A DNA stretch of 64,000 bases, taken from Methanosarcina horonobensis HB-1 = JCM 15518. GTDB lineage: Archaea > Halobacteriota > Methanosarcinia > Methanosarcinales > Methanosarcinaceae. Position 1 is the stretch's first letter. Each line of letters starts with the position of its first letter. The stretch is taken from assembly GCF_000970285.1 (NCBI RefSeq), contig NZ_CP009516.1, positions 3,947,036 through 4,011,035 on the forward strand. The letters run 5' to 3'. This document shows positions 1 to 64,000 of this stretch, one piece after another. The notes below the pieces were generated by a model, which was not told the origin of the DNA, did not search any database, and saw only the letters and a program-made list of their open reading frames with translations. The translations under genes were made by a program, and so were the position numbers.

Positions 1-54
1 TTCCTGATCCCAAAAACAATTATGGACATTGTTAATAAATAAAAGTGAAATGGC

Positions 55-113
55 TTTTGGGATAAAATATTTTTGGGATAAAATACTTTTGGGATAAAAT
101 ACTTTTGGGATAA
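55..113. repeat. 16-bp tandem repeat, about 3.7 units
   Basis: Three units of TTTTGGGATAAAATAC (the first ends in T) run head to tail at 55-70, 71-86 and 87-102, with a partial unit at 103-113. The 10-mer core TTTTGGGATA recurs at 137-146, and an inverted TCCCAAAA lies at 8-15. The array sits just past the 3' end of the minus-strand small gene at 150-389. No function is evident. Confidence 0.85.
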
Positions 114-149
114 GCTTAATTTCAATTTAATACTAGTTTTGGGATAGAC

Positions 150-389
150 TTACAGAACACTTAAAGCAGCATATATAATTATCCAACTGAATAATAACAA
201 TAATGGAAAAATTCCCATGTTTAAAGAATTATCTAAAAACTCCTCCCAGCAGTTTGACCCTGAGAGTACATACCTAAAACCAAGGAGTAAACTCAGCGCT
301 ACTAGAGCCATATTATGATAGTCTGGAAGACCTACCAGATTCATAGAAATTGTGTTTGATAATATATTATCGATTATGATTGTAAACAT
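150..389 (-). CDS. Small hypothetical membrane protein
   Basis: A 79-residue protein that I do not recognise. Two hydrophobic stretches, at about residues 27-42 and 60-78, would each span a membrane, with a short polar loop containing SGSNCWEEF between them. An internal Met at residue 16 (position 344) is a possible alternative start. No strong ribosome-binding site is visible at either start, only a weak GAGTTGAT upstream of 389. It is followed downstream by a 16-bp tandem repeat array. The regular hydrophobic pattern argues for a real gene, but there is no family evidence. Confidence 0.42.
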   Translation of the reverse strand: MFTIIIDNILSNTISMNLVGLPDYHNMALVALSLLLGFRYVLSGSNCWEEFLDNSLNMGIFPLLLLFSWIIIYAALSVL

Positions 390-559
390 GAGATATCAAC
401 TCTTGTAAAATTAAATGTCATATCCATCTAACGTGGTGTTTTTACATGAAAAAGGCTCGTAACATGCAGATAACCTAAAATTTATTTGATACTTAATTTT
501 GTTTCTATTTATCTGATCGTAACTGATTGGAACATCGGTTTTCTCGATACAAGATCCAT

Positions 560-1426
560 TCAAAGGAAACTAAATAGATTCCCCAAGTGAGGGAAAACTC
601 CGAAAGAAAATACACTTATAAACCCATGTACCAATGCAATGAAAGGAAGACTTCTTGTTCTCTGGAACGTGTACCCTAGTAAAAGGCCTACAAAAAAAGC
701 GTAGAAAATTTCATAGAGAGCCCCGTAGCCGAAGTTCATGAGCCCAAAAATTAAGCTTGAAAGGATCAGACCATTCCATGATCCAAATACTTCCTCAAGG
801 CTTGTCTGAAGGACTGACCTGAAAAGGAGTTCTTCAGTAAACCCGACAAAGAAAATCATTACTGCTGCAAGCAGTAAGATGTTGACTAAAGAAAGATCCG
901 GAATCAACGGGGTTGCTTGTACGATAAACGCTTCAGCTTGTCCCAGAGTAAAGCCGATAAAAATCGCGGCAGGAAGATAGTACCATAAATTTCTGAAACT
1001 CAGTCCTAAGCGTTCATTTGTAGGATTTTGGAGATTTATAACAATAGTCAGAGGTATTATCATTGGAGCGTAGATGAATACAAACGATAGAAGAGGTATT
1101 TCAGGAAACATCGGCACTGAAAAGTTCATAAGGCGGAGAATCGGAAGTAACAAGAAAGCCTGATAGATGTTCCGAACCTTCTGCTCTTTTACGAATATGG
1201 ATACCAGAGATATAACTACCAGTATACCTACATATAGTAAGAGAGCAACTTTAACATTTCCGGAATAAATCAATGATTCGGGAAGAATAATTAGAGTAAG
1301 AAGGATACTTGCAAGGACTTTTTTACTCTGATATTTTGAATTTCTATGTTGTATATCTGGATTTTCTGTTGATTTCCTGAGAATTGCGGTTTCTTCACCA
1401 TAACTAGTCACAATTAGTTTTTCCAT
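560..1426 (-). CDS. CPBP-family intramembrane protease-like protein (motifs degenerate)
   Basis: A 288-residue polytopic membrane protein with about seven to eight hydrophobic segments after a polar N-terminus of about 35 residues. Near residues 200-207 it has the CPBP (CAAX protease/bacteriocin-processing, Abi) motif EELLFR, the glutamate pair and arginine of motif 1. The later motifs are not canonical. The expected FxxxH reads FGLMN, with Asn in place of His, and the last motif reads HGFIS rather than HxxxN/D. In characterised relatives these histidines and glutamates form the membrane active site, so activity may be reduced or lost. It stands alone, with an 890-bp spacer upstream. The family call is firm; activity is uncertain. 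Confidence 0.82.
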   Translation of the reverse strand: MEKLIVTSYGEETAILRKSTENPDIQHRNSKYQSKKVLASILLTLIILPESLIYSGNVKVALLLYVGILVVISLVSIFVKEQKVRNIYQAFLLLPILRLMNFSVPMFPEIPLLSFVFIYAPMIIPLTIVINLQNPTNERLGLSFRNLWYYLPAAIFIGFTLGQAEAFIVQATPLIPDLSLVNILLLAAVMIFFVGFTEELLFRSVLQTSLEEVFGSWNGLILSSLIFGLMNFGYGALYEIFYAFFVGLLLGYTFQRTRSLPFIALVHGFISVFSFGVFPHLGNLFSFL

Positions 1427-2322
1427 ATTTACTCCGACTCCGATACTTTTATCCAGAGATGAAGATCACTACAAGGGATATTCACAGTTATTGTTATATT
1501 CTGAAGATATGTATTAAAAAATACTCGTGCGTATACATTATAAATATAATAGTTTATGATATTCAACACTGGAATAATATTTTTATGACTACTTACAAAC
1601 TTTTATTCTGGCCATATAATAATTTTCGAAAATTGAAAAATAATCGTTGTTTTCTACAAAAAATTAACATTACTTGATTTATATTTATTATTCTGAAATA
1701 ATAATAACTTTTCTAATTTCAGGATAAAGATATTCATTACTCTCGTCTTTAAGCCATTTTTGATTCGGAAATCCTCATTAGTAAATCTCTTTTGTGATTA
1801 TAAACCAGTTGGGTTTTCTTCCTTCAGAATGGTTATATTTTTTAGAGAATAGTTATGAGAAATACTATCCCTAAAGCTCTTGCTCTTAATATTAACTAAT
1901 ATAGTGAATCATGCATGTTTAAAGAAATTCAAACATAGTTTAGAAAATATTACATAAACGTAATAATATATTTAGTAGAAGATATCACTTATTAACACTT
2001 GTCTTCAATAAATAGTTATGGATGTATATCAATTTAAAAGCATTTCAGTTTAATAGATATTTATTCTTTATGAAATAAAGTAATATCCAAAACTATTTAT
2101 ATTTATAGATTCAATTCGCAAATTGATCTAATAAACATGGGAATGTTAAGAAGATATTTGCAGATCTTGCTATTTTTTAGCTAAGATTTCATTATAAAAT
2201 GATTGATCATAGGTGTGTTATAATTTGGATATAGTTGTTCCGAATTTATTTGGTTGGGTTGCGTTTTTCAATTCAGGCCGAACTCGAGTAAAGCGTTGTG
2301 CTCAAGTTGTTGGTGAATGAAC
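1427..2322. other. AT-rich intergenic region
   Basis: About 0.9 kb without a supportable gene. Open frames here are AT-biased and have no ribosome-binding site. TATA-like stretches such as CTATTTATATTTATAG near 2092 could serve the polysaccharide locus starting at 2323, but the choice is not decisive. Confidence 0.6.
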
Positions 2323-3858
2323 ATGTATGAGGAGGGTCTACCGGAGACTGCAGTTATTCTTCCTGCTTTTAATCGAGAATTGGAAATAGGGACAATCGTG
2401 CTTATCGCCAAACAATATGCAGACCGGGTCATCGTTGTGAATAATGGCAGTTCAGACCAGTGTTCAGAGGTGGCAGAATTCGCTGGGGCTGAAGTAGTTC
2501 AGGATTTTACTGGCACAAACAAAAATTTCTCGCTGAAAAAAGGTATTAAAGCTGCAGAAGGTGCCGATATTCTGGTCACAATGGATATGGATGTTTGTAG
2601 AGATCCGAAATTAATCCCGAAAATGATTAAGCCTATTAAAGAAGGAAATTTTGACCTGGTAGCAGGAACATGTATTAGCAGGCACAAGAGAAATCATGAG
2701 AATGTCCTTTTGGTAAAAAATAAAAAGACAGAAGAAAGTCCTGTGGGGTTTCTCGTATTTTCGAAAGAGTGTCTTAAAGAACTGGATCTTTCTGACGTGT
2801 ACCTTAATTCCATTCGTTCTATTATGTCTGTATGTGAAAGGAAGAAAATCAGGGCTCACCATATAGACCTTCAGGAAGACCATGAAAAAAATCTCTTCAA
2901 ATCTTATAGAATAGGAGTTGTGGTACCGGCTTATAATGAAGAGCTTTTGATCCAAGAAACTATCGAAGGAGTTCCGGATTATGTGGATAGGATATACGTA
3001 ATAAATGATTGTAGCTCCGATAGGACAGGGGAGATCATTGACAAGATGACAGATCCGAGAGTAGTGCCAATACATCATAAAGTCAATAAAGGTGTTGGAG
3101 CGGCTATAGTAAACGGGTATAAGTACGCTCTGGCAGACGAAATGGATCTGGTTGCGGTTATGGCAGGAGACAACCAGATGGATCCTTCCCAGTTACCAAG
3201 GCTTCTATTCCCTATCATTGAAGGAAAAGCAGACTACACAAAAGGAAATCGTCTCCTTTCAAAGGAAATGAGAAAAGGCATGAGCGCCTGGCGAGCTTTT
3301 GGCAATGGAATCCTGTCTTTAATTACAAAAATCGGAAGTGGTTACTGGCATATTACAGACCCGCAAAATGGCTATACAGCAATATCGCGAGAAGCACTTG
3401 AGGCGCTTGACCTGGATTCAGTCTACACTTACTATGGCTACTGCAACGATCTCCTTATAAAACTTAACGCTCTTGGCTTACAAACAATAGATGTACCAAT
3501 GCCTGCACGTTATGGCAGGGAAACATCCACTATCAGATATGGAGCATATATAAGAAAAGTTGCCCCCATGATTTTTAGAGGTTTTTTGTGGAGGCTGAAA
3601 ATGAAGTATATAGTTCTTGACTTCCACCCTCTGGTTCTTTTTTATATTGCGAGTATGGTACTTGTACCTACCGGATTTTTTTTCGGACTATGGATTGTTC
3701 TACAAAAGTTAGTCTTCCACAATCCGGTTTCGGCAAATTATCCACTTCTCGATGTATTTATTTCGCTCATGGGTATGCAGTTACTTCTCTTTGCTATGTT
3801 CTTTGACATGCAGGTGAATAAAATAACAAATGGAAAAAACAGTCTCAATTCATATTAA
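2323..3858 (+). CDS. Double-domain family 2 glycosyltransferase, membrane-anchored
   Basis: About 511 residues with two consecutive GT2 (GT-A fold) domains. Domain 1 (about 10-160) has AVILPAFNRE, VVNNGSSD and a DMDVC sequence at the DxD position. Domain 2 (about 203-400) is closer to dolichyl-phosphate mannose synthases, with VVPAYNEE, INDCSSDRTGE, AGDNQMDP and DPQNGYTAIS. Two hydrophobic segments (about 435-460 and 480-500) end the protein and would hold it at the membrane. Domain 1 lacks the later acceptor-side motifs and may be regulatory or have a different specificity. The second ATG at 2323 is preferred because GGTGA at 2312-2316 is six bases upstream; the ATG at 2317 abuts it. It is the first gene of the polysaccharide locus. 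Donor and acceptor are unknown. Confidence 0.85.
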   Translation: MYEEGLPETAVILPAFNRELEIGTIVLIAKQYADRVIVVNNGSSDQCSEVAEFAGAEVVQDFTGTNKNFSLKKGIKAAEGADILVTMDMDVCRDPKLIPKMIKPIKEGNFDLVAGTCISRHKRNHENVLLVKNKKTEESPVGFLVFSKECLKELDLSDVYLNSIRSIMSVCERKKIRAHHIDLQEDHEKNLFKSYRIGVVVPAYNEELLIQETIEGVPDYVDRIYVINDCSSDRTGEIIDKMTDPRVVPIHHKVNKGVGAAIVNGYKYALADEMDLVAVMAGDNQMDPSQLPRLLFPIIEGKADYTKGNRLLSKEMRKGMSAWRAFGNGILSLITKIGSGYWHITDPQNGYTAISREALEALDLDSVYTYYGYCNDLLIKLNALGLQTIDVPMPARYGRETSTIRYGAYIRKVAPMIFRGFLWRLKMKYIVLDFHPLVLFYIASMVLVPTGFFFGLWIVLQKLVFHNPVSANYPLLDVFISLMGMQLLLFAMFFDMQVNKITNGKNSLNSY

Positions 3859-4109
3859 CTTGTATTAGTGGGATAGTTTCGTGCTCTTCCAGCGAGTTGA
3901 GAATTCAACAAGAGCTATGTTCTTCAGAAAAATACTGAGATTTAGTACATTTGATAGAACGAAAAATAAGCAAAAAATAAGAGCTTGATCTGGATGTCCA
4001 AGAGTAAAATTATGAGTATGAGAGAGCATGTGTCAAAGTTTACAGTTGAATATCCCACATCAATTGAATATTCTCCATGTAAGCCGAAAATCGTGATTGG
4101 TGGTTATTG

Positions 4110-5810
4110 ATGCTAAATATAGAAAACCACGATTTTACGACTCATAAATTCCTCCAACTCTGTGAAGCAATATCACCTAGTTACACTACAGTAACGATGA
4201 CAGAATACATTTGCAACCAGCACCCTGAAAGATTCGTGCTGTTGCGGCATGACGTTGACAGGATGCCTGGACGTGCCCTGGCCACTGCTCAGATTGAACA
4301 CGAACTCGGTATCAAGGCAACATATTATTTCAGGACGAGCGAAAATGTATTCAAACCCGATATTATTCGTCAGATAAGAGATATGGGACATGAGATTGGT
4401 TACCATTACGAAACCTTAAGCGAGGCTAAAGGAGACAAAAAAAAAGCCTTCGAGCTTTTTAAGTCACATCTGGATGATTTCAGAAATGTCTGTGATGTAA
4501 AAACGATCTGTATGCATGGAAAACCTCTTTCGAAGTATGACAACCGTGAACTTTGGAACGAACATGATTATAGGGACCTTGGACTAATAGGTGAAGCCTA
4601 CCTTTCTGTAGGAGATGATCTCAACTATTTTTCAGATACAGGAAGAACCTGGGGATTTGGAAATAATTTGAGGGATTATATCCCCGGCAAAACTGAGAAG
4701 GTTTTTGCTAATAGTACTGATGATCTCATTGAATTGATTAAGAGCAACGAATTTAATAATTTTTATATTCTGGCACACCCTGAAAGATGGACTTCAAGCG
4801 CTCTCGGATGGGGTATTTATTATTCAACAGATCTCGCAGTCAATTTAGGAAAAAACATTTTAATGCGATTCAGTGAAGAGAACCAGACTGCTCAGATTAT
4901 GAAAAATAATAGTTTATCAATTACCATTGACATTGAAGACTGGTACCATATTCCTTCAGTTTGCGGGTCAAGTTTTTCTGTTTACAAAAACGTAAGCGAA
5001 TTTTTTGAAAAATGGAACGGAAGATATGATTACTTAAGTGAACCGACAAAGAGAACACTTGATCTTCTGGATGAATTTAAAGTAACTGCCACATTCTTTA
5101 TTGTAGCAGATGTTGCAAAGCACTACCCCGGTCTAATTGAATCTATTGCTGAAAGGGGACATGAAATTGCGTGCCATGGCGCGGATCATACATGCATTCT
5201 TGATCCAAAAACAAAAGTACCTCTTACTACTGCTGAAGAGTTTGAAAAAACAACCTTAGAAGCAAAGAGACTACTTGAAAAGATATCCGGAAAAGAGGTG
5301 ATTGGATATAGGGCACCAAACGCCGTGGTCACGGGATGGATGCTCGACTCACTGGAAAAACTTGGATTCAAGTATGATTCGTCTGTTGCTTTAAATTCGC
5401 TGTATAATAAATCTGATTCTTCTCTGAAAGGTGTCTCCTCGGTTCCCTATTATCCAGCTGCAGGTAGCCTGGAACCTTCCAAAAGCAGGGGTTTTGTTGA
5501 GTTTCCCTGGGCTTATTACGATATGGGAATAAAGATTCCAACTTATGGAGGACCAACATTACGATTTCTTGGTTCTAAGTTAATACTCCAAGGACTCAAG
5601 CAGAGCTTAAAAAGAGGACACACGATTTTTTATTTTCATCCTATTGACATTTCAGAGGAGAAGTTTCCAGCTATTGGAAATAAGAGGCCTTTATACTGGA
5701 TAATAAAAGGGAAAATTGTCGAAGAAAGGATTCGCTATTTGTTTAAAAAATTAGAAGGTGTCAAGAAAGTTCCTCTTCGAGATAGGGTAGGTGACTATTG
5801 CAGTGTTTGA
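4110..5810 (+). CDS. Two-domain polysaccharide deacetylase-like protein
   Basis: About 566 residues made of two carbohydrate-esterase modules. The N-terminal module (about 1-260) has RHDVD near residue 47, then YYFRTS, GHEIGYHYE and CMHGKPLSKYDNR, a pattern of polysaccharide-deacetylase-like proteins. The C-terminal module (about 265-560) is a fuller NodB-type domain with TIDIEDWYH, the metal-binding GHEIACHGADH, GYRAPN and the late FYFHP motif. It resembles the DUF3473/XrtA-associated deacetylases. The expected reaction is metal-dependent N-deacetylation of an amino sugar. No signal peptide is visible, so it may act on cytoplasmic lipid-linked intermediates. The ATG at 4110 follows TTG and a GGTGG site and is preferred. 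The downstream gene is a paralogue of its N-terminal half. Confidence 0.85.
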   Translation: MLNIENHDFTTHKFLQLCEAISPSYTTVTMTEYICNQHPERFVLLRHDVDRMPGRALATAQIEHELGIKATYYFRTSENVFKPDIIRQIRDMGHEIGYHYETLSEAKGDKKKAFELFKSHLDDFRNVCDVKTICMHGKPLSKYDNRELWNEHDYRDLGLIGEAYLSVGDDLNYFSDTGRTWGFGNNLRDYIPGKTEKVFANSTDDLIELIKSNEFNNFYILAHPERWTSSALGWGIYYSTDLAVNLGKNILMRFSEENQTAQIMKNNSLSITIDIEDWYHIPSVCGSSFSVYKNVSEFFEKWNGRYDYLSEPTKRTLDLLDEFKVTATFFIVADVAKHYPGLIESIAERGHEIACHGADHTCILDPKTKVPLTTAEEFEKTTLEAKRLLEKISGKEVIGYRAPNAVVTGWMLDSLEKLGFKYDSSVALNSLYNKSDSSLKGVSSVPYYPAAGSLEPSKSRGFVEFPWAYYDMGIKIPTYGGPTLRFLGSKLILQGLKQSLKRGHTIFYFHPIDISEEKFPAIGNKRPLYWIIKGKIVEERIRYLFKKLEGVKKVPLRDRVGDYCSV

Positions 5811-6015
5811 AGTAAAGTTTTAGGAATCAAAAAGTAAACGAACAGGAACAGAATTAATCTTTGTTTTGAGATCTTATTTCCGTGCTTGTTCTTGAAAAAC
5901 TCTAGAATATAGTAAATGAAAAAATGACAACCAAATTATGGATCTTTCTATTATCCAAACATGGGAAAAAAGCGCGATAATATTAATCCACCAAGCAAGA
6001 GAGGGGGAAACCGTA

Positions 6016-6792
6016 GTGCTAAACTGTCATAATCTTGATTTCACTCTTGACAAATTTCGTCAACTATGTTCAGTAATCGCGGACAAGTACATTTCTGTTA
6101 CCATGAATGAATACGTGACTGCAGATAATAACCTTCCCAAGCGCTTTGTATTGATGCGGCACGACGTAGATAGGTTGGCAAAAAATGCACTGAAAACGGC
6201 AAGAATAGAAGAGGAATTTGGTATACGAGCAACTTATTACTTCAGAACCAGCAAGAAAGCCTTTGTTCCAGAGATCATACAGGAGATTGAGGGAATGGGA
6301 CATGAAGTTGGATACCACTATGAGGTTTTGAGCACTGCTAAAGGTGACTACGAAAAAGCCATTCAGTTGTTCGAGAATGACGTTAACAAATTCAGAAGCA
6401 TCTGTAACCTCAAAACAATTTGCATGCATGGTGCAGTATTATCAAAATATGACAATAGAGATCTCTGGAAATCCTATGATTTTAGAGACTTTGGAATTCT
6501 TGGAGAAGCTTATCTATCTGCCGGGGAAAATCTCAATTACTTTACTGATACGGGAAGAGGTTGGAACTCAAGGAATAATATGAGAGACTTTCTCCAGAAT
6601 AAAAATGAACAAATTTCTGCGGATACAACTGATGATCTCATTAAATTGGCTGAGAGCAGTGAAATCAATAACTTCTATATTTCACTCCATCCAGATCGAT
6701 GGAAGTCAAATATTACAAACTGGAGTTTGTTCTGGTTATATGATTTTGTACTTAATTCGGGGAAGAAGGTCGTGATGGCGGTGAGACAATAG
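6016..6792 (+). CDS. Polysaccharide deacetylase-like protein, single domain
   Basis: About 258 residues, clearly paralogous to the N-terminal half of the preceding protein. It shares RHDVD, YYFRTS, GHEVGYHYE, CMHG, LSKYDNR and GEAYLS in the same order. The frame is open from an ATG at 5938, but GTG at 6016 is favoured: it has GAGAGGGGG at about 5999-6007, and its first residues (VLNCHNLDFT) align with the paralogue start (MLNIENHDFT). The stop overlaps the GTG of the next gene by one base, so the two are probably translated together. The tandem arrangement suggests a duplication in which one copy was fused to, or separated from, a NodB domain. The substrate is unknown. Confidence 0.8.
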   Translation: MLNCHNLDFTLDKFRQLCSVIADKYISVTMNEYVTADNNLPKRFVLMRHDVDRLAKNALKTARIEEEFGIRATYYFRTSKKAFVPEIIQEIEGMGHEVGYHYEVLSTAKGDYEKAIQLFENDVNKFRSICNLKTICMHGAVLSKYDNRDLWKSYDFRDFGILGEAYLSAGENLNYFTDTGRGWNSRNNMRDFLQNKNEQISADTTDDLIKLAESSEINNFYISLHPDRWKSNITNWSLFWLYDFVLNSGKKVVMAVRQ

Positions 6793-7805
6793 TGAATATC
6801 ACATTTAATGTAGATGACAAAAAATGGGATGAATATGTAAAAAATCACCCTTTTGGAAACATATTCCAAACAACGGCAATGTATGGCGTATATAAAAACA
6901 CGAAAAAATATTCCCCGATTAAACTTTGTTCTGTTAATGAAGCCACAGGTGAAATCGATGGTGTGTTACTTGGAGTAACAATGCGTGAAATGACGGGCAT
7001 ATTGGGAAAAGGTATTTTAGGCGAATTCTCTACGCGATCCATAATCTCTGGTGGCCCTCTTGTATCGGACAACTCAATAGATACGTTGTCAAAAATGATA
7101 TTCGAACATGATAAAATGGTTCAAAAAAAATCACTTTATACAGAAATATGGAATTTGCATGAGATGAAATCTCTATTAGATAACGTAAAAGAGTATAATT
7201 ACGAGGACCATCTAAACTTTTTAATAAACCTGGAGGTATCAGAAGAAGATCTCTGGAGGCAGATTCATAAATCGAAAAGAAAAACTATTAATCGTGCAAT
7301 AAAAGCAGGTGTGGTGATTGAAGAAATTAATCATAGAAAAATGATACCGACTTTTTACGATTTACTGAAAGAAACATACAAAAGAGTAAAAGTACCACTT
7401 TCGGATATAACCTTATTTGAGTCGGCTTTCGACCAGCTTGTGCCAAAGAACATGGCAAAATTCTTTTTGGCAAAATATGATGATACATACATCGGTTGTA
7501 GAGCGGTTTTAACTTACAATAACTGGATTCACGACTGGTACGCCGGAGCCTTAGACACTGCATTATCACTCTATCCTAATGATTGTTTGGTATGGCATGT
7601 TCTCAAATGGGGGACAGAGCACAATTACAAAATGTTTGACTTTGGAGGTGCTGGTAAACCAGATGTGGAGTACGGTCCGAGAGAATTCAAAAGAAGATTT
7701 GGCGGAAATTTAGTCAATTATGGTAGATACTCTCACATTCATTCCCCTATAAAAATTAAAATTACGGACATCGGATTTCAACTATACCAGAAATATTCTT
7801 TATAA
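6792..7805 (+). CDS. FemAB-like / GNAT-fold peptidyl or aminoacyl transferase
   Basis: About 337 residues, starting with GTG at 6792 in a one-base overlap with the upstream stop. Features of the FemAB/FemX group are the N-terminal FGNIFQTTAMYGVYK (aromatic-rich start of a GNAT fold), the central basic KSKRKTINRAIKAG segment near 165, and the late DWYAGALD and FDFGGAGKPD motifs. In bacteria these proteins transfer amino acids from tRNA to cell-wall precursors, or act beside exosortase/PEP-CTERM polysaccharide loci. In an archaeon without peptidoglycan it more likely modifies an amino sugar of the exopolysaccharide. That role is inferred from context. Confidence 0.82.
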   Translation: MNITFNVDDKKWDEYVKNHPFGNIFQTTAMYGVYKNTKKYSPIKLCSVNEATGEIDGVLLGVTMREMTGILGKGILGEFSTRSIISGGPLVSDNSIDTLSKMIFEHDKMVQKKSLYTEIWNLHEMKSLLDNVKEYNYEDHLNFLINLEVSEEDLWRQIHKSKRKTINRAIKAGVVIEEINHRKMIPTFYDLLKETYKRVKVPLSDITLFESAFDQLVPKNMAKFFLAKYDDTYIGCRAVLTYNNWIHDWYAGALDTALSLYPNDCLVWHVLKWGTEHNYKMFDFGGAGKPDVEYGPREFKRRFGGNLVNYGRYSHIHSPIKIKITDIGFQLYQKYSL

Positions 7806-7822
7806 AAAGGTGTTATTTTATT

Positions 7823-8851
7823 ATGAAAATAGTAGTTGACATAAATCATCCAGCACATGTACATGCCCTGAAAAATTTTGTGTGGGAAATGGAAAAAAGG
7901 GGACATGAGATGTTAATTACTGCCAGTAAAAAGGAAATGACATTTGAATTACTGGAGAATTACGATTTTGATTATGTAAATCTTGGTAGCTATGGAAATA
8001 ATTTACTTCAAAAATTAGTTAATATACCTATTCTCGATTTAAAAATGTATAAAGAGGTGAGAGGTTTCAAGCCCGAAGTGTTTGTAGGGCTAGGTTCGAT
8101 TAGAGCAGCTCACACTTCTTTTTTATTGCATAAAAAATGCATCTTGCTTGAAGACACGGAACACAGCACAGAACAGATTAAGTTATACTTGCCTTTTGCC
8201 GATGCTGTTTTAACGCCAGGTTGTTTCAGAGGAAATCTTGGAAAAAAGCAGGTCAGATACAATGGGTACCATGAACTGGCATATTTGCACCCTAACTATT
8301 TCACTCCAGATCCGGAAATCCTTAAAGAACTTGGACTAAAAGAGGATTCCGTATTTTCAGTTTTAAGATTTGTATCCTGGGGTGCAAGCCATGACGTTGG
8401 CCATCACGGTATACAAAACAAAATCGAATTTGTGAAAGAGCTTGAAAAATATGGTCGTGTGTTAATTACTTCTGAAGGTAGATTGGACGAGGTACTGGAG
8501 CAGTATCGCATTAAAGTTTCACCAGAAAAGTTACACCACTTACTATATTATGCAAGCCTGTATGTCGGAGATGGAGGAACAACAGCAGTTGAAAGTGCAA
8601 TTTTGGGCACTCCCTCTATTTATGTTTCAACTCTTGTTGGAACAATGGGCAATTTCATTGAACTTGAAGAAAAGTATGGATTGTTGTTAAATTACAGTGA
8701 CTCAAATAAAGCCATAGAAAAGGCAATTGAGTTGATCCAAAGCCCAAATATCAAGGAGTGCTGGAAAGAAAAGAGAGAAATGTTGTTAAGAGATAAGGTC
8801 GACGTCACATCATTCATTGTAAGATTTGTTGAGGATTATTTGACTAATTGA
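7823..8851 (+). CDS. DUF354 family protein, GT-B-like
   Basis: 342 residues. It matches the DUF354 family, which is related to UDP-N-acetylglucosamine 2-epimerase and MurG-type folds: the start MKIVVDINHPAHVH, the FKPEVFVGLGSIRAA segment near 90, and a C-terminal YVGDGGTTAVESAILGTPSI stretch that resembles nucleotide-sugar binding loops. AAAAAGGTG at 7803-7811 is a good ribosome-binding site for ATG 7823. Members are common in archaeal surface-glycan loci, but the reaction is not established. It may be a glycosyltransferase or an epimerase. Confidence 0.82.
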   Translation: MKIVVDINHPAHVHALKNFVWEMEKRGHEMLITASKKEMTFELLENYDFDYVNLGSYGNNLLQKLVNIPILDLKMYKEVRGFKPEVFVGLGSIRAAHTSFLLHKKCILLEDTEHSTEQIKLYLPFADAVLTPGCFRGNLGKKQVRYNGYHELAYLHPNYFTPDPEILKELGLKEDSVFSVLRFVSWGASHDVGHHGIQNKIEFVKELEKYGRVLITSEGRLDEVLEQYRIKVSPEKLHHLLYYASLYVGDGGTTAVESAILGTPSIYVSTLVGTMGNFIELEEKYGLLLNYSDSNKAIEKAIELIQSPNIKECWKEKREMLLRDKVDVTSFIVRFVEDYLTN

Positions 8852-8914
8852 GAATTATAAAGGAGAAAAGAAGTAAAAAACTTGTAGGAAGTTAACGGTA
8901 AGTAAGTGGTGTTT

Positions 8915-10021
8915 ATGAGATTTGGGGTTCTTGGATCAAATAACATTTATGTTAGAGAAACTACTGCTGAGATTTCTAATTTTTTTCATGTTGATGCAAT
9001 TATTTTAAAAAAGAAAGAGGAAAAATGTAACATTGATTCAGAGAAAAAAATAAATTTAAAGTTTATTGATAGCAAATCTTTGTTTTCGTTATTAAGACTA
9101 CCTTTTGCAATAAAAAAGACCAGTAGACGTGTTGATGGATTTATTGTTCATTACATGAATCTTTATTTTGCATTATTAATTGCATCTAGAATTATAATAA
9201 ACAAACCCATAGCTTATCTATGCTATGGTAGTGATGTTCATGGATCAAAAATTGGAAACTGGTTCGTAAAAAAAGCACTTAAAAATGTTGATTTAATTTT
9301 TGTGGAAGTTCCTTCTCAAAAAGATTATCTGCATAATTTTTTTGGAGTTCCATATGATAAGTTAGAATCTTCCAAGATTGTGTTTCCGGTAGATCCTTCT
9401 TTTAAAAGATATGATGATTCACAAAAGGAAATTATAAGGAAAAAATGGAATTTGGACTCAAAATATGTAATATTTTCCCCTCGTACTGCAGATGGACTTT
9501 ATAATCATCACATTCTGGTTAAAGCAGTAAGCTTCCTTGAGGATGATTTAAAGAAAGATATACAAATCGTAATTACCGGATATACTGGAGCAGGAAATAG
9601 AGATTATCTGAATAGATTAATTGAAATTGGAAAAGAAAATAATGTTTGTATGGTTAATTTGGATAAATTTCTGACACCTCAAGAAATGGCTGAAATTTAT
9701 AATATTTCATCGATTAACGTAAATATTCCGAAACATGACCAATTAGCTAGATCTATAATGGAAGGTTGCCTGTGTGGATGCATACCTTTATTAAATGTAG
9801 AAATACCAGCTTATCATGATTTATTTAAAAATGAAGAAAATTGTGTTTTTGTAGAACCCGAACCAGAAGCTGTTGCTACAAAAATAGAATGGATACTTAA
9901 AAACGGAGATAAATTAGAAGAACATTTTTTTGCAGAGAACATTAAAATATTTTTGAGGTACCAGAACACTAAGCAAATTTATCAATATCTGACAGCAAGA
10001 ATTGAAAAAATAGTCCGTTAA
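8915..10021 (+). CDS. GT-B glycosyltransferase (family 4 type)
   Basis: About 368 residues. The N-terminal half is a Rossmann-like domain starting MRFGVLGSNN, with CYGSDVHGS near residue 100. The C-terminal half has the donor-binding domain with FSPRTADGLYNHH, TGYTGAGN, and a segment around residue 280 (SIMEGCLCGCIPLL) that corresponds to the E-x7-E/GxP region of GT4 enzymes. The gene is visibly more AT-rich than its neighbours (AAA/ATA/TTT codons dominate), which may mean recent transfer. GTG codons at 8906 and 8909 are alternative starts; no site has a clear Shine-Dalgarno. The sugar donor is unknown. Confidence 0.78.
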   Translation: MRFGVLGSNNIYVRETTAEISNFFHVDAIILKKKEEKCNIDSEKKINLKFIDSKSLFSLLRLPFAIKKTSRRVDGFIVHYMNLYFALLIASRIIINKPIAYLCYGSDVHGSKIGNWFVKKALKNVDLIFVEVPSQKDYLHNFFGVPYDKLESSKIVFPVDPSFKRYDDSQKEIIRKKWNLDSKYVIFSPRTADGLYNHHILVKAVSFLEDDLKKDIQIVITGYTGAGNRDYLNRLIEIGKENNVCMVNLDKFLTPQEMAEIYNISSINVNIPKHDQLARSIMEGCLCGCIPLLNVEIPAYHDLFKNEENCVFVEPEPEAVATKIEWILKNGDKLEEHFFAENIKIFLRYQNTKQIYQYLTARIEKIVR

Positions 10022-10135
10022 AAAAGAACTAAACTGAAGTGAAACCCTATACAATAATCTTCGCAATTAATAAGTTTATTTATCTGACATATTAAGTTAT
10101 TTTCCAGGTATTTTCCTATAATAAAGGTGAAAAAA

Positions 10136-11095
10136 ATGAAGATACTAGTAACTGGTGGTGCTGGATTTATCGGATCTCATTTGTGTGAGAAATATACAAA
10201 AAATGGAGATACAGTTTTGTGTTTGGATAACTTCATAAATGGAAGTCTGACAAATATAAGACATCTCCTGAATTATCGAAATTTTAAACTAATAAACGGT
10301 GATATCCAAAACTATGATCTTTTAGAGAAAATAATGAGAGATGTAGACGTCGTATTTCATTTAGCTGCGCAAATTCATGTGGATAGGTCTATTGTTGAAC
10401 CAAAATTGACCTATGATATCAATGTACTGGGGACTCAAAACATCCTTGAAGCCGCCAGAATTCACGACGTAAATAGAGTGATACATGCATCTACAAGTGA
10501 GGTATATGGATCTGCAAAGTATTCTCCAATGGATGAAGATCATCAGCTTCTCGCACCACATCCATACGGAGCTAGCAAAATCGCTGCCGACAGAATGTGT
10601 TATGCTTACATAAACACTTATGGTATGGACATATGTATCGCCAGGCCTTTCAATATATATGGCCCAAGACAGAAAGATTCCGGATACGGCGGTGCAATTT
10701 CGATATTTACAAAAAGGGTTTTGAGTGGTTTACCTCCAATTATTTATGGAGATGGAAATCAAACAAGAGACTATACTTTTGTAGGCGATATTGTTAGAGC
10801 TTATGATTCAATATTAAATCACAGTAATCCAATAAAAGAGCCTGTTAATTTTGGCACAGGTGCAGAGTTCAGGATTGTAGATATCGCAAACAAAATTATT
10901 CAACTTTGTGATAGTGATTTAAAACCGGTTTTCGTTGAGCCCAGACCTGGAGAAGTTCAAAGGCTAATCGCAGATACCACCAGAGCTCAAAAAATACTTG
11001 GATGGAGGGCAGAATACACACTTGAAGAAGGTCTGAAAGAATTCATAAACTGGTACAAAAATTACAAATCAGAAGAATGGGCCAAACCAAGGTGA
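10136..11095 (+). CDS. NAD-dependent epimerase/dehydratase (extended SDR)
   Basis: About 319 residues. The Rossmann GGAGFIGSH motif is at the start. Residues around 120-150 hold the catalytic Ser/Thr (HASTSEVYGS) and YGASK, the YxxxK pair. ARPFNIYGPRQ, GDGNQTRDYTFVGD and a C-terminal RPGEV follow. This is the pattern of UDP-glucose/UDP-GlcNAc 4-epimerases and dTDP-glucose dehydratases. In a methanochondroitin context a UDP-GlcNAc to UDP-GalNAc epimerase would fit, but the sequence alone does not settle it. ATG 10136 has AAAGGTGA just upstream, so it is favoured over GTG 10127. The 3' end overlaps the possible early start of the next gene. Confidence 0.87.
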   Translation: MKILVTGGAGFIGSHLCEKYTKNGDTVLCLDNFINGSLTNIRHLLNYRNFKLINGDIQNYDLLEKIMRDVDVVFHLAAQIHVDRSIVEPKLTYDINVLGTQNILEAARIHDVNRVIHASTSEVYGSAKYSPMDEDHQLLAPHPYGASKIAADRMCYAYINTYGMDICIARPFNIYGPRQKDSGYGGAISIFTKRVLSGLPPIIYGDGNQTRDYTFVGDIVRAYDSILNHSNPIKEPVNFGTGAEFRIVDIANKIIQLCDSDLKPVFVEPRPGEVQRLIADTTRAQKILGWRAEYTLEEGLKEFINWYKNYKSEEWAKPR

Positions 11096-11103
11096 GTAAA
11101 AAC

Positions 11104-12243
11104 ATGAGAACAGAATTTTTGCCATATTGTCAGCCTTCAATTAACGATGAAGAGATTGAAAGCGTGCTGGATTCACTAAGATCTGGATGGCTTACAATGG
11201 GCCCTAAAACAATTGAATTTGAAAACCTAATTGCAAAGTACACCGGAGCAAAACATGCAATTGCTGTAAGCTCCTGTACTGCTGCACTACATTTGTCCCT
11301 TCTTGCATGTGGAATTGGAAAGAATGATGAGGTAATAACCACACCTTATACATTTGCATCAACAGGCAATGTTATTGTACAGGTTGGAGCAAAACCCGTA
11401 TTTGTTGACGTGAGAAAAGATACTTACAACATCGATCCTGAAAAAATAGAGGATGCTATTACCCCTAATACCAAAGCAATAATCCCAGTTCATTTTGCAG
11501 GTCAATCTTGTGATATGCATGAGATAATGAAAATTGCAGAAAAAAACAATCTGTTTGTGATCGAGGATGCAGCACATGCAATTGGCTCAGAATATCACGG
11601 AAAAAAAATCGGATGCATTGGAGATTTCACATGTTTTAGCTTTTACCCTACCAAAAACATGACAACAGGAGAAGGAGGGGCAATAACAACAAATAATGAT
11701 GAATTTGTTGATAAATTGAAAAGTCTGAGACTTCATGGGATAAGTAAAGATGCCTGGAAGAGATATTCAAATCAGGGAAACTGGTATTATGAAATTGAAG
11801 ATTGCGGCTGGAAGTACAATATGACAGATCTCCAGGCTGCATTAGGAATTCCTCAAATTAAAAAATTAGATACTTTTTGTGATATTAGGAAAAAATACGC
11901 TGATATTTATACTAAGAGCCTATGTAGAATTGAGGGAATTATTACTCCATATGAAGATTTAGATGCAAAACATGTTTATCATTTGTATCCCCTGTTACTA
12001 GAAAAATATAACAGAGCCAAATTCATAGAAGAAATGGGTAAAAGAAATATTTCATGCAGTGTGCATTTCATACCTCTCCATCTTCATCCCTTCTATAAAA
12101 ATCAGTTTGGATTCAAAAAAGGAGATTTCCCAAATGCAGAATGGCTTTACGAACGTGAAGTTTCGTTACCTTTATACCCTAAAATGAAGATCGAAGATGT
12201 AAGATCTGTTATCGAGGCGGTTGAGGATATAATATTTTCATGA
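11104..12243 (+). CDS. DegT/DnrJ/EryC1/StrS sugar aminotransferase
   Basis: About 379 residues, a PLP-dependent aminotransferase for nucleotide 3- or 4-keto sugars. Markers are AVSSCTAALHLSL near 60, the EDAAHAIGSEY cofactor-binding segment near 150, and FYPTKNMTTGEGG near 180 with the Schiff-base lysine. ATG 11104 has AAGGTGA at 11089-11095. An upstream in-frame ATG at 11077 lies inside the previous gene. Paired with the epimerase/dehydratase just upstream, it would make an aminosugar nucleotide for the polymer. The keto-sugar substrate is unknown. Confidence 0.88.
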   Translation: MRTEFLPYCQPSINDEEIESVLDSLRSGWLTMGPKTIEFENLIAKYTGAKHAIAVSSCTAALHLSLLACGIGKNDEVITTPYTFASTGNVIVQVGAKPVFVDVRKDTYNIDPEKIEDAITPNTKAIIPVHFAGQSCDMHEIMKIAEKNNLFVIEDAAHAIGSEYHGKKIGCIGDFTCFSFYPTKNMTTGEGGAITTNNDEFVDKLKSLRLHGISKDAWKRYSNQGNWYYEIEDCGWKYNMTDLQAALGIPQIKKLDTFCDIRKKYADIYTKSLCRIEGIITPYEDLDAKHVYHLYPLLLEKYNRAKFIEEMGKRNISCSVHFIPLHLHPFYKNQFGFKKGDFPNAEWLYEREVSLPLYPKMKIEDVRSVIEAVEDIIFS

Positions 12244-12378
12244 ATCTATATACATTATAAGATTCCAGAGAAATTTATTGCTCCGGTGTTAAGCCTTATA
12301 TAAATATCTGTAAATTTTTGGCTTTGTAAAAATCCTCTGTTTATTGTTTATGGATTATTTCAACATCTTGAAGGTAAC

Positions 12379-13692
12379 ATGTTCAACCTGAAACTAAGCA
12401 AAATGATGAAAGATATCCAATGGTCTTTTATCAGTCTTGCTACGACATCTCTCACACACTTTCTTCTTAGAGTCTTACTTGGTAGGGAACTGGGACCCTC
12501 AGGACTTGGCTTATATACATTAGTATTTACCATTTACATGTTTGGCACGCAGTTTGCAACATTTGGAATCAATTCAGCCATGACCAAATACATAGCTGAA
12601 CATAATGAAAACCTGTCAAAAATAAAGGAATTTTTTTCATCCGGCATTATTGGATCCATCGTAAGCGGATCTGTAATGGGGATGCTGCTATATTTCCTCT
12701 CCGGTGTTGTTTCTACATTTATTTTCCATCAACTTGAAATGACAGACCTTTTGAAGCTTACAGCATTCTGCTTCCCCTTTATCGCCATGCAAAAAACTGT
12801 TATTGGAACTTTGAATGGCCTGAGGGAGATGAAATTGTATGCAATTCTTAACATTGCCCAGAGTTTATTGATAATGGTCGTATCTTTTGCTATGGTAGTA
12901 GTTCTTAATATGGGAGTCATAGGTGCAGTACTTGGCTTCGTAATTCCAACAATACTTGTAGGTCTACTCTCTCTTATATTTATCAGAAACTTATTTGTGG
13001 CACCAACAAAACTTATGACTACAGTTTTTAGAGAGATTTCATGGTTCGGATTCTATGTTGTCCTTGCAAACTCCATAGGAATGATCAATACACAAGTTGA
13101 CACCCTGATGATAGGCTATTTCATGAAAGAGACTGATGTCGGGTATTATGCGGTTGCTATCATGCTTGTGCAAGGAATAACATTATTACCTCAAGCAGTA
13201 CAGGCAGTAACAACACCTTCAATCGCAACATATTACGGAAAAGGAGACTTTAACAATATCCAGCGACTCATCAAAAATACTATGTTAAAGGTATCTGCGG
13301 TTATAGGATGTGTTTCACTTGTTCTGGCAATTTTCGGCAGGTTTTTGATTCCTCTTATATTTAAAGAAGAATTTTTGCCTGCTTATTTACCAATGCTTAC
13401 ATTATTAATTGGATATTCTGTCTATGCAGCTTATGCATCTATAGGAGGTTGCCTTGCAAGCGTTGGCAAAGTTCGGATTATTTTCAGGATCGATGCAATA
13501 TGTGCCGGCTTAAACACATTGTTAAATATCATGCTAATACCAAGATTCGGACTCCTTGGAGCTGCAAGCGCCACATCCATAGCATTGATATTTACTGCCT
13601 TGACTAATTTATACTATATCAGGAGATATAGCACAGAAAAAACAAATCAAATTAATAATGATTCCAATAGTCTCAAAAGTAACATAGTTTGA
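12379..13692 (+). CDS. Wzx-type polysaccharide flippase (MOP superfamily)
   Basis: 437 residues with about 12-14 hydrophobic segments and the typical start of the polysaccharide transport family: WSFISLATTSLTHFLLR followed by LLGRELGPSGLGLYTL. It would move lipid-linked repeat units or glycans across the membrane. AAGGTAAC precedes the ATG. It sits between the sugar-nucleotide genes and a large GT-C-like membrane protein, the expected place for the export step. Confidence 0.86.
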   Translation: MFNLKLSKMMKDIQWSFISLATTSLTHFLLRVLLGRELGPSGLGLYTLVFTIYMFGTQFATFGINSAMTKYIAEHNENLSKIKEFFSSGIIGSIVSGSVMGMLLYFLSGVVSTFIFHQLEMTDLLKLTAFCFPFIAMQKTVIGTLNGLREMKLYAILNIAQSLLIMVVSFAMVVVLNMGVIGAVLGFVIPTILVGLLSLIFIRNLFVAPTKLMTTVFREISWFGFYVVLANSIGMINTQVDTLMIGYFMKETDVGYYAVAIMLVQGITLLPQAVQAVTTPSIATYYGKGDFNNIQRLIKNTMLKVSAVIGCVSLVLAIFGRFLIPLIFKEEFLPAYLPMLTLLIGYSVYAAYASIGGCLASVGKVRIIFRIDAICAGLNTLLNIMLIPRFGLLGAASATSIALIFTALTNLYYIRRYSTEKTNQINNDSNSLKSNIV

Positions 13693-13746
13693 GAAAACTT
13701 ATTTCATTTTTTAGACAAATCACTAAAAACATAAGGAGAATATTTA

Positions 13747-15738
13747 ATGTTATTTAAAGAAATAGCGCCGATAATCATATTATTTACCTTAATAGTCTCG
13801 GCGCTAATTGCAATTAGAATTAAAAGATCAAATGTCTCCACTATAGATGGATTGTTTGCCATCTTTGGGGCAGTATTGGGATTATTGGTAACTTTCTTAA
13901 ATTTAATTTACAGCAATAATTATCTAATCACAATCGGGCCTCTTCTTACAATTGCATCCCTTCTATATCTAAGATATAGAACCAGATTACTAGCAGGTGA
14001 CATAGATGTAGACCTTTATCTCAGTAACCGAATATTAAAGATTATCCAAACTGTTTACTGGATTTGCATTTTTGTTGCACTAATAAGTTATTATCAGGCA
14101 GAACCTTATTACCGCCCTCCACTATTCTTTTTCAGTATATCAATAGCTGTAGGCTGTTTAGGAGTGGAGATTCTGTCACGCACCTATGAAGAAAATATCC
14201 AACTCTATACTTTATTCTCCAGGATATTTATAATGTCATTTATCCTGAGATTTAGTGCCTATTTTATATCTCCTTACCCAGTTGGTTCCGATCCATGGGC
14301 GCACTCCGACTTAATAAAAGATATTTCCATCTATGGAACCAGTTATTTACCCCAAATAAATGAATATTATAGCAATTATCCAGTAATGCACCTTTATGCC
14401 TCTATTGCAGGCCTTCTCGGAAATTTGACTACAAAAGGCGCAATTTTTATCATAGGAGCAGTTCTTATATTTAGTACCATTTTTGTATATTTAATTATTA
14501 AAAAAATCACAAACAATGTTCATATTGCTTTATTCTCAATGCTACTTATAAATTTTTCAGATTTCCACATTCAATGGAGCATCCAAGTAATAGCTATGAG
14601 CTTTGGAATTGCTATATACGCGATGACGATTTATCTTTTACTTGAGCAAAGGGAGAAAATAAGCACTCAATATAAAATATTCACGATATTATCTATATGC
14701 ATCCTCATCTGGACCCATACGATATCATCTTTTGTTTTTTTAGTAACAGTGTTTTCGTTATATGTAAGTTCATATATTTATGAGAGCATTTATATAACTA
14801 AAAATTACTATCCCAAGTTATTAGCAAACGCTACCCTTTGCGCATTCACTTTAATAATGTTATCCTACCATTGGATTGACCCAAAATACCCTTTTTTAGA
14901 AGAAGTAATGAGAGGACTTGCCGCTTCATTAGCGCAGGAAGCAGAATTCTTAGGAAGAAACACGATTTCAAACCTGGAAGATTCCTGGTCCTCTATCCTT
15001 GATATTTTTGGTTTTCTCATTCTGATTCTTTTTGGAGTTATTGGAAGCTTGCATAGCCTATCAAAAGAGCATCAAAATAAAACAAAAGTGCGTTTAGTTT
15101 TCACAATTGTTGTACTGTTCGCAATCTTCTTTATATTTCCTGTAATGGGAATCAGGAATATTGTACCGTACAGATGGCCAGCATTTATATACCTTATCTT
15201 GGTTTTATTTTCTGGGATTGGGATCTTCAAATTTGTTAGCATTGTTAGAGGCAAATATCATAAAGTTATTTTTGTCTCTATACTGCTGATAGTATTCTCA
15301 TTTTTCATGATGACGAACTCTTTTACAAACATGGATTCTCCTGTTTATGGAAAGGATCTTAATCAAAACATGATATGGACTGAATCTGAAATAAAAATGT
15401 TTACAGATCTCAATAATTCTTACGATGGTCTTATAATCTCAGATCTTCAAACACGTGAAATGCCATTCCAAACATACATAAAAAGAGATATAGTGACAGA
15501 TTATTTAACAACTCCCAATGGAGATCTAGATTGGGACTATATGGGAGATAAAATGCTAATTTGGAGAAAAAGTAGTTTAGACAGACCTGTACAAGTTAAT
15601 GGATATAAAAATCCCGATATGTTACTCGGGCTTTCGTTTAAAGACAACCTCGATAATAATTATCATAGTGTATATGACAGTGGAAGCGCAAAAGCATATT
15701 CAGGTCTTAGTGCCGAGTTTTGGGACATAAATGAGTGA
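13747..15738 (+). CDS. Large GT-C-like integral membrane protein
   Basis: 663 residues with about 12-14 membrane spans over the first 530 residues and a soluble C-terminal domain of about 130 residues. In the first large external loop (around residue 178) it has VGSDPWAHSDLI, which resembles the acidic loop motif (DPxxH) of STT3/AglB and other polyprenyl-phosphate-dependent GT-C enzymes. I see no WWDYG motif, so it is not a standard oligosaccharyltransferase. A polymerase or lipid-linked sugar transferase for the surface polymer is plausible. ATAAGGAG at 13731-13738 supports the start. It is the last plus-strand gene of the locus. Confidence 0.65.
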   Translation: MLFKEIAPIIILFTLIVSALIAIRIKRSNVSTIDGLFAIFGAVLGLLVTFLNLIYSNNYLITIGPLLTIASLLYLRYRTRLLAGDIDVDLYLSNRILKIIQTVYWICIFVALISYYQAEPYYRPPLFFFSISIAVGCLGVEILSRTYEENIQLYTLFSRIFIMSFILRFSAYFISPYPVGSDPWAHSDLIKDISIYGTSYLPQINEYYSNYPVMHLYASIAGLLGNLTTKGAIFIIGAVLIFSTIFVYLIIKKITNNVHIALFSMLLINFSDFHIQWSIQVIAMSFGIAIYAMTIYLLLEQREKISTQYKIFTILSICILIWTHTISSFVFLVTVFSLYVSSYIYESIYITKNYYPKLLANATLCAFTLIMLSYHWIDPKYPFLEEVMRGLAASLAQEAEFLGRNTISNLEDSWSSILDIFGFLILILFGVIGSLHSLSKEHQNKTKVRLVFTIVVLFAIFFIFPVMGIRNIVPYRWPAFIYLILVLFSGIGIFKFVSIVRGKYHKVIFVSILLIVFSFFMMTNSFTNMDSPVYGKDLNQNMIWTESEIKMFTDLNNSYDGLIISDLQTREMPFQTYIKRDIVTDYLTTPNGDLDWDYMGDKMLIWRKSSLDRPVQVNGYKNPDMLLGLSFKDNLDNNYHSVYDSGSAKAYSGLSAEFWDINE

Positions 15739-15744
15739 TTCCCT

Positions 15745-15821
15745 ATTCTCGGCGTATTAAACTTCAGGCTTTCAATCCTTAAGGGAGTTAGAAACACTGG
15801 CAGTAGAAAATCGCCGAGAAT
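15745..15821. terminator. Inverted repeat between convergent genes
   Basis: ATTCTCGGCG at 15745-15754 pairs perfectly with CGCCGAGAAT at 15812-15821 across a 57-base loop. It lies between the ends of two converging genes and could end transcription from both sides. The long loop makes this uncertain. Confidence 0.4.
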
Positions 15822-15827
15822 TGAGAA

Positions 15828-17105
15828 TTATTCACCGTCGCTGACACTTGTACTTTCTGTAATATTTAGATAGTTTCCGGCACTGTTATTCCATACATTA
15901 TTGGTTTCGAGAGACACAGTGTACATAGATATGTCATAAATATTTATACCGTGACCTGATCCTGAAATCAGTCTTCCGGGTAATGTGTTTGTTACAATGT
16001 TATCTCGTATGATGGTGTTATATGTATATTTCGGCGGTACTAACCAAACATTTTTCATAGAAATTCCGTCATGATAACAGCCATCAATGAAATTATTTTC
16101 AATAGTAGTGTTATTGAAACCCTGTACATTGATACCTCCCCCAAAATAAGTGGATAAGCCCATGTGCTGACCGCATCCGGAAATTATGTTGTGGTGAATA
16201 TATACATTCTGTGCGCCTGAAGGAACCGGGTAAGAGTTGTAGCCGTTTACCAGAATACCAGCCAGATTGGTATTGCTGATGTTGTTGCCATAAATCTCTA
16301 TATCATCCATGGCAGGAACTGAAACCGTTTTCTGAATTTCTACGCCACATCCGCCTGTAGGGATTCCTGAATCAATTTTATTATCATGAATAGAGATATG
16401 ATTGGAATCTGTTATAGTAATTCCATCATTTGTACGAGGGATGAATGTGTTGTTATAGATATTTGCATTAGAGACTTTGGTCAGGTAAACACCGTTGTGG
16501 CAACAGCGATAAAATCTGTTATTATATATGTCTATGTTACCGCTACCTTCTGTATATACTCTGTTAAGCACACGAATTCCATCATTACTGCTATTATGAA
16601 TATACATATCCCTAACAGTAACATTTGTACACCCATCTAAAAGCATCACTGTATAATAATGCTCTCCCCTAGGAACAGGTTGAGCCTGTACATTCCCATC
16701 AATTTCAAATCCTTGAATTGTGATCTCGTGAGCTGACTCTTTTCGAGGTTGTATAATTCCCTTATGTGCAGGCCATCCCGCATCGTCAACGAGCTTGATA
16801 ACTGCATTGGAGTCTCCTTCGAGAATCGTATTGTTGCCTATCAAGAGGGTATCATTAATTACATATGTGAAAGGTCCTTTGAGATGGACAGTTGTATAGT
16901 CAGAGTTCTCTGCCACCAATTCAAGGGCCTGATTTATCTGTATATGATCATCTTTCCCATCGCAGTTAAAGTCACCATCTCCATCCCCTGCAACATAAAC
17001 GGTTCCTACTGCTGGAAAATAAAAGACTGTTATGATATAGATAATTATCAAAAGGATTAAAACTGAAGTGTAGTATTTTGTTTTTGAATTACCACTAATA
17101 CTCAT
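15828..17105 (-). CDS. Disaggregatase-related beta-helix surface protein
   Basis: 425 residues. One N-terminal membrane segment (about 12-32) acts as signal or anchor. It is followed by VYVAGDGDGDFNCDGKDDH and a right-handed parallel beta-helix with many NNTI, YNN and IHDN turns. The sequence closely matches the first 410 residues of the 989-residue protein encoded just upstream on the same strand, but it stops before the end of the helix and lacks the Ig-like and C-terminal repeat modules. This family is named after the Methanosarcina mazei disaggregatase, which breaks the methanochondroitin coat. Binding or lyase activity here is inference. It converges with the polysaccharide locus. Confidence 0.82.
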   Translation of the reverse strand: MSISGNSKTKYYTSVLILLIIIYIITVFYFPAVGTVYVAGDGDGDFNCDGKDDHIQINQALELVAENSDYTTVHLKGPFTYVINDTLLIGNNTILEGDSNAVIKLVDDAGWPAHKGIIQPRKESAHEITIQGFEIDGNVQAQPVPRGEHYYTVMLLDGCTNVTVRDMYIHNSSNDGIRVLNRVYTEGSGNIDIYNNRFYRCCHNGVYLTKVSNANIYNNTFIPRTNDGITITDSNHISIHDNKIDSGIPTGGCGVEIQKTVSVPAMDDIEIYGNNISNTNLAGILVNGYNSYPVPSGAQNVYIHHNIISGCGQHMGLSTYFGGGINVQGFNNTTIENNFIDGCYHDGISMKNVWLVPPKYTYNTIIRDNIVTNTLPGRLISGSGHGINIYDISMYTVSLETNNVWNNSAGNYLNITESTSVSDGE

Positions 17106-17956
17106 TGAGTTTTCCCTCTCGTTTTAGTATCATACCCACTTTAATTCTTTACTTCAAAAAATTTTCGGGTTTACGTTCTTCTGCCAATCCTTAACTTGTA
17201 GCCTTCTCTTAGTTAGTCATATCTGAAATTCTTTTTTATTTATTAATGAAGTAAATAATAGTCACCAAAAAGTACACCTCATTTATAACTGCACTTCAAT
17301 TAAAGCCTTAAAAAACCTTAAGTTTATGAGGGAGACGCACAATTCTCTTGGAACTATGTTTGAGCTTATTCTAAAGCCATTCTTACTCTCGATCATTTAC
17401 TCCCCAGAACCCGCTCCATAATCTGGAACTTAATAAATAATTCGAAGTATAAAATTTAAGATATGAGTTTTAAGTTTTAGGATGGAACTCATTATGTAAG
17501 TTCTGCTTGTTTAATAAGTGAAGATCCAAATGAAAATTGTTACCTAAATATTAAATGTTTTTGATTTGAAGTCTGGAAAACAAATACTTAAGAGAGAAAA
17601 AAATGAGTTTTTCAGAAAATTAATCCCTAATATTAAATCTGTTCACTTGAATCTTTTTCCCTAGAAGATGACTAAATATAGTTTCTAAAGTTTTTTGATA
17701 GATTTTACCAGATATTCGGTGTGAATCCAAATAAAAAAACATGATAGGAAATTATTGATCAAATGTAAGAAACGAGCATACTTCTCTTGTTTTGAGTAAA
17801 CAGAGAAGAATTGTTACAATCATGACATTTAATAGCTTGTCTTTACAAGCAAAAATTAGTTCAAAAAAATTTAACTAAAAAATTAACGCACAGAGAGAGG
17901 TCCTTTCTGTGCGCCTCGTTTTGATTCACTTCTCAATACTTGAGTAACGTAGAAAT
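17106..17956. other. Intergenic spacer between the two beta-helix genes
   Basis: About 850 bp, AT-rich, without a supportable gene. It holds the terminator hairpin of the upstream gene near 17887-17913 and presumably the promoter for the gene ending at 15828. Confidence 0.6.
17865..17913 (-). terminator. Hairpin plus T-tract terminator
   Basis: CGCACAGA at 17887-17894 pairs with TCTGTGCG at 17906-17913, and the stem can extend by about three more pairs. On the minus strand the hairpin is followed by a T-rich run (17865-17886). It lies 44 bases past the stop of the 989-residue surface protein. Confidence 0.7.
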
Positions 17957-19150
17957 TTATTGTTTTAATTTCATATTCAGTACGGGTCTCTGGTTTTCGT
18001 TTTCGACTTCGGAACTGTAAAATGCAATATAGTTGTTGCTCTCACTACGAGCTTTTATCAGAAATCCCGTATTCTCATATTTTCCACTGGTATATTCTTT
18101 TACAAGATCAGTTATGTCAAGCTCGTAATACTTGTTGTCAGGAAGAGTACTGCCTTTAATGGTAAATGTAGCATAAGGAGTGCTACCCTGAGAGACACCG
18201 TTTTTATCATACCAGTCTCCTCCGGCATTAGTCCACGCAACACCATTATTCTTTTTATTCCAGCTTACGTAGCTTGGATTCCAGGCAGAAGCAGGCCTGT
18301 AAACCTCAATCACGGTATCTTCTGGCCTTGAAGTTCCTTCAGGATAGTACCAGAAGAGGGAAAGAGTTGCATTACTGATCTCTGAACCTGCGTGTTCACT
18401 CAGATTAAACCACATAACGTCCCTGTACCTGCCGACACTATTTATGCTTCCCACGTCGATATAAGAATGACTTGGTAAAACTGTATCAGGGGAAGCTTCT
18501 CTAAGGCGGTTATCGTTTACACTATTAAGAGTTACATTTACAATGTTTGCAGGTACAGTCACTGAAGACGCTTTCTTTGTTATGTTAAGCTTTGGCTTCT
18601 GGTTTTCACTTTCTGCTTCAGAACTGTAGAATGCAATATAGTTGTTGTTTTCACTACGGGCTTTTATAAAGAAACCTGTGTTTGCATACTTACCACTGGT
18701 ATACTCTTTTACTAGATCAGTTACATTCAGCTGGTAATACTTGTTGTCAGGAAGGGTACTGCCTTTAATGGTAAATGTAGCATAAGGAGTGCTACCCTGA
18801 GAGACACCGTTTTTATCGTACCAGTCTCCTCCGGCATTAGTCCATGCAACACCGTTATTCTTTTTATTCCAGCTTACATAATTTGGATTCCATGTTGAAG
18901 CTGGCCTGTAAATCTCTATTATAGTGTCCTGGGATCTTGAAGTTCCTTCAGGATAGTACCAGTAGAGGGAAAGAGTTGCGCTACTGATCTCTGAACCTGC
19001 ATACTCACTCACGTTAAACCACATAACATCCCTGTATCTGCCGACATCGCTTAAGCTTCCCACATCAATATAAGGATTGCTCGGTAAAACAGTTTCAGGG
19101 GAAGCTTCCCTGAGACGGTTATCATGCATTTCGTTCAGGGACATAGTGCT
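17957..19150 (-). repeat. Two copies of a ~609-bp coding module
   Basis: The two C-terminal disaggregatase-related modules repeat at the DNA level with a period of about 609 bases. The stretch near 18133-18300 and its partner near 18742-18910 differ at only a few, mostly silent, positions, while the flanks are more diverged. This points to recent duplication or gene conversion. Confidence 0.85.
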
Positions 19151-20926
19151 TTCACTTTTAACTGCAGTTATTCTCGTAGTGACCGAGTCCTTGAGCTTTC
19201 CGTCACTTACTTCAAAGGTTACACTGTAAGTTCCTTCTTGACCTGATGACGGGGTCCAGCTGAATAGTCTGGAATTTCCGTCAAATTTTGCTCCAGTTGG
19301 AAGGCTCGAAGCTGAGTATGTAAGACTATCTCCGTCTTCGTCCGAAGCGGTTACTGTAAAGCTAAGACTTTTTCCTATTTCAACTGTAGCAGCAGGGACA
19401 GAGTTCATTTTAGGCGCGTGGTTTGTTGTCGTAGTTCCTGATCCTGACTTTGAAGCATAGTTAGTGTTTCCGAATGCTCCGATATTAATTCTGTCCCCGT
19501 TATTTTCGGGTTCTTTAGAGTAATCCGATGTTGGGAATCCTGCATCAATACAGGGGGAACTTACAGCATCAGTTACCCAACTGTTACCATTCCATCGTCC
19601 TGCTTTTGATTTAAGATGGTAATCAGTCGAGGATGCAAAAAGAGGATCGAGATGTATGTCTGTTGAGCCTGCCGATAAACCTGAGTAACTTCCTTTTGCA
19701 TTGTTCCAGACATCATTATACTGAAGGGTAGCTGTATATTTTGTGGACGCTATACGGATACCGTACCCTGCACTTGAATCAGCAGAACCGGTATTACAAT
19801 TTATAATTATGTTATTTCTAATTACTGTATTGTACGTATACGATGGAGAAGTCTGATAGATATCTTTCATCAAAATACCATCATGATAACAGCCATCTAT
19901 TACGTTATTTTCAATAAGCGTATTATGGAATCCCTCAACACCTATTCCACCTCCCCAATAACTACCCATGTTCACATGCTTTCCACACTTGGTTATGATG
20001 TTGTGATGCACATATACATCTCTTGCAGCAGTGGGAACAGTATAAGAATTATAACCGTGAACCAGGATGCCAACCATATTGGTATTACTGATCTTATTGT
20101 ACGAAATCTCGATATCGTTCATGTACGGTGAGTTTGTGGTTCTCTGAATCTGGATACCACAGCCACCTGTAGGGGTACCTGGATCAATTACGTTATCATG
20201 AATAGAAATATGATTTGAGTCTGTTATAGTAATTCCATCATTTGTGCGAGAAATAATCGTGTTATTATAGATATTTGCATTGGAAACTTTGGTCAGGTAA
20301 ACACCATTATGGCAACAGCGGTAGATTTTATTATTATATACATTTATGTTTCCGCGCCCCTCTGTATATGCACTATTCAGCACCCTGATACCGTCATTCG
20401 TACCTTCGTGAATGTACATATTTCTAACAGTAATATTATAACAACCATCTAAAAGCATTATTGTATAATAACTTGCCCCGGTAGATACGGACTGGCTGCC
20501 ACTGTTCCCGTCAATTTCAAAACCCTGAATTGTAATGTCGTGAACTCCACTTGAAAGAGGCTCAATTAGTCCGTTATACCTTGCCCATCCAGCATTACTA
20601 GTCAGCTTAACTACGGCATTTGAATCTCCTTCAAGGATTGTATTACTGCCTATCAAAAGGCTGTCATCAATTACATACGTGAAAGGTCCTTTAAGGTGTA
20701 CAGTTGTATATGCCGAGTTTTCTGCCACGAATTTAAGGGCCTGGTTTATCTGTATATGATCATCTTTTCCATCACAGTTATAGTCCCCACTCCCATCTCC
20801 TGCAACATAAACTACCGGTGCTTTACTGGCTGAAGTTGCCGGAATGGTTGCAAGAATAAGGCAAATTGCTAGGAAAAATATTGTAACTTTCCTGTTTAAC
20901 ATCTCAATCACCCTGTAACTATCCAA
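17957..20926 (-). CDS. Disaggregatase-related surface protein, multi-module
   Basis: 989 residues. There is a signal peptide (about 1-34, ending near TSASKAP), then a parallel beta-helix (about 38-440) starting VYVAGDGSGDYNCDGKDDH. A closing segment follows with SPCIDAGFP and INIGAFGNT (about 440-490). Next come an Ig-like/He_PIG domain (about 503-590; NHAPKMNSVP, DEDGDSLTYS) and two disaggregatase-related repeats (about 594-795 and 797-988), each beginning with DNRLREASP and holding GRYRDVMWFN. The M. mazei disaggregatase is an extracellular enzyme that degrades methanochondroitin and releases single cells. This protein has the same architecture and sits next to a polysaccharide locus. It has no C-terminal anchor, so it is likely secreted. 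Whether it is catalytic is not shown by the sequence. Confidence 0.87.
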   Translation of the reverse strand: MDSYRVIEMLNRKVTIFFLAICLILATIPATSASKAPVVYVAGDGSGDYNCDGKDDHIQINQALKFVAENSAYTTVHLKGPFTYVIDDSLLIGSNTILEGDSNAVVKLTSNAGWARYNGLIEPLSSGVHDITIQGFEIDGNSGSQSVSTGASYYTIMLLDGCYNITVRNMYIHEGTNDGIRVLNSAYTEGRGNINVYNNKIYRCCHNGVYLTKVSNANIYNNTIISRTNDGITITDSNHISIHDNVIDPGTPTGGCGIQIQRTTNSPYMNDIEISYNKISNTNMVGILVHGYNSYTVPTAARDVYVHHNIITKCGKHVNMGSYWGGGIGVEGFHNTLIENNVIDGCYHDGILMKDIYQTSPSYTYNTVIRNNIIINCNTGSADSSAGYGIRIASTKYTATLQYNDVWNNAKGSYSGLSAGSTDIHLDPLFASSTDYHLKSKAGRWNGNSWVTDAVSSPCIDAGFPTSDYSKEPENNGDRINIGAFGNTNYASKSGSGTTTTNHAPKMNSVPAATVEIGKSLSFTVTASDEDGDSLTYSASSLPTGAKFDGNSRLFSWTPSSGQEGTYSVTFEVSDGKLKDSVTTRITAVKSESTMSLNEMHDNRLREASPETVLPSNPYIDVGSLSDVGRYRDVMWFNVSEYAGSEISSATLSLYWYYPEGTSRSQDTIIEIYRPASTWNPNYVSWNKKNNGVAWTNAGGDWYDKNGVSQGSTPYATFTIKGSTLPDNKYYQLNVTDLVKEYTSGKYANTGFFIKARSENNNYIAFYSSEAESENQKPKLNITKKASSVTVPANIVNVTLNSVNDNRLREASPDTVLPSHSYIDVGSINSVGRYRDVMWFNLSEHAGSEISNATLSLFWYYPEGTSRPEDTVIEVYRPASAWNPSYVSWNKKNNGVAWTNAGGDWYDKNGVSQGSTPYATFTIKGSTLPDNKYYELDITDLVKEYTSGKYENTGFLIKARSESNNYIAFYSSEVENENQRPVLNMKLKQ

Positions 20927-22436
20927 ATTATTTTGTTAAACGAGGTCGTGCCAGAGCATTGTCCAAGTTAATAAAGAAATTAAGAATTCACAGTTTGTGC
21001 ACAGTTTGTGCCAATTTTTCCCTTAGATTTGGGTCATTTGAATGGATTTCGCAGATAGTATCCACTATCCGGAAATTTAGCACTTTATTTTAAAATTTAT
21101 ATATTAATGATTCGCGACTATCGGTCAGTATATTGAGTAAAATCAATAACTCTCATGCACTTTTGTCTCCTCTTCTCCCTCTACTCCCCCCGGTTTAAAC
21201 TTATGAATGGGTTTTATATCTAGTATACCATTCAACCGTTTGAGGCTTAAAAGAGGCCGAAAGTTTTCTTTAATTAGAGGCTACTGCACAGCGTTTACCG
21301 AGTAAATCGATAACTCGAGCATGTCTAAAATGTAACTAACGAGTACGTTTAGTAGCTTTTACGTTCCTATAAGTCCCCCCTTACTTTAAGTAAAGCTAGT
21401 AATTCACAAGTACTCATCTATATTTTCCATGAAGTATTTGCTACTATACTGAACTAAATTATGAATATAGTTTCGGATTAGATATAGGAAATAACTTCAA
21501 AACACTGATTGTCTATATAAGCCAAGACGATGAGATTTCCACTCCCTCGGAATCATTTTCATCGTAAGTTAGGATTATACAGATATATAACTCTTCAAAT
21601 AATTCGATGCATTTTTCTTCAAGTCCTTACCTTACTCTGATTATGCAGGATTACATTAGGAATTAATTCCTGTTCTTAATTTCCTGCCTAACTAATTAAC
21701 AGTTTTTATACTGTATATAATTACTTGACTATAATCTTTAGGAATGAATCAAAATTCTCGAATTTAATGAAAATTATACTTGAAACATAACCATCGTTTA
21801 ATGTTATAATTTCAGGAAATCAGGTTCTCTTAGAACTTTTATTTCAATATTGATTTTTATTTTGAGATATTTCTGGGATTCAGTTAAGATTTTTAGCTGA
21901 AATTACTTTCTTACAGTCTCCTGTTAAACTCAATTTTCCTAGAAATTTACTGATGTTCAATAAGGAAAATAATATTCTATGGGAATCCATAGAACATTAT
22001 CAATTTCATGGAAAGACAGAATGCTAAATTTCTAATTTTTGCATAACATATATTTTATGATAAGCTTAAAGAAAAAATCGAGATAGGGAATAAGTGATGA
22101 GTTTATGCATACTGTCTATTAGAACCACTAAAAAAGAATTGAAACTAATATAGACGGATACCAATAATATAAAAATAAAGAAATATTCGCTAGCGGAATC
22201 GACTATAAATAGGATTGAACAAAAACGACATGTATATAAAATTAAAACTCAAATTGAAATCAATCACTTGTGGTAAAACCATCTATAAAAATTAATCATA
22301 AGAAATTAACAAATTATTATTGGAAGGATCTTAAGTAAAAAGCTTAGGATCTTTACCACAGCAGATAAAACTAGACAAAAATAGAAATTTATCAGTCATC
22401 TCTGTAAAGAAAGCGAGAAATTGAATAGGTGAAAAA
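20927..22436. other. Long gene-free AT-rich region
   Basis: About 1.5 kb. Apart from the 11-bp repeat near 20990 and a minus-strand TATA-like element near 21080-21106, I see no coding pattern, tRNA or clear hairpin array. It may hold the long control region of the surface-protein gene or decayed sequence. Confidence 0.6.
20990..21011. promoter_or_regulatory. 11-bp tandem direct repeat upstream of a surface-protein gene
   Basis: ACAGTTTGTGC occurs twice in a row (20990-21000 and 21001-21011), 64-85 bases upstream of the minus-strand start at 20926. A TATA-like AT-rich stretch lies further upstream near 21080-21106. The placement suits an operator, but the binding protein is unknown. Confidence 0.4.
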
Positions 22437-22589
22437 ATGAATTTCAGTGAAATTTATTATTACTGTGTTTCAATTGTTATGATTGCTGGTGTACAAACTG
22501 CTTCTACACTTAATTTGAACATAGATCAAAACACGACCGGAAGAATTACGATCAGTTACCAAGCTTCAAATCCAATATTTGGCGGATAA
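22437..22589 (+). CDS. Possible 50-residue secreted peptide or gene remnant
   Basis: A short frame starting MNFSEIYYYCVSIVMIAGVQ and ending NPIFGG. AGGTGA at 22427-22432 is well placed four bases before the ATG. Residues 6-24 look like a signal peptide with a possible cleavage near VQTAS, followed by about 25 polar residues. That leaves either a very small exported peptide or the 5' remnant of a larger secreted protein whose remainder has been lost. No homology is recognised. Confidence 0.4.
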   Translation: MNFSEIYYYCVSIVMIAGVQTASTLNLNIDQNTTGRITISYQASNPIFGG

Positions 22590-23251
22590 AATAATACAGA
22601 AATAGATGTTTCATATTGTTCTCAAAGATTAATTAGTTTTCCAAGGTTGTCTTTCATATCCAACAGTTTTGACTCAAGTTCTCCTTCTTTCTGAGTAATA
22701 AGTTCTTTAATCTACTGAAAACCAAAAAATCTTTTTCATTGAAAATTTTTCGATTTCATTGACATTAATAAATCCAGCGTTAACTTAGGGTTACATTACA
22801 TCTAAAGCGTAGAATAGTATTCCTATGAAGTTCCTTTTTTTAATTTGATTTCCTGCTTTATAATCAGGTTCCTTTTGTTCTATAAATGAAGTTCATCACA
22901 AAAATTAACAAGTATTTTACGAATATTGTTTTGGAGTTCAACATATCAAAATCTCACTATTTATTTTTCAAAATGAAATAAGTTTATTGTCGTGGATTAG
23001 GTTGGAGGTGTTAAAGAAACAATTGAGAAAGCATTCTAACTGAATTTATTGTGTCTATGATAGATATGGAACTGTTTTTTGTGTAACAATAATGGCTTCA
23101 CGATCTTCAATACTCTTTTGATCACCTTCATTTGTAAAAAATGAACTTCAGAAATAAAAAGATTTAAAATAACTATACAAGTAGTAGACATTAAATACTT
23201 TCAAAACCTATTAATTTTTAGGTTAATATATATTCAATAAAGTGTTTTGAT
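22590..23251. other. AT-rich intergenic region
   Basis: About 660 bp with no gene I can support. A sequence near 23222-23235 (GTTAATATATATTC) resembles a TATA box for the gene starting at 23252. Confidence 0.55.
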
Positions 23252-23836
23252 ATGCCCTACCCAGTTGCACATGTCCTGTTCTTTGTATTCTGTGTCAGTG
23301 CAGTAGCAGTCTACGCCACTTTTAGCTCAATTTTTCGCAGGGAACTTTCATCCAGGGATCTAACAGGGCTTTTATTGCTGCTATTTGTAGGCAGTGCAGG
23401 TACGCTGCTTCCGGATATTATGATAGTTTATAATCTGCCTTTTAAAGGTAGTTTCGAACACTGCTGGGCAGGCCCGATAGCGACACACTCATTTCTATTC
23501 AGTTCTACTGCAATCCTGTTCGGAACACTTGTTGGATACGTTGCATACAGGCAGTTTGGAAAAGCGATATACATGGGTCTTTTTGCAGAAGCTGCTTTTC
23601 TTACCCATTTATTGCTTGATGATATAGGAGAAGGTGGTACTGAGTACTTATACCCGATATACAATGGAAAGGTCAGCGTATTTTCACTGATGGACGTAGG
23701 CTTTCAGGAAATCGGGCTTTTGCGTTATATAATAGCATCTTTTATATCGGTTTTTTTTGTTTGCTCCATAATAATGATGGCTCTGGTTGCCCTGGATCAC
23801 CTTGGTTTTGAGTTCAAACATAGACCAGAAAAATAA
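23252..23836 (+). CDS. YdjM-like metal-dependent hydrolase family membrane protein
   Basis: 194 residues with about four to five membrane spans. The conserved polar residues of the DUF457/YdjM family are present: LLPDI near 53, THS near 76, and THLLLDD followed by YLYPI near 112-130. The histidines and aspartates are thought to bind metal, but no substrate is known for the family. A single gene with long spacers on both sides. Confidence 0.75.
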   Translation: MPYPVAHVLFFVFCVSAVAVYATFSSIFRRELSSRDLTGLLLLLFVGSAGTLLPDIMIVYNLPFKGSFEHCWAGPIATHSFLFSSTAILFGTLVGYVAYRQFGKAIYMGLFAEAAFLTHLLLDDIGEGGTEYLYPIYNGKVSVFSLMDVGFQEIGLLRYIIASFISVFFVCSIIMMALVALDHLGFEFKHRPEK

Positions 23837-24034
23837 TCTTTTTCTTCAGCTTTCACCTCATTATTTCTCATTTCATTTTTTTTTAAAAATCTACCAAAGC
23901 ATAAGCTAACTGGTGAAAGCAGTACGCTTAAGTGTTAAGATTTGAGGATAAAAAAATAGAAGAAAGAATTTAAACATTTAAAGATAAGGTATAAAAAATA
24001 TAAATATTCGGAAAGACAGCAGGAGCTATTAAAA

Positions 24035-24559
24035 TCAGGTTTGAAGTTCGCCTACACCTTCGAGCTTTTTAATAACTCTAGCCGGATAACCCAGAGCAAG
24101 GCTGTTTGGAGAAATATCCCGGGTAACTACGGATCCGATGCCTATGATGGAGTTTTCTCCGATCTCGACTCCCTGGGTGATAATACATCCGGGATTCACA
24201 GAAACTCCGCGCCCTATTTTTATAGGAGCCATGGTCCTCGGATATGCCTGTCTTGTGGTCAGGCTGCCTCTTGTATGGGCAGACAGTATACACCGATCAC
24301 CGATTTCTGCATAATCTCCTATTGTGATTAATTCCGGATGAATCCGATCAAAAACAACATTGTAACCGACATATACATTTTTCCCAATATTTACACCCCG
24401 CATTCTATGAAATTTTGCCCTCCAGGAAGGAACCGGAGCATTTGATGCAAGTAGTTCTAAAAGCCAGTTCTTAAAATACTTGAATCCAAACAGGATTTTA
24501 TTACTATGATAATGATCGGCTACTTCCCCAAAAGCGACTTTATCTCTATTAGATATCAT
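24035..24559 (-). CDS. Left-handed beta-helix (hexapeptide) acyltransferase
   Basis: 174 residues. It has the hexapeptide-repeat pattern of maltose/galactoside O-acetyltransferases and WbbJ-type enzymes: GVNIGKNVYVGYNV, ITIGDYAEIGDRC, IGRGVSVNPGC and IGENSIIGIGSVV. The catalytic histidine usually found near the middle would lie in SAHTRGS. GAAGGTAAT precedes the ATG. It is the last gene of the minus-strand set that includes ACP, PP-loop and DUF362 proteins. O- or N-acylation of a sugar is likely. Confidence 0.84.
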   Translation of the reverse strand: MISNRDKVAFGEVADHYHSNKILFGFKYFKNWLLELLASNAPVPSWRAKFHRMRGVNIGKNVYVGYNVVFDRIHPELITIGDYAEIGDRCILSAHTRGSLTTRQAYPRTMAPIKIGRGVSVNPGCIITQGVEIGENSIIGIGSVVTRDISPNSLALGYPARVIKKLEGVGELQT

Positions 24560-24696
24560 AACATTACCTTCACAACTTTGCGGTGAAAAACGTAATTATT
24601 CCACCAATTTCGCCAATGAATACCTCTTTCATGCAGTCGGTCTTTATTACATAAACTAGTACTGATAGTGTAATTGAGTTTGAAATAAACTTTTTG

Positions 24697-25830
24697 TCAG
24701 CTTTTATTCCTGGTTAAAAGCTTTAAAAGCATCGATTTTTTTATCTCCACAGCATCACTGGGACAAAGTTCACGGCAACAATAACACTGGATGCATTTTT
24801 CCTGGTTGATTTTTAATGTACTGCCTGCTTCTTCAATGGCATGCACCGAGCAATTCAAAACACAGGCTTTACAAAGCTTACAGTTTGAAGTATTAATGAA
24901 GGGTTTTACAGTTAACTGAGTCCGAAGTATTCTCATAAGAACAGACGGAACATAAGCAGTAATTCCACCTTCCGGTCTTTTGAACATTACCTTTACCTCG
25001 TCCAGAGGTGTGCCGACAACTTCCGGATGCTCAGTTCCAAACCCTCTTGAAAGTGCGGCTTTGTTTGTAGGAACCTTTATGGGATCGATTCCTATGAGCT
25101 CAGATGCCACAATATCAAGGGCTACGCAGTCGTAACTTGCCATGATAACGCCTGTGGAGATAGGTGTGCCGTTAGAAGGACCATTCCCCTCCATTCCAAC
25201 CACACCGTCCATAACTGAAAGATGAGGCTTGACAACAGAATAAATATCAACAACTGCATTCCCAAAACGGTCACGATCTTCCAGAGCATGTGCCTGCTTT
25301 CTGATTTTTTGAGGGACAGTCCCAAAAAAGTTTTTGACAGCCCCGGTATAGAGTGTCAATTCGTGAGTTTTGAGTTTCGGAAGTGAGATTATCACATCAG
25401 CCTCAAGGACTGATTTTGCAATGTACAGGTGTGGAAACTGTCTGGCACCAGGAACATCAACCCCGGTATACCCTGAAGTCTCAAAGTTTATTAGCTCTGC
25501 CCCGTAGCAGGAGGCGACTTCTTCAATTCCCGATGCTTTGAGTGCCTGCGAAGTGCTCGTAGACCCAGGTCTTACAATCCCTGACCCGTCGCCTATAACT
25601 GGTATACCCCCTGCCTCTGAGACCAGTTCACACATAGCAGAGACTACTGCCGGATGTGTTGTGACAGCATCCTCTGGAGGCCGAATGGCAAGCACATTGG
25701 GCTTAAGCAGTACTCGGCTGCCAGGAGATATAATCTTCTCAAGGCCGCCTATCAGGTTGAGTGATTCTCTGATTGCATCTTTTGCTTTCGAGTAATCGCT
25801 GCATCGAACAATAGAAACCCTTGTATTCAT
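24697..25830 (-). CDS. DUF362 protein with C-terminal 2x[4Fe-4S] ferredoxin domain
   Basis: About 377 residues. The N-terminal 300 residues form the DUF362 domain, with LLKPNVL near 45, TTHPAVV near 60 and KLKTHELTLYTGAVKNFFG near 150. Near 310-365 two ferredoxin motifs follow, CKLCKACVLNC and CIQCYCCRELC, for two [4Fe-4S] clusters. Such proteins are widespread in anaerobes, and their reaction is mostly unknown. ATG 25830 follows an in-frame GTG at 25836; neither has a strong binding site. It is on the same strand as the acyltransferase and PP-loop genes, but with gaps of 137 and 279 bp. Confidence 0.83.
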   Translation of the reverse strand: MNTRVSIVRCSDYSKAKDAIRESLNLIGGLEKIISPGSRVLLKPNVLAIRPPEDAVTTHPAVVSAMCELVSEAGGIPVIGDGSGIVRPGSTSTSQALKASGIEEVASCYGAELINFETSGYTGVDVPGARQFPHLYIAKSVLEADVIISLPKLKTHELTLYTGAVKNFFGTVPQKIRKQAHALEDRDRFGNAVVDIYSVVKPHLSVMDGVVGMEGNGPSNGTPISTGVIMASYDCVALDIVASELIGIDPIKVPTNKAALSRGFGTEHPEVVGTPLDEVKVMFKRPEGGITAYVPSVLMRILRTQLTVKPFINTSNCKLCKACVLNCSVHAIEEAGSTLKINQEKCIQCYCCRELCPSDAVEIKKSMLLKLLTRNKS

Positions 25831-26109
25831 AATCACACATTTGTATGTTAAAGAAGTTTATGTAATTATAATTACTCTATTTACTCCATATCTGAAAAAA
25901 CGCTATCTTCTTTACTGGCCGGAAAGGATGAGATGATAGTATCATCCTGATAGAAGAAAAATTCAAGAGGTTCTGATTCAGAGAAAAAGGAAAATCTAAG
26001 GGGTAAAGCTGAATCAACTCCACCTGTGACCTCTTAAAATTGCTCCTTTTTTATTAAATCTTACAACCCGATCGGGCTGTAACTCCGGATCAAACATCAG
26101 CTAATATTT

Positions 26110-27126
26110 TCAAGAAATTTTTATATCCAGTTCAAGCTTCTTTGCAGCTTCTTCTATCAGTGGCCGCGAGAGTTCCTGGTTAATTTTTTCAAGCCCCTCT
26201 TCCCTGGACATTTCCCCGCTCCGGACAAGTCCTGCTATATCAAAAGTGTATGGATGGAACCCATATTTATCCAGATGGTTATAGCAGGCGAAAGCGTTCA
26301 ATGTACAGTTCGTTGAATTACTGTCATTGATGCCGGGTTGTTCCCATCCAACCTTCAAAAGCGTATCCAGCACTTTATCTTCGCTGTATTCCCATAAACA
26401 GAGTGGGTGCAGGATACTTAGAGCAGTATCTTCTTTGTTTTCGATAATCTCTTTTTTGAGAAGGAATAACTCATCCTTATCGTCGACACCTATTTTTTCA
26501 AGCTGCTTTTCAAAAAGATTCCTTGACCATAGTAGGAAATTACGTGAGAGGTTAATTATAGGATTTGGAGACTGTCCGCCTGTGAAAGCAAAGACAATAA
26601 AAGGTGCCTTCTGAACAATAGCCTGTTCTATCAGTTTCTGTTTGATGATAGTTATACAGATATTGCATATATCACTTGCCCGATATTTAGCGAACTTGGG
26701 AAACGCATCATAAGACTCAGCCGCTTTTCGGAATGTGTTGTAGAGAATTTTCTTTTCCATTGTCAACATAAAATAATCGGAACCTGTGATCTCACAGATC
26801 TTTCTGGCGTTTTTTACTGCGCCTTCGGAGATGAACCCATTATCAAACTGGACAGCAAGCACTTTCAGGAAAGGATAATCTTGTTTGAGCTTGTAAAGTG
26901 TATATGAGGAGTCTTTTCCTCCAGACAGGGCATAAATAACATCATATTTACCTTTTCCTCCATAGTCCTCAAAAAGTTTTTTAATTTTTGCCAGATATTC
27001 ATCCTTTTCCTGTGAGGATAAAGGAGTATATGTCTCACAAAAATGACAGAGCTCAGTTTCTGTATTAATGTTTATACCTGGAATATCCGAATCCAGAATA
27101 CACTTTTTACATACTAGCTTTGACAC
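26110..27126 (-). CDS. PP-loop ATP pyrophosphatase (WbpG/N-type superfamily)
   Basis: About 338 residues from the GTG at 27126. This start has GGAGG (complement of CCTCC, 27136-27140) nine bases upstream. The frame stays open to 27192, but those extra residues only read the end of the upstream AMP-ligase out of phase. The protein begins with a possible zinc site (CKKC...CHFC). Then comes the ATP-binding PP-loop SGGKDSS near residue 70 and a CNICITIIKQK segment near 165. Relatives adenylate a substrate before adding sulfur or nitrogen, such as the WbpG-type sugar amidotransferases. Together with an ACP and an adenylating enzyme it may amidate or thiolate a small molecule or sugar. The substrate is unknown. 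Confidence 0.75.
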   Translation of the reverse strand: MSKLVCKKCILDSDIPGININTETELCHFCETYTPLSSQEKDEYLAKIKKLFEDYGGKGKYDVIYALSGGKDSSYTLYKLKQDYPFLKVLAVQFDNGFISEGAVKNARKICEITGSDYFMLTMEKKILYNTFRKAAESYDAFPKFAKYRASDICNICITIIKQKLIEQAIVQKAPFIVFAFTGGQSPNPIINLSRNFLLWSRNLFEKQLEKIGVDDKDELFLLKKEIIENKEDTALSILHPLCLWEYSEDKVLDTLLKVGWEQPGINDSNSTNCTLNAFACYNHLDKYGFHPYTFDIAGLVRSGEMSREEGLEKINQELSRPLIEEAAKKLELDIKIS

Positions 27127-27576
27127 GTTTGTATTCCTCCATGATGGATCGGTTGGATATTTTCCCGTTCTCGCTAGATGGGAAATGATCAATCAACAGT
27201 ATTTCTCTTGGGCACAGGCAATCAGGAAGGTTTTTCCGACGAAATGCGAACAGAGTTTCGATTTCTGTCCCTTCTGCAGGATTTCCTAAAGAAGGACTTT
27301 TACTGATAGTTGTCCAAGACTGAACCTGGGAAATTCGATTGGCAAAGGGACTGAGATATTTTCTGACCTGTATATGGCCAGGAGTAATTTTGCATATTGT
27401 ATACCAGATTCTGCCAGTATCGCAAATCTACAATGCTTGAAATCCTTGAGGTATGAAGCAATTGCATTTATACCGTTTTCGAGACAGCTACAGGAAATTG
27501 AGTTTTTACCTTCTTCCAGGGCAATGTTTTGAGGAGTTTTTCTGGCACGTTCTGTAATATGCGCATCAGTTTCCAT
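27107..27576 (-). pseudogene. AMP-dependent ligase with large internal deletion
   Basis: The first 96 codons from ATG 27576 match the start of adenylate-forming enzymes (ARKTPQNIAL, YLKDFKHCRFAILAESG, ISVPLPIEFPRF), then hit a stop near 27288. In another phase, from about 27294 to 27107, the DNA encodes the C-terminal end of the same enzyme class: IETLFAFRRKNLP, PREILLIDHFPSSENGKIS (with the catalytic Lys of the last domain) and REY-like end residues. About 330 residues, including the ATP-binding P-loop and the adenylation core, are missing. The gene is therefore a deletion remnant, with GAAGTGAAA as ribosome site. The ACP upstream and PP-loop gene downstream remain intact. Confidence 0.8.
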
Positions 27577-27591
27577 ACATTTTCACTTCTT

Positions 27592-27837
27592 TTACTTTAC
27601 CAGTTTATGTATCATATTACTGATTCCCTGTAGCGTGTCAAAATTTTCAGGTGTCAACATGTCTTCTGGAATTTCGATAGAGTATTTCTCAGTGATGTAA
27701 TCAATCAATTCAAGCAGACCAATAGAATCTATAATGCCGTTTTGAGTAAGAGAATCACTATCTTCCAAGTGAGTTTCCTTATCCATAAAAGAATTAGCCT
27801 TCAAATAATCAATTATACACTCTTTTATCTGTTCCAT
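27592..27837 (-). CDS. Acyl carrier protein / carrier domain
   Basis: 81 residues, a free-standing phosphopantetheine carrier. NGIIDSIGLLELI at about 33-45 holds the attachment serine (DSI/DSL motif), and the acidic helices around it fit the family. GGAGAG precedes the ATG. It is followed 16 bases later by the remnant adenylating enzyme, which would originally have loaded it. It could carry an acyl or aminoacyl group for the PP-loop protein or acyltransferase downstream. A phosphopantetheinyl transferase is not visible in this window. Confidence 0.85.
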   Translation of the reverse strand: MEQIKECIIDYLKANSFMDKETHLEDSDSLTQNGIIDSIGLLELIDYITEKYSIEIPEDMLTPENFDTLQGISNMIHKLVK

Positions 27838-28066
27838 GTTTTATACTCTCCGTCACTTTTACTTAGTGGGCCATAGACGGTCGTAATTGCACTCAATAAA
27901 ATTAATTCTATATTAATTCAATGTATTTCTATAATTAAAAGATAAACCTAGATTTTTAATTGTAAAGTATTTTTATACTGTCAAGTTTGTGGAACATATT
28001 TAGTATAGATTACAATTAGAGAGTACATTCATGATAAAAAAGTGGGAAGTTATAATATTTAAAAGT

Positions 28067-28669
28067 TTAACTTTCCTCAACTTTTCTCCTTCCCATCTCA
28101 AAAGCCCTGACATTAATCTCGATAGTCTTCTGTGGCACAAGTGCCTTTACACTCTCAAGAAGGGCATCTTTCGGGATGGGCAGGTAGCCAGAAACTGCCC
28201 CGACCATTGCGACATTCATTGCAAGCCTGCTCCCGGCTTCATAAGCCAGCTCATCAGCATTAAAGGCTTTAACTACGTACTTTTCAGAAAGAACGTCAAG
28301 GATTTCCTGGACATCAGGATATTTTGCAAGACCTGAAGTAACCGTAACAGGTACAATTGGCTGTATGTTTACTATAATTACCCCGCCATCCTTAAGAAAA
28401 TCGAGATACCTGACCGCTTCCATTGGCTCAAGGGCGAGCATAATGTCCGCTCCTTTTTTAGGGATCATTGACCCGAGATCGGACCCCAGCCTTATGTGGT
28501 TAACAACCGAGCCTCCACGCTGCGCCATCCCATGAGTCTCTGCCGCCCGGATCGGAAGCCCTGAAACGACTGCGGCTTTTCCGATAATATCCGAGGCAAG
28601 GATTGCACCCTGCCCGCCGACTCCAGTGATAAGGAGGTCGAGTTTCTTTTCTCCTGTTCCCTCGTTCAT
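28067..28669 (-). CDS. iorB: Indolepyruvate:ferredoxin oxidoreductase, beta subunit
   Basis: 200 residues, a pyruvate/ketoisovalerate oxidoreductase gamma-type domain: ITGVGGQGAILASDIIG near the start, ETHGMAQRGGSV near 43, and PKKGADIMLALEP near 72. With IorA it oxidises aryl-pyruvates (from aromatic amino acids) to aryl-acetyl-CoA, or runs in reverse for aromatic amino acid synthesis in methanogens. The start overlaps the iorA stop by four bases (ATGA), so the two are translationally coupled. Confidence 0.92.
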   Translation of the reverse strand: MNEGTGEKKLDLLITGVGGQGAILASDIIGKAAVVSGLPIRAAETHGMAQRGGSVVNHIRLGSDLGSMIPKKGADIMLALEPMEAVRYLDFLKDGGVIIVNIQPIVPVTVTSGLAKYPDVQEILDVLSEKYVVKAFNADELAYEAGSRLAMNVAMVGAVSGYLPIPKDALLESVKALVPQKTIEINVRAFEMGRRKVEES

Positions 28670-30468
28670 CTCTTCACCTCCTTAATAGCTTCAAATTTGC
28701 ATATCTGCGCACAGACCCCGCACCCGCTACATATAGCAGTAATTACAGCGCATTTATTATCTTCATCAAACTCGATTGCCGGACAGCCGAACTTAACGCA
28801 CTGCTTGCAGCCTTCACATTTTTCAGGGTCTACAATGTAAGGAACCCTTCTAATCCCTGCTCTCTTTCCAGAGATCACGCAGGGTTGTTTTGCAATGACC
28901 ACGGCTGTGCCTTCAAAGTCCTTTGCGGCTTTGAAAGCTTCCTGGGTCTCTTCAAGTCTATAGGGGTCAACGACAGTTACAAATTCTGCGCCCATCGCCC
29001 GGCAGAGTTCGGCAAGCGAAACCTCAACTGTAGGCTCCCCTGTTACTGTAAAGCCGACTCCCGGGTTTGGCTGGTGCCCTGTCATAGCTGTAATCCGGTT
29101 GTCAAGAATTGTGACCGTGATATTCGCTTTGTTAAAAACTGCATTAAGGAGAGAGTTCATGCCTGTATGGAAAAAGGTCGAGTCTCCTATGGAACAGCAG
29201 ATGGGGCGCTTTTCCCCTGCATGGTAAAGCCCGGAAGCAATACTTATGCTTGAACCCATGCAGAGCGTGGTCTCAACGGTCCCACTCTGGATACCAAGGG
29301 TGTAGCAGCCGATATCGCTCGGGTAGATAGCATCCTTTCCAAAGACCTTTTTCATGGAATAGAAAGTTGCCCTGTGAGAGCAGCCGGCACAGAGGGCAGG
29401 CGGGCGGGGAGCCAGTTCAAGAGAAACACCTCCAGTCTCGGGTTCAACCTCCAGATCAAAAGCTTTCTTCAGGGCTTCAAGGAAGGCATTTATATCCAGT
29501 TCTCCCTCCCGAGGAACAAATCCGCCTGTTTTTCCAATAATAGAGACCTCAAGCCCGGACTCCTGTGCAATCATCCTTACCTGCTCTTCAACAACAGGCT
29601 CGAGCTCTTCGAAAATAATAACCGTGTCAACTGTGCTGAGAAGTTCCAGAATAAGCTTTTTCGGGACAGGATAGGTTCCTATCTTCAGGAAAGAAGCTTC
29701 AAGCCCGAGCTCCTGCAGAGCCTCTTTTGCATATACAGAAGCAATGCCTGCCCCTATTACTCCAAGCCTTGCATCAGGTTTCAGTTCAAGGGAGTTCCAT
29801 GGTGACTCTGCAAGGGCATCTTCAATTGGCTGCTGGATAGAGAGGAGATGGGTATGGCGGGGTCTGGCGTTTTTGGGAAGCATAACCCAGCGGTCGAGAA
29901 GTTTTTCAAAATGAGGAACCGGCTTGTCTGAAGGGACTTCCCCCAGCTCAATGTCAGACTTCCCGTGCGAGATCCGGGTCGTGGGTCTGAAAATTACAGG
30001 AATTTCAAACTTTTCCGAAAACTCAAAAGCATAAGGTATCATGTCCTTGGCTTCCTGGGGTGTTGAAGGGTCAAAACAGGGCACAAGGGCAAACCGGGCA
30101 TAACGCCTTGTATCCTGCTCGTTCTGGGACGAGTGGCAGGAAGGGTCATCAGCTACGATTGCAATCAGTCCTCCTTTTGTGCCTGCATAAGCAAGGGTCA
30201 TGAAAGGGTCGGCTGCAACGTTTAACCCTACGTGCTTCATTGTCACGACAGACCTGACTCCTGCCCATGCGGCTCCAACTGCAACTTCCATTGCGACCTT
30301 TTCGTTAACCGACCATTCTATATGGTAGTCCTGGTCCTCGCGGGAAGCAAGTGTGTCTATAATCTCCGAAGAGGGAGTGCCGGGATAGCCTGCAATAACC
30401 TGCACGCTGCCTTCAAGAAGTCCACGAGCAATAGCCACGTTTCCAAGCATATACTCACGCATTGTCAT
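28666..30468 (-). CDS. iorA: Indolepyruvate:ferredoxin oxidoreductase, alpha subunit
   Basis: About 600 residues. It has an N-terminal pyrimidine-binding domain (AGYPGTPSSE near 28), the TPP-binding region with IGDSTFFHTG near 430, and two C-terminal [4Fe-4S] motifs (CEGCKQC and CSGCGVC). It catalyses CoA- and ferredoxin-dependent oxidative decarboxylation of 2-keto acids with aromatic side chains. ATG 30468 has GGAGATC nine bases upstream; the GTG at 30483 overlaps that site and is less likely. It is followed by iorB in an overlapping operon. Confidence 0.92.
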   Translation of the reverse strand: MTMREYMLGNVAIARGLLEGSVQVIAGYPGTPSSEIIDTLASREDQDYHIEWSVNEKVAMEVAVGAAWAGVRSVVTMKHVGLNVAADPFMTLAYAGTKGGLIAIVADDPSCHSSQNEQDTRRYARFALVPCFDPSTPQEAKDMIPYAFEFSEKFEIPVIFRPTTRISHGKSDIELGEVPSDKPVPHFEKLLDRWVMLPKNARPRHTHLLSIQQPIEDALAESPWNSLELKPDARLGVIGAGIASVYAKEALQELGLEASFLKIGTYPVPKKLILELLSTVDTVIIFEELEPVVEEQVRMIAQESGLEVSIIGKTGGFVPREGELDINAFLEALKKAFDLEVEPETGGVSLELAPRPPALCAGCSHRATFYSMKKVFGKDAIYPSDIGCYTLGIQSGTVETTLCMGSSISIASGLYHAGEKRPICCSIGDSTFFHTGMNSLLNAVFNKANITVTILDNRITAMTGHQPNPGVGFTVTGEPTVEVSLAELCRAMGAEFVTVVDPYRLEETQEAFKAAKDFEGTAVVIAKQPCVISGKRAGIRRVPYIVDPEKCEGCKQCVKFGCPAIEFDEDNKCAVITAICSGCGVCAQICKFEAIKEVKR

Positions 30469-30855
30469 AATCAAGATCTCCACATATTAAACGATAAAAC
30501 GCAATTCTAATAACAGTTTAAATTTAGTTCTCTGTCAATTAACATTAACAAATCAGAATTCCAGGAAAAGACAGCTCTGGCAAATAAAACTCGCTGTCTG
30601 TAAACTAGGTAAAACTTTTGCATTATTCAAATAACACGATCAATAATATACTTTCGGATAATTACCAGGAAATTTCTTCTGCAGAATGAGCTAACACAAG
30701 AAAGCCATTTGTAAAGAATTCGAAAAAAATAATAAAAAATTTCATGTTTACAAAATAAAGTTAAAGCTCGTTTTTTGAACTAATTTAAAACATAAAAAAT
30801 AGTCGAGATAAGGGAAATTCCCATCAGCTTCCTGGAATCATAACTTGATGAAGGA
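30469..30855. other. Intergenic region upstream of iorA
   Basis: About 390 bp, AT-rich. It presumably contains the iorA promoter on the minus strand. No distinct motif is clear and no gene is supportable. Confidence 0.5.
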
Positions 30856-31671
30856 TCAATGAGTCAATGAACCGGCCTTCTCCAGAAACTCTGCAAGCTT
30901 CGCAATCTCTTCAAGATCAAGATCGAGTTCTTCACCTTTCAGGGACGCTTTGAAAAGCTCTCTTCTTGCAGGGATCTCAGCCACGACATTCACACAGTTC
31001 ACGGAAGCCAGCATCTCCTCCCTTACGTCCGGCTCGACCTTATTAAGCACAAAATAAACTCCACACCCACATTGTGCACCGAACTCATCAAACTTCTTTG
31101 AAAGCTTTAGGGATTCGTAAGAAGGGTCGACAACCACAAGGATCAGGTCAAAATCTTTATCAACCCCGCGTCCGAAGTGTTCAGTCCCGGCTTCGGTATC
31201 CACAATCACAAAATCATCTTTCCCGAGGTCAAGATTTTCAAGAAACTCCCTTGTCAAGACCCCCATGGGACACGCACATCCTTCTCCGTAGTCTTTGATC
31301 TTTCCAACAGCCATGAGCTTTAGGTTTCCTTTTTCTTCCACAAATTCAGGAGGCAGGTCGGAAAAACTCCATCTCTCCTTGAAAAAACGGGACTGCTGCT
31401 GAACTGGTTGCCCTTTATTATTTTCAGCTGCAAGCCCCCAGAACTGCGTTTGCTTAGGAGCAGCCCTCTGTTTTTCTTTAAAGCCTTTCTTTCCTCCGAA
31501 ATACTCCATGAGATCCCGTGGAGCTGCCAATCCGAGCTGGCTGTGAAGCCCGTAGTTGGACTCATCTATATCAAGCACAAGCACATTTTTTGTTTTTGCC
31601 ATCTGCTTTGCCAGGAGAGCCGAAATAGTGCTCTTTCCGCTTCCTCCTTTCCCGCACACTGCTATTCTCAT
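30856..31671 (-). CDS. CooC-like P-loop ATPase (CODH maturation type)
   Basis: About 271 residues, a deviant Walker A MinD/NifH-family ATPase: CGKGGSGKST at the start, DIDESNYG near 40, DTEAGTEHFGRG near 165 and FVLNKVE near 210. Around residue 134 it carries GCACPMG, the CxC pair that binds metal in CooC-type nickel inserters. Thus it may insert Ni into CODH or another metalloenzyme. ATG 31671 has TAGGTGA upstream, so the GTG at 31689 is disfavoured. It is a separate gene about 10 kb from the CODH/ACS operon, which has its own cooC. Confidence 0.8.
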   Translation of the reverse strand: MRIAVCGKGGSGKSTISALLAKQMAKTKNVLVLDIDESNYGLHSQLGLAAPRDLMEYFGGKKGFKEKQRAAPKQTQFWGLAAENNKGQPVQQQSRFFKERWSFSDLPPEFVEEKGNLKLMAVGKIKDYGEGCACPMGVLTREFLENLDLGKDDFVIVDTEAGTEHFGRGVDKDFDLILVVVDPSYESLKLSKKFDEFGAQCGCGVYFVLNKVEPDVREEMLASVNCVNVVAEIPARRELFKASLKGEELDLDLEEIAKLAEFLEKAGSLTH

Positions 31672-31833
31672 ACAAAGTTCACCTAGCACAGTAATTTACC
31701 CAGGAGTTTTTAAAGTTATTTCCAGGATGGGAGAGTGAATAAAATTACCTCTCACTGAATCAAAGTACCCCCGGAAAGCAGGTATTTAATAGTAAAACAT
31801 ATGCTGATTCGTAAAACAGGCTCCGGACAATTT

Positions 31834-34815
31834 TCAGGAGAGATTTTTAGAAAAAACAGACTGCACGTTTTCTGGCAGGGTAAAAGTAAATGTACTTCCC
31901 TTTCCGAGCTCTGAACTTACTCGTACCTTTCCATTGTGCATTTCTACAAATTCTTTGACAAGAGTAAGGCCCAGGCCTGTCCCTCCGAATTCTCTGGAAG
32001 TAGATGTATCAGCCTGTACGAAAGGATGGAAGATTATTTCAATTTTGTCCGCCGGGATGCCGATTCCGGTATCAGTTACGTTGACTTCCAGGCAATTTTT
32101 CTCGCAGGTGGCAGTAACTGTAACTTTTCCTCCAGCCGGAGTAAACTTAATAGCATTGCTTAAAAGGTTGTAGAGAATCTGCTTGAACTTTATCCGGTCA
32201 GCCCTGATCATTTTTACCTCTTTGGCTATCCTAGTTTCCAGAAAAATGTTTTTTTCCCGGGCTTTTTGTGAGATGACTTCACTTACCTCGGCAATCACAT
32301 CCGGGACCAAGACCTCTTCATAATACATTTCGGACTTCCCGGCCTCTATCTTTGAGAGGTCAAGGAGGTTATTTATGAGGTCAAGGAGGTGTTTTGCGCT
32401 TATGGAGATATTTTTTACGTGTTTCAACTGCTTCGGGTTGAGGTTTCCGAAGATTTCAAGCTGCAAGAGATCTGAAAACCCGATAATGGAATTTAACGGA
32501 GTCCTCAGTTCATGGCTCATGTTGACAATAAAATCGGTTTTTGTATTTCTGGCGACTTCAGACTCTATTTTTGCGTGAAGAATAGCCTCCTCGGCAGTCT
32601 TTCTCTCCGTGATATCACATAAATAGCCCTGATAAAATAGGATGTTTCCCTGATCGTCACGGATACAATGGAGGATATCATGGACCCAGCGGATCTCACC
32701 ATTTTTTCTTATTATACGGTACTCCTTTTCAAGAGTGGATTCCGGATTTTCCTGCAGGAATCTTTCATCCATGTGGAGCTTTTCCAGATCTCTGGAGTCA
32801 ACAAGATCCTCCCATCTTATTTTTCCAGAAGTAAAATCGTTTTCACTGTAGCCTGTCATTTCTTCTACTCTTCCCCGTGAAAAAACAGTATTGAAATCCT
32901 TGTCTACCTGGAAAGCGATTCCTGCAAAGTTCTGTAAAAAAGAACGGTGGAGTGCCTCACTTTCCCTTAACTTTTCCGAGGTAACCTTTATGGGAGTAAT
33001 ATCTTTTATTGTCCCTATAATTCTGCGAGGCTGCCCGGCTGCATCCCTTAGGATAATCCCGGTATCTTCCGCATAGAAATAGCTGCCGTCCTTTCTCCTT
33101 AACCTGTACTCTTCCCGGTACCTGTTAGCGGCTTGCAAGATTCTTTCATATTCTTTAAAGAATTTTCCTGCGTCATCAGGGTGGATTCCTTTCCATATGT
33201 CTATGGGAAGTGTATGAAGCTCCTCAGGACTATACCCTGTCAGCTCCTCAATTGCTCCTGACAAGTCAAAGGAGCCGGTCATCAGGTCACAATCAAATAT
33301 GATCTGACCTGTCTGCTCTGCAGCTATCCGGAACTTTTCCTCACTTTTCTCAAGTTCCCGCCGGACTCGCTTTTGTTCGGTTATATCCCTGCTAATCGAG
33401 AGGATAGCAGGCTGTCCTTCATAATTTATTGCCCTGTTACTGATTTCATAGTGAAAAGTGGTTCCGTCTTTGCAACGACACTCGATCTCTATCATCATAT
33501 ACCCGCATTTTTTAAACTTTTCAATTTCCTCCTGAACCTGGACACCTGGACCTTTTAAGTCCTCAAGAGACATCTGGAGAAGTTCTTCGTATGTATAATA
33601 GCCAGTACGTTCACAGCAGACTCTGTTGACTTCCAGTATCCTGCCTTTCATGTCATAAACGATGATCGCATCATTGGAATTGTCAAATATGTTTCTAAAC
33701 TTTTCTTCGGACTTTTTCAGAGTTTCAAATACTGCTCTTTTCTCGCTTACATCTCTGCCAATAGAAAGAATGGCTAGATTTCCCTCATACTCTATAACCC
33801 AGGTGCTAATCTCGTGAGAGACGACAGTCCCGTCCTTACAGAGGAGATCAACTTCAAAAAGAGCATGTCCTGAATCCAGGATTAGCTTTCTGTGTTCCTC
33901 AAACATTGCCTGGTACTCAGGAGTTTCCAGTTTCCATATCGGCATCTGCAAAAGTTCATCACAGGAATAACCAAGACATTCACAGCCTTTTTTATTTATT
34001 TCCAGAATCCTGCAGTCCAGATCACAGACAGCCACAACATCGTCCACGTTATCAAAAATGATTTTGAATTTATCGTCAGGACTTTTCAGGTTCTCAGAAG
34101 TCCACTTTTCTAAAGCCTGTTTAGATTCCTGTAAATTATGTGCCGGATTAACAGGAAAGCTGCTTCCAATCTTTTCATTCAGCAGCATAAAGGGGGCTAT
34201 CCAGGCTCCTTTTCTTTTAATTATCATGTCATGGTTTTCCTCGAGAAGATCAAGAACTTCTGAGGTAGAAAATGCCTTAAGTGGGAAGATATTCAGGACA
34301 AAGGCCTTATTTTTGCGGAGAAAAAGATCCAAGTGCCTTTTAAGTTCATATATATAAGAGAGAGGATCACCATTTGCAGATACTTGGAGATCGATACCAA
34401 CCCTTAAGCTTGAAAATCCCTTTGAAGATGCAAGTTCATATTTTTTTTCAAGGAATTTCCCTATGTTTAAAGGCAGGATTTCTTCCTTAAAATCCAACTG
34501 TTTTATGTGAATGATTTCCAATTGAGACGAGAATCCTTGAAGATTAATATCAAAGCAAGCTTTTTTTAATTCCGTTTCTGCGTTTTCATAACCTAGAGTA
34601 CCAGAAACTATCCACACGTAATATTCGCTCTTTTCAAAACCCTCTTTAAAAAAAGAAGAAATTAATTCAAGTTTTTCTTCGATATTATTATATAGAGCGG
34701 TTAACTGGGACTCTGGGAAGCCTGAGGAAATTTGTGAAAAAAAGTTCAATGATAAATCTCCTTTTTGTATACCGAATTGAAAAATATTAGCCTTTTTGTC
34801 CCAGGACGGAGTCAT
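31834..34815 (-). CDS. MEDS-domain multi-PAS sensor histidine kinase
   Basis: 993 residues with no membrane segment. The N-terminal 200 residues match the MEDS (methanogen/methylotroph DcmR sensory) domain. Four PAS/PAC units follow, beginning near 252, 372, 495 and 622, the third of PAS_3 type. The HisKA dimerisation helix has the phosphoacceptor in NMSHELRTPLN near 767. The HATPase domain (about 850-980) shows NAIKFTPAGG, DTGIGIP and the GGTGLGL lid. It is a soluble kinase that senses an unknown signal, perhaps a redox state or small molecule. No response regulator is adjacent. Confidence 0.9.
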   Translation of the reverse strand: MTPSWDKKANIFQFGIQKGDLSLNFFSQISSGFPESQLTALYNNIEEKLELISSFFKEGFEKSEYYVWIVSGTLGYENAETELKKACFDINLQGFSSQLEIIHIKQLDFKEEILPLNIGKFLEKKYELASSKGFSSLRVGIDLQVSANGDPLSYIYELKRHLDLFLRKNKAFVLNIFPLKAFSTSEVLDLLEENHDMIIKRKGAWIAPFMLLNEKIGSSFPVNPAHNLQESKQALEKWTSENLKSPDDKFKIIFDNVDDVVAVCDLDCRILEINKKGCECLGYSCDELLQMPIWKLETPEYQAMFEEHRKLILDSGHALFEVDLLCKDGTVVSHEISTWVIEYEGNLAILSIGRDVSEKRAVFETLKKSEEKFRNIFDNSNDAIIVYDMKGRILEVNRVCCERTGYYTYEELLQMSLEDLKGPGVQVQEEIEKFKKCGYMMIEIECRCKDGTTFHYEISNRAINYEGQPAILSISRDITEQKRVRRELEKSEEKFRIAAEQTGQIIFDCDLMTGSFDLSGAIEELTGYSPEELHTLPIDIWKGIHPDDAGKFFKEYERILQAANRYREEYRLRRKDGSYFYAEDTGIILRDAAGQPRRIIGTIKDITPIKVTSEKLRESEALHRSFLQNFAGIAFQVDKDFNTVFSRGRVEEMTGYSENDFTSGKIRWEDLVDSRDLEKLHMDERFLQENPESTLEKEYRIIRKNGEIRWVHDILHCIRDDQGNILFYQGYLCDITERKTAEEAILHAKIESEVARNTKTDFIVNMSHELRTPLNSIIGFSDLLQLEIFGNLNPKQLKHVKNISISAKHLLDLINNLLDLSKIEAGKSEMYYEEVLVPDVIAEVSEVISQKAREKNIFLETRIAKEVKMIRADRIKFKQILYNLLSNAIKFTPAGGKVTVTATCEKNCLEVNVTDTGIGIPADKIEIIFHPFVQADTSTSREFGGTGLGLTLVKEFVEMHNGKVRVSSELGKGSTFTFTLPENVQSVFSKNLS

Positions 34816-35258
34816 TGAGAACGTGGATAATAGCTTTTTTTAGTAGAGCTATCCTGAAACGTATTAGAAGTCTTACCTATAAACATATATAATATATTTA
34901 GAGATTTAAACTTAACGATATTTGATTTTTTTAGAAAAATTATTGGATTTACAGGGATTACAGAAGCAGCTTTCGAAGTTTTGAACACAACCAGTACAAC
35001 CAGAATATCTTTTTTGTGAGCATTATTATACAGTAGCAGTTACCCTTTTTCTTATAAAGCAATAGAAGCCGATCACCTGGACATAAGGAGGAAAAAACTG
35101 GAAAAGGAATTGAAGGAAATCTTGGAAAACAAAAAACTGGAAAAGAGTTGAAATCTACAGGATCAGGTTTGGTATTGGACAAGAGCATGTCTCCAAGCCC
35201 ATAGTCTGCAAATAACAGAACGCGTAAATTAACTGCAAATCCACCCCATTATGTTGCC
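34816..35258. other. AT-rich intergenic region
   Basis: About 440 bp. It holds a short imperfect repeat (AAAAAACTGGAAAAG near 35093 and again near 35133). The only open frame (34958-35188) looks like chance. Nothing else is supportable. Confidence 0.5.
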
Positions 35259-35552
35259 TCATGTATTGTTCAGTTCTTCAGCCTTTACCTGCGCTGCTTC
35301 CTCTGTTTCAAAGATCTTGATGTCTGAGGGATAGCAGTATAGATACACTTCATCAGTAACCTGCACAGTTTTGTATATTAGAGTGTACACAGGTTTGTCC
35401 ATGACATCTGCTTTCAGGTAGCTGATTTCATGCTCACCAAAATTTACATATGCACACTGACACGTCCACTTTCTCATCTGGGTAATCAGAAAAGTTCGCG
35501 TTTCGAGACACATAGTCGTATACTGATTCATATGTTTGTATAATGATTCCAT
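35259..35552 (-). CDS. Conserved-looking hypothetical protein
   Basis: 97 residues, soluble and not recognised. It has several Cys/Tyr-rich beta-like strands (CQCAYVNFGEHEISYLKAD, EVYLYCYPSDIKIF) and an acidic C-terminal helix (EEAAQVKAEELNN). TAGAGATC is close upstream of the ATG. It sits 87 bases past the start of the TetR gene's 3' side, on the same strand, and could be co-transcribed. No function can be given. Confidence 0.55.
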   Translation of the reverse strand: MESLYKHMNQYTTMCLETRTFLITQMRKWTCQCAYVNFGEHEISYLKADVMDKPVYTLIYKTVQVTDEVYLYCYPSDIKIFETEEAAQVKAEELNNT

Positions 35553-35639
35553 TGATCTCTATATTAGTTAACATAAGTTTCAACCCGTGAATTGCATAGA
35601 CAGGTCTCTATATATAAAGTAAAAAATTTGAAAATTAAG

Positions 35640-36215
35640 TTATTTATCTTTTAATAGAACAGGTATTTTCTCAGCAGTGGCTACCAGCATAGTATTGTCA
35701 TTACGAATTAAAGATATAGTTATCGCGCCTTCGATCATTAATTGAAGAATTAAGCTCAGTTCTTTTGCTTTTTCTGATGAGAGTCCACTGCTAACTAATT
35801 TCTGATAGTATGTATCAGTCCACATATCATAGACTTCAGTACAGGCTTTTCGTAAAGAATCGCTTATTGAAACCGTCTCTAATGCCAGCAAACCGATCGA
35901 AAAGCAGTTCTCTTGATCTTCTTTTTCATTAAATTTCCATGCCAAATCCAGAATAAACTCCTTGATAGCCTGAACTGGATCACTATTTTGTGCTAATTCT
36001 TCTTTAATATCGTGTTGAATTTTATCTCCCATCAATTTTATAGTGGCTGCTGCTAACTCCTCCTTTCCGTTTGGAAAATAATAATACAACGATCCTTTTG
36101 GCGTTGCGCTTTCTTTAATAATTTCATTTAACCCGGTAGCGTGATAACCGTTTTTCTGGAACAAAATAGCAGCCGTAGTAAGGATTTTTTCACGTGTATT
36201 CATTTTAGATTCCAT
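35640..36215 (-). CDS. TetR/AcrR-family transcriptional regulator
   Basis: 191 residues. The N-terminal HTH is clear: TREKILTTAAILFQKNGYHATGLN and PKGSLYYYFPNGKEELA (about 5-55). The C-terminal ligand domain resembles the YxaF/TetR_C_33 type. Met 5 is an alternative start. TetR proteins usually repress nearby efflux or metabolic genes. Here the neighbours are a broken tbp gene upstream and an MFS transporter with its own MarR regulator beyond it. Confidence 0.88.
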   Translation of the reverse strand: MESKMNTREKILTTAAILFQKNGYHATGLNEIIKESATPKGSLYYYFPNGKEELAAATIKLMGDKIQHDIKEELAQNSDPVQAIKEFILDLAWKFNEKEDQENCFSIGLLALETVSISDSLRKACTEVYDMWTDTYYQKLVSSGLSSEKAKELSLILQLMIEGAITISLIRNDNTMLVATAEKIPVLLKDK

Positions 36216-36287
36216 ATAGATTCCACAAAATCGTTGATAATATGCATGGCTATTGAAGATTTAATAAAGCAATCCTAAGTTGTCCAG

Positions 36288-36820
36288 CTATTTCTTAATG
36301 ATCCGCAGGCCCTCTTCGCAATCCTCCGGACATTTTCCACCTGTAATTACACCAGTTTGCCAGTTCTGAATATAAGCACTGCTACCTTGGGAATCTCTAG
36401 TTTATAAACAAGCCCAGGAAATACTTCTGGTTCGTACTCGACGTTTTCCATACCAAAGACTGTCAAAATGGCATTCAGGTTTAAATTCGTCCTTAAATTT
36501 GCAGAGGCTACTACATTTTGAACATGAATCTCAGGCTCCAGATCTATTTCCTTGCAGCCGATTGAATTGAGTTCGTTAGCCAGATTGATCATAGCCATAT
36601 GAGCTTTTTCGATACTCCTGGCTCCAGTGCATACCACTTTTCCGGAGTTGAAAATTAGAAAGGCAACCCTTGGATTCTCAATTCTGTATACGAGGCCGGG
36701 GAACTTCGTTTTGTTATACTCTGCACCTTCAAGCCCGGTCTCCATTAATTTTTGCAGGTCGAAATCTTCTGCCAGCTTTGTAGATGCCACTACGTTCTCT
36801 ATAGTTATCGTGGGTTCCAT
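36288..36820 (-). pseudogene. tbp: TATA-binding protein paralogue with frameshift
   Basis: The protein starts at [13 protein letters not shown] and shows the two TBP half-repeats: [12 protein letters not shown] with [12 protein letters not shown] in the first, and [12 protein letters not shown] with FRTGKLV in the second. The frame then stops at 36347, about 20 residues short. In the other phase, the expected ending [20 protein letters not shown] runs to a stop at 36288. The change is a 2-nt insertion, an extra AC (GT on the coding strand) near 36349-36352. Read straight, the product lacks the last strand and helix of the second half. Methanosarcina species carry several tbp genes, so this is probably a spare copy. 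The start at 36820 is chosen for homology; the frame is open to 36904. Confidence 0.82.
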
Positions 36821-37154
36821 ACACATCCCATAGAATAACTGGTAATAGCCGTGAGTTATTGAAAAACGTAAACAAACAATATCTTTCCATTTATTACCAA
36901 ACATGGAGGGATGTACTTTTTTTTAGAGGTGATCAGTAACTCACGGACATAACCGAATTATTTTTCTAGTGATTATAATGACTGGTCTACATATTATTTA
37001 TATTTTACCAATACCACATGTCAAACAAATTTTTCTCATTGGTGTCTCAGCTACTAAAAGACGATCAAAGTTCTGATGTCAATTAGTTGTATCGACAACT
37101 ATATATTATTTCAAGTGGTCGTGTACCCAACCAAGATAGTTGCGTTTGCAACTG

Positions 37155-37165
37155 TTTTAAATATA
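37155..37165 (+). promoter_or_regulatory. TATA-box candidate for marR-MFS
   Basis: TTTTAAATATA lies about 60 bases before the favoured ATG at 37226. A transcript would begin near 37188, a spacing normal for archaeal promoters. This argues against the earlier in-frame starts at 37076 and 37184. Confidence 0.45.
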
Positions 37166-37225
37166 CAATGCGGAAGTAATAAAGTGAGTACAATTGAATT
37201 CAATGGAAGTTCACATGCTAAAGAA

Positions 37226-37654
37226 ATGTGTGGTAAAGAGTTCATTGGAAAAGCCATCTCATATCTTTACAGATATGAACAGATCTTTATTGGGAAAAAA
37301 ATTGAGCCATATGGTATTGGAAGCGGACAGTTTCCTTTTCTTATGAGACTATATCGTGAGGATGGGATCAATCAGGAGAGTCTTTCTGACTATCTAAAAA
37401 TTGATAAAGGCACTACTGCAAGGGCTATACAGAAACTTGTTGATGAGGGTTATGTTTTCAGACAGAGGGATGAGAAGGACAGGCGATCATACAGGGTTTT
37501 TCTTACCGAGAAAGGAAAAAAGTTAGAACCGGATATGAAAAGAATAGCTTCGGAGTGGGAGGACATTCTCTTCTCCGGTTTTGATGACAGTCAAAGAAAA
37601 AATATTACGAACTCACTTGGAATTATGTTTGAGAATGTATTGAAAATAATGTGA
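37226..37654 (+). CDS. MarR-family transcriptional regulator
   Basis: About 142 residues from ATG 37226, a usual length for the family. The winged HTH is seen in QFPFLMRLYREDGINQESLS, KGTTARAIQKLVDEGYV and the wing RDEKDRRSYRVFLTEKG. The frame is open from 37076, and a GTG at 37184 is another option. It ends 45 bases before the MFS gene and is probably co-transcribed. MarR proteins typically repress their own operon and release DNA when a phenolic or toxic ligand binds. Confidence 0.88.
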   Translation: MCGKEFIGKAISYLYRYEQIFIGKKIEPYGIGSGQFPFLMRLYREDGINQESLSDYLKIDKGTTARAIQKLVDEGYVFRQRDEKDRRSYRVFLTEKGKKLEPDMKRIASEWEDILFSGFDDSQRKNITNSLGIMFENVLKIM

Positions 37655-37698
37655 AATAACGAGACAAGACCACGAAATTCAAAAAACGAGACAAGATC

Positions 37699-38910
37699 AT
37701 GCAATTTAAAAATATTCATCTTCTAATGCTTTGTGTTACTACATTTTTTGCAATGGCAGGAGGCTCTCTTTTAGCACCGGTATTGCCAGATATGGTGGAA
37801 CCTCTGAAAACAACATCCCATGAAGTAGCACTATTGATATCAACGTACGCTATCTCAACAGCTATTTTCGCACTGGCAATTGGACATTTTATCGACCGTG
37901 TGAACCGTAAGAAGATACTTGTTCCCTGCCTTGTGATTTACGGTCTAACGGGACTTGTAAGTTATTTTACTTCTGACCTGCAATCACTTCTTGTCTTGAG
38001 GTTCATACAGGGCATAGGGGTAGCTGGGATGATGTCTTTGCCAATGCTGGTCATAGCGGACGTGTACAAAGACCATAGAAGTTTGCATGCCATGAATAAG
38101 GTTAGTCTGGCTCTTGCTATTGGCTCGGTATCTGCTCCTCTTATAGGCGGAGGACTGGCAAATCTGGGATGGAACTATCCGTTTCTTTTCTATGTACTTT
38201 CACTTCCGTTTGCCTTTGTTGTGATGGCCTCCCTTCCAGAGACAAGGGTTCAGAGGGACAATGACAATCATAAAGGCATATTAAATGGGTTTACAGCACT
38301 TAAGGAATTGAGAATATTGTACACGGTATTCCTGAGCTTTGCGGTTTTCTTTATACTATATTCGGTGCTTACCTACGTCCCCTTTATGCTTAAGAATGTA
38401 TTAGGCTATACTGCAAAGGAAGCAGGACTTATACTGGCTATTCAGGGAATAGCTATCATGTTGATGGTACCCCGCGTGAAAACTCTGGCCGGTAAGCATT
38501 CAACGATACTAATTATTGCCACTGGTTTTGCACTTGATGGACTGGCAATATTTTCTATTTCATTTGCGCATTCAATTGTCGCAGTTCTTCTTTTAATACT
38601 GCTATTCGGAGCAGGTTTTGGGCTTGCTCAAACCACAATTGATGCACAGATAGTTAAGATTGCACCTTCAGAATCAAAAGGTGGTGTGTTGTCTATTCAC
38701 AATACTATGAAATACATAGGTCAGAGTCTTTCTCCCTTAGTATTTGGTATAGTCCTGTCATATTTTGATCTTGACACGGTTTTCATAATATCAGGTTCCT
38801 TTGGGTTGCTTGTAGCTCTGATGACGTACCTGATGAAAAGTTCTTTTGAAAACTCAGGTGACGAACACAGAATAGAAAAAGAGGCTAAAATATCGTTGTC
38901 ACATCAATAA
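37699..38910 (+). CDS. MFS transporter, drug:H+ antiporter type
   Basis: 403 residues with 12 predicted spans. Family marks are the D-R-x-x-R/K loop (GHFIDRVNRKKIL near 70), FIQGIGVAGMMSLPMLVIADVY near 110 and GAPLIGG-like SAPLIGGGLA near 150. The likely role is export of a toxic compound or metabolite in exchange for protons. It is downstream of marR on the same strand. Confidence 0.87.
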   Translation: MQFKNIHLLMLCVTTFFAMAGGSLLAPVLPDMVEPLKTTSHEVALLISTYAISTAIFALAIGHFIDRVNRKKILVPCLVIYGLTGLVSYFTSDLQSLLVLRFIQGIGVAGMMSLPMLVIADVYKDHRSLHAMNKVSLALAIGSVSAPLIGGGLANLGWNYPFLFYVLSLPFAFVVMASLPETRVQRDNDNHKGILNGFTALKELRILYTVFLSFAVFFILYSVLTYVPFMLKNVLGYTAKEAGLILAIQGIAIMLMVPRVKTLAGKHSTILIIATGFALDGLAIFSISFAHSIVAVLLLILLFGAGFGLAQTTIDAQIVKIAPSESKGGVLSIHNTMKYIGQSLSPLVFGIVLSYFDLDTVFIISGSFGLLVALMTYLMKSSFENSGDEHRIEKEAKISLSHQ

Positions 38911-39249
38911 TTTGTTGAGTCATTTAGATGATATGGCATAAGAATAATTCCAGAACTTCATCTAACCTCACCATTACTACTAACATTACAACTTCAAGGT
39001 ATGATGTTTCTTTGTTTGAGTGTATCAAACATCTGATTTTTTTGACAGATATTGAAATTTGTCGAAATGCCAGAGAATGCCTAAAAATCAGAAAATGCCC
39101 GAATTATTTCGTTGTTCCAGGAAGATATTCCAGTTTATCCAAAAGGAAGGAATCATGCCATATATGAACCAAAACGGACACATACATCAGATTCTAGTAT
39201 CATTAATCGACGGTATAGCTATTATTATCACTTTTTTCTTCCTTCACAA
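38911..39249. other. Intergenic region
   Basis: About 340 bp between two converging genes. Overlapping short open frames here have no ribosome-binding site or recognisable content. I see no convincing terminator hairpin. Confidence 0.5.
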
Positions 39250-39729
39250 TTATTCCTGCTGCTTTCCTTTTTTAGGGCAACAGTAATCATTCTCAATAAA
39301 TCTCTTTCCTTTTCCATCGCCGCCCAGTCGGAAAATTAGATTGGAACTACAATTCGGACAGCTTGTGGGGCGGTACTGATTGGACTTTGCTTCCCACACA
39401 TGATCGCATTCTTTGCAGAGAAAACTGACCTTGCATTCACCAGTATTAACGTATTCTCCTCCAGAAATCTCAATCGCTTTTCCGTTAACGAGAGCATCAG
39501 CCACCTTCTGTCTTGCATTTTGGAGGTCGTTCCAGAAAGTTTTCCTGGATACCCCCATTCTGTCAGCGGCCTCGCTCTGCTCTATTTGAAGAAGGTCGCA
39601 AAGACGAATAGCCTCAAGCTCTTCTATGGATAGGTTGGTAATTTCCAGACAGCAAAGAGGGATTTCTCTGGGCTTGTAATAGGTGGCCTTTGGAAAACAA
39701 GATACCCTGCGCTTAACTTTATTGACCAT
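39250..39729 (-). CDS. DUF134 family putative DNA-binding protein
   Basis: 159 residues. The N-terminal 90 residues match DUF134: FPKATYYKPREIPL, LSIEELEAIRLCDLLQ and an HTH-like QSEAADRMGVSRKTFWNDL. A C-terminal zinc-ribbon follows (CKECDHVW, then CPNC), with a basic tail and a final CC. It probably binds DNA, but its target is unknown. A diverged copy of part of its 3' end occurs just upstream at about 39831-39889. Confidence 0.83.
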   Translation of the reverse strand: MVNKVKRRVSCFPKATYYKPREIPLCCLEITNLSIEELEAIRLCDLLQIEQSEAADRMGVSRKTFWNDLQNARQKVADALVNGKAIEISGGEYVNTGECKVSFLCKECDHVWEAKSNQYRPTSCPNCSSNLIFRLGGDGKGKRFIENDYCCPKKGKQQE

Positions 39730-39830
39730 CTAATTAACTAATGCAACACGTAATAAATATCTATCGATCGATATATATTACTTAAAGCGTTTAAAGTATT
39801 GACCTTAATATCGTCAATCTTCCATTGCCG

Positions 39831-39889
39831 AGTCTGAAAATTAGATTGGAACAACAGTTCGGACAACTTTTGGGACGATACTTGGAGGT
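39831..39889. repeat. Duplicated fragment of the DUF134 gene
   Basis: About 60 bases (GAGTCTGAAAATTAGATTGG onward) match 39330-39385 inside the DUF134 gene, at roughly four bases in five, including the TTCGGACA and CTTTTGGGACG steps. It is outside any gene and seems to be a stray partial copy. Confidence 0.6.
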
Positions 39890-39921
39890 CACTCAAATTT
39901 AACTGAGTTTGTAGTAAGTAG

Positions 39922-40573
39922 CTTTTAGGATTCTTTACTCCATTTAAATCAATCGTCAGTCAAAATACACAAAAGAGATGTTATATAAATAACTAACGCT
40001 GCAGTAATTTAACTATTAATAAATTAATAAGTTCGAGTTCCATAGTTAGGATTTTATACGGCAAATAAAAAAATCAATACCAATAGGTGTATAACTGTAT
40101 AAAATAGGATTAGAATTATGATATTTACGATATTTACATAACAGCTTTGTACATATGCCCATCAGTTCTGTAGCTATTTTCTGTCGTTCACATATCATTT
40201 AACATAAAAGTTCTGTTAATCACTGATACTTTTGTTTTATTTCTTATTCTAATAGCTCCGTGTTCTTTTCTTAGGAAAAATAGGCACATGATGCCGTTTT
40301 CCATGATTCGTCAGGAGTCAACAATCTATAAAAGTCCATGTAGGATTTATAAAACGGATTTTTTTATTTTTATACATAAACAGAACAAAAGTGTAAATTA
40401 TATATAGTACGTCGCTTATGTGTAATTTAAGAGTCTGTCCGAAAAGTGCTGTTAGCTATTGTAACTTCTACAATCAACGATCATAAATGAACGGATTCCG
40501 GATAATAAACACTAATTGTCCAATTGTAAATCTTACAACATGCATAGAACTTTTCGGATAGTCTCTAAGATCT
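39922..40573. repeat. Upstream copy of a ~650-bp tandem duplication
   Basis: Starts at CTTTTAGGATTCTTTACTCC and is followed directly by a second copy at 40574-41222. The edges and middle blocks (ACAAAAGAGATG, CACATGATGCCGTTTT, CAGAACAAAAGTGTAAATTA) match well, other parts are diverged. The last ~135 bases are almost identical. No open gene is present in it. Confidence 0.85.
40438..40558. mobile_element. 121-bp inverted-repeat element, copy 1 (MITE-like)
   Basis: Ends are TCCGAAAAGT and ACTTTTCGGA, perfect 10-bp terminal inverted repeats that extend to 16 bp with two mismatches (AGTCTG.../...TAGTCT). Inside are the hairpins ATTGTA-ACTTC-TACAAT and TTGTAA-ATC-TTACAA. It encodes nothing. It has the features of a miniature inverted-repeat element, but a structured regulatory RNA or DNA site is an alternative. 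Confidence 0.55.
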
Positions 40574-41035
40574 CTTTTAGGATTCTTTACTCTACTTAAC
40601 TAAACCGACAGTCAAAATGCACAAAAGAGATGTAATATAAATAATTAACGCCTTAATATTTAATTATGAGTAAATTAAAATCTCTGAATCCATTTTCAGG
40701 ATTCTGTATTTTTTAAGTACAAAATCAACAGTAATAAACCCCTAACTGTATAAAATACAATTATAACTAGGAAGTCTATTTAATAGTTATATATCATACG
40801 TCCCTTAGTCCTCTGGCTATTTCTGCCTTTTACACCTGATTTAACGTAAAAGCTCTGCTAATCACTGGTAATCTTGTTTTGCCCTTACTCGAATAATTTC
40901 GTGTTCTTTTCTTATGAAAAATTGACACATGATGCCGTTTTTTTAGATTCGTCACGAGTCAACAACCTGTAAGAGATAATACAGAACTTATACAGGTGAA
41001 TCATTTATTTTTATATTTAAACAGAACAAAAGTGT

Positions 41036-41048
41036 AAATTATTTATAA
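41036..41048 (+). promoter_or_regulatory. Candidate TATA box of the CODH/ACS operon
   Basis: AAATTATTTATAA would place transcription start near 41072 and give a leader of about 400 nt. A long leader of similar size is known for cdh operons of Methanosarcina. A matching AAATTATATATAG occurs in the upstream copy near 40394-40406. Another AT-rich candidate is near 41009-41022, so the exact site is inference. Confidence 0.45.
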
Positions 41049-41079
41049 CACGTCGCTAATGTGTAATTTAGGAGTATAA

Positions 41080-41200
41080 TCCGAAAAGTGCTGTTGGCTA
41101 TTGTAACTTCTACAATCAACGATCATAAATGAACGGATTCCGGATAATAAACACTAATTGTCCAATTGTAAAATTTACAACATGAATAGAACTTTTCGGA
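41080..41200. mobile_element. 121-bp inverted-repeat element, copy 2 (MITE-like)
   Basis: The same length and ends as the copy at 40438-40558 (TCCGAAAAGT and ACTTTTCGGA), 642 bases downstream of it. It would lie at the very beginning of the cdh leader RNA if the TATA box at 41036-41048 is used, where its two internal hairpins could fold. Confidence 0.55.
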
Positions 41201-41222
41201 TAGTCTCTAAGATCTCTTTTAT

Positions 41223-41471
41223 TTTTCTGAGATCACAACGTTTACTAGTATAGGACTTACCCACTTGATGTTTAAATAAAAGCAGTGAACTCCCAACTCT
41301 TTAAAAATTCAAGTTTTAACTGCTTGATTTACTGTACTTAGTTTTGTAGTGTAAGTGTGTAAATTCTATAAAAAGTTAAAAAACGATCTCTAAAAATGTC
41401 ATTTAGATAGCTGGAACTTTCAAGAATCGTCTGATAAATGACTTTAAGCGTATTTAGGAGGTAAAGCTGAA
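41223..41471 (+). promoter_or_regulatory. Distal part of the cdhA leader
   Basis: About 250 bp of non-coding sequence between the duplicated element and cdhA. It ends in a strong ribosome-binding site, TTAGGAGGT (about 41455-41463). CAAGCAGTTAAAACTTG-type complementary words (near 41310-41330) could form a hairpin. Confidence 0.5.
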
Positions 41472-43889
41472 ATGAGCAAATTAACTACTGGGAGTTTTTC
41501 TATAGAAGATCTTGAATCCGTTCAGATCACTATCAATAATATTGTAGGGGCAGCAAAGGAGGCTGCTGAAGAAAAAGCAAAAGAGTTAGGCCCGATGGGT
41601 CCCACAGCTCTGGCAGGCATAGCATCCTACCGAAGCTGGAATCTGCTTCTTCTTGACCGCTACGAGCCTGTTCTGACCCCTATGTGTGACCAGTGCTGCT
41701 ACTGTACCTACGGACCATGTGACCTTTCCGGGAACAAGAGAGGTGCCTGCGGAATTGACATGGCCGGCCAAACAGGAAGGGAATTCTTCCTCCGTGTAAT
41801 TACAGGTACTGCCTGCCACGCTGCCCACGGCCGTCACCTGCTTGACCATGTAATAGAAGTCTTTGGTGAAGATCTCCCCCTCAACCTTGGAGAATCAAAT
41901 GTCCTGACCCCTAACGTCACAATCTGCACCGGGCTCAGTCCAAAGACCCTCGGAGAATGCAGGGCTCCAATGGAGTATGTTGAAGAACAGCTCACCCAGC
42001 TGCTTGCAACTATCCACGCAGGCCAGGAAAGCGCAGAGATTGACTACGACTCAAAGTCTTTATTCAGCGGCAGTCTAGACCATGTTGGTATGGAAATCTC
42101 CGATATCGCCCAGGTATCAGCATATGACTTCCCGAAAGCTGACCCCGAAGCCCCGCTCATTGAAATCGGTATGGGATCCATTGACAAGTCCAAGCCTCTT
42201 ATAGTTGCAATCGGGCACAACGTAGCCGGTGTAACCTACATCATGGACTACATGGAAGAAAACAACCTGACCGACAAGATGGAAATTGCAGGGCTTTGCT
42301 GTACCGCATTCGACATGACAAGGTACAAGGAAGCTGACAGGAGAGCTCCATATGCAAAGATCGTAGGGTCACTGGCTAAGGAACTGAAGGTAATCCGCTC
42401 CGGAATGCCTGATGTCATTGTTGTAGACGAACAGTGTGTCCGTGGTGATGTCTTATCAGAGTCCCAGAAACTCAAGATCCCAGTGATCGCTTCCAACGAA
42501 AAGATCATGATGGGTCTGCCAGACCGCACAGACGCAGATGTGGATTCAATAGTCGAGGAGCTCAAATCCGGAGCAATTCCGGGTTGTGTAATGCTTGACT
42601 ATGACAAACTTGGAGAACTCGTCCCGAAGATTGCCCAGACAATGGCTCCAATCCGCGATGCAGAAGGCATCACAGCAATTCCGAGTGATGAGGAATTCAA
42701 GGCATACGTCGAAAAGTGTGCCAAGTGTGGAGAATGCTTGCTGGCATGTCCAGAAGAGCTCGACATCCCCGAAGCCCTGGAATCCGCAGCCAAGGGAAGC
42801 TACGAGTACCTTGAAGCTATTCACGATGTCTGTATCGGATGCCGCCGCTGCGAACAGGTCTGTAAGAAGGAAATCCCAATCCTGAACGTCATTGAGAAAG
42901 CTGCACAGAAGGCCATCAGCGAAGAGAAAGGATGGGTCAGGTCAGGCAGAGGACAGGCAAGCGATGCAGAAATCAGAGCAGAAGGCCTGAACCTCGTTAT
43001 GGGAACTACCCCAGGTATCATCGCAATTATCGGATGCCCGAACTATCCAGCCGGTACCAAAGACGTCTACCTCATTGCCGAAGAGTTCCTGAAGAGAAAC
43101 TATCTCCTCGCAGTAAGCGGGTGTTCCGCAATGGACATCGGTATGTTCAAGGACGAGGATGGCAAGACCCTTTACGAGAGGTTCCCGGGTACATTCTCAG
43201 GAGGCGGACTGCTTAACACCGGTTCCTGTGTATCCAACGCACACATCAGTGGAGCCGCAGAGAAAGTTGCCGGTATCTTCGCAGGCAGAGTCCTTGCAGG
43301 AAACCTGGCAGAAGTTGCAGACTACACACTTAACCGTGTTGGTGCATGCGGACTTGCCTGGGGTGCATACTCACAGAAGGCAGCCTCAATCGGTACCGGA
43401 TGTAACATCTATGGTATCCCTGCAGTGCTCGGCCCGCACAGTTCCAAGTACAGGAGAGCTCTGATTGCCAAGAACTATGACGAGTCCAAGTGGAAAGTGT
43501 TCGATGCCAGAGACGGCTCAGAGATGAACATCCCGCCAGCACCTGAATTCCTCCTGACCACAGCAGAGAGCTGGCAGGAAGCAATCCCGATGATGGCAAA
43601 GGCATGCATCCGCCCATCTGACAACAACATGGGAAGAGCCATAAAGCTGACCCACTGGATGGAGCTTTCAAAGAAGTACCTCGGTGTAGAGCCAGAAGAC
43701 TGGTGGAAGTTCGTCAGGAACGAAGCCGACCTCCCGCTTGCCAAGCGTGAAGAGCTCCTGAAGAGGCTCGAATCAGAGCACGGCTGGGAAATTGACTGGA
43801 AGAGGAAGAAGATCATCTCCGGCCCGAAGATTAAATTCGACGTCTCAGCACAGCCAACTAACCTCAAGAGACTTTGCAAGGGGGCCTGA
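41472..43889 (+). CDS. cdhA: CODH/ACS complex alpha subunit (CO dehydrogenase)
   Basis: 805 residues, the nickel-iron CO dehydrogenase subunit of the acetyl-CoA decarbonylase/synthase complex. The N-terminal cysteines for the D/B clusters are in [23 protein letters not shown] near residue 73-95. Two ferredoxin-like motifs, [12 protein letters not shown] and [11 protein letters not shown], mark the archaeal alpha subunit (about 415-470). C-cluster ligands include GCSAMD, NTGSC and GACGLAWG. It oxidises CO from acetyl-CoA cleavage, passing electrons to ferredoxin. It is the first gene of the operon and has a strong GGAGG site. Confidence 0.97.
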
Positions 43890-43891
43890 AA

Positions 43892-44404
43892 ATGGTAGAC
43901 ACTACCAAGAACACCAAACTCTTTACCAGCTACGGAGTGACAACTGCCAAAGCAACCACCCCTGAGATAGCAGCCAAGCTAATTTCAAAGGCAAAGAGGC
44001 CGCTTCTTGTGGTAGGGACCAAAGTCCTTGACCCGGAACTCCTGGACAGGGCAGTAAAGATTGCACAGAAAGCAAACATTCCAATTGCAGCTACCGGAAG
44101 TTCTATGCCCGGCTTTGTGGGCAAGGACGTGAATGCCAAGTACATCAACCTTCACCAGCTGGGTTTCTACGTAACAGATCCTGCCTGGCCAGGACTTGAC
44201 GGCAACGGGACATATGACACAATCATAGTCCTGGGGCACATAAAATACTACGTCAACCAGGTACTGTCCGGAACAAAGAACTTTTCCAGTGTAAAATCAA
44301 TCGCAATTGACAGAAGCTACATCCAGAACGCAACAATGTCTTTCGGGAACCTTAGCAAGGCAGATCACTATGCTGCACTGGATGAATTAATTGAGGCATT
44401 ATAA
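43892..44404 (+). CDS. cdhB: CODH/ACS complex epsilon subunit
   Basis: 170 residues from ATG 43892, which follows GGGGG (43879-43884) inside the cdhA end; the frame extends back to 43874. The sequence shows the Rossmann-like DHS-fold pattern of the family, with [14 protein letters not shown] near 30 and [19 protein letters not shown] near 110. It binds the alpha subunit in the alpha2epsilon2 CODH component and may assist electron transfer or FAD binding. It starts two bases after the cdhA stop. Confidence 0.95.
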
Positions 44405-44428
44405 TTTTATTTAGGAGGCGAAAGCACA

Positions 44429-45832
44429 ATGGCAGAATTCCCATTTGAGATTTCCCCAATGTTTGAAGGAGAAAGAGTAAGGAAAGAAGGAATGTTCGTA
44501 GAGCTCGGTGGCCCCAAGTCTATCGGTCTGGAACTTGTCCGTGCAGCAGATATGGATGCAATCGAGGACGACAAAGTAACAATTGTCGGGCCAGACCTCA
44601 AGCAGCTCGAAGAAGGAAAGACCTACCCATGGGCAATGGTCTTTAACATTGGCGGAGAACTTGTCGAGCCTGACCTCGAATCTGTCGTAGAAAGGCGTGT
44701 CCACGACTTCATCAACTACTGCCAGGGCATTATGCACCTGAACCAGAGGTACGATGTATGGATGAGAGTTTCAAAGGACACAGCTGCAAAGATGGACTCC
44801 TTTGAGCCCTTCGGAAAAGCCGTTATGATGCTTTTCAAGACAGAACTGCCCTTTATCGAGAAGATGCAGGTGACATTCTACACCGATGAAGAAGAAGTAA
44901 AGAAGCAGCTCGAAGCTGCAAAGGAGATTTTCAAGGCAAGAGACGCAAGGACAAAAGACCTGCATGACGAAGATGTTGATGTCTTCTACGGGTGCACTCT
45001 CTGTCAGTCCTTTGCTCCGACCAACGTTTGCGTGGTATCTCCTGACAGAGTCTCACTCTGTGGTGCAATCAACTGGTTCGACGGCCGTGCAGCAGCAAAA
45101 GTCGACCCGGAAGGTCCGCAGTTTGAAATTGCCAAGGGTGACCTTATTGATGCCGAGAAGGGTGAATATTCCGGTGTGAACGATATTGCTAAGAAACTCT
45201 CTGCCGGTGAATTCGATAAGATCAAACTCCACTCCTTCTTCGATGCACCTCACACATCCTGCGGCTGCTTCGAAGTAGTCGGGTTCTATATCCCTGAAGT
45301 CGACGGTATCGGCTGGGTTAACAGAGAATACCAGGGAATGGCACCAAACGGTATCGGCTTCTCTACAATGGCCGGTCAGACCGGTGGCGGAAAGCAGATA
45401 GTAGGTTTCCTCGGTATTGGTATCAACTATTTCTACTCCCCGAAGTTCATCCAGGCTGACGGTGGCTGGAACAGAGTTGTCTGGCTCCCCTCGATGCTCA
45501 AGGAGAAGATTGATGAGACCATCCCTGCTGACCTCAAAGACAAGATCGCAACCGAGAAAGATGCAACTGACATCCAGTCCCTGAAAGCCTTCCTCGAGGA
45601 GAAGGGCCACCCGGTAGTTGCCACCTGGGCAGCAGCCGAAGAGGAAGAGGAAGAAGAGGAAGAGGAAGTAGCTGTTGCAGCAGCTCCGATGATGATGCCT
45701 GCAGCTGGCTTCCAGATGCCTGCAATGCCGATGATGTCCGGAGGTTCAGCTGGTGGAATAAAGCTGACCTTCAAGAACGCAAAGATCACAATTGACAGGA
45801 TGATCATAAGCGAGAAGAAGGAAAAGAAGTAA
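44429..45832 (+). CDS. cdhC: CODH/ACS complex beta subunit (acetyl-CoA synthase)
   Basis: 467 residues. It carries the A-cluster that makes or cleaves the C-C and C-S bonds of acetyl-CoA. Cluster cysteines are in YGCTLCQSFAPTNVC and SLCG (about 190-212) and HTSCGCFE (about 275). A Glu-rich run (about 405-416, a GAA/GAG tract at 45638-45668) and a Met/Pro/Ala-rich linker lead to a short basic C-terminal tail, a usual archaeal feature. GGAGG at 44414-44418 supports the start. Confidence 0.97.
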   Translation: MAEFPFEISPMFEGERVRKEGMFVELGGPKSIGLELVRAADMDAIEDDKVTIVGPDLKQLEEGKTYPWAMVFNIGGELVEPDLESVVERRVHDFINYCQGIMHLNQRYDVWMRVSKDTAAKMDSFEPFGKAVMMLFKTELPFIEKMQVTFYTDEEEVKKQLEAAKEIFKARDARTKDLHDEDVDVFYGCTLCQSFAPTNVCVVSPDRVSLCGAINWFDGRAAAKVDPEGPQFEIAKGDLIDAEKGEYSGVNDIAKKLSAGEFDKIKLHSFFDAPHTSCGCFEVVGFYIPEVDGIGWVNREYQGMAPNGIGFSTMAGQTGGGKQIVGFLGIGINYFYSPKFIQADGGWNRVVWLPSMLKEKIDETIPADLKDKIATEKDATDIQSLKAFLEEKGHPVVATWAAAEEEEEEEEEEVAVAAAPMMMPAAGFQMPAMPMMSGGSAGGIKLTFKNAKITIDRMIISEKKEKK

Positions 45833-45887
45833 CTGAGTGACGACAGGCGATTGCCTAAAACCGAAAAACAATCCAAAGGGGTATTCT

Positions 45888-46649
45888 GTGACAAAAGTAA
45901 TTGCAATAACGGGAAAAGGTGGGACAGGTAAAACAGCGGTAGCGGCTCTTCTGATCCGCTACCTTTCAAAAAAAGGGAAGTTTTTACTGGCAGTTGATGC
46001 AGACGCTGACACGAACCTGCCAGAAACTCTTGGCGTTGAGAACGTAAAAACAATCGGGGACGCAAAGGAGTTTTTACAGGCCGAAATTACAAAACCAAGG
46101 CCTGACAACCCCGATATGAATAAAGAGTCAGTACTAAAAAGTAAGGTCTACGAGATCATAGAGGAGATGCCGGGCTACGACCTGCTGGTCATGGGCCGAC
46201 CCGAAGGTTCAGGCTGCTACTGTTACGTAAACAACCTCCTGAGGGGCATAATGGATAAATTGATCACGAACTATGATGTGGTCATTATTGATGCGGAAGC
46301 CGGGCTTGAGCATTTCAGCCGGAAGATTATTCGGGACATCGATGACCTTATTGTTGTGACTGACGCCTCACGCAGAGGATTCCGAACTGCCGAAAGAATT
46401 CATGAACTTGTGGATGAACTGGAGTCAAATGTAGGCAGAATTCACGTTATTGCAAACAAAGTCACGGATGCTAACCGCGAAGAGCTAGTTAAACTGGCAG
46501 GGGACCTGAAACTTAATATGATAGGTATGATACCTCTCGATCCTAAAATCGAGGAAATGGACATAAAAGGTATACCTCTCTTTGAAATCCCTGATGATTC
46601 AGTTGCTGCAAAAGAAATTGAAAACATTGTACAAAAACTGGGGTTCTGA
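45888..46649 (+). CDS. cooC: CODH accessory ATPase CooC (nickel insertion)
   Basis: 253 residues from GTG 45888, with AAAGGGG at 45875-45881. The frame opens at 45837, but the deviant Walker A GKGGTGKTA begins only seven residues after the GTG, as expected. Other marks are DADADTN near 35, CYCYV near 108 (metal-binding CxC) and DAEAGLEHFSR near 130. It hydrolyses ATP to insert nickel into CODH. It is embedded between cdhC and cdhD, a standard arrangement in Methanosarcina. Confidence 0.93.
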   Translation: MTKVIAITGKGGTGKTAVAALLIRYLSKKGKFLLAVDADADTNLPETLGVENVKTIGDAKEFLQAEITKPRPDNPDMNKESVLKSKVYEIIEEMPGYDLLVMGRPEGSGCYCYVNNLLRGIMDKLITNYDVVIIDAEAGLEHFSRKIIRDIDDLIVVTDASRRGFRTAERIHELVDELESNVGRIHVIANKVTDANREELVKLAGDLKLNMIGMIPLDPKIEEMDIKGIPLFEIPDDSVAAKEIENIVQKLGF

Positions 46650-46897
46650 AACCAAGCTTCTTTTTGAACCTGTGGATTGAGCAGAAAACTGAGCCGGATT
46701 AAGATAACAGGAACCATGGCCGGTTAAGAGCTTGAAACGGAATTTAAAGTCTGTAAATAACGGAGCAGGACTCCATTCCTGCCCCGGTCCCTGTTCCTAT
46801 AAAGGGAAAAAGATCTGGAAACACATCCCGTACTTATATCTTAATTATAGCAGTCACTCACGAAAACGGCAAAAATTACGGAAACGGTGAGGTTTAC
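46650..46897 (+). promoter_or_regulatory. cooC-cdhD spacer with a hairpin and TATA-like site
   Basis: GCAGG at 46765-46769 can pair with CCTGC at 46778-46782. CTTATATCTTAATTATAG near 46832 resembles a TATA box. This 248-bp gap is the only long one in the operon and could allow attenuation or an internal promoter before cdhD. Confidence 0.3.
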
Positions 46898-48211
46898 ATG
46901 GCAAAGAAAATGAAGTTATCAGATTTAACAAGCATGTTCGCGGGAATGGATGTAGAAGCCCTCGAAGGTGTGACTATTGAAGGGGACATTGAGATTGATC
47001 TCGGTGGACTCGGAGGCGGCTTTGACCCGATGCTTGCCGCAGCTCTAGGGCAGGAGAGTGCAATACTTGCCCAGCACTTTGCAAGACTTGCAGGCATGTT
47101 TGGCTACCCTGTTGGCATTGGTGCACCTGCAGCTGCTCCTGCAATCTCCCCAGCTCTGGCAGCCCCGAAACTCAAAGATCTCATTCCTGCAAAGTTTGAT
47201 GTTGCTAATATCGCAGAATGGACAACTCAGATCCAGGAAGTACCCATAGGCAACACTTCTGCAGACGGCGGAAGCCGCGGCAAGAGAGTAGTGGTGGGTG
47301 GAGAAAAAGCCCTTCCGTTCTTCCCAGACGCCCCGATGCCGAACAGGAACCAGGTCACTATCGACGTGTTCGACATGAGGATCGGACTTGCAAAGGCTGT
47401 CAAGGAGAACTATGATGAAGTCATGGACAGCCCGGGAGAATGGGCAAAAAAGAACGTTGAGAAGTTCAACGCAGACATGATTACCATCCACCTGATCTCA
47501 ACCGACCCGCTTATTAAAGACACGCCTGCAAAAGAAGCAGCAAAGACAGTAGAAGAAGTTCTGCAGGCTGTTGATGTGCCAATAGCAATTGGTGGATCAG
47601 GAAACCCACAGAAAGACCCCGAAGTCCTCGCAAGAGCAGCAGAAGTTGCAGAAGGCGAGCGCTGTCTCCTTGCATCTGCAAGCCTGAACCTGGACTATGC
47701 AGCAATTGCAGAAGCAGCAATAAAGTACGACCACGACGTCCTTTCCTGGACCCAGCTGGACATGAACGCCCAGAAGGAGCTTAACAGGAAGCTCATGAAG
47801 CAGTGCAATGTGCCAAGGGACAGGATCATCATGGACCCGACCACTGCTGCCCTCGGATACGGTCTGGACTACGCTTACACCAACATGGAGCGCATAAGAC
47901 TTGCAGCACTCATGGGTGACGATGAACTGACATTCCCGATGTCTTCAGGTACCACAAATGCATGGGGTGCCCGTGAGTCCTGGATGGTCAGCTCACCGCT
48001 TAAGGAAGATTCTGACTGGGGCCCGAGAGAGTACAGAGGTCCTATCTGGGAAATCGTCACAGGTCTCTCACTTGCAATTGCAGGTAATGACCTCTTCATG
48101 ATGATGCACCCAACATCGGTTGCTGTCCTGAAGCAGATCACTCAGACCCTCTTCGGTATGATCGACACCGAACAGGTTGACATTGCCAAATGGATCGGAG
48201 CGGAGGTGTAA
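46898..48211 (+). CDS. cdhD: CODH/ACS complex delta subunit (corrinoid protein)
   Basis: 437 residues, the smaller corrinoid-protein subunit. A Gly-rich linker ([12 protein letters not shown] near 30) and Ala/Pro-rich stretch lead into a TIM-barrel-like domain with [26 protein letters not shown] and [14 protein letters not shown]. With CdhE it forms the corrinoid component that carries the methyl group between tetrahydrosarcinapterin and the A-cluster. GAGGT precedes the ATG. It is separated from cdhE by three bases. Confidence 0.96.
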
Positions 48212-48214
48212 AAC

Positions 48215-49624
48215 ATGAAAATAAACAGCCCATTAGAAGCTTACAAGTACCTGCCACAGACAAACTGTGGAGAATGTGGTGAAGCTACCTGTATGGCTTT
48301 TGCCTCCAAGCTGATTGACAGGTCAGGTAAGACGTCAGACTGCCCACCCCTGGTTAAGGAAAAGAAGTTTGCAAAGAAACTTGCAGAACTTGACAGGCTT
48401 CTTGCTCCGGAAATTCGCCAGGTAACCATCGGAGCAGGCGAAAAAGCAGTCAATATTGGTGGGGACGATGTCCTGTATCGCCACAAGCTCACATTCTTCA
48501 ACAAGACAAAGATGTTCTTTGATGTGGCAGACAACATGGAAGAAGCTGCCCTTGTTGCCAGAGTCAAGCAGATAGCTGGCTACAAGAAGTTCTATGTCGG
48601 ACGCAACCTCCTCCTCGACGGTGTGGCAATCCGAGCCGTTTCCAATGACCCGGTAAAGTTTGCAGCAGCTGTCAAGAAGGTTGCAGAAGTCGGTATACCC
48701 ATGATTTTCTGTTCCTTCAACCCGGCAGTCCTGAAGGCAGGACTTGAGGTAGCAAAGGACAAGAACCCACTGCTCTATGCCGCAAACAAGGACAACTGGA
48801 AAGAAATTGGAGAACTTGCCCTTGAGTACAAGGTGCCTGTTGTTGTTTCAGCTTTCAATGACCTTGATGCCCTCAAGACCCTTGCAAAGACCTTTGCAGA
48901 GGCAGGAATTAAGGACATTGTCCTTGACCCGGGAACTTACCCGACAGGCAAGGGCCTGAAGGACACCTTCACAAACTTCCTCAAGATCAGGAGAGCAGGC
49001 ATTATGGGCGACACCGAGATCGCATACCCGATCATGGCTCTCCCGTTCACTGCCTGGATGGCCGGAATTGCCGACCCTGTCAGCGCCTCCTACTGGGAAA
49101 CCGTGATGGCTTCAGTCTTTACCATCAGGTACGGCGACATAATGATCCTTCATAGCATGGAGCCGTATGCCACAATGCCCGAAGTGCACCTGGCCGAGAC
49201 CATCTATACCGACCCGAGGTCTCCTGTTGCTGTGGACTCGAAGATGTACAAGGTAGGAAACCCAACTGCGGACTCCCCGGTACTCTTTACCACAAACTTC
49301 GCCCTGACCTACTACACAGTAGAGAGCGACCTGTCCTCAAACGGAATAGACTGCTGGCTGCTTGCAGTTAACACCGACGGTATAGGTGTGGAAGCTGCGG
49401 TTGCCGGTGGACAGCTGACTGCTGACAAAGTGAAGGATGCATTTGACAAGGCAGGTTTCGACCTCAAGACAGCTGTAAACCACAACACCGTTATCACTCC
49501 GGGTCTTGCTGCCCGTCTCCAGGGTGACCTCGAGGATAAGCTCGGGGCAAGCGTCAAAGTAGGCCCAATGGACTCAGGAAGACTCCCAGGCTGGATGGAA
49601 AAGAACTGGCCTCCAAAGAAATAA
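48215..49624 (+). CDS. cdhE: CODH/ACS complex gamma subunit (corrinoid/Fe-S protein)
   Basis: 469 residues. The [4Fe-4S] domain is at the N-terminus: TNCGECGEATC with a further Cys at SDCPP (about 17-42). A TIM-barrel methyltransferase-like domain and the C-terminal cobamide-binding domain follow. The subunit holds the corrinoid and takes the methyl group from methyl-tetrahydrosarcinapterin. GGAGGTG overlaps the end of cdhD, so translation is coupled. It is the last gene of the operon, followed by a strong hairpin. Confidence 0.96.
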   Translation: MKINSPLEAYKYLPQTNCGECGEATCMAFASKLIDRSGKTSDCPPLVKEKKFAKKLAELDRLLAPEIRQVTIGAGEKAVNIGGDDVLYRHKLTFFNKTKMFFDVADNMEEAALVARVKQIAGYKKFYVGRNLLLDGVAIRAVSNDPVKFAAAVKKVAEVGIPMIFCSFNPAVLKAGLEVAKDKNPLLYAANKDNWKEIGELALEYKVPVVVSAFNDLDALKTLAKTFAEAGIKDIVLDPGTYPTGKGLKDTFTNFLKIRRAGIMGDTEIAYPIMALPFTAWMAGIADPVSASYWETVMASVFTIRYGDIMILHSMEPYATMPEVHLAETIYTDPRSPVAVDSKMYKVGNPTADSPVLFTTNFALTYYTVESDLSSNGIDCWLLAVNTDGIGVEAAVAGGQLTADKVKDAFDKAGFDLKTAVNHNTVITPGLAARLQGDLEDKLGASVKVGPMDSGRLPGWMEKNWPPKK

Positions 49625-49676
49625 ATCGGAATAGAATTTGAATATAAATAAATTTGAAAACAATTTGAATATTAGT

Positions 49677-49701
49677 ATTCCGTGTCAAAAAGACACGGAA
49701 T
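49677..49701 (+). terminator. Terminator hairpin of the CODH/ACS operon
   Basis: A perfect 10-bp stem, ATTCCGTGTC and GACACGGAAT, with an AAAAA loop, 53 bases past the cdhE stop. A weak T-tract follows about 15 bases later. Confidence 0.8.
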
Positions 49702-50154
49702 AAAATTTATTGCAACTTTTTACAAAACGCAATTGTCGACTTACCGGATAGGCTCTGAATTGAAGAAAAAATAGGATAAAAATCAACTTTTTTGCCTTCT
49801 TTTATTGCAAACAGCTATATCTATATTTGGCCTGATAAAAGACTAAAGACTATCCAAAAAATATTGTAACCTACTGTAGCTTTTAAAACAGACCAGTGCA
49901 CAATGGAATAGAGAATCAGATATTATGTTTCTTATAACTTCTACAATATGCCGTTTGACTTTTCGGGGAGCTCAGTATAGAAGTCATTGTGTACTCAATT
50001 TTCGTGCCTCAGGACTCATAGGGCTCATCATGGAATCAGCCAGATTTTTCATCACAGGCACGTGTTTGAGATTAAAAAGATTTTTCAGGGAATTTCTGTC
50101 AGAGAATTGTTCTTTCCCAAAATAAAAACTTTTCCAGAATAAAAATATTCTTCA
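49702..50154. other. Intergenic region between cdhE and pyrF
   Basis: About 450 bp. It contains a diverged inverted-repeat element (49847-49973). A small open frame at 49925-50125 has no support and is likely chance. Confidence 0.5.
49847..49973. mobile_element. Diverged relative of the 121-bp inverted-repeat element
   Basis: Read on the minus strand it begins CCGAAAAGT, has a 10-base spacer, then ATTGTA-GAAGT-TATAA in the place of the ATTGTA-ACTTC-TACAAT hairpin, and ends TTTTTTGGATAGTCT. Length and order match the copies at 40438 and 41080. The middle is not clearly alignable. Confidence 0.4.
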
Positions 50155-50817
50155 TTACTCTCCGCAAAGTTCAGCCCGAATCTCTTCAGCAATCTCACAT
50201 GCAGCCTCTTTTGGGGACTCTGCTTTATAGATGCTTCTGCCTACAATCACCCAGTCTGCCCCTGCAGCAATTACATCCGAGGCTTTTCCTCCCTGAGCGC
50301 CAACACCAGGAGAAATAATGGTGAGTTTGTCTCCGATGATTTTTCTGATCTTTTTTACCCTTTCGGGACGCGTGGCTGGAGCGACAAGCCCGAAGGCTCC
50401 TGCTTCAAGGGCAATTTTTGCAATTGCTTCTGCTGCCGGCTGCAGGAACTCGGCTCCTCCGGGGTGGCTCATTTCACTTACAACGAAGACGTCCTTCCTG
50501 TATTCGGAAGCAATCTCGATGCAGGCGTCAAGGCTGTCCCTGCCTGTGAAGCCCTGAACGATTATTGCGTCAGCTCCGGCTTCAAAGACCTGGTCGCAGA
50601 TAAGGCGGTTTGTGTTCGGGATATCGGCAACCTTGAAATCGGCTATGATTGGGGCAAATTCGGCAAGCTCTCTTATTATGTCAAGCCCCGTAGCAAGGAC
50701 CAGAGGGTAGCCTACCTTTATTGCATCCACGAATTCCCAGACATCTTCTGCAATCTTGAGCGCCTCTTCCCTATCGGTTACATCCAGGGCAAGGATCATA
50801 CAGGTATTCCTTTCCAT
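50155..50817 (-). CDS. pyrF: Orotidine 5'-phosphate decarboxylase
   Basis: 220 residues, the last step of UMP synthesis. It shows [11 protein letters not shown] at the start, the catalytic [11 protein letters not shown] near 60, and the phosphate-binding [10 protein letters not shown] and VGRSIYKA (about 165-200). ATG 50817 has AGAGGTGA, which includes the stop of the upstream dys gene, so the two are coupled; the earlier Met at 50859 lies inside dys. Confidence 0.96.
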
Positions 50818-50821
50818 CAAA

Positions 50822-51775
50822 TCACCTCTTTGAAAGGCGTGTCCGCACAGCCGAAACAATTAGTGGGAGAGTGATGGTCGAATCTGCGTATACGGTTACT
50901 GATTTTGCATCCTCCCCGACCTTTCCCCAGGACTGGGCTTCGTCAAGTGTTGCTCCGCTCAGACCTCCGGTTTCCGGGCGGTCCATTGTTAGCTGGATTG
51001 CATAGTCAAAAGATTTGGGAGTCACAAGCATGGACTGCAGGATATAGTTCTTGGGAACCCCTCCTCCAAGCAGCATGGCACCTGCGCTTTCAGCCTCATA
51101 GCAGGTTTCCATGAACTCATGCATATCCGCAAAAGCGTCCACATGCAGAGGGTTTCCTTCTTTGTACAGCCAGGCCTGAAGTCCTATTACTGAGTCCTGA
51201 AGGGCAGGGCAGTAAACAGGCACTCCCATTTCAGCAGCAGTTTTCAGGATTGAGGAGTCATCGTCCAGGTTTTTTCCAATTTCGGTAAGGACCTGGCGGA
51301 TAGAGAGTTTTTCCTGCGGAAGTCCTGAATAAATACTCTGCAGAAACTCTTCAAGGTCGGTAAAGTGCTGGTCCGGGAGGTAGACGTCGTAGATCCTGTC
51401 AATGCATTCATGCCTGAGCTGAATGTCGTTTGCGCAGTCCGAACCTTTATAATGGTGAAGACCAAGGGCTTCAACAGTATCATGCACCATATTCGCGCCT
51501 GTTGTAACAAGCACATCTATATATCCGTCCCTGATCAGGTCTGCAACAATACTTCTCATGCCTGCAGGTGTCATTGCTCCCGCAAGCCCGAAAAATTTCG
51601 TAGTGTTCTCAGAAGCCAGCATCTCATAATAGATATCCACGGCTTCAGCCAGCCTGCCTGCTCCAAAGGCACAGCCGCTGTACTCCTTTACAAGCTCGTC
51701 TACAGTCATGTTAGGTACTATCTTTGCCCCTTTGACCGGAGTTGTAAGGTTTTTAGCAGAAGCTTCAAAATCCAT
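50822..51775 (-). CDS. dys: Deoxyhypusine synthase
   Basis: 317 residues. It uses spermidine and NAD to modify a lysine of archaeal IF5A into deoxyhypusine. Markers are [19 protein letters not shown] near 63, [10 protein letters not shown] near 90 and, near the end, EAQSWGKV, which holds the active-site lysine. A GAGGAA site precedes the ATG. It forms an operon with pyrF, four bases downstream. Confidence 0.95.
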
Positions 51776-52231
51776 TTTTTTTCCTCATAGATTACAAGAT
51801 TATAAGACATAACTGCATGAAAAACATAGACATATTGAAGAATAATTATGTTAAGATGCAGATATATTAAATTGTAATCGCGTTAATGCATAAATGTGTC
51901 GAAATAAGTATTTAGGTATAATAAGAAGATCTGTGAAGTTAGATACCTATTGAAGTTAGATACCTATAATTGATTTATATAAACAAGACTGGCATGTGAC
52001 ATTAAGGTCAGCACGTCATATATAGCATTTTATTTGAAGTTTATCTATCCTGCAATAATACACGGACTGATTTATGAGTTAATTTATGTGAACACCTCTG
52101 TATAAATAAACTTTCTCTTATCGAGACTACAGGAAAGAAACCTTTTCTACAAAAAGGAAAGAAAAAAGCAAAAACCTGCAAGAAATCTATTAGTAAAATC
52201 TATTAGTAGAGCGAGGAGATCAGAGGCAGAA
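51776..52231. other. Divergent intergenic region (dys / exporter)
   Basis: About 450 bp with promoters for both sides presumed. It includes a 17-bp tandem repeat (51934-51967) followed by a TATA-like TTGATTTATATAAAC. No gene can be supported. Confidence 0.5.
51934..51967. promoter_or_regulatory. 17-bp perfect tandem repeat, possible operator
   Basis: TGAAGTTAGATACCTAT occurs twice without a gap, just before a TATA-like element. TTTAGGTAT at 51911-51919 is an inverted half-match to ATACCTA. Metal regulators of the DtxR type recognise TTAGG-like half-sites, and an iron-exporter-like operon is downstream, but this link is speculative. Confidence 0.35.
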
Positions 52232-52873
52232 ATGCAGGATGAAATAATAAGATATGAAAAAGCCGGCATAGCCTTCGGGAACAAAAAAGTGCTTTCGAAT
52301 TTTTCTCTTTGCATCCCGAAAGGAAAAAAGGTACTGATGAAAGGAAAATCAGGAACCGGCAAATCAACCCTGTTCAAAACACTTCTGGGGTTTGAAAAGC
52401 TTTCAGAAGGCTCGGTTTATTACAGGGGCATGCCCTTAAACCCGCAGGTAGCCTGGCAGGTCAGAAAAGAGGTAGCCTACATTTCCCAGGATACTGATCT
52501 CGGTGAAGGACCTGTAAAGGCCCTGTTTGAAGAAGTTCACTCTTACAGGCCTAACAGAGAAAAAATGGATTCTGAAAAGCTGCATACGTATATGAGCGAG
52601 CTCGAACTTGAAAAAGATATACTCGAGAAAAGCTTTGAAAATCTATCAGGGGGAGAAAAACAGAGAATAGGAATTTTAATAGCCCTGCTGCTTGAAAGAG
52701 ATATTTTCCTTCTCGATGAAGCAACCTCGGCACTCGATTCCGGGCTTAAGAAAAAGGTTGCGGACTACTTCCTCAAACATGGAGACTGGACTCTTTTCAT
52801 AATTTCTCACGACCGCGAGTGGGAAAGAGAGGAAGTGGAAATTGTAGATGTAGGGAAAAACGAATCTGACTGA
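52232..52873 (+). CDS. ABC transporter ATPase, FetA/YbbL-like
   Basis: 213 residues. It has Walker A KGKSGTGKST near 36-45, the signature NLSGGEKQR near 135 and Walker B DIFLLDEATSALD near 155. The short single-domain form and pairing with the permease downstream match FetA (YbbL). FetAB exports iron in E. coli. GAGGAG lies upstream of ATG 52232. Confidence 0.86.
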   Translation: MQDEIIRYEKAGIAFGNKKVLSNFSLCIPKGKKVLMKGKSGTGKSTLFKTLLGFEKLSEGSVYYRGMPLNPQVAWQVRKEVAYISQDTDLGEGPVKALFEEVHSYRPNREKMDSEKLHTYMSELELEKDILEKSFENLSGGEKQRIGILIALLLERDIFLLDEATSALDSGLKKKVADYFLKHGDWTLFIISHDREWEREEVEIVDVGKNESD

Positions 52874-53020
52874 AGGGTTATCCCTGAAAAATAGAACCTG
52901 TTCCAGAAGTGTAATGTTTTTCCCCGAAAATCCAAGCGGGCTGAGTCTTAAAAGACGTAGATAGTTGAGTAAGAAAAATAGTGAAAAGAACTGCACGGAA
53001 GTATAGAGAGGAATTATCAA

Positions 53021-53866
53021 ATGGCAAGCCCCGATATATCGATACCTTCCCTGATATTCTGCTTTTTGCTGCTTGCAATTCCTCTGGCGATCAGTTACAG
53101 GATAAAACTCCATATTTCCAGGGCAACTATAGATGCAGTTGCTCGAATGACAGTCCAGCTTGTTCTGGTAGGCGTGTTTTTAACCTATGTCTTCGATCTG
53201 AACAATGGAGCTCTGAACCTGGCATGGGTTATGGGAATGGTTGTAATTGCGAGTTACACGACCATACGCAATATAGAACTCAAAATGGAAAAACTATTCC
53301 TACCAGTTATACTTTCTTTTGTGGCAGCAAACCTGAGTGTACTGCTTTATTTCAACGAATTCGTGCTTGACCTTGGAAACCTTCTGGAGGCTCGCTACCT
53401 CATCCCTATAGGAGGTATGATTCTCGGGAACTCACTCAGGGGCAATATTGTAGGCATGGGAGAATTTTATGAGGACATCCGCAGAAACGAAAATAGATAC
53501 CTCTATAGCCTTTCTCTCGGGGCAAGCAGGTACGAAGCCCTCATACCTTATATTCGAAAATGCCTTCGCTCCGCTCTCAGGCCTACCCTTGCCAATATTG
53601 CAACTGCAGGAGTCGTCTTCCTTCCAGGGATGATGACAGGGCAAATCCTCGGAGGTGCAAGCCCCATGCTCGCAATCAAGTATCAAATATCAATTATGAC
53701 CGCTCTTTACGTATCCACATCCATGAGTACTGCTTTCAGCATCTTCAGCACCATCCATACCACTTTTGATGATTACGGGCTGGTAAGAAAAGAGATATAC
53801 AGAGAAAAAAGAAAGAGAAAAGAAAAGGGAAAAGGAAAAAAAGAGAACAGGTCACACTGGACCTGA
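53021..53866 (+). CDS. ABC transporter permease, FetB/YbbM-like
   Basis: 281 residues with about seven membrane spans. Family marks are LIPIGGMILGNSLRGN near 128, SLGASRYEALIPYIRKCLRSALRPT near 168, and FLPGMMTGQILGGASP near 204. The C-terminal tail is strongly basic (KRKRKEKGKGKKEN). It would form the membrane part of an iron or metal exporter with the ATPase upstream. GAGGAATT precedes the ATG. Confidence 0.86.
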   Translation: MASPDISIPSLIFCFLLLAIPLAISYRIKLHISRATIDAVARMTVQLVLVGVFLTYVFDLNNGALNLAWVMGMVVIASYTTIRNIELKMEKLFLPVILSFVAANLSVLLYFNEFVLDLGNLLEARYLIPIGGMILGNSLRGNIVGMGEFYEDIRRNENRYLYSLSLGASRYEALIPYIRKCLRSALRPTLANIATAGVVFLPGMMTGQILGGASPMLAIKYQISIMTALYVSTSMSTAFSIFSTIHTTFDDYGLVRKEIYREKRKRKEKGKGKKENRSHWT

Positions 53867-53914
53867 CCTGTATATTACATGTATCCTGTAATGTTTAAAC
53901 ACTATGGGTTATGT

Positions 53915-54310
53915 TTAAACGTAACCCGTGATATCCTGCCCTATTGGAGTACTTTTCCTTATGCACTCCTCCCCATACTGGACCATGTCCCTGACCGCGT
54001 TTTTAAGTATGGAAGGATAGATCTGGCCTACCTGTTCCCATACAGGTCTTCCATGGCAGAAAAATTTGAACGTAGGAGTTCCCTGGACTCCATATCTTTC
54101 TGCAGTCCACGGGTTCATTTCTATATTCATTCTTGCAAAAACTGCCGAACCCTCATATTCTCTGGCGTACTCCTGAAAATAGGGCTCCATAGCTTTACAA
54201 TACGGGCAGGTAGGGCTATAAAACATTACAACAACAGGCTTATTAGAATCCTCCACCTGCTGTCCCCAGGTTGCATCCTCAAGTTCAATAATACTACTTC
54301 CGTTCAACAC
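53915..54310 (-). CDS. Thioredoxin-family protein
   Basis: 131 residues with one thioredoxin fold. The active site is CPYC (in FYSPTCPYCKAMEP near 33), and the cis-proline is in GVQGTPTFKFF near 77. There is no signal peptide, so it is probably cytoplasmic. The CPYC motif is more glutaredoxin-like than the usual CGPC, which affects redox potential. It converges with the fetB-like gene. Confidence 0.88.
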   Translation of the reverse strand: MLNGSSIIELEDATWGQQVEDSNKPVVVMFYSPTCPYCKAMEPYFQEYAREYEGSAVFARMNIEMNPWTAERYGVQGTPTFKFFCHGRPVWEQVGQIYPSILKNAVRDMVQYGEECIRKSTPIGQDITGYV

Positions 54311-54380
54311 ACTTCCCCCATTAAATTATAAGCCGAGATGAGTTAAATTAACGAATGAATCAGCTCTTGAGTTTAAAGAA

Positions 54381-54557
54381 ATGCATTTTTTTATAATAGC
54401 GATATTTTGCGCTTTTACTGTAGCAATATTATACCTTCATAGAATTAAAGTCCACGCATCTCCTGAGAGAGTAGTTCTTATAATTTTAAAACGTAAAATG
54501 AAGAAAAAGAATAAAAGACAGAAAAAAGCTTCAAAAACCAGCTTGAACAGAGAATAA
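54381..54557 (+). CDS. Possible 58-residue basic membrane peptide
   Basis: MHFFIIAIFCAFTVAILYLH forms one membrane span, then a linker and a highly basic tail (KRKMKKKNKRQKK). There is no good ribosome-binding site. TTAAATTATAAG near 54325 is a possible TATA box. The arrangement is protein-like, but nothing else backs it. Confidence 0.35.
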   Translation: MHFFIIAIFCAFTVAILYLHRIKVHASPERVVLIILKRKMKKKNKRQKKASKTSLNRE

Positions 54558-54728
54558 CTAAAGAACTGAATTAATAGTTTTGTTTTAGAACTGAATTGAC
54601 AGTTTTGCTTTTGACGGCAAATTCCGAATGCCTTAACAAAGTCAGAAATATGAACCCGATTTTAGCCAATATATTAAAAAGTGAGGGGGAGAATAGAACC
54701 CCACCGCAGGCGTTAGATTTAGACTTTT

Positions 54729-55076
54729 TCAGACTTCTTTTTCTTCATACTCAGGGTTCATGGTTTCATCGAAACATGTGCTGCAAATGTATTTGTCATC
54801 GAGGCATGTCTCTTTGAAATCTACTCTGGGACCACCCGGTTTTGTAGTTGCTTCCTTGAACACATAGAATTTTTCATTAAACTCAATAGGTTGTCCGCAC
54901 CTTGTACACACAAAAGGTGGGTTTTCAACCGAATCAATTGCACATTCAATACATATCAGATCGGACTTATCTCCATGAACGTCCTTGAACTTGATCGGTT
55001 TCATATCGAGACTTGTATCCACGACTAGCACATCTTCCAGCAGTTCCCGACCACAGATATTACAGCATTCTTTCAT
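54729..55076 (-). CDS. Zinc-ribbon protein with four CxxC motifs
   Basis: 115 residues from ATG 55076, which has a strong GGAGG (complement of CCTCC near 55083-55088). The open frame continues to 55163, but those residues have no good site. Four paired cysteines (CNIC, CIEC, CTRC, CSTC) would bind two zinc ions. The middle holds KPIKFKDVHGDKSDL. A function in nucleic acid or protein binding is possible, but no family is recognised. Confidence 0.72.
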   Translation of the reverse strand: MKECCNICGRELLEDVLVVDTSLDMKPIKFKDVHGDKSDLICIECAIDSVENPPFVCTRCGQPIEFNEKFYVFKEATTKPGGPRVDFKETCLDDKYICSTCFDETMNPEYEEKEV

Positions 55077-55617
55077 TGTGTTGCCTCCTTTTTTCAGAGG
55101 AATCTTCACAAAGTTCTGTGCTGAGTCTACAAAAGTTTCTAAACTCTCCGTGTTTGCACTCATTTAATTCCCCAATTTAGCCTATTTTATCCATTTATAC
55201 CGAACCGATTAATTTTCCTGCATTTCTACCCGGTTCAGTACCTTTCACACCTTTGATTTGAATTTTCACCCCGCCGGATAACTCAAGACTGCCGGCGATT
55301 CAGCCGAGAAGCTTTTCCCGGGACTGATGCAAAAGCAAAACGGCAAGGAACATATTTATTTTTATTACAATGTATTCCCGGAAAACACTTTACGCACTCA
55401 GACAAGAACAATCCGAGAAAACAAGTTACAAAAAAATGTGTTTCAAACCGCTTTTCAGCTCTGGTTTTAACTTCCCTATGTAAATATAGGTTTTAAAACT
55501 ATATACAGTTATCCATTTTGATCGAATCAGGCAGATAATAACATAAAACAAAGAATTTTATTGCTCCATGATCAATACATAAGAAGGGTAAGAAGACTAT
55601 AAAAGGACTAGAAAAAA
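55077..55617. other. Intergenic region
   Basis: About 540 bp between divergent genes. CGCCGG at 55272-55277 and CCGGCG at 55292-55297 make a short hairpin. TTTTAAAACTATATACAG near 55490 may be the promoter of the PIN gene. Confidence 0.45.
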
Positions 55618-56361
55618 ATGCTCAAGCAGAGATTCGTGCTGGATACCACAGCACTAACGGACCTGCAGACCCGGGAGGTTATGGGCTATACATCCCTTTG
55701 TGAAGGGATGAAAGCAATACTCGATCTTATAGCCGATGCTCGCCTGCAGTTCGGGATCAGTTGTTATGTTCCCTATCCATCGGTGTACAAGGAGATGTAT
55801 GAATTTGCAAGCCGCAACGGCTGTGACAGGGAGGTTACGGCAAAGATAGATACCTGGCTTGTAAAAAAATCTCCTGACCGTTATAGAGTTGATGTAACCT
55901 CACAGATCTTCCATGAATATGTATCTTACATGCGAGAGAGAATTAACCGGGGAATGGGGGTTGCAGAGGATGCAATATGGGAGGCAGCAACCGAATGCCT
56001 CTTTATGGAGAACCCGCAAAATAAGAAAAAAGAATACAGAGAAGAAGTTGAAAGAGAGGTTATTGGCGGGATAATCGGCAAATTCAGGAACAAGTACAGA
56101 GCAGCTCTCAGATATGGGATCCTTGACAGTGCACCTGATATTGATGTTCTGATCCTTGCCAAAGAACTTGATGCGGCTGTCATTGCAAGTGACTACGGAA
56201 TTGAAAAATGGGCAGAACAGCTTGGAGTCCGTTTCGTGCCTGCGAATACCTTTCCTATGATGATCAAAGAGTATCTTAAGCACGGCCCAGAAGGAAAAAA
56301 AGAAATGGGATATGAGGATAAAAAGAAACAAGACCAGTCAGAGAAAGCAGATTTTAATTAA
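55618..56361 (+). CDS. PIN-domain protein (RNA ligase partner family)
   Basis: 247 residues. The N-terminal [10 protein letters not shown] supplies the first catalytic aspartate, and [15 protein letters not shown] near 195-210 the last acidic pair. The family is the archaeal RNA ligase partner (PIN-like) group, often found beside an ATP-dependent RNA ligase. No such ligase is encoded nearby here. It likely cuts RNA. The C-terminal tail is charged ([14 protein letters not shown]). Confidence 0.82.
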
Positions 56362-56510
56362 GAGACTCTAAGTAGTCAATTTTTCACGACAATACTTTAT
56401 TGCCCAGTTTCTAGATATATTTATCGACAAAGTAAATGAGTTGTCTTCACTTACATTAATATCAATTCAGTATCATTCAAGCCCTTAAGGGCAATCTGGG
56501 GGGAAAGAGT

Positions 56511-57743
56511 TTGAGAAACGTTGTTATAGAAGAATTGAAAGCTTCGGAAGTTTACCGTCAGAAGGTAGAGGTTGTTGAAAGAAAGGGGCTCGGGCATCCG
56601 GACTATATCTGCGATGCGATTATGGAACAGATATCCGTAAACCTCAGCCAGAAGTACCTTGAGACTTTCGGAACTATCCTGCACCATAACATAGACAAAG
56701 GCATGCTTGTTGCAGGAGAGGTTGAAGGAAAATTCGGAGGGGGAAGAGTTGTAAGCCCTATGCGTCTGATCATTGGAGACAGGGCAACCTTCGAGTACGA
56801 GGGAGTTGAAATCGATGTTTCCAAGCTTGCAGTGGATACGGCAAAAGACTGGCTTTCGGAAAAGCTTCGTTTTGTAGACCCTGAAAATCTCATTTATCAG
56901 GTAGAACTTAAAAGGGGTTCTGCAGAACTTACGGACATTTTTAGCAGAGGAGGAAAAGTTCTCGGAGCAAACGATACATCCGCAGCAGTCGGATACGCGC
57001 CTCTTAGCCCTACGGAAAGGCTGATCCTCGAGACAGAACGTTACCTTAACTCAAAAGGGTTCAAGAAAGAATATCCGGAGTCAGGAGAAGACATAAAAGT
57101 AATGGGACTCAGGCATAAAGAGAATGTGCACCTTACGGTTGCTGCACCTTTTGTGGACAGATATGTTGAATCCGAAGAAGACTATTTTAAAAAGAAGATA
57201 GAACTGCACGACAGGATAGAGGAGTTTACTGCCGGGTTTGCAGAGAAAGAAAGAGCTGAGTTTGAAGCCTGCATGTGCGTGAGACCAACTGCTTCCCTTA
57301 ACACCCTGGACATGCCTGGAAGGGGAATGGAAGGAATTTACACAACAGTTACCGGGACGTCTGCAGAAGATGCCGACTGCGGAGAGGTGGGGCGCGGAAA
57401 TCGCGTAAATGGGATAATTCCTTTAAACCGCCCTGTCAGCAGTGAAGCTGCAGCAGGGAAAAACCCTGTAAGCCATATCGGAAAGATCTACAATCTCCTC
57501 TCCCACAGGATAGCGGCTGAGATTTACAGACAAGTCCCCGATGTTTCAGAGGTGTATGTATGGCTCCTGAGTGAAATCGGAACTCCGATTGATCAGCCTC
57601 AGATTGCAACTGCCCAGCTGATTATGAAAAAAGGTTTTGCAGGCGAGGTAGAAAAAGAGGCGGCAGAAGTTATAGAAAGAGAACTTGAAAATATTCACTC
57701 CTTCTCAATGGAACTTGTAGCAGGAAGGAAACCCATTTGCTGA
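56511..57743 (+). CDS. mat: Methionine adenosyltransferase, archaeal type
   Basis: 410 residues. It makes S-adenosylmethionine from methionine and ATP. The archaeal family shows ERKGLGHPDYICDAIMEQ near 25, GKFGGGRVV near 75 and a late GTPIDQPQIATAQ. It starts with TTG at 56511, supported by GGGGGG at 56498-56503; the first residues (LRNVVIEEL) match the family start. It is not part of an obvious operon. Confidence 0.95.
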   Translation: MRNVVIEELKASEVYRQKVEVVERKGLGHPDYICDAIMEQISVNLSQKYLETFGTILHHNIDKGMLVAGEVEGKFGGGRVVSPMRLIIGDRATFEYEGVEIDVSKLAVDTAKDWLSEKLRFVDPENLIYQVELKRGSAELTDIFSRGGKVLGANDTSAAVGYAPLSPTERLILETERYLNSKGFKKEYPESGEDIKVMGLRHKENVHLTVAAPFVDRYVESEEDYFKKKIELHDRIEEFTAGFAEKERAEFEACMCVRPTASLNTLDMPGRGMEGIYTTVTGTSAEDADCGEVGRGNRVNGIIPLNRPVSSEAAAGKNPVSHIGKIYNLLSHRIAAEIYRQVPDVSEVYVWLLSEIGTPIDQPQIATAQLIMKKGFAGEVEKEAAEVIERELENIHSFSMELVAGRKPIC

Positions 57744-58021
57744 ATAAGCAGATCCGTAAAAAACGCAACTTCTGTCAAATTGAGTTTTTTAACAAGACAT
57801 CAAATACCATACCGAATAGGAGTCCGGCAGATTTGGTCCTAAGATATAATTCCAAAAAGTGATATTGGAGTGGAAACTGATTTAAACGGTTATTATTCAG
57901 GATCTGCCTGCTGGACCTTTAAGAGGTAGGCAAGCTATAAAAGCAGGGTCTTGTAAAAAAAGAGAATCTTGTAAAATAAAGATATGATTTTATAAAATTA
58001 TAACTCATACCTGTATGCAGT

Positions 58022-58906
58022 TCATACCCCGGCAATGAAAGCTATCAGAGCAAAGAACATGGCTATTTTAAACATTTTAGAGGATTTTGTAGGGTTATTC
58101 CGTAAAAGGAGCTGAGCAATGGCTGCTAGAAACCCGAGGTCTGCCAGAAAAACTATGTAAAGGTAGCGGGACCCGAGAATGTGCATAAAGTAAGGGAGAG
58201 GGCTTAAAATTACGGCAAGAAGCCCTATAAGCACTGCAAGATACCCTGCTTTTTTTGCCCCTATCCTGAGTGGAAGAGTGTCTGCTCCTTCCTTACTGTC
58301 CCCTTCCATATCCTCAATGTCCTTTACGATTTCTCGGGCTGTAATGGCAAGAGCCGCAAGCAGGAAAAGTACGGAGAGAGCTTCAATTCCTCTAAACCCG
58401 AAAACCGAAGCTCCAAATAAAAAGACAGAACCGGTAAGGTAACCTATACTCAGGTTTCCTAAAAGGGGAGTACCTTTAAGGGTTTTTGCATAGAGAATTA
58501 ACAGCAGAGAATTAAAAAGGGCGATTAACCCGCAGACAGAGTTTATGGAGAAAGCCAGCAGGGTACCCAGGGAGAACAGAAGGTAAGAAAAATAAAAAGC
58601 CTCTTTTGCTTTTACTCGTCCGGATGGGATGGGCCTTTCAGGGCGGTTGATAGAGTCTATTTTTATGTCAAAGTAATCGTTAATCGTATTTCCTGCACCT
58701 GACACAAGAAATACTACCAGAAACACAAGCCCTGCATCAAGGAAAGGGAAAGATCCCGCAAAACCCGAACTAAAAGACCAGGAAATCAGGATATTAAAAG
58801 CTATCAGAGTTCCGATTACAGCTGCGAAACCTGCCATCAAGCAGTTCCCGTACCTCATAAGTTCCAGATATGTGCGTATTCCGGCAGACATCAGAAGAAA
58901 CAGCAT
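58022..58906 (-). CDS. Digeranylgeranylglyceryl phosphate synthase (UbiA family)
   Basis: 294 residues with about eight to nine spans. The two prenyl-diphosphate/Mg-binding motifs are [15 protein letters not shown] near 73 and [13 protein letters not shown] near 190. This is the DGGGP synthase that attaches the second geranylgeranyl chain in archaeal ether lipids. Met 6 at 58891 is an alternative start. Neither has a clear ribosome-binding site, and a TATA-like ATACTTTATAAT abuts the first ATG, so a leaderless transcript is possible. Confidence 0.9.
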
Positions 58907-59429
58907 TATAAAGTATTAAAATTTTGCCAAAAATGTAACCGATCACTATGTTACTAATATCCTGCTGATTTAACTATCAACCTTTATCCAATCACTTTCT
59001 GATTTTGCTGCAAATAATAATGAATCGCTACTAGGAATAGTATCCAGATTTCTGCACAAGAGAAAAAAACTGTGCATTCCGGTTGTATTAGAGCAGATTT
59101 CACAAAGAGAGAACATTAATTTAAATAAGATTTGAATGCTTACAAGAAAAAATTCTACCTGTACAGGAAAGTGAAAAATTTAAATTAGTTGTCGATTGGG
59201 TATTATCTAAAAGGCATGATTTACCGTCGGTCTCATTTTTAAAGAGATTCAAAGCCAGTAACATATCCATAAAAAAACGTAACCTTTTTTAGATCTGCAG
59301 TTAAATCGGAGAAATATATTAAAAATAAATCCTAAATTTTGTTTATATGAATAATATAATAAATTGTTAATGACTTACCGTACAGCAGAGATTTCTAGTT
59401 ACAGACGTGCGGGCGGAGGCCAGTAAAAA
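58907..59429. other. Intergenic region upstream of the GGDT-repeat gene
   Basis: About 520 bp between divergent genes, AT-rich. AAATATATTAAAAATAAATCC near 59312 and TTTATATGAATAATATAATAAA near 59341 are promoter-like. No coding pattern is seen. Confidence 0.5.
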
Positions 59430-60935
59430 ATGAAACCCCATTTTTTAATTTCTTTAATTTATGTATTGTTGGTGATATTATTAATTCCTGGAATGACTCC
59501 CCATATGGCGTCTGCTGCAGATGAAACTGATGGAGACAGCGGAAGTTCGGATGCAGGAGATGCTGGAGGAGATACCGGAGGAGATGCTGGAGGAGATACC
59601 GGAGGAGATACTGGAGGAGATACTGGAGGAGATGCTGGAGGAGATACCGGAGGAGATACTGGAGGAGATACTGGAGGAGATACCGGAGGAGATACTGGAG
59701 GAGATACCGGAGGAGATACTGGAGGAGATACTGGAGGAGATACCGGAGGAGATACTGGAGGAGATACCGGAGGAGATACTGGAGGAGACACCGGAGGAGA
59801 CACCGGAGGAGACACCGGAGGAGATACTGGAGGAGATACCGGAGGAGATACTGGAGGAGATACTGGAGGAGATACTGGAGGAGATACTGGAGGAGACACC
59901 GGAGGAGACACCGGAGGAGATACTGGAGGAGATACCGGAGGAGATACTGGAGGAGATACTGGAGGAGACACCGGAGGAGACACCGGAGGAGATACTGGAG
60001 GAGATACTGGAGGAGATACTGGAGGAGACACCGGAGGAGATACTGGAGGAGATACTGGAGGAGATACTGGAGGAGATACCGGAGGAGATACTGGAGGAGA
60101 TACCGGAGGAGATACTGGAGGAAATACCGGAGGAGATACTGGAGGAAACACTGACTCAGGAAATACTGGATCAGGAAATACTGGAGGAGATACTGAAGGA
60201 AATACTGACTCAGGAGATGACGGGAGTTCAAGTTCTGGTTCCAGTTCAAGTTCCGGCTCTAGCTCTGACTCTGACTCAGATTCCAGTAGCATAGGAAGCG
60301 GTATTTCCACAGAACCGGCTACTAATATCGAAATCAAGGAGCTTGCTACCAGAAACGTGATAAGTGGTTATCATATAGAATATCAGTTTCCGGAAAATGT
60401 TACATGCATAACATGTGTTGAGTATGATGCAAAGAGAACCTTCAGAAGGACAACAGCAATTGTAGAAGTACTTAAGGGTAAATCCATTCTTGTCTCACAA
60501 CTTCCTGCTGGCAGAATATACAAACATGTGAATATCTGGATAGGAGAAAATGCAGCAGGACTCCCCACTTCCCTAAAAAATGGATTAGTAGGATTCAAAG
60601 TCGAAAAAGAATGGATTGAAAATAATAATGTCAATGAGTCCCTGATAACCCTTCAACGATACAATAAAGGATGGAAGTCCCTTGATACGGAAAAAGTCGG
60701 AGAAGACGATAATTACGTTTATTTTGAATCAAAAACACCTGGCTATTCCTTCTTTGCAATAACGGAATATGATGCAGAAGGAAATGAAACCCAGTTGCAG
60801 AAAACCCTGAGAAGCCTGGGAGAACAAAATGGCATAGTCAAAGAGCCTATGGAGGTAGCTAAGGTGCTTATTGCATTTTCTCTGCCTTTATTTGCGCTTC
60901 TTGTAGGATATGCTGTGTTGAAGAAAAAGATCTGA
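59430..60935 (+). CDS. GGDT-repeat surface protein with PGF-pre-PGF domain
   Basis: 501 residues. A signal peptide (about 1-30, ending near HMASAAD) is followed by a long low-complexity Gly-Gly-Asp-Thr region (about 44-240) and a Ser-rich stretch (about 260-290). Then comes a folded domain of about 170 residues (PENVTCITCVEYDAKRTFRRT, VNIWIGENAAGLP, YFESKTPGYSFFAITEY) that matches the PGF-pre-PGF domain of methanogen surface proteins. It ends in a membrane anchor with KKK (about 478-501). The repeat would form an extended acidic stalk, perhaps calcium-binding. GGAGG at 59416-59420 is a good ribosome site. Confidence 0.85.
   Translation: MKPHFLISLIYVLLVILLIPGMTPHMASAADETDGDSGSSDAGDAGGDTGGDAGGDTGGDTGGDTGGDAGGDTGGDTGGDTGGDTGGDTGGDTGGDTGGDTGGDTGGDTGGDTGGDTGGDTGGDTGGDTGGDTGGDTGGDTGGDTGGDTGGDTGGDTGGDTGGDTGGDTGGDTGGDTGGDTGGDTGGDTGGDTGGDTGGDTGGDTGGDTGGDTGGDTGGDTGGDTGGDTGGNTGGDTGGNTDSGNTGSGNTGGDTEGNTDSGDDGSSSSGSSSSSGSSSDSDSDSSSIGSGISTEPATNIEIKELATRNVISGYHIEYQFPENVTCITCVEYDAKRTFRRTTAIVEVLKGKSILVSQLPAGRIYKHVNIWIGENAAGLPTSLKNGLVGFKVEKEWIENNNVNESLITLQRYNKGWKSLDTEKVGEDDNYVYFESKTPGYSFFAITEYDAEGNETQLQKTLRSLGEQNGIVKEPMEVAKVLIAFSLPLFALLVGYAVLKKKI
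59560..60150 (+). repeat. 12-bp tandem repeat, about 48 units
   Basis: Units of GGAGGAGATACT vary mainly at the third positions (ATACC, ACACC, GATGCT). The period of 12 keeps the frame, so each unit adds Gly-Gly-Asp-Thr (or Ala). Because 12 is divisible by 3, other frames are open on both strands as well, giving false long open frames. Confidence 0.9.
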
Positions 60936-60953
60936 AGTTTACTATAGCATGAA

Positions 60954-60982
60954 AGTATGTGAGGTTCCCTGCCTCACTTACT
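60954..60982 (+). terminator. Hairpin terminator of the GGDT-repeat gene
   Basis: AGTATGTGAGG and CCTCACTTACT form an 11-bp stem with one mismatch and a 7-base loop, 19 bases after the stop. Confidence 0.7.
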
Positions 60983-61092
60983 CTAAATTACTTTTCCTAT
61001 AAGATTCCAAAAAGGATAAATGAAGAATAAAACAGACCGCTCCTGAAGAAGTAGGGCACGGCAAGTGGCAACGAAAAAAAGAATTTAAATGG

Positions 61093-62007
61093 TTATTTTA
61101 CTTTTACTGTGAGCATCCGGTCAAGAGCTTCTTTTGCCTTTATCCTCACGTCTTCAGGGACTATTACTACATGCTGCATCTTTTCAAGGGAAACCAGGAC
61201 TTTTTCAAGGCTGATCATTTTCATACTTGGGCAGCAAGCAAATTCTGAAATGCAATAGTATTTCTTTTCCGGAGCTGCCTTAAGAAGCCCGTGAATAAGA
61301 CCGCACTCCGTGCCTATTATAAATTCATGCGCAGGCGATTTTTTTGCGTATACGATCATACCCCGCGTGCTTGCCACATGGTCTGCAAGTTCAAGTACCT
61401 CGGGGCGACACTCGGGATGGGCTATGAATTTGGCCTGGGGATGTTTTTCCTTCATTCTCAGGACATCTTCCCTCAGGATCTGGTGATGTGTGGGGCAGTG
61501 CCCTTCCCAGGGAATAATTTTTTTGTCAGTGCGGGCTGCAACATAAGCGGCCAGGTTCTTGTCAGGCACGAAAATAACCTCATCGGCGTCCAGGGAGTTT
61601 ACTACTTCTACGGCGTTAGCAGAGGTACAGCAGATATAGGATTCTGCTTTGACTGCAGCCGAGCTATTTACATAGGAAACGACCAGAGCTTCAGGGTGTT
61701 CTTCTTTCAGTTTTTTAAGGCCTTCTACATTTACCATATCTGCCATAGGGCAGGTAGCATCAATTTCAGGCAACAGTACCGTCTTATTCGGAGAAAGAAT
61801 TGCGGCACTCTCCCCCATAAAATGGACTCCACAAAAAACGATAACTTCCGCATCCTGACGTACGGCTTCCTGGCTCAGGGCAAGGGAATCCCCGACAAAG
61901 TCCGCAATGTCCTGAACCTCAGGGCGGGAATAATAGTGAGAAAGAATTACTGCGTTTCGTTTTAATTTCAATTCTTTGATCCTTTTTATAAGGTCTGCTT
62001 GCTGCAT
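61093..62007 (-). CDS. nadA: Quinolinate synthase A
   Basis: 304 residues from ATG 62007, which has GGTGGT upstream; the frame extends to 62046. The enzyme joins iminoaspartate and dihydroxyacetone phosphate using a [4Fe-4S] cluster. The three cluster cysteines are in [11 protein letters not shown] near 83, CCTSANA near 125 and TECGLIHG with CPSM near 255-275. It is on the same strand as nadX upstream. Confidence 0.95.
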
Positions 62008-62508
62008 GTGACCACCATAAACATTAGAGAAATTAACCTTAGACAAATTAATCTGGAGAAATTTACCTGAGATATTTTAAACGGAGAGATTCCCGAACTA
62101 TGGGGATATTTAACTTAAGAATATTTTTGAGTATTTGAATAGAAGGGCATATTAAACGTAAAAAGTGCAGTAGGAAGATTTTATCCGTAAAGCTTTTTTC
62201 GCGTACATACGCTGCCTCCTGAGATGTACCTGCTTAACTCTTCCGTCCTATATAATATTTGTGAACACATCCAGCCTTCTATCCGAAAAATGTTACCGGA
62301 AAAAGGAGGAAGAGGAAAAAACGAAAATAAGGAAGAGTAAGAATGGAAAATTGAATAGAAATAATTTGAGAGATTTCTGAAACTTAAGATTTCTAATTTC
62401 CTGTAGTTGCAGACTCATACTCCAGATAAGACTAACGGTTCGGGTTAAGATTAAAAGTTTGAAAACTTTAAGTTTCAATGCTAAAGTTCAGCTTCAATAT
62501 AAAAGGTT
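62008..62508. other. Intergenic region between nadX and nadA
   Basis: About 500 bp on the minus strand. No gene is supportable. A long gap for two genes of the same pathway suggests separate promoters, perhaps with regulation. Confidence 0.5.
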
Positions 62509-63324
62509 TCATGTCCCTATCTGGAAAGGATTCAGGATCTTTTTCAGGGTAGAAATTGCAGAGAGGGCTGCAAGATAACTTGTTTTAGGGTTATCAGGAG
62601 AAGGAAGATTTTCCACTCTTGTGCAGAATTTCCCGAATTCTCCTTCTACATTGACTTCGTGCACGTTTCTGGAAAGGGAAGGATCAGCTATGACTTTTAC
62701 CGTCGTCCGCTCAAAACCTATGCCTGCAAGGCTTATGGTCGCTGCCACGTTAACGTTTGCAGGAAAGGCTTTTACGGCTTCCGAAGCAGGTCCTTCAAAG
62801 AGTAACATCTCTTTTTCAAGCTTTTCAAGCTCTATACCGTGCTCCACAACATAGGGAGCTCCCATAAGTCCTGACGGAGGCTTCCTTGTGGTCAGGGTAA
62901 CAGAGGAAACTCCGGCAGCACATGCCGAATTTATCCCGTCAATTCCGACAACCGCACCAGAGGGGAAGTAAAGCCTGCAGCTATGCTGCTTTGCAAGCCC
63001 GAAAAGAGTTTCCCTCAGTTCTTTGTCTGCAAGGGCACCTACACTCAGAATCATCACATCCCGTCCTGCTTGAAGGGCCTGAGGGACAATGAACCTGACG
63101 GCGTTCTGAGAAGCACTTTCTATAACAAGGTCTACACTGCATATGAGTTCTTCGATCTTCATATATGCAGGCCTGCATGTTTTCAGGGAATTTGCAAGTT
63201 CAAGTGCTTTGCTTTCCGAAGAGTCGCAGAGGGCGTACAGCTCTGCATTAATCTCCCTGTTATCAATTGCCCTGCAAATCTGTCCACCAATGAATCCGCA
63301 ACCAATAATTCCTATTTTCAGTAT
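62509..63324 (-). CDS. nadX: L-aspartate dehydrogenase (ATA or CTG start)
   Basis: About 271 residues. The Rossmann start LKIGIIGCGFIGGQIC is present in phase upstream of the first ATG (63162). At the family's normal start the codon is ATA (63324-63322), with AGGAG at 63335-63331. CTG follows. No ATG, GTG or TTG occurs between the upstream stop and the Rossmann motif. The rest is intact: IESASQNAV near 70, FPSGAVVGIDG near 120, ANVNVAATISLAGIGFE near 190. It oxidises aspartate to iminoaspartate for NadA. ATG 63162 would delete the NAD-binding fold. Either a non-canonical start is used or the gene is weakly expressed. Confidence 0.85.
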   Translation of the reverse strand: MLKIGIIGCGFIGGQICRAIDNREINAELYALCDSSESKALELANSLKTCRPAYMKIEELICSVDLVIESASQNAVRFIVPQALQAGRDVMILSVGALADKELRETLFGLAKQHSCRLYFPSGAVVGIDGINSACAAGVSSVTLTTRKPPSGLMGAPYVVEHGIELEKLEKEMLLFEGPASEAVKAFPANVNVAATISLAGIGFERTTVKVIADPSLSRNVHEVNVEGEFGKFCTRVENLPSPDNPKTSYLAALSAISTLKKILNPFQIGT

Positions 63325-63669
63325 TCCAGGCTCCTGAGAATAATTAGTAAGTTTTTAATTGCCTCAACAATTTAGCTGGTATTTTTCGATCAACTATAAT
63401 TGCTTATATATAATTTTCTTTATATGCCCGGCACAGAGAAACTCCGAGAACGGGAGTACTGTATTCCTTTCTCTATCTTTAAACCTTCTGTTCCTGCATC
63501 TTCTCTTTCGTCTCAAGAATCTTCACTTGAATTAGATCCGCTCTTTACTCTCTGTCCAGAATATCCAAATTGCATACTGTAAAGTAAAAACATGATGGAA
63601 GAAAAAACAGAAGGAAAATGCCCATATCCCTTATAAATACGGGAGACATAAAATAGCAAGGTAAAAATT
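63325..63669. other. Divergent nadX/nadC control region
   Basis: About 345 bp with both promoters. No further gene is supported. Confidence 0.5.
63631..63639 (+). promoter_or_regulatory. TATA-box candidate for nadC
   Basis: TTATAAATA lies about 31 bases before the nadC ATG, giving a leader of about ten bases or less. Confidence 0.5.
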
Positions 63670-64000
63670 ATGTTTATCAGAGAAATTGAAAGCTTCATAG
63701 AAGAAGACCTGGGGTACGACGATGTTTCCTGTACTATTGTTCCGGACAGACCTGTTGAAGCCACTGTTTTTACGAAAGAGGACTGTACGGTTGCCGGGAT
63801 AGATGAGGCAGCATCAATATATTATTACTTCGGAATTCAGGCGGAAACCGATTTTAAAGATGGAGACCGCCTCAGCAAAGGAGATGTGATTTTCAGGCTC
63901 AGGGGAGGAGCCGTATCCATTCTCAGGGCAGAGCGCATTAGCCTTAACTTCCTCGGGCACCTCAGCGGGATTGCCACCCTGACAAGAAACTGCACCGATA
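63670..64000 (+). CDS. nadC: Nicotinate-nucleotide pyrophosphorylase, 5' part
   Basis: The first 110 residues, cut by the window edge. MFIREIESFIEEDLGYDD is the usual N-terminus, and ILRAERISLNFLGHLSGIAT near 90 is the QPRTase substrate-binding signature (the RAER...LNxL..SGIAT block). It converts quinolinate and PRPP to nicotinate mononucleotide. AAGGT precedes the ATG. With nadA and nadX it completes de novo NAD synthesis. Confidence 0.93.
   Translation, partial: MFIREIESFIEEDLGYDDVSCTIVPDRPVEATVFTKEDCTVAGIDEAASIYYYFGIQAETDFKDGDRLSKGDVIFRLRGGAVSILRAERISLNFLGHLSGIATLTRNCTD

What the first reader, a model, noticed from the sequence alone, without database searches (positions are those of the whole stretch)
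39922..41222. Tandem ~650-bp duplication carrying the CODH/ACS promoter and start of its leader
Two adjacent, diverged copies (39922-40573 and 40574-41222) end about 250 bases before cdhA. Each has a TATA-like site (AAATTATATATAG / AAATTATTTATAA) followed by an almost identical ~135-bp block. The cdh operons of Methanosarcina are known to have a long regulated 5' leader. A second promoter/leader copy could give two start sites or act as a decoy or enhancer. The last 135 bases are far better conserved than the rest, which suggests selection on that block.
Basis: partly seen in the sequence, partly recalled or inferred. Interest (0 to 1): 0.62.

Follow-up and report, generated by a model that had tools for sequence, protein, structure and literature searches.

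The report
Transposon-derived antisense RNA linking CODH operons
Upstream of one of two carbon monoxide dehydrogenase/acetyl-CoA synthase operons in this methane-making archaeon sits a duplicated promoter that appears to make a small RNA, descended from a miniature transposon, whose most conserved stretch is exactly complementary to the first 18 nucleotides of the messenger RNA of the cell's other CODH/ACS operon.

Summary
The tandem duplication is real. The well-conserved 135-bp block is a former IS5-type MITE (terminal inverted repeats, TAA target duplication, dispersed relatives, an 870-bp parent IS with the same ends). Its left end lies at the predicted transcription start of an intact TATA promoter. 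The unit occurs in 1-4 tandem copies upstream of one type of cdh operon ("type B") in about half of Methanosarcina genomes.

The main new result: within the block, 18 nt (GGATAATAAACACTAATT) are the exact reverse complement of predicted nucleotides +1 to +18 of the other cdh operon's mRNA ("type A"). The adjacent 11 nt complement codons 15-18 of cdhA. In the window genome the 18-mer occurs nowhere else. In all 17 genomes with an upstream block copy, that copy matches its own type-A mRNA perfectly. This includes three genomes where type A has changed and the block carries the matching change. The copy next to cdhA has drifted in 9 of 16.

I conclude that the upstream copy most likely encodes a trans-acting antisense sRNA coupling the two CODH/ACS isoform operons. 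Transcription and the sign of regulation are untested. The published regulated cdh leader belongs to type A, not this operon. Identity with M. mazei sRNA41 could not be checked.

The parts
39922..40573 (+). upstream (distal) tandem unit: promoter region plus MITE-derived block; proposed sRNA gene
40574..41222 (+). downstream (proximal) tandem unit, continuous with the cdhA leader
40395..40407 (+). TATA-like element of the distal promoter (AAATTATATATAG); predicted start about 40429-40431
   Evidence: conserved in the aligned distal copies
41036..41048 (+). TATA-like element of the proximal promoter (AAATTATTTATAA); predicted start about 41070-41071
40428..40430 (.). left TAA flanking the MITE-derived block (target-site duplication)
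   Evidence: TNA duplications at dispersed copies
40431..40565 (+). distal MITE-derived block, body of the proposed trans-acting sRNA; terminal inverted repeats GAGTCTGTCCGAAAAGT / ACTTTTCGGATAGTCTC
   Evidence: folds at -43.7 kcal/mol (40428-40577), z -6.4
40566..40568 (.). right TAA flanking the block (target-site duplication)
40488..40498 (+). pairing segment 2 (TGAACGGATTC), complementary to codons 15-18 of cdhA
40500..40517 (+). pairing segment 1 (GGATAATAAACACTAATT), exact complement of predicted +1..+18 of the type-A cdh mRNA (G000:C1:877951-877968, outside the window)
41071..41207 (+). proximal MITE-derived block, predicted 5' end of the type-B cdh mRNA leader
41142..41159 (+). segment 1 in the proximal block (intact here, drifted in 9 of 16 genomes)
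41208..41471 (+). rest of the type-B cdhA leader, conserved among block-bearing species, with ribosome-binding site AGGAGGT
41472..43889 (+). cdhA (CODH/ACS alpha subunit), first gene of the type-B cdh operon; segment-2 complement at 41514-41524
39250..39729 (-). DUF134-family gene upstream; partial duplicate at 39827-39882 is a relic of the ancestral larger duplication

Best explanation
An IS5-type MITE inserted at the transcription start of the type-B cdh promoter in an ancestral Methanosarcina, and promoter plus MITE were tandemly amplified. The upstream copy became a gene for a structured antisense RNA of at least ~135 nt. Its invariant 30-nt core, 5'-UGAACGGAUUC-C-GGAUAAUAAACACUAAUU-3', pairs in trans with the mRNA of the cell's other (type-A) cdh operon: the 3' 18 nt with mRNA +1..+18 and the 5' 11 nt with cdhA codons 15-18. 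The two sites are in the right antiparallel order for one sRNA to clamp the mRNA 5' end to the start of the coding region and loop out the ~370-nt leader. The RNA thereby links expression of one CODH/ACS isoform to the other, most likely repressing or attenuating type A when the type-B promoters fire. Shown by sequence: MITE ancestry, promoter conservation, complementarity, its uniqueness, compensatory changes, constraint concentrated in the upstream copy. Inferred: transcription as a separate RNA, the +1 positions, the pairing itself, the bipartite clamp, the sign of the effect.
For: Complementarity: only two complementary runs of 8 nt or more between the block and 519 nt of the own type-A mRNA, 18 nt at +1 and 11 nt at +411, adjacent in the block; none of 2000 dinucleotide shuffles exceeded 14. 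Uniqueness: within 1 mismatch the 18-mer occurs in block-bearing genomes only in block copies (sense) and once antisense in the type-A leader; nothing at 1-2 mismatches elsewhere in the window genome, 3-mismatch hits at control level. Co-variation: three species with changed type-A 5' ends (L045, L034, L051) have exactly the matching change in the upstream block (L040, L046, L068); the chance of all 17 matching under random re-assignment of these haplotypes is 1/4080. Copy asymmetry: upstream copy perfect in 17/17 genomes, proximal in 7/16; in the upstream copy the 18-mer differs 0.9% between species against 15.6% for the rest of the block, in the proximal copy 6.2% against 12.2%. Start-site anchoring: the complementarity begins where the type-A leader is predicted to start, 29 nt after the TATA start and 371 nt before the ATG in G015. 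Site 2: unchanged in 14/15 block-bearing against 7/14 block-lacking genomes (Fisher p 0.014); the one exception also has an altered block. MITE origin. Fold z -6.4 and -5.1, with the loop of segment 1 exposed.
Against: No transcript data were available. The type-A 18-mer is also intact in several species with no block (e.g. G015, G021-G023, G025), so it has another role too and its conservation is not by itself evidence for pairing. Three compensatory cases are few, and a DNA-binding protein reading both sites could in principle produce them. The species are related, so counts of genomes are not counts of independent events. No empty site (type-B promoter without the MITE) was found. RNA-duplex energies over whole molecules were uninformative because the sequences are AT-rich.
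Confidence: 0.7

Rival explanations
1. The 18-mer is a DNA operator: a transcription factor binds it just downstream of the type-A start and within the block, co-regulating both operons.
For: Shared 18-mer near the start of both operons; type A keeps it in species without the block; co-variation could follow a shift in the factor's specificity.
Against: The match starts at the predicted type-A +1 and goes no further upstream; orientation is opposite in all block-bearing genomes; the adjacent 11 nt match a coding region in antiparallel order; the copy nearest cdhA is the one that decays; the motif is not palindromic.
Confidence: 0.13
2. The block acts mainly in cis: a 5'-terminal hairpin of the type-B cdh mRNA that controls its stability or premature termination, with upstream copies as spare promoters (closest to the first reader).
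For: Proximal block begins at the predicted start and ends 244-248 bp before cdhA in many species; strong fold; leader conserved to the ATG. Compatible with the main model as an additional role.
Against: Does not explain complementarity to another operon's mRNA, the matched changes, or why the upstream copy is the more constrained one in the core.
Confidence: 0.09
3. It is the already described M. mazei sRNA41, reported to repress ACDS (CODH/ACS) translation by masking ribosome-binding sites.
For: sRNA41 is an intergenic sRNA acting on ACDS genes, per reviews. That it is about 120 nt and conserved in Methanosarcina is from memory.
Against: Its sequence and location are in a paper not held. The reported mechanism is RBS masking; the block shows no better-than-shuffled pairing to cdh ribosome-binding sites in the window (fractions 0.14-0.84). 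Identity would leave the +1..+18 pairing and MITE origin as additions.
Confidence: 0.15
4. A neutral relic: a decaying MITE caught in a duplication and kept alike by gene conversion.
For: MITE ancestry is clear; block copies in this genome look homogenised; middle copies decay.
Against: Upstream core invariant at 17-fold lower divergence than its surroundings; intact TATA elements in distal copies.
Confidence: 0.03

Closest known systems
Archaeal trans-acting sRNAs of Methanosarcina mazei (sRNA162, sRNA154)
   Same: Intergenic sRNA acting by base-pairing on mRNAs of central metabolism; sRNA162 also pairs with cis- and trans-encoded mRNAs through two domains (PMC3510493).
   Different: Those are reported to mask ribosome-binding sites or stabilise mRNA; here the pairing is with the first 18 nt of the mRNA plus codons 15-18, and the RNA derives from a MITE.
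M. mazei sRNA41
   Same: Acts on CODH/ACS (ACDS) mRNAs (PMC5867862).
   Different: Reported mechanism is RBS masking within polycistronic mRNAs; sequence not available here, identity untested.
Regulated 5' leader of methanosarcinal CODH/ACS (Anderson et al. 2009, J Bacteriol 191:7123; cited in PMC3600222)
   Same: It is the leader whose 5' end the proposed sRNA would bind.
   Different: That leader type (type A) is not homologous to the window's type-B leader except for the last ~30-50 nt. I know the work only through the review, plus the 371-nt figure from memory.
MITE- and IS-derived sRNAs in bacteria (Coxiella QMITE sRNAs, cited in PMC10969869; Salmonella IS200 5'tnpA RNA, PMC12594629)
   Same: Regulatory RNA arising from a mobile element.
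   Different: Bacterial; the Coxiella RNAs have no known targets and the IS200 RNA comes from a transposase transcript. Here an archaeal MITE has a defined, co-varying target.
IS5-family MITEs
   Same: 17-bp terminal inverted repeats, 3-bp TNA duplication, 127-135 bp, parent IS with the same ends.
   Different: The cdh-linked copies are fixed at one locus, amplified with a promoter, and diverged from the mobile copies in the core.

Membership tests
IS5-family MITE (origin of the block) | Terminal inverted repeats shared with an autonomous IS | tested here: met
   17-bp repeats matching GAGCCTATCCGAAAAGT; 870-bp elements with the same ends encode DUF4096/DDE_Tnp_1 transposases
IS5-family MITE (origin of the block) | Target-site duplication of TNA type | tested here: met
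   TAA...TAA around 40431-40565; TAA or TTA on both sides of most dispersed copies
IS5-family MITE (origin of the block) | Dispersed multicopy non-coding element | tested here: met
   Many copies in several Methanosarcina genomes
IS5-family MITE (origin of the block) | Empty site in a relative | tested here: inconclusive
   Type-B promoter was never found without the block
Trans-encoded base-pairing sRNA | Own promoter, non-coding, stable fold | tested here: met
   TATA element conserved in distal copies, fold z -6.4; promoter activity itself not tested
Trans-encoded base-pairing sRNA | Complementarity to a distant mRNA above chance, with co-variation | tested here: met
Trans-encoded base-pairing sRNA | Discrete transcript observed | not testable with these tools
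   no RNA-seq or Northern data available
Trans-encoded base-pairing sRNA | Regulatory effect on the target | not testable with these tools
   needs deletion and compensatory mutants
M. mazei sRNA41 | Same gene location and sequence | not testable with these tools
   paper not held; supplements not available
M. mazei sRNA41 | Pairs with ribosome-binding sites of ACDS genes | tested here: not met
   no better than shuffled block RNA in the window's cdh operon
Published methanosarcinal cdh leader (type A) | Homology of the leader sequence | tested here: not met
   only the last ~30-50 nt match
Rfam RNA family | Match at gathering score | tested here: not met
   no hit in the window

The most novel reading that the evidence does not exclude
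A domesticated MITE encodes an antisense RNA that clamps the first 18 nt of one CODH/ACS isoform's mRNA to its codons 15-18, looping out the regulated ~370-nt leader, so that the promoter of one isoform operon directly controls the other. It would be an RNA-level isoform switch in acetate and CO metabolism, with mRNA 5'-end capture as the mode of action.
Probability: 0.35. Interest if true: 0.88.

Novelty: new variant of a known kind. Interest (0 to 1): 0.76.

Why it matters
CODH/ACS is the central enzyme of methane formation from acetate. Methanosarcina carries two near-identical operons whose division of labour has been puzzling, and a review reports regulation at both transcriptional and post-transcriptional levels (PMC4652020). 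If right, this gives that post-transcriptional layer a specific, testable molecule. It would also be a rare archaeal case of a transposon remnant turned into a regulatory RNA with an identifiable target and co-varying pairing, acting on the very start of the mRNA rather than at the ribosome-binding site. The genes exist in M. acetivorans, which has good genetic tools.

Tried and rejected
Rfam and tRNA scans of the window were empty. Whole-molecule duplex energies between block and leader were no better than shuffled leaders because of AT-richness, so only exact complementary runs were used. Pairing of the block to ribosome-binding sites of the cdh operon: rejected. Strand asymmetry of G-U versus A-C mismatches in the block stems (about 62 to 14 by cell counts) was considered, but dispersed MITEs also lean the same way (35 to 16), so it is not used as evidence. 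RNAalifold covariation inside the block was weak (3 pairs with double changes, covariation term -0.16); the internal fold is mostly inherited MITE palindrome and I do not claim it as selected. A one-mismatch 18-mer in G025 at 890164 lies inside an open reading frame and is treated as chance. A hidden partner RNA in block-lacking species was looked for and not found. The idea that the known regulated leader is the one in the window was rejected.

Full report
Observation. The copies are 75% identical in their upstream part, 91% in the core promoter and 95% in the last block. The block is 40431-40565 and 41071-41207. Each follows a TATA-like element (40395-40407, 41036-41048) with the block's left end at about the expected distance for the transcription start.

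Extent and history. Similar units occur in 14 of 31 Methanosarcina genomes at strict threshold, in one further Methanosarcinaceae genome (G031) and in two MAG bins found through cdhA (L049, L068). They lie upstream of one of the two cdh operon types. The proximal block ends 244-248 bp before cdhA in many species. In most relatives the repeated unit is larger: upstream region, promoter, block, complete leader, first ~35-40 codons of cdhA, and a fragment of the neighbouring DUF134 gene. In this genome the leader and cdhA fragment of the upstream copy are gone, and a DUF134 fragment remains at 39827-39882. Upstream parts of the two copies here (75%) are less alike than the proximal copies of window and relatives (79-83% in four of five), while the blocks show the reverse, which suggests local homogenisation of the block.

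Origin of the block. The block has terminal inverted repeats (GAGTCTGTCCGAAAAGT...ACTTTTCGGATAGTCTC) flanked by TAA on both sides. Dispersed, diverged relatives of 127-135 bp with GAGCCTATCCGAAAAGT ends and TAA/TTA flanks are scattered in the same and related genomes. Elements of ~870 bp with the same ends encode IS5-type transposases (PF13340, PF01609). The block is therefore a former MITE. Its ends have diverged from the mobile consensus and it is fixed at this locus with a promoter.

Two leader types. The leader of the G015 genome (size of M. thermophila TM-1, from memory) is shared with the second cdh operon of the window's own genome and with most block-lacking cdh operons (type A). It resembles the window's leader (type B) only in the last ~30-50 nt. 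So the published regulated leader, described in the review PMC3600222, is type A by homology.

The trans complementarity. The block's most conserved stretch, GGATAATAAACACTAATT, is the exact reverse complement of a sequence that in type A starts 29 nt after the TATA start and 371 nt before the ATG in G015. The published leader length is 371 nt (from memory), so the match should start at +1. Within one mismatch, across block-bearing genomes, the 18-mer is found only in block copies on the sense strand and once on the antisense strand in the type-A leader. In the window genome there is nothing else up to two mismatches. The next 11 nt of the block (TGAACGGATTC, one base away) are exactly complementary to codons 15-18 of cdhA, +411 of the type-A mRNA. 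These are the only complementary runs of 8 nt or more.

Co-variation and asymmetry. Three species have changed type-A 5' ends and exactly matching block variants: KYL-1 (one change), STD2_179 (two changes, three of four block copies) and BL5_bin.6 (one change). In all 17 genomes with an upstream copy, that copy is a perfect complement of its own type A. The proximal copy is perfect in 7 of 16, and several of its departures keep G-U pairing (BL5). Between species the 18-mer differs by 0.9% in the upstream copy against 15.6% for the rest of the block; in the proximal copy the figures are 6.2% and 12.2%. On the mRNA side, segment 2 is unchanged in 14 of 15 block-bearing genomes but only 7 of 14 block-lacking ones, while neighbouring codons vary equally (p 0.014). 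The exception, BM5_bin.6, has a changed block segment as well.

Interpretation. These facts are best explained by RNA-RNA pairing in trans between an RNA from the upstream block and the type-A cdh mRNA. A DNA operator would not be expected to begin at the transcript start, to be adjacent to a match with a coding region in antiparallel order, or to decay in the copy nearest the operon. The two sites could be bound by one RNA at once, joining the mRNA's 5' end to its early coding region. Whether this represses, protects or redirects the leader is not known; I favour repression or attenuation of type A, with low confidence in the sign. Several species keep the type-A 18-mer without having a block, so the sequence has a second role and the RNA probably evolved to match it.

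Limits. No transcript evidence was accessible. The M. mazei sRNA41 paper is not held, so identity with that RNA is open; its reported RBS-masking mechanism is not supported for this block. Names of complete genomes are inferred from their sizes. The genomes are related, so p-values are indicative.

Noticed in passing
window 41472-43889; G014:C1:4742325, 1213099: The window's type-B CdhA (first 383 residues) is 99% identical to the type-A CdhA of G014 but only 85% to that genome's own type-B CdhA, suggesting the coding region was converted from the other operon while the type-B leader was kept.
   Followed up: no
L032:4783-4890, L033:4764-4877, L040:4052-4381: In relatives the upstream copy carries an intact cdhA start (35-47 codons similar to CdhA) running into a DUF134 fragment; possibly a translated mini-ORF.
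   Followed up: partly
L034 and L046 (one contig); L038 and L049 (one contig): In two MAGs the two cdh operons lie next to each other on one contig, and in L046 the block is present in four tandem copies.
   Followed up: no
G000:C1:1826451-1827308 and six similar pairs: An 858-bp IS with related ends (GAGCCTATCCCAAAA) is present in several copies in the window genome; its reading frame is split in the copy read, L092.
   Followed up: partly
L131: In G014 an 872-bp IS and a MITE of the same family sit side by side, separated by 3 bp.
   Followed up: no
L122 (G014:C1:5433150-5436200): The third cdhA of G014 lacks the type-A 5' end; only ~130 nt of the type-A leader remain.
   Followed up: no
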